10,146 bases of DNA, from NCBI GenBank assembly GCA_905235955.1, contig CAJONN010000069.1, positions 1 through 10,146 of the forward strand, read 5' to 3'. Below, one piece after another: positions 1 through 10,146 of the stretch. The position numbers and the translations under genes are program-made. Numbering within the stretch: position 1 is the stretch's first letter; each line of letters starts with the position of its first letter. The notes under the pieces are model-generated. The model ran no database searches, was not told the DNA's origin, and saw only the letters and a list, made by a program, of their open reading frames with translations. The DNA comes from an uncultured Marinilabiliaceae bacterium. GTDB lineage: Bacteria; Bacteroidota; Bacteroidia; Bacteroidales; Marinilabiliaceae.

Positions 1-41
1 TCCTTTTGAAGTTCACCAATAATATGTATACATTTGTTCGG

Positions 42-1373
42 CTAAAGTATTCCTACTATTTTTCTTTTCCACACCCATACAAAAGCCACAACAATGCTTA
101 TACTTGTTATTATCCACGAAAATGGATATACGGCTGTAAGAACCTCATATGTAGGACTATAACTAAAAGCAGTATAGAGCCACACTACCCTAACGCCACA
201 TACACCCATCACACAAATAATGGCAGGCACTACCGAGTGACCAAGTGCACGCAATATACCACTTGTTACTTCGATAACGCTATTGACAAACTGAAATGCT
301 GTAACCATATAGATGCGCACTACAGCCAAACTTACAACAACAGCATCACTGGTGTAGAGATAGCAAAGTGGCTCAGCGTAAACAACTATTGCCGCTGCCA
401 TAACCAATGTAGATATAATGCCACCTGCCCAGCACGTTTTTATTATTTTTCGACATCTATCTATCTGCCCTGCACCATAGTTTTGTCCTATAAAAGTAGT
501 GGCTGCTTGTCCGAAGGCATTGGCTAAGAAATATGTATAGTATTCAAAGTTGATAGCCGTAGTTGCTGCAGCCATAGCCTTAGCTCCCAAACTATTTATA
601 CCATTCTGTATCAGTACATTAGAAAATGAAAACACAACACCTTGCATGCCTGCTGGCAGTCCGACAGAGGCTATACGACCAACCATACGCTTATCGAGCA
701 TAAGTGCACGCAAACTTACGTGTACGTTGGTTTTGCTACGCATAAGCATCAAGAGTAGTGATATGGCACTAAAAGCTGTGGCAACTACAGTAGCTATTGC
801 CACACCATCTACACTCATATCAAAACCAGCAACAAAAAGCAAGTTGAGTAAGACATTGATAACTCCAGAAATGGTAAGCACTATGAGCGGACGCTTTGTA
901 TCACCATAGCTGCGCATTATGGCTGAGGTAAAGTTGTAGAGCATCAGAAAGGGCATCCCGACAAAGAAAATGCGCAAATAGAGTATAGTGTCGTCAACTA
1001 CTTCGGGTGGCGTAGAGAGTGCTACAACTATCGGACGTGCAGCTACTTGCCCTATTGCCATAAGCAACACGCCACTAATGAGTGCAAGCGATATTGAGGT
1101 GTGCACTGCTTTTTTTATCTCGCTATTGTCGTTTTGTCCAATGAGGTGCGCTATTACTACATTGGCACCTATCGACAAGCCTACAAACAGATTGATTAGC
1201 AGATTGATAACTGGAGTATTAGCTCCAACTGCTGCCAAAGCATTTGGTCCAGCATATTTACCTACAACTGCCACATCGGCTGAATTGAAGAGTTGTTGCA
1301 ATATGCTTGTTGCGGCTATTGGCAATGCAAACATTACCAACGGACGAACAATAGGCCCAGATAGCATTTTCAT
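42..1373 (-). CDS. MATE family multidrug/sodium-type efflux transporter
   Basis: This 443-residue protein is very hydrophobic and built like a 12-helix MATE (multidrug and toxic compound extrusion) antiporter of the inner membrane, which exports cationic drugs or metabolites in exchange for Na+ or H+. The two halves repeat the family pattern. The first opens with PIAATSILQQLFNSADVAVVG near residues 18-38 and has SAIMRSYGDTKRP near 149-161. The second half opens with VGLPAGMQGV near 237 and has SGILRALGHSVVP near 372. Length is normal for the family (about 440-460). The start is an ATG behind an A-rich leader without SD; a second ATG two codons later is an alternative. It is the last gene of a probable PAP2-rsmE-MATE operon, 28 bp after rsmE. 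No terminator is visible in the remaining 41 bp. The substrate cannot be read from sequence; the subfamily looks closer to MepA/DinF than to NorM, which is an impression only. Confidence 0.92.
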   Translation of the reverse strand: MKMLSGPIVRPLVMFALPIAATSILQQLFNSADVAVVGKYAGPNALAAVGANTPVINLLINLFVGLSIGANVVIAHLIGQNDNSEIKKAVHTSISLALISGVLLMAIGQVAARPIVVALSTPPEVVDDTILYLRIFFVGMPFLMLYNFTSAIMRSYGDTKRPLIVLTISGVINVLLNLLFVAGFDMSVDGVAIATVVATAFSAISLLLMLMRSKTNVHVSLRALMLDKRMVGRIASVGLPAGMQGVVFSFSNVLIQNGINSLGAKAMAAATTAINFEYYTYFLANAFGQAATTFIGQNYGAGQIDRCRKIIKTCWAGGIISTLVMAAAIVVYAEPLCYLYTSDAVVVSLAVVRIYMVTAFQFVNSVIEVTSGILRALGHSVVPAIICVMGVCGVRVVWLYTAFSYSPTYEVLTAVYPFSWIITSISIVVAFVWVWKRKIVGIL

Positions 1374-1401
1374 TTTTTAGCAGAAATGTATAGGCTTTTT
1401 C

Positions 1402-2106
1402 TCAAAGTTTGTTTTTCAAATTAACTACTTGGCAAGCCACCATAGCAGCTGTTTCAGTGCGCAAGCGTTCGTCGCCAAGTGTAGGCTCAGCAAAGTTGTG
1501 AAGGCGCGCTGTTTCTATTTCTTGCTCTGAAAAATCGCCTTCCGGACCAATAAGCACTAAGCTACTTTTGCCTTTGCTTACCATATTAAATAGGTGTTGC
1601 TTTGGAGCATCGCGAAGGCAATGCAGAATATATTTTTGTTCTTCGGTAGCATTGCTTATAAGTTCGATAGCATTGCGAGGTTCATTGATTTGTGGCAAAT
1701 AAAACTTGAGCGACTGCTTACAAGCTGCCACCACCAGCCGCATAAGTCGATCGGTACGCAGATGATTGCGCTCTGAGTGCTGACAAATTATGGGGGTTAT
1801 CTCCCCTACTCCCATCTCTACAGCTTTCTCTACGAACCACTCAAATCTATCAGTATTCTTGGTTGGTGCTACTGCCATGTGCAGATGATGCGATGGGCGT
1901 GGCTGCTCTATTTTCGCTATAACATCGAGCTGACATTTTTTGCTATTAGCTTGAACTACAACACATTTAAAGAGCCAACCTTGTCCGTTGGTAACATTTA
2001 CCTCGTCGCCTACCTTATGTCGCATCACACTAATGCAGTGTTTACTCTCCTCTTCGCTCAAAATGCCAACTGAGGCATCAAAAGCTGTATCAACAAGCAA
2101 TTCCAT
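1402..2106 (-). CDS. rsmE: 16S rRNA m3U1498 methyltransferase RsmE
   Basis: This is a 234-residue SPOUT-class methyltransferase that N3-methylates U1498 of 16S rRNA in the decoding region, using S-adenosylmethionine. An N-terminal PUA-like domain (about residues 1-70) precedes the trefoil-knot domain. Family signatures are visible: APTKNTDRFEWFVEKAVEMG at 80-99, AACKQSLKFYLPQI near 127-140, the knot motif IGPEGDFS near 186-193, and LGDERLRTETA near 210-220, which forms part of the cofactor pocket. Length is normal. The start ATG overlaps the end of the upstream PAP2 gene by 17 bp, so translation is probably coupled; no SD is seen. MATE follows after 28 bp. The RLRTETA form, in place of the more common ILRTETA, is a minor variant. 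Confidence 0.95.
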   Translation of the reverse strand: MELLVDTAFDASVGILSEEESKHCISVMRHKVGDEVNVTNGQGWLFKCVVVQANSKKCQLDVIAKIEQPRPSHHLHMAVAPTKNTDRFEWFVEKAVEMGVGEITPIICQHSERNHLRTDRLMRLVVAACKQSLKFYLPQINEPRNAIELISNATEEQKYILHCLRDAPKQHLFNMVSKGKSSLVLIGPEGDFSEQEIETARLHNFAEPTLGDERLRTETAAMVACQVVNLKNKL

Positions 2107-2803
2107 CGTATGTCAGAAGCATTTTGCAAACAATAAGTACAATAGCTACAATAGTCCAAAATGTAAGTGCCACTACCATAGGTTCTTTCTGCCCAAACAT
2201 CTTGCCAAGCCCTTGCTTGAGAGTCCATTTGTTGTGATGATTGATAACAAAGAAGTGCAGAGAGGCATGCAGATAAAATTCGTATGCCACTTTAGCTATT
2301 ATTACACCAAGCAGAGCACCTACTACAATATCGCCAACAAAGTGTACACCTACGTAGATGCGCGAATAGCTGCTAATAATTGCCCATAAATAGAGCGCAA
2401 GGCTCAAACCTTTGTGTCGCATCACAAGTGCTACAAATGTAGCAATACCAAACGTATTGGCTGCATGTGCTGAGCAAAAACCATATAGTCCTCCCCTATA
2501 ATCATTGACGATGTGCACCATATACTGTAGCACAGGGTCGTGTGTTGGTCTATAACGTTCGGCAAGTGGTTTTATTATTGATGAAGATATTTGATCGCAA
2601 AAAAGAACTACCAATGCAACGAATGCAATGGTAACAATGCCTTGTCCGCCTTGCTTAACCAATATGAGCCAAGCCAACATCACAAAAAGCGGAATCCACA
2701 CAATAGTTGATGTAGAAAAATAGAAAAATAGGTCGGCAAAAGTAGTATGAAAACTATTGAGCCATAGCGTTAATTGCTTATCAGCAAATATTATTGAGTC
2801 CAT
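2090..2803 (-). CDS. PAP2 superfamily membrane phosphatase
   Basis: This 237-residue integral membrane protein belongs to the type 2 phosphatidic acid phosphatase family. All three catalytic motifs are present: C1 as KPLAERYRP at 78-86, C2 as FCSAHAAN at 109-116, and C3 as SRIYVGVHFVGD at 147-158. The predicted catalytic residues are His113 and His154, with Asp158 and Arg148 supporting. C2 reads CSAH where many relatives have PSGH, but the essential Ser and His remain. Hydrophobic segments near 30-50, 55-72, 115-130, 132-145, 158-175 and 210-230 suggest about six membrane spans. Substrates of relatives include lipid A (LpxE/LpxF), undecaprenyl pyrophosphate and phosphatidylglycerol phosphate; the sequence does not decide between them. 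It is the first gene of a probable operon with rsmE and MATE, behind its own TAATTTTG promoter core. The hydrophilic His-rich stretch near 180-205 is unassigned. Confidence 0.88.
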   Translation of the reverse strand: MDSIIFADKQLTLWLNSFHTTFADLFFYFSTSTIVWIPLFVMLAWLILVKQGGQGIVTIAFVALVVLFCDQISSSIIKPLAERYRPTHDPVLQYMVHIVNDYRGGLYGFCSAHAANTFGIATFVALVMRHKGLSLALYLWAIISSYSRIYVGVHFVGDIVVGALLGVIIAKVAYEFYLHASLHFFVINHHNKWTLKQGLGKMFGQKEPMVVALTFWTIVAIVLIVCKMLLTYDGIAC

Positions 2804-2830
2804 TTTTGGCTAAATGTGTTTATCTTATGG

Positions 2831-2838
2831 CAAAATTA
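2831..2838 (-). promoter_or_regulatory. Putative promoter -7 box for the PAP2-rsmE-MATE operon
   Basis: Read on the minus strand this is TAATTTTG, which fits the Bacteroidales -7 consensus TAnnTTTG and lies 27 bp before the PAP2 start codon. A clear TTTG -33 box is missing; only a T-run sits at the right distance, and it belongs to the upstream terminator. An 8-bp perfect dyad overlaps the box (see the next entry). Moderate confidence. Confidence 0.5.
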
Positions 2839-2855
2839 GTCATTTTTATGACTAA
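2836..2855. promoter_or_regulatory. Perfect 8-bp dyad overlapping the PAP2 promoter
   Basis: TTAGTCAT and ATGACTAA are separated by four bases (TTTT on plus, AAAA on minus). The dyad fills much of the space upstream of the TAATTTTG box and shares its first three bases. It could be a dimeric repressor's operator, or a second terminator hairpin that follows the rplT terminator directly and ends in TTTT on the minus strand. Both readings are inference. Confidence 0.45.
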
Positions 2856-2891
2856 AAAAACATCAGACTCAGATAAAATCTGAATCTGATG
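2854..2891 (-). terminator. Intrinsic terminator of the thrS-infC-rpmI-rplT operon
   Basis: On the minus strand CATCAGATTCAGAT pairs with ATCTGAGTCTGATG around a TTT loop. This gives a 14-bp stem with one U-G wobble, followed directly by seven T residues. The wobble pairs only in the minus-strand RNA, and the T-run is on the correct side for minus transcription. It starts 43 bp after the rplT stop codon. Confidence 0.92.
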
Positions 2892-2934
2892 CTTTTATGA
2901 TAACGCTTCAATTATAGTTGTTGATTCCGTTTAA

Positions 2935-3291
2935 TTATTTTGCAGCTTCCTTAGCTTTATTAACTACAGCTTTGAATGCTTCTGGGTGGTTAACTGCGAG
3001 GTCGGCCAATACTTTACGATTGATTTCGATGCCTTGCTTATTGATAAGTCCCATCAACTTGCTGTAAGAAATGTCCTCAAGGCGTGCAGCTGCGTTGATA
3101 CGCTGAATCCACAATGCACGGAAGTTCGATTTCTTTTTGCGTCTGTCGCGGAAAGCATATTGCTGACCTTTCTCCCAAGTGTTCTTGGCAACAGTCCAGA
3201 CGTTTTTACGACGACCAAAGTTACCTTTGGTGAGCTTCAAAATGGCTTTACGACGCGCACGTGAAGCCACTGAGTTTACTGATCTTGGCAT
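2935..3291 (-). CDS. rplT: 50S ribosomal protein bL20
   Basis: This 118-residue, very basic protein is L20, an early assembly protein of the large subunit that binds domain II of 23S rRNA. The N-terminal extension [20 protein letters not shown] and the motifs [32 protein letters not shown] (32-63 region) and SYSKLMGLI are typical, and length matches the family. In E. coli and B. subtilis L20 represses its own operon by binding mRNA that resembles its rRNA site. Here it follows rpmI after an unusually long 139-nt structured spacer and ends the operon before a strong terminator. The start is an ATG behind AAACGAA with no SD. Confidence 0.98.
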
Positions 3292-3430
3292 TTCGTTTAA
3301 TTTTTTGGTGAATGGTGAGCGCCCTTGGAGGCGTCAGTTTGTGCCCTGATGGGGTCTTTTACGGCTCAGCCACTCGGTTAATAACTTTTTATTTTTTCAA
3401 TCTTTGTTACTATCTAATCACAACAATGGA
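3292..3430 (-). promoter_or_regulatory. Structured rpmI-rplT spacer, candidate L20 control region
   Basis: The 139-nt spacer contains no gene. Its start (minus strand) is A/T-rich, while about 70 nt before the rplT leader are clearly richer in G+C. Possible minus-strand pairings include CCC-AUCA-GGG (3353-3344), CGCC/GGCG around 3332-3319, and UGAGC (3368-3364) with GCUCA (3320-3316). The last brackets most of the GC-rich part. A compact mRNA structure that L20 might recognise is plausible but not shown. I do not recognise it as a known RNA family. Confidence 0.4.
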
Positions 3431-3625
3431 TTAGATGTGGAGCAGAAGACGTACTTCTTTTACGTCAACACCAGCGATGAGGCCGGGGTGAGTAAGGTGT
3501 CTCTTCTGTTTAGTTGTCTTCTTGGTCAGAATGTGACGTTTGAAGGCATGCTTTCTTTTGATTTTACCGGTGCCAGTGAGAACGAATCTTTTCTTAGCAC
3601 TCGAGTTTGTCTTCATCTTTGGCAT
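3431..3625 (-). CDS. rpmI: 50S ribosomal protein bL35
   Basis: This 64-residue basic protein is L35 of the large ribosomal subunit. It opens with [27 protein letters not shown], the standard L35 N-terminus, and ends [13 protein letters not shown]. The frame stays open for 28 codons upstream to an ATG at 3709, but family length (about 65) and the conserved MPKMKT start fix the start at 3625. That upstream stretch contains an RNA hairpin rather than coding signal. The gene lies 101 bp after infC and 139 bp before rplT, in the conserved infC-rpmI-rplT order. The codons before ATG read GTTTGTACA and give no SD. Confidence 0.97.
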
Positions 3626-3675
3626 TGTACAAACTGTTTTATTTAACTGAAGCGTTATGTATTTTGTTTTTAGGG

Positions 3676-3711
3676 GTGTGTTGCCTTCAAAAAAAAATGA
3701 AAGCAACACAC
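3676..3711 (-). promoter_or_regulatory. 13-bp hairpin between infC and rpmI
   Basis: On the minus strand GTGTGTTGCTTTC pairs with GAAGGCAACACAC through 13 continuous pairs, one of them U-G, around a ten-base loop of A followed by nine U. The wobble would be a C-A mismatch on the plus strand, so the structure suits the operon mRNA. The stem is followed by CCCTAAAAAC, not a T-run, so it is not an ordinary intrinsic terminator. It lies 15 nt after the infC stop and 50 nt before rpmI. It may be an L20 target, a processing site or a stability element. Confidence 0.7.
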
Positions 3712-3726
3712 GCTAAAAAACTATTG

Positions 3727-4311
3727 TTATTTCTTTTGCGATTTGGGGCTAAGCATAAGTATCATGCGTTTGCCTTCCAAACGTGGCATTTGGTCTACCT
3801 TGGCATAGTCTTCCAAGTCGTTGGCAAAACGCAATAGAAGTATTTCGCCTTGTTCTTTGAAGAGTATTGAGCGACCTTTGAAGAATACGTAAGCTTTAAC
3901 TTTAGAGCCTTCTTGCAAAAATTCTTTTGCATGTCTAAGTTTAAATTCGTAGTCGTGATCATCGGTTTGTGGTCCGAAACGTACCTCTTTTACAACTACT
4001 TTGACGGCGTTGGCCTTCATCTCTTTCAGCTTTTTCTTTTGCTGATAGAGAAATTTTTGGTAGTCGATGATGCGACATACGGGAGGATCTGCGTTGGGCG
4101 ATATTTCAACCAAGTCAAGATCCATATCATCAGCTATCTTGAGTGCTTCGGCTGTTGGATATATGCCCGGTGTCTCTATGTTGTCACCCACGAGGCGAAC
4201 TTTCGGAACACGTATGCGATTGTTTATTCTGTGTTCGTCTTCAGTGCGCCTTGGTTGCTGTTGCTGCGAACCACGCTGAGAATTGCGGTCGTTATTTACC
4301 GTTGTTTCGAT
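3727..4311 (-). CDS. infC: Translation initiation factor IF-3, AUC start codon
   Basis: IF3 binds the 30S subunit, keeps it apart from 50S and checks start codon and initiator tRNA. With the start proposed here it has 194 residues. A Q/R-rich tail (2-27) leads into the N-domain motif [19 protein letters not shown] (27-45), then [29 protein letters not shown], and the C-domain with [22 protein letters not shown] and [12 protein letters not shown]. The first usual start is a GTG at 4191, which would remove the conserved RINNRIRV segment. Reading upstream, the frame is open to a TAG at 4326-4324, and it contains an ATC (4311-4309) placed 8 nt after a perfect AGGAGG. Non-AUG starts are a known hallmark of infC and the basis of IF3 autoregulation. 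The gene is 49 bp after thrS and 101 bp before rpmI. Confidence 0.95.
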
Positions 4312-4325
4312 AGATTTGTCCTCCT
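4309..4325 (-). promoter_or_regulatory. infC ribosome binding site with AUC initiator
   Basis: On the minus strand AGGAGG (4325-4320) is followed by the 8-nt spacer ACAAATCT and then ATC. No ATG, GTG or TTG lies at a suitable distance. This site decides the start of infC and is one of only three strong SD sequences in the window. Confidence 0.82.
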
Positions 4326-4360
4326 AATAGATTAGTTATTTTACTTACTTCTGGCTTTGC

Positions 4361-6310
4361 TTATTTTACAAACGATTGAGTAACAGCAGCTACCTCTTCG
4401 TTCACATGTTTTGCAAAATCTTCTATTGTCATTACGCCTTGATCGCCTCCGCCTTGCTTGCGCACGCTAATGGTGTTGTCTGCAGCTTCGCGTTCACCAA
4501 CTATAAGTAGGTATGGTATGCGCTTGAGTTCGTTGTCGCGTATTTTTTTACCTATCTTTTCGTTGCGGTCATCAATGACGGCGCGAATATCGTTATTTTT
4601 CAGAAGTTTTGCAACTTTTGAAGCATATTCGTTATATTTTTCGCTCACTGGCAATATTACGGCTTGCTCTGGAGTGAGCCATAATGGGAATTTACCTGCT
4701 GTATGTTCTATGAGCACTGCCACAAAACGTTCCAAGCTACCAAATGGTGCTCGGTGTATCATTACTGGACGATGTTTCTGGTTGTCAGAGCCCATAAATT
4801 CAAGGTCGAAACGTTCAGGCAGGTTGTAGTCTACCTGTATGGTACCAAGCTGCCAACGACGTCCGATGGCATCTTTCACCATGAAGTCGAGCTTCGGACC
4901 ATAGAATGCTGCTTCACCATATTCTACAACGGCTGGCAAACCTTTCTCTTTGCATGCTTCGATGATTGCATTTTCAGCACGCTCCCAGTTTTCGTCGGTT
5001 CCGATGTATTTTTCGTGATCGTTTTTGTCGCGCAATGATATTTGAGCCTCAAAGTTTTCAAAGTTGAGTGCTTTGAATACTACACTGATGATGTCCATTA
5101 CGTTGAGGAACTCTTGTTTTACTTGGTCTGGGCGACAGAAAATGTGTGCATCGTCTTGTGTAAAGTTGCGCACGCGTGTCAGTCCGTGAAGCTCGCCACT
5201 CTGCTCATATCGGCTTACGGTGCCAAACTCAGCTACGCGCAATGGGAGGTCTTTGTATGAACGTGGTGCATTGCGATATATGGTACAATGGTGAGGGCAG
5301 TTCATTGGTTTGAGCATATATACTTCGCCCTCTTCAGGTGTGGTGATGGGCTGGAAGCTATCTTTGCCATAGTGATCCCAGTGACCTGATGTAATGTATA
5401 GGTTTTTGCTACCAATGGGTGGTGTGAGCACTTCTTGATAGTCGTAGCTGTTTTGTATTTTACGCAAGAATTCTTGCAAACGTAAGCGTATTGCCATGCC
5501 TTTGGGCAACCATATTGGCAAGCCTTTGCCGACCATATCAGAGAACATAAAAAGGTCCATCTCTTTGCCAATTTTGCGATGGTCGCGCTTCTTAGCCTCT
5601 TCAAGGAGAGTCAGGTAGTCGTCAAGCATTTTTTGCTTGGGGAAGGTGATAGCATAAAGACGTGTGAGCTGTGGACGTTTCTCATCGCCACGCCAATATG
5701 CGCCTGCTACGCTCAGCACTTTCACGGCTTTAATTGGCTCAGTGCTTGGTATGTGCGGACCACGACAGAGGTCGGTAAAGTTGCCTTGTTTGTAGAGGCT
5801 TATTTTGCCGTCTTCGAGTTCGCTGATGAGTTCTACTTTATATTTTTCGTCTTTATCGCCAAAATATTTAAGCGCATCGGCTTTGCTAATGTCGCAACGC
5901 ACATATTCGCTTTTGTTTTTGGCGAGTTCTTTCATTTTGTCTTCAATAACTTTGAGGTCGCTATCTTTGATTGTTACGCCTTCACCTGGGTCAACGTCGT
6001 AGTAGAAGCCATTTTCGATGGCCGGACCTATGCCAAATTTGATGTTGGGATAGAGTTCTTGAAGTGCTTCGGCCATAAGGTGCGCTGATGAGTGCCAAAA
6101 TGCATGCTGTCCTTCTTTGTCTTCCCACTTGTAGAGTTTGATTGCTGCGTCTTCATTGATTTGACGGCTGAGGTCGTACAACTGACCATTCACTTCAATA
6201 ACGAGAACCTCTTTTGCAAGTCGGGGACTGATAGATTCGGCTATCTGCATGCCGGTAATGCCTTGCTCATATTCACGTATTGAGCCGTCAGGGAATGTTA
6301 TTTTTACCAT
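4361..6310 (-). CDS. thrS: Threonyl-tRNA synthetase
   Basis: This 649-residue class II synthetase charges tRNA-Thr. Domains in order are TGS (about 1-62), the editing domain (about 63-235), the catalytic core (about 250-535) and the anticodon-binding domain (about 545-640). Editing residues His73, His77, Cys182 and His186 are all present, in [11 protein letters not shown] and LCRGPH. The catalytic zinc ligands are Cys338 (KPMNCPHH), His389 (QDDAHIF) and His519 ([14 protein letters not shown]). The frame is open to a TTG at 6370, but that codon lies in the promoter -7 box and the TGS domain begins at [10 protein letters not shown], so 6310 is the start. No SD is seen. It heads the conserved thrS-infC-rpmI-rplT operon. 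The leader carries a tRNA-Thr anticodon-arm look-alike, suggesting autoregulation as in E. coli. Confidence 0.98.
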
Positions 6311-6334
6311 GTTTTGAATAAAATATGTTGTTAT

Positions 6335-6351
6335 GCCACATACAACGTGGC
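6335..6351 (-). promoter_or_regulatory. Putative ThrRS operator: tRNA-Thr anticodon-arm mimic
   Basis: On the minus strand this reads GCCAC-GTTGTAT-GTGGC: a perfect 5-bp stem closing a 7-nt loop, the exact geometry of a tRNA anticodon arm. In tRNA numbering the loop is G32 U33 U34 G35 U36 A37 U38. It has the invariant U33, the threonine anticodon UGU and a purine at 37. It lies 24 nt before the thrS AUG and about ten nt after the likely transcription start. In E. coli the thrS leader uses such an anticodon-arm mimic to bind ThrRS and block ribosome entry. Function here is inferred. Confidence 0.65.
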
Positions 6352-6367
6352 TTATTTTTTCAAGGTG

Positions 6368-6375
6368 CAAAGTTA
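6368..6375 (-). promoter_or_regulatory. Promoter -7 box for the thrS operon
   Basis: Read on the minus strand this is TAACTTTG, a full match to TAnnTTTG, and it continues GCACC exactly as the rpsF promoter does. The start of transcription should fall near 6362, giving a leader of about 50 nt. I see no convincing TTTG -33 box at 19-21 bp; the nearest option is TTAG, 22 bp upstream. Confidence 0.72.
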
Positions 6376-6466
6376 TATAAGTTATGAAAAATGAGCTCTA
6401 ACTTTTTTCACTTTTTTCGCACTAATTTTTATGCTTAAGTTCAAATAAGAAGTGCAAAAAATAGTT

Positions 6467-8101
6467 CTAAAAGGTTTTTGTTTTCAGATGTTCGCCTGTT
6501 TTTTCACTTATTGTGCGATAGTATTCATCGTTGTATCCGGGAAATTGAGGTGCAGCCGGATAATTATCATTGGTGCGCAAAAATTCACCTTCATCGTTGG
6601 TTGGGTGAATATTGCCATCAAGAAATTTCACCATAATAAATTCGCCCAATTTGCGCCACTCTTCAATAGTATGTTGTGCCACATTCTGAGCTATATCGTT
6701 GCAACGTTCTTCGATGCTTTCTGGGTCATCCATTTTCGCCAAGTCAGAATCGGCTATGATTACGCCAATCTCAAATGTTTCATTGAGTTTTTTTTGTACT
6801 TTTCTAATGTCGGCTATCATTTGGTCGTATCTCGAATATGCCATTTGTGCCACCCAGTTGAACACCCAAAATGCTGAATCCCAACTAAATTTGAGCATAT
6901 TGGCATTTTCGTGGCTCAACTCCAAAGGCACTATTGTTGTTTTGCAATAAATTGGCATTAGCACAGATGTGTTGGCATCGTCAACTCCAAACCACAATAT
7001 GCTCAAATTTGTTTGGCGCATTTGGCTTACAAACCAAAAACCTGTTTGCTGTGTGGCTATGGCTCTCTCATGAAAATACTCTTGGTTGTCAACTTTATAT
7101 TCCAATGGTCGCCAACGATATGGTACATGATATGGTCCGGCACCAACATCTTGTGTCATGTCTAACTTTGTACCTTCATAATGATCTCGCATTATGTCAG
7201 ATAGTTCGCTTCGGCTGATAAGATGATCAGGCTTGATGTAGAGTGGCATGCGCACATCTTTGCCTTCGAGCCCCAAAGCATATTTTTCATATTTCATCAT
7301 ATCGGCACTCATCAGTCTGAAGCCACTCCAAACGCGTGCATCACAAAAACGAGCTCCACCAAAGTCTATCGGATTATAGGCTGCTGCAAAATCAAAATCT
7401 GCATCTTTCTTACCATTGAAATATCCACGTTTGCGTGCGACACTAACCACATCTTTGGCATAGCGCACATTGGCTTTGTCGGCAAAATTTATCTTTGTGA
7501 TGCGAGCCTGATTGGCATGCCCTGATACGTATCCGTCTGGTATGCGCTGTGCCACCCATACGGCACCCTTCTGCCCTACTCCTTTGCCAAGCATCTCCAT
7601 TATCCACACCTCATTTGGGTCGCCTACTGAAAACGATTCACCTTCGCTACAGTAGCCATATTGCTCCACCAAGTGCGTCATTACATCGATGGCTTCTGAT
7701 GCTGTTTTGGCTCGTTGCAAGGCTATGTAAATGAGGCTGCCATAGTCTATTAGTCCGGTAGTGTCTACAAGTTCTTCGCGTCCGCCAAATGTGGTTTCAG
7801 CTATGGTAACGCCCCACTCATTGATATTGCCTATAACTGAGTATGTATGAGCCACTTGTGGTATCTCACCTAAATATTTACCTGTATCCCATTCATATAT
7901 TTTGAGCATTTCGCCAGCAGCATGATTTGCAGCTGGATAGCGATAAAGTTCGCCAAAGAGTGTGTGAGAGTCGGCGGCATACGAAATCATTGCACTGCCA
8001 TCAGCCGAAGCGCTAGGTGTTATCAAGAAGTTGGTACATGCTAAAGCAGTGGCTGAGGCTACGCTGAGTGCTGCTGTTATACCATATTTCAAAATATTCA
8101 T
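6467..8101 (-). CDS. Secreted C69-family dipeptidase (PepD-like Ntn hydrolase)
   Basis: This 544-residue protein belongs to peptidase family C69, N-terminal nucleophile hydrolases that cleave dipeptides. A signal peptide (1-21, MNILKYGITAALSVASATALA) is followed directly by CTNFLITPSASADGSAMI, where Cys22 matches the family's catalytic N-terminal cysteine. Further family motifs are VIGNINEWGVTIAETTFGG (about 89-107), GDPNEVWIMEMLGKG (about 160-174) and VWVAQRIPDGYVSGHANQARI (about 181-201). Signal peptidase I cleavage at Ala21-Cys22 could itself expose the nucleophile. The protein is therefore probably periplasmic and involved in peptide use. It starts at an ATG behind A-rich ACAAAT without SD, 30 bp after a lipoprotein gene on the same strand. 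No convincing terminator follows. The substrate is unknown. Confidence 0.93.
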   Translation of the reverse strand: MNILKYGITAALSVASATALACTNFLITPSASADGSAMISYAADSHTLFGELYRYPAANHAAGEMLKIYEWDTGKYLGEIPQVAHTYSVIGNINEWGVTIAETTFGGREELVDTTGLIDYGSLIYIALQRAKTASEAIDVMTHLVEQYGYCSEGESFSVGDPNEVWIMEMLGKGVGQKGAVWVAQRIPDGYVSGHANQARITKINFADKANVRYAKDVVSVARKRGYFNGKKDADFDFAAAYNPIDFGGARFCDARVWSGFRLMSADMMKYEKYALGLEGKDVRMPLYIKPDHLISRSELSDIMRDHYEGTKLDMTQDVGAGPYHVPYRWRPLEYKVDNQEYFHERAIATQQTGFWFVSQMRQTNLSILWFGVDDANTSVLMPIYCKTTIVPLELSHENANMLKFSWDSAFWVFNWVAQMAYSRYDQMIADIRKVQKKLNETFEIGVIIADSDLAKMDDPESIEERCNDIAQNVAQHTIEEWRKLGEFIMVKFLDGNIHPTNDEGEFLRTNDNYPAAPQFPGYNDEYYRTISEKTGEHLKTKTF

Positions 8102-8131
8102 ATTTGTGTTGTATATTGTTTGTATAAATGG

Positions 8132-8689
8132 TTAATCTAATTTAATCATATCAATGGTTTGTTTTGTTTCGGGGTGCTCAACTACAATTTTTTGAGCGTC
8201 ACGTGCTATAATTCTAACATGGCGTTGAGTCAATGTTATCACCTCTTCTCTAATGCGTGGCATGAGTTCGCCTGCTATGATGTTTTTGCGTATTTGCCTC
8301 GCCATAGATTCTTCGGTAGGTGTTTGAGCTGTTGAGCCCACATAGTTGCAACTAAATGTTGTAGTGTCTACACCAACTGTTAGAATGTTGTTCTCGCAAT
8401 ACCAATTGCCATCAACTGAAATTTGATAGGTAAGTGTGAGGTTTGGAAAATTGAGCGATTGCTTGAGAATAAAAGTGGCTTGCAACTCTACGTTGTTAGA
8501 GAAAGAAAACATATTGAAGTCTTCAGTCATTTTCAAATGAATGTTGCAAGGCGGATCATTTCCTATTTTTCCGTCAGAAAATGACACATAACACCCCATC
8601 ATATCTCTGCATTCTGAATTGACAATCCTACATGCTGATAAGATATTGATAACTACAAATGAAACTATTATGTATTTTAACCTATCCAT
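8132..8689 (-). CDS. Hypothetical lipoprotein, possibly lipocalin-like
   Basis: I do not recognise this 185-residue protein as a named family. It begins with a lipoprotein signal: a short basic start, a hydrophobic core and the lipobox LSAC with Cys20 as the lipidated residue. The mature part has five further cysteines (27, 33, 48, 98, 114), so disulfides are possible. The stretch from about 30 to 116 alternates hydrophobic and polar residues, with GCYVSFSDG near 32 and SVDGNWYCENNILTV near 91-105. That recalls small lipocalin-like beta-barrel lipoproteins, though this is an impression only. The C-terminal part (about 125-185) mixes a basic helix and strands. No acidic surface-export signal is obvious after Cys20, so it may stay in the periplasm. 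It is 30 bp before the dipeptidase gene and probably co-transcribed from the TATATTTG box at 8728. Confidence 0.75.
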   Translation of the reverse strand: MDRLKYIIVSFVVINILSACRIVNSECRDMMGCYVSFSDGKIGNDPPCNIHLKMTEDFNMFSFSNNVELQATFILKQSLNFPNLTLTYQISVDGNWYCENNILTVGVDTTTFSCNYVGSTAQTPTEESMARQIRKNIIAGELMPRIREEVITLTQRHVRIIARDAQKIVVEHPETKQTIDMIKLD

Positions 8690-8720
8690 TCTTGTCTATA
8701 ATTACCTTTTTTGAGGCGTA

Positions 8721-8728
8721 CAAATATA
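8721..8728 (-). promoter_or_regulatory. Putative promoter -7 box for the lipoprotein-dipeptidase pair
   Basis: On the minus strand this is TATATTTG, matching TAnnTTTG, 31 bp before the lipoprotein start. A TTG lies 23 bp upstream, slightly too far for a standard -33 box. That TTG is part of the half-dyad TTGC-N4-GCAA at 8743-8754, which could be an operator. Support is moderate. Confidence 0.5.
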
Positions 8729-8898
8729 CAGCATTTTTACTATTGCATGCGCAAGTATATATATAAGGTAACAGAAAACTTCATATTCAGACAAATTTCC
8801 GATTCGGTACAAATTAAAACTTTCTTTCAAGCTTATCAATTAATTTCGCACTTGTTACTTGACTCTACGTACCCAGTAATATTTTTTTTTGAAAAAAT

Positions 8899-8917
8899 AT
8901 ATTTGCTGAACAAATAT
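8899..8917. promoter_or_regulatory. Dyad overlapping the rpsF -33 box
   Basis: ATATTTG and CAAATAT form a perfect 7-bp inverted repeat with the centre CTGAA. The left arm contains the TTTG -33 box, so a dimeric protein bound here would compete with RNA polymerase. The A/T-rich setting makes a chance match possible. Confidence 0.35.
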
Positions 8918-8932
8918 TTAATTGTAACTTTG
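8902..8932 (+). promoter_or_regulatory. rpsF-rpsR-rplI promoter (TTTG-N19-TAACTTTG)
   Basis: TTTG at 8902-8905 and TAACTTTG at 8925-8932 are separated by 19 bp, which is the Bacteroidales primary sigma consensus. Transcription should start near 8938, giving a leader of about 32 nt. The sequence TAACTTTGCACC is identical to that before thrS. Confidence 0.9.
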
Positions 8933-8938
8933 CACCCG

Positions 8939-8954
8939 ATTTATAACCATAAAT
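8939..8954 (+). promoter_or_regulatory. Small hairpin at the 5' end of the rpsF mRNA
   Basis: ATTTAT-AACC-ATAAAT is a perfect 6-bp inverted repeat at the predicted start of the transcript, followed by TTTTTT and then the rpsF ATG 16 nt later. All pairs are A-U, so the hairpin is weak. It may be a 5' stability element or chance. Confidence 0.35.
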
Positions 8955-8970
8955 TTTTTAATAAACTATT

Positions 8971-9324
8971 ATGTTAAACCAGTACGAAACCGTTTTCATT
9001 TTAACTCCCGTTTTGTCTGATGCCCAGATGAAGGAAGCGGTACAAAAATTCAAGGACACAATCCTTGAAAACGGAGGAGAAATAGTAAACGAAGAGATTT
9101 GGGGTTTGCGCAAACTCGCATATCCTATCCAGAAGAAGTCGACAGGCTTCTACACATTGTTTGAGTTCAAGGCTGAACCAAGCTTCATTGACAAGCTTGA
9201 AACAGCTTACCGCCGCGATGAGCGCATTCTTCGCTTCTTGACTTTCAAGATGGAAAAATACGCTATCCAGTACAGCGAGACAAGAAGAAACGCAGTTAAA
9301 AAAGAAGAAGTAAAGGAGAACTAA
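8971..9324 (+). CDS. rpsF: 30S ribosomal protein bS6
   Basis: This 117-residue protein is S6, which binds the central domain of 16S rRNA as a dimer with S18. Typical features are the start [19 protein letters not shown], the central [25 protein letters not shown] (about 42-66) and [15 protein letters not shown] (about 80-94), ending in a charged tail. Length is normal. The ATG at 8971 follows an A/T-only leader without SD. It heads the rpsF-rpsR-rplI operon, with rpsR three bp after its stop. In the Flavobacterium johnsoniae ribosome, bS6, bS18 and bS21 together are reported to cover the anti-SD, so this gene's product may affect how SD-bearing messages are read. Confidence 0.98.
9313..9318 (+). 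promoter_or_regulatory. Strong SD sequence of rpsR
   Basis: AAGGAG lies inside the last codons of rpsF, nine nt before the rpsR ATG at 9328. It is notable because most genes in this window lack an SD. Confidence 0.8.
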
Positions 9325-9327
9325 GAC

Positions 9328-9597
9328 ATGGCACAAACTCCATCAGAAATTCGTTATCTCACACCTCCTACAGTTGAGATCAGAAAGAAAAAGTATTGCC
9401 GTTTCAAGAAGAGCGGCATCAAGTATGTAGACTACAAGAATCCTGAGTTCCTCAAGAAATTCTTGAATGAACAGGGCAAAATATTGCCACGTCGCATCAC
9501 TGGCACTTCTTTGAAGTACCAACGCAAGGTAGCTCGTGCTATCAAGCGTGCTCGCCACTTGGCTTTGCTCCCATACGTAACTGATTTGTTGAAATAA
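9328..9597 (+). CDS. rpsR: 30S ribosomal protein bS18
   Basis: This 89-residue basic protein is S18, partner of S6 on the platform of the small subunit. The core motifs [25 protein letters not shown] (about 22-46) and the [29 protein letters not shown] run (about 55-83) are standard. Only one cysteine remains in the segment where some bacteria carry a zinc-binding pair. The ATG is three bp after the rpsF stop and has a strong SD within rpsF, so it is probably coupled to rpsF. It ends with two consecutive TAA codons just before the rplI SD. Confidence 0.98.
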
Positions 9598-9599
9598 TA

Positions 9600-9608
9600 A
9601 GGAGGAGG
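9600..9608 (+). promoter_or_regulatory. Very strong SD sequence of rplI
   Basis: AGGAGGAGG ends seven nt before the rplI ATG and offers two registers complementary to the CCUCCU anti-SD. It is the strongest SD in the window. Confidence 0.82.
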
Positions 9609-9615
9609 ATACGCA

Positions 9616-10062
9616 ATGGAAGTAATACTTAAAACAGATGTGGCTAAGTTGGGTCACAAAGATGACATCATCACAGTAAAACCCGGTTACGCTCGTAACT
9701 ACCTCATTCCTAATGGCATCGCTATTGTAGCAACCGAATCAGCTCGTAAAGTATTGGCTGAAAACCTTAAACAACGCGCTCACAAACTTGAGAAACTCAA
9801 GCAAGACGCTGTTGAGTTGGCTGCTAAAATTGATGGTCTCAACCTCACTATTGGTGCCAAAGCTTCGTCAACTGGCAAAATCTTCGGTTCGGTCAACACT
9901 ATACAGATTTCAGAAGCCCTCAAAGCTGCTGGTTTCGACATCGACCGCAAGATTATTCTCATCAAAGACGAGAGCATCAAAGAACTCGGCAAATATACTG
10001 CAACCATCAAGCTTCACCGCGAAGTTAAGGTTGACATCACTTTTGATGTAGTAGCCGAATAA
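9616..10062 (+). CDS. rplI: 50S ribosomal protein bL9
   Basis: This 148-residue protein is L9, an elongated two-domain protein at the base of the L1 stalk that helps keep reading frame. The N-domain has MEVILKTDVAKLGHKDDIITVKPGYARNYLIPNGIA (1-36). A charged linking helix follows (about 40-75), then the C-domain with the family motif GKIFGSVNTIQISEALK (about 87-103). Length is typical. It is the last gene of the operon, 18 bp after rpsR, and is followed by a terminator 45 bp after its stop codon. There is nothing unusual in the protein itself. Confidence 0.98.
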   Translation: MEVILKTDVAKLGHKDDIITVKPGYARNYLIPNGIAIVATESARKVLAENLKQRAHKLEKLKQDAVELAAKIDGLNLTIGAKASSTGKIFGSVNTIQISEALKAAGFDIDRKIILIKDESIKELGKYTATIKLHREVKVDITFDVVAE

Positions 10063-10068
10063 TCCTTA

Positions 10069-10099
10069 TTTTCAAACACAAGGATACTTTTCAAACACA
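10069..10099 (+). repeat. Two direct copies of TTTTCAAACACA after rplI
   Basis: The 12-base unit occurs at 10069-10080 and 10088-10099, offset by 19 bp. ATCCTT (10062-10067) and AAGGAT (10080-10085) also form a small inverted repeat around the first copy. No function is evident. Confidence 0.6.
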
Positions 10100-10107
10100 C
10101 ACATAAT

Positions 10108-10140
10108 AAAAAGCTCAGAGCAATTTGCTTTGAGCTTTTT
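10108..10140 (+). terminator. Intrinsic terminator of rpsF-rpsR-rplI
   Basis: AAAAAGCTCAGAGCAA pairs with TTGCTTTGAGCTTTTT, a long stem with one G-U wobble that is a true pair only in the plus-strand RNA. It ends in a T-run. Flanking A5 and T5 could also stop transcription arriving from the right. Confidence 0.9.
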
Positions 10141-10146
10141 ATATTT

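Follow-up and report, generated by a model that had tools for sequence, protein, structure and literature searches.

What a short hairpin ahead of the threonyl-tRNA synthetase (ThrRS) gene of an uncultured Marinilabiliaceae bacterium does is the question raised by the window, the whole 10,146 nt stretch of DNA analysed here. The thrS gene (4361..6310, minus strand), the proposed source of a repressor as well as its proposed target, is confirmed by a match to TIGR00418 (708 bits), and infC and rplT, recognised by family matches, lie downstream of it, with rpmI between them according to the list of open reading frames. Upstream of thrS, positions 6351-6335 of the minus strand spell out GCCAC[GUUGUAU]GUGGC, a flawless 5-bp stem (G6351-C6347 with G6339-C6335) closed by a 7-nt loop (6346-6340, G6346 U6345 U6344 G6343 U6342 A6341 U6340). 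Numbered as a tRNA anticodon loop this is G32 U33 U34 G35 U36 A37 U38, with U33 at 6345, an anticodon-like UGU (positions 34-36) at 6344-6342 and A37 at 6341. The hairpin begins 16 nt past TAACTTTG (6375-6368, minus strand), which is taken to be a -7-type promoter box on the basis of a consensus of the TAnnTTTG type, and ends 24 nt ahead of the thrS ATG at 6310. The intervening A/T-rich spacer (6334-6311, minus strand) is 24 nt long and no Shine-Dalgarno sequence was seen in it. The arm with its stem, U33, UGU and A37, the box and the thrS start are all found as set out in a preliminary description of this DNA.

The anticodon arms of the two tRNA-Thr species compared from the same genome are GCUGA[UUUGUAA]UCAGC for tRNA-Thr(UGU) and CUUCC[UUGGUAA]GGAAG for tRNA-Thr(GGU), with loop borders set by hand. 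Positions 33 to 37 of the window loop are the same as those of the tRNA-Thr(UGU) loop UUUGUAA, while the stem differs, so that the arm is not a mere tRNA fragment. The exact 17-mer occurs once in its own genome (81% complete) and the other ten matches all carry three mismatches; no site within two mismatches, which might have represented a further target, was found in this assembly.

It is very probable that the hairpin serves as an operator arm through which ThrRS controls the translation of its own gene, as the preliminary description had proposed, and this reading is supported by the enrichment of NGU loops, the stem covariation and the specificity for thrS presented below. The arm would copy the tRNA-Thr anticodon arm as a ligand of ThrRS. 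With ThrRS in excess of its tRNA, the anticodon-binding domain of the enzyme, a homolog of E. coli ThrRS along its length, would occupy the arm, which spans -41 to -25 relative to the AUG, and would hinder loading of the 30S subunit, and free tRNA-Thr would compete for ThrRS and relieve the repression. The transcription start, the binding of ThrRS, the repression and its relief by tRNA are predicted parts of this model. Over its whole length the window ThrRS can be aligned with E. coli ThrRS (1QF6); 1KOG, presumably the structure of the ThrRS-operator complex, is also among the matches. The position of the arm near the AUG is compatible with a block of 30S loading relieved by tRNA-Thr. Two studies describe the ribosomes of Bacteroidia as failing to recognise Shine-Dalgarno sequences (PMC9976891; PMC6847099), and one of them reports a tendency towards less pairing in the region from -20 to +20 (PMC6847099). 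Arms beside or over the AUG fit with occlusion of the initiation region under these circumstances.

Predicted folding contributes little to this argument. The stem is present in both the minimum free energy and the centroid folds, but G32-U38 and U33-A37 are also paired in these, leaving UGU as a triloop. The folding energy is not taken as evidence, since it is only modestly better than that of shuffled sequences (z -1.24; 23 of 200 shuffles equally good). The preliminary description had considered a chance origin unlikely on the basis of a frequency of 1 in 262,000. This conclusion stands on the leader enrichment and covariation, while the figure itself applies per position; empirically, U33-NGU-A37 hairpins with at least 5 bp arise by chance in approximately 0.1-0.3% of 120-nt stretches, as estimated from shuffles and non-leader DNA. 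An alternative GTTGT/ACAAC fold, suggested earlier to act as a mutually exclusive switch, can pair in the window and is not conserved among the three relatives that share the hairpin: L002 could form it with one G-U pair (ACAAT), L003 has no partner strand and L004 retains GCAA only. The switch was therefore dropped.

Among the 15 genomes found for the genus of the window, all of which contain thrS, the hairpin is carried by four, namely the window, L002, L003 and L004, whose ThrRS proteins are 93% identical. The four carriers constitute one supported clade in a FastTree phylogeny of 211 ThrRS proteins. Their 17-nt hairpins align without gaps and differ by a single change from C-G to U-G, and the sequences flanking them have diverged strongly. 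The hairpin is absent from the leaders of L005-L007, the nearest outgroup (85-87% ThrRS identity), and from those of the eight other genomes of the genus. A U33-UGU hairpin does occur in L005, 112 nt before the ATG, and was not counted as it lies upstream of the promoter-like box of that leader (approximately 40 nt before the ATG). Absence from close relatives, named in the preliminary description as an outcome that would speak against an operator, is hence seen in L005-L007 and not in L002-L004, and drift of the loop away from NGU with retention of the stem is not seen in the four carriers. On the ThrRS tree, presence of the element requires 15 changes, with gains and losses pooled, compared with a mean of 34.8 for shuffled labels; the labelling rule, which demands two G-C pairs, scores L061, L063 and L064 as negative despite their 6-bp NGU arms.

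The ThrRS proteins of this genus fall into two separated clades, with 85-93% and 71-73% identity to the window protein, respectively, a split that could have arisen if thrS was replaced by transfer. Four members of the other clade (L027, L029, L112 and L114) have in common a leader hairpin of another kind, GTCAAA[..]TTTGAC, which is located immediately past a promoter-like box and is devoid of NGU.

A broader survey covered 400 thrS leaders of the Bacteroidota, of which 386 remained after removal of identical rows and rows shorter than 60 nt, and 368 after near-copies were collapsed. Each leader was taken to end where homology places the start of ThrRS; in one batch 9 of 149 loci had no ATG, GTG or TTG at this point, and for the phylum-level loci the start often lies elsewhere than the homology-set position. 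A strict scan for hairpins with at least 5 bp (two or more of them G-C), a loop of 7 or 8 nt, and U33 and A37, which was run for all 16 dinucleotides at positions 35-36, returned GU in 40 of the 368 leaders and each of the remaining dinucleotides in no more than two. In 200 shuffles of the same leaders that preserved dinucleotide composition, GU hairpins numbered 0.43 on average and three at most. A stem surrounds 40 of 260 NUNGUAN words, as compared with 10 of 4305 words for the other 15 dinucleotides (Fisher p 5e-42, a value to be read with care as the rows are related and not phylogenetically independent). Similarly, 18 of the 33 GUUGUA hexamers are paired, compared with 1 of 100 occurrences of ten control permutations. 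Beyond the order of the window, the element also turns up in further orders of its class. A TAnnTTTG or TAnnTTCG box resembling that of the window precedes the hairpin in 32 of the 40 leaders, with the arm beginning 7-36 nt later.

In this class of arm the identity bases G35 and U36 are retained, as are U33 and, for the most part, A37, whereas drift is seen at the wobble position. Position 34 is U in 32, C in six and A in two of the 40 hairpin leaders, and when the rule for A37 is lifted, 50 leaders contain a U33-NGU hairpin, with A37 in 40, U in seven and G in three. G35 and U36 are the anticodon determinants of ThrRS, and fixation of these two bases along with drift at position 34 would be expected of a ThrRS that reads positions 35-36 and not 34. 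The G at position 32 of the window loop had been noted as a departure from the usual pyrimidine; the base is indeed G, and it is not unusual in this class, being found in 17 of the 40 hairpin leaders.

Strand and gene controls show the arm class to be specific for thrS leaders in the sense orientation. The same pattern occurs on the antisense strand in one of the 368 leaders. In 2,033,536 nt of non-leader DNA from long loci it was found at 56 places, or 0.0033 per 120 nt, compared with 0.109 in leaders. In 30 genomes chosen for their thrS hairpin, 0 of 29 serS leaders and one of 28 hisS leaders, whose starts were placed by means of family matches, contain a hairpin by the strict rule; without the requirement for A37, one serS leader (L450, with U37) also matches.

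As only one base differs among the four carriers in the genus of the window, covariation is drawn from other families. Seventeen leaders with 7-nt loops were aligned, comprising the window clade and families f118, f119, f147 and f151, and including all five fetched f147 leaders and six of the seven from f151 (L337 being a near-copy of L336). All 85 of the 85 stem cells are paired. This is partly so by construction, because the rows were picked for their stem, a reservation that touches neither the double changes nor the control with a slid partner. Both sides of the pair have changed at four of the five base pairs (C-G/G-C, U-A/C-G, A-U/G-C and C-G/U-A), and sliding the partner strand by 1-3 columns reduces pairing from 100% to 24-38%. 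The 17 double-change cells (5.5 in shuffles) and the covariation score of 0.621 (0.286 in shuffles) each exceed all 500 shuffles, while further pair types are not raised over shuffles (5 compared with 5.8). An unguided consensus fold of the alignment returns the same helix. An alignment of many leaders had been put forward in the preliminary description as the means of seeing covarying stems and an invariant NGU, and both were found: GU in 40 of the 368 leaders, stems that covary and U, C or A at position 34. The arms of the covarying families may be non-homologous to that of the window.

The architecture of these leaders varies. The window clade has one 7-nt arm, GUUGUAN, 18-24 nt before the AUG, and a single arm CCUGC[GUUGUAU]GCAGG is located 11-13 nt before the AUG in L265, L323 and L326. 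Other leaders have one arm with an 8-nt loop, as in CCACC[GUUCGUAA]GGUGG (L267) and GGGCC[GCUCGUAG]GGCCC (L410). Two arms are present in L056 (GCUUGGC[AGUUGUGA]GUCAAGC and AUAAAC[AUUUGUAG]GUUUAU), L070 (both with CGU), L077, L084, L089, L276, L338, L339, L345, L382, L383 and L386. The last seven make up family f150, where arm 1 ends 40-67 nt upstream of the AUG and a weaker arm 2, AAUCAU[AGUUGUAG]AUGAUU or a close variant, contains the AUG inside its 3' strand in 7/7 genomes. The AUG also lies inside an NGU arm in L058, L105 and L158, and an arm ends 0 nt and 5 nt before the AUG in L070 and L089, respectively. No second NGU hairpin was found in the last 150 nt before the window thrS or across its start. 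A distinct Odoribacter-like arm, CUGCG[UACGUAG]CGYAG, occurs in L095, L096 (the same sequence as L143), L104 and L161, with CGU and A37 and with A33 in place of U33.

Under a relaxed criterion (4 bp, 7-9-nt loops and A, G or T at position 37), GU candidates occur in 55 of 314 genomes, spread over 21 of 142 families. The background rises as well, with other dinucleotides found in 2 to 29 genomes (TA highest), and this search was therefore used for family tables only. A candidate occurs in every fetched leader of f150 (7/7), f151 (7/7), f147 (5/5; a sixth genome has no thrS match) and f121 (8/8), in 5/7 leaders of f132, 1/6 of f139 and 4/32 of f1, the family of the window. Fourteen families with at least three genomes each have no candidate under this criterion, the largest being f124 (7) and f115 (6).

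When the thrS leader of E. coli K-12 was scanned in the same manner, accepting GU anywhere in a 6-9-nt loop, the hairpins returned included GUGAUCU[UUCGUGU]GGGUCAC, ending 21 nt before the AUG, and AUUUAGC[AUUUGUUG]GCUAGAU, ending 84 nt before it. From their shape, these are taken to be domains II and IV of the operator; with G and U at position 37, both would be missed by the A37 filter. PMC11088916 describes two hairpins of E. coli thrS, domains II and IV, which ThrRS recognises because they resemble the anticodon loop of tRNA-Thr. The window hairpin resembles this operator in lying just upstream of thrS on the sense strand of its 5' leader, in copying an anticodon arm of tRNA-Thr with U33-NGU, and in its distance from the AUG (24 nt, compared with 21 nt for the nearer E. 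coli arm). Some other Bacteroidota leaders are two-armed like that of E. coli, including 8-nt loops resembling its AUUUGUUG. Unlike the E. coli leader with its two arms, the window has a single arm, which keeps A37 as in the tRNA; no Shine-Dalgarno sequence was seen at the window thrS, and in other Bacteroidota lineages the AUG is located inside the arm. Because there is no second arm, the window element is best regarded as an operator-like variant and not filed as a member of the E. coli type. In yeast, ThrRS and RPC10 reportedly form a further pair of synthetase and anticodon-mimicking mRNA. Binding of an anticodon-like mRNA element has been described for the yeast HisRS (PMC6542539) and AspRS (PMC9976931). 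Unlike the window arm, these three yeast mimics are eukaryotic and involve other mRNAs and another architecture.

Several other explanations of the hairpin can be weighed against the proposed operator. ThrRS might bind the arm and exert its main effect on mRNA stability or transcription rather than on ribosome access. The proximity of the arm to the presumed 5' end of the mRNA, 7-36 nt past the box in 32 of 40 leaders, would suit this, as a bound 5' hairpin could alter decay. Control of initiation is, however, favoured by the leaders with the AUG within an NGU arm (seven in f150, as well as L058, L105 and L158) and those in which the arm stops 0 nt (L070) or 5 nt (L089) short of it, and no sense-strand terminator is listed at the arm or elsewhere within 6250-6520, so that an effect primarily on stability or transcription appears unlikely. 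It is less likely still that the ligand is another reader of anticodon loops, such as a tRNA-modifying enzyme acting at U36-A37. The retention of A37 in 40 of the 50 U33-NGU hairpin leaders could be explained in this way, but the element stands ahead of thrS and not of serS or hisS, and the fixed bases, G35 and U36, are anticodon determinants of ThrRS itself. In E. coli, moreover, exchange of the anticodon-like bases shifts control to MetRS, according to PMC9976931. A chance hairpin, to which its absence from most of the genus (4/15 carry it) and a chance rate of 0.1-0.3% per leader might point, is highly improbable given the family-wide enrichment and its preservation in four genomes while the flanks diverged.

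The remaining alternatives are scarcely credible. Read on the plus strand, the hairpin could be an intrinsic terminator, GCCACATACAACGTGGC followed by TTATTTTTTC, and it does appear in the list of a consensus scan (one found, compared with a shuffle mean of 0.1). No recognisable plus-strand gene runs into it in the list of open reading frames, however, its T-run is not retained in L003 and L004, and the conserved features are loop bases of the sense strand, with the pattern found in 1 of 368 antisense leaders. The terminator was rejected on account of the T-run and the missing gene. In favour of a T-box-like RNA, which would sense tRNA-Thr by pairing with it, is the fact that T-boxes act on thrS in Firmicutes, where a leader RNA likewise controls thrS according to tRNA-Thr. 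Unlike the T-box, which pairs with the anticodon, the window leader copies the anticodon itself, its loop holding the anticodon NGU and not the threonine codon ACN, and no T-box or Thr-leader match to the window was obtained from Rfam at E-values up to 5. The Rfam 15 search of the window gave six matches at E-values up to 5, all below the gathering threshold, and the sole one over the hairpin was a plus-strand MicA hit (24 bits, with a gathering threshold of 41). Eight other Bacteroidota loci gave no Rfam match above the gathering threshold.

The principle of a ThrRS operator is known from E. coli, and no description of one in the Bacteroidota was found in the open literature, to which the search was confined. 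Neither 'threonyl' nor 'tRNA synthetase' appears in the main text of PMC9723704, PMC2864571 or PMC8040213; PMC9723704 refers to a supplementary list of 64 structured 5' regions. Textbook autocontrol by ThrRS through tRNA mimicry was, among bacteria, found described for E. coli only. A counterpart across many Bacteroidia would show an mRNA repeatedly rebuilt as a decoy for a tRNA-binding enzyme, and would provide a natural alignment of presumed ThrRS ligands with fixed U33, G35 and U36, mostly A37, and a drifting base 34 and stem. It would also constitute a testable control mechanism for Bacteroidia, whose ribosomes initiate without Shine-Dalgarno pairing. The chances appear about even that control of thrS by arm mimicry is widespread and fast-turning-over in Bacteroidia, having been rebuilt repeatedly in parallel to the E. 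coli solution, where rebuilding refers to the differing places and copy numbers of the arms (one 7-nt arm, two 8-nt arms or AUG-enclosing arms). If so, the same solution as in E. coli would have been reached in a phylum that lacks Shine-Dalgarno pairing.

Two neighbouring genes of the window deserve mention. The gene upstream of thrS (8101-6467, minus strand) resembles the C69 family dipeptidases (NF033678, 150 bits, below the curated cut-off of 250). The infC frame on the minus strand contains no in-frame ATG, GTG or TTG ahead of an internal GTG. A conserved ATC (4311-4309) in this frame follows AGGAGG (4325-4320), and L001-L007 all share AGGAGG...CTATC. The gene probably has a non-AUG start with a strong Shine-Dalgarno sequence, in a group whose ribosomes ignore such sequences, a situation that recalls rpsU in Flavobacteriales as described in PMC9976891.
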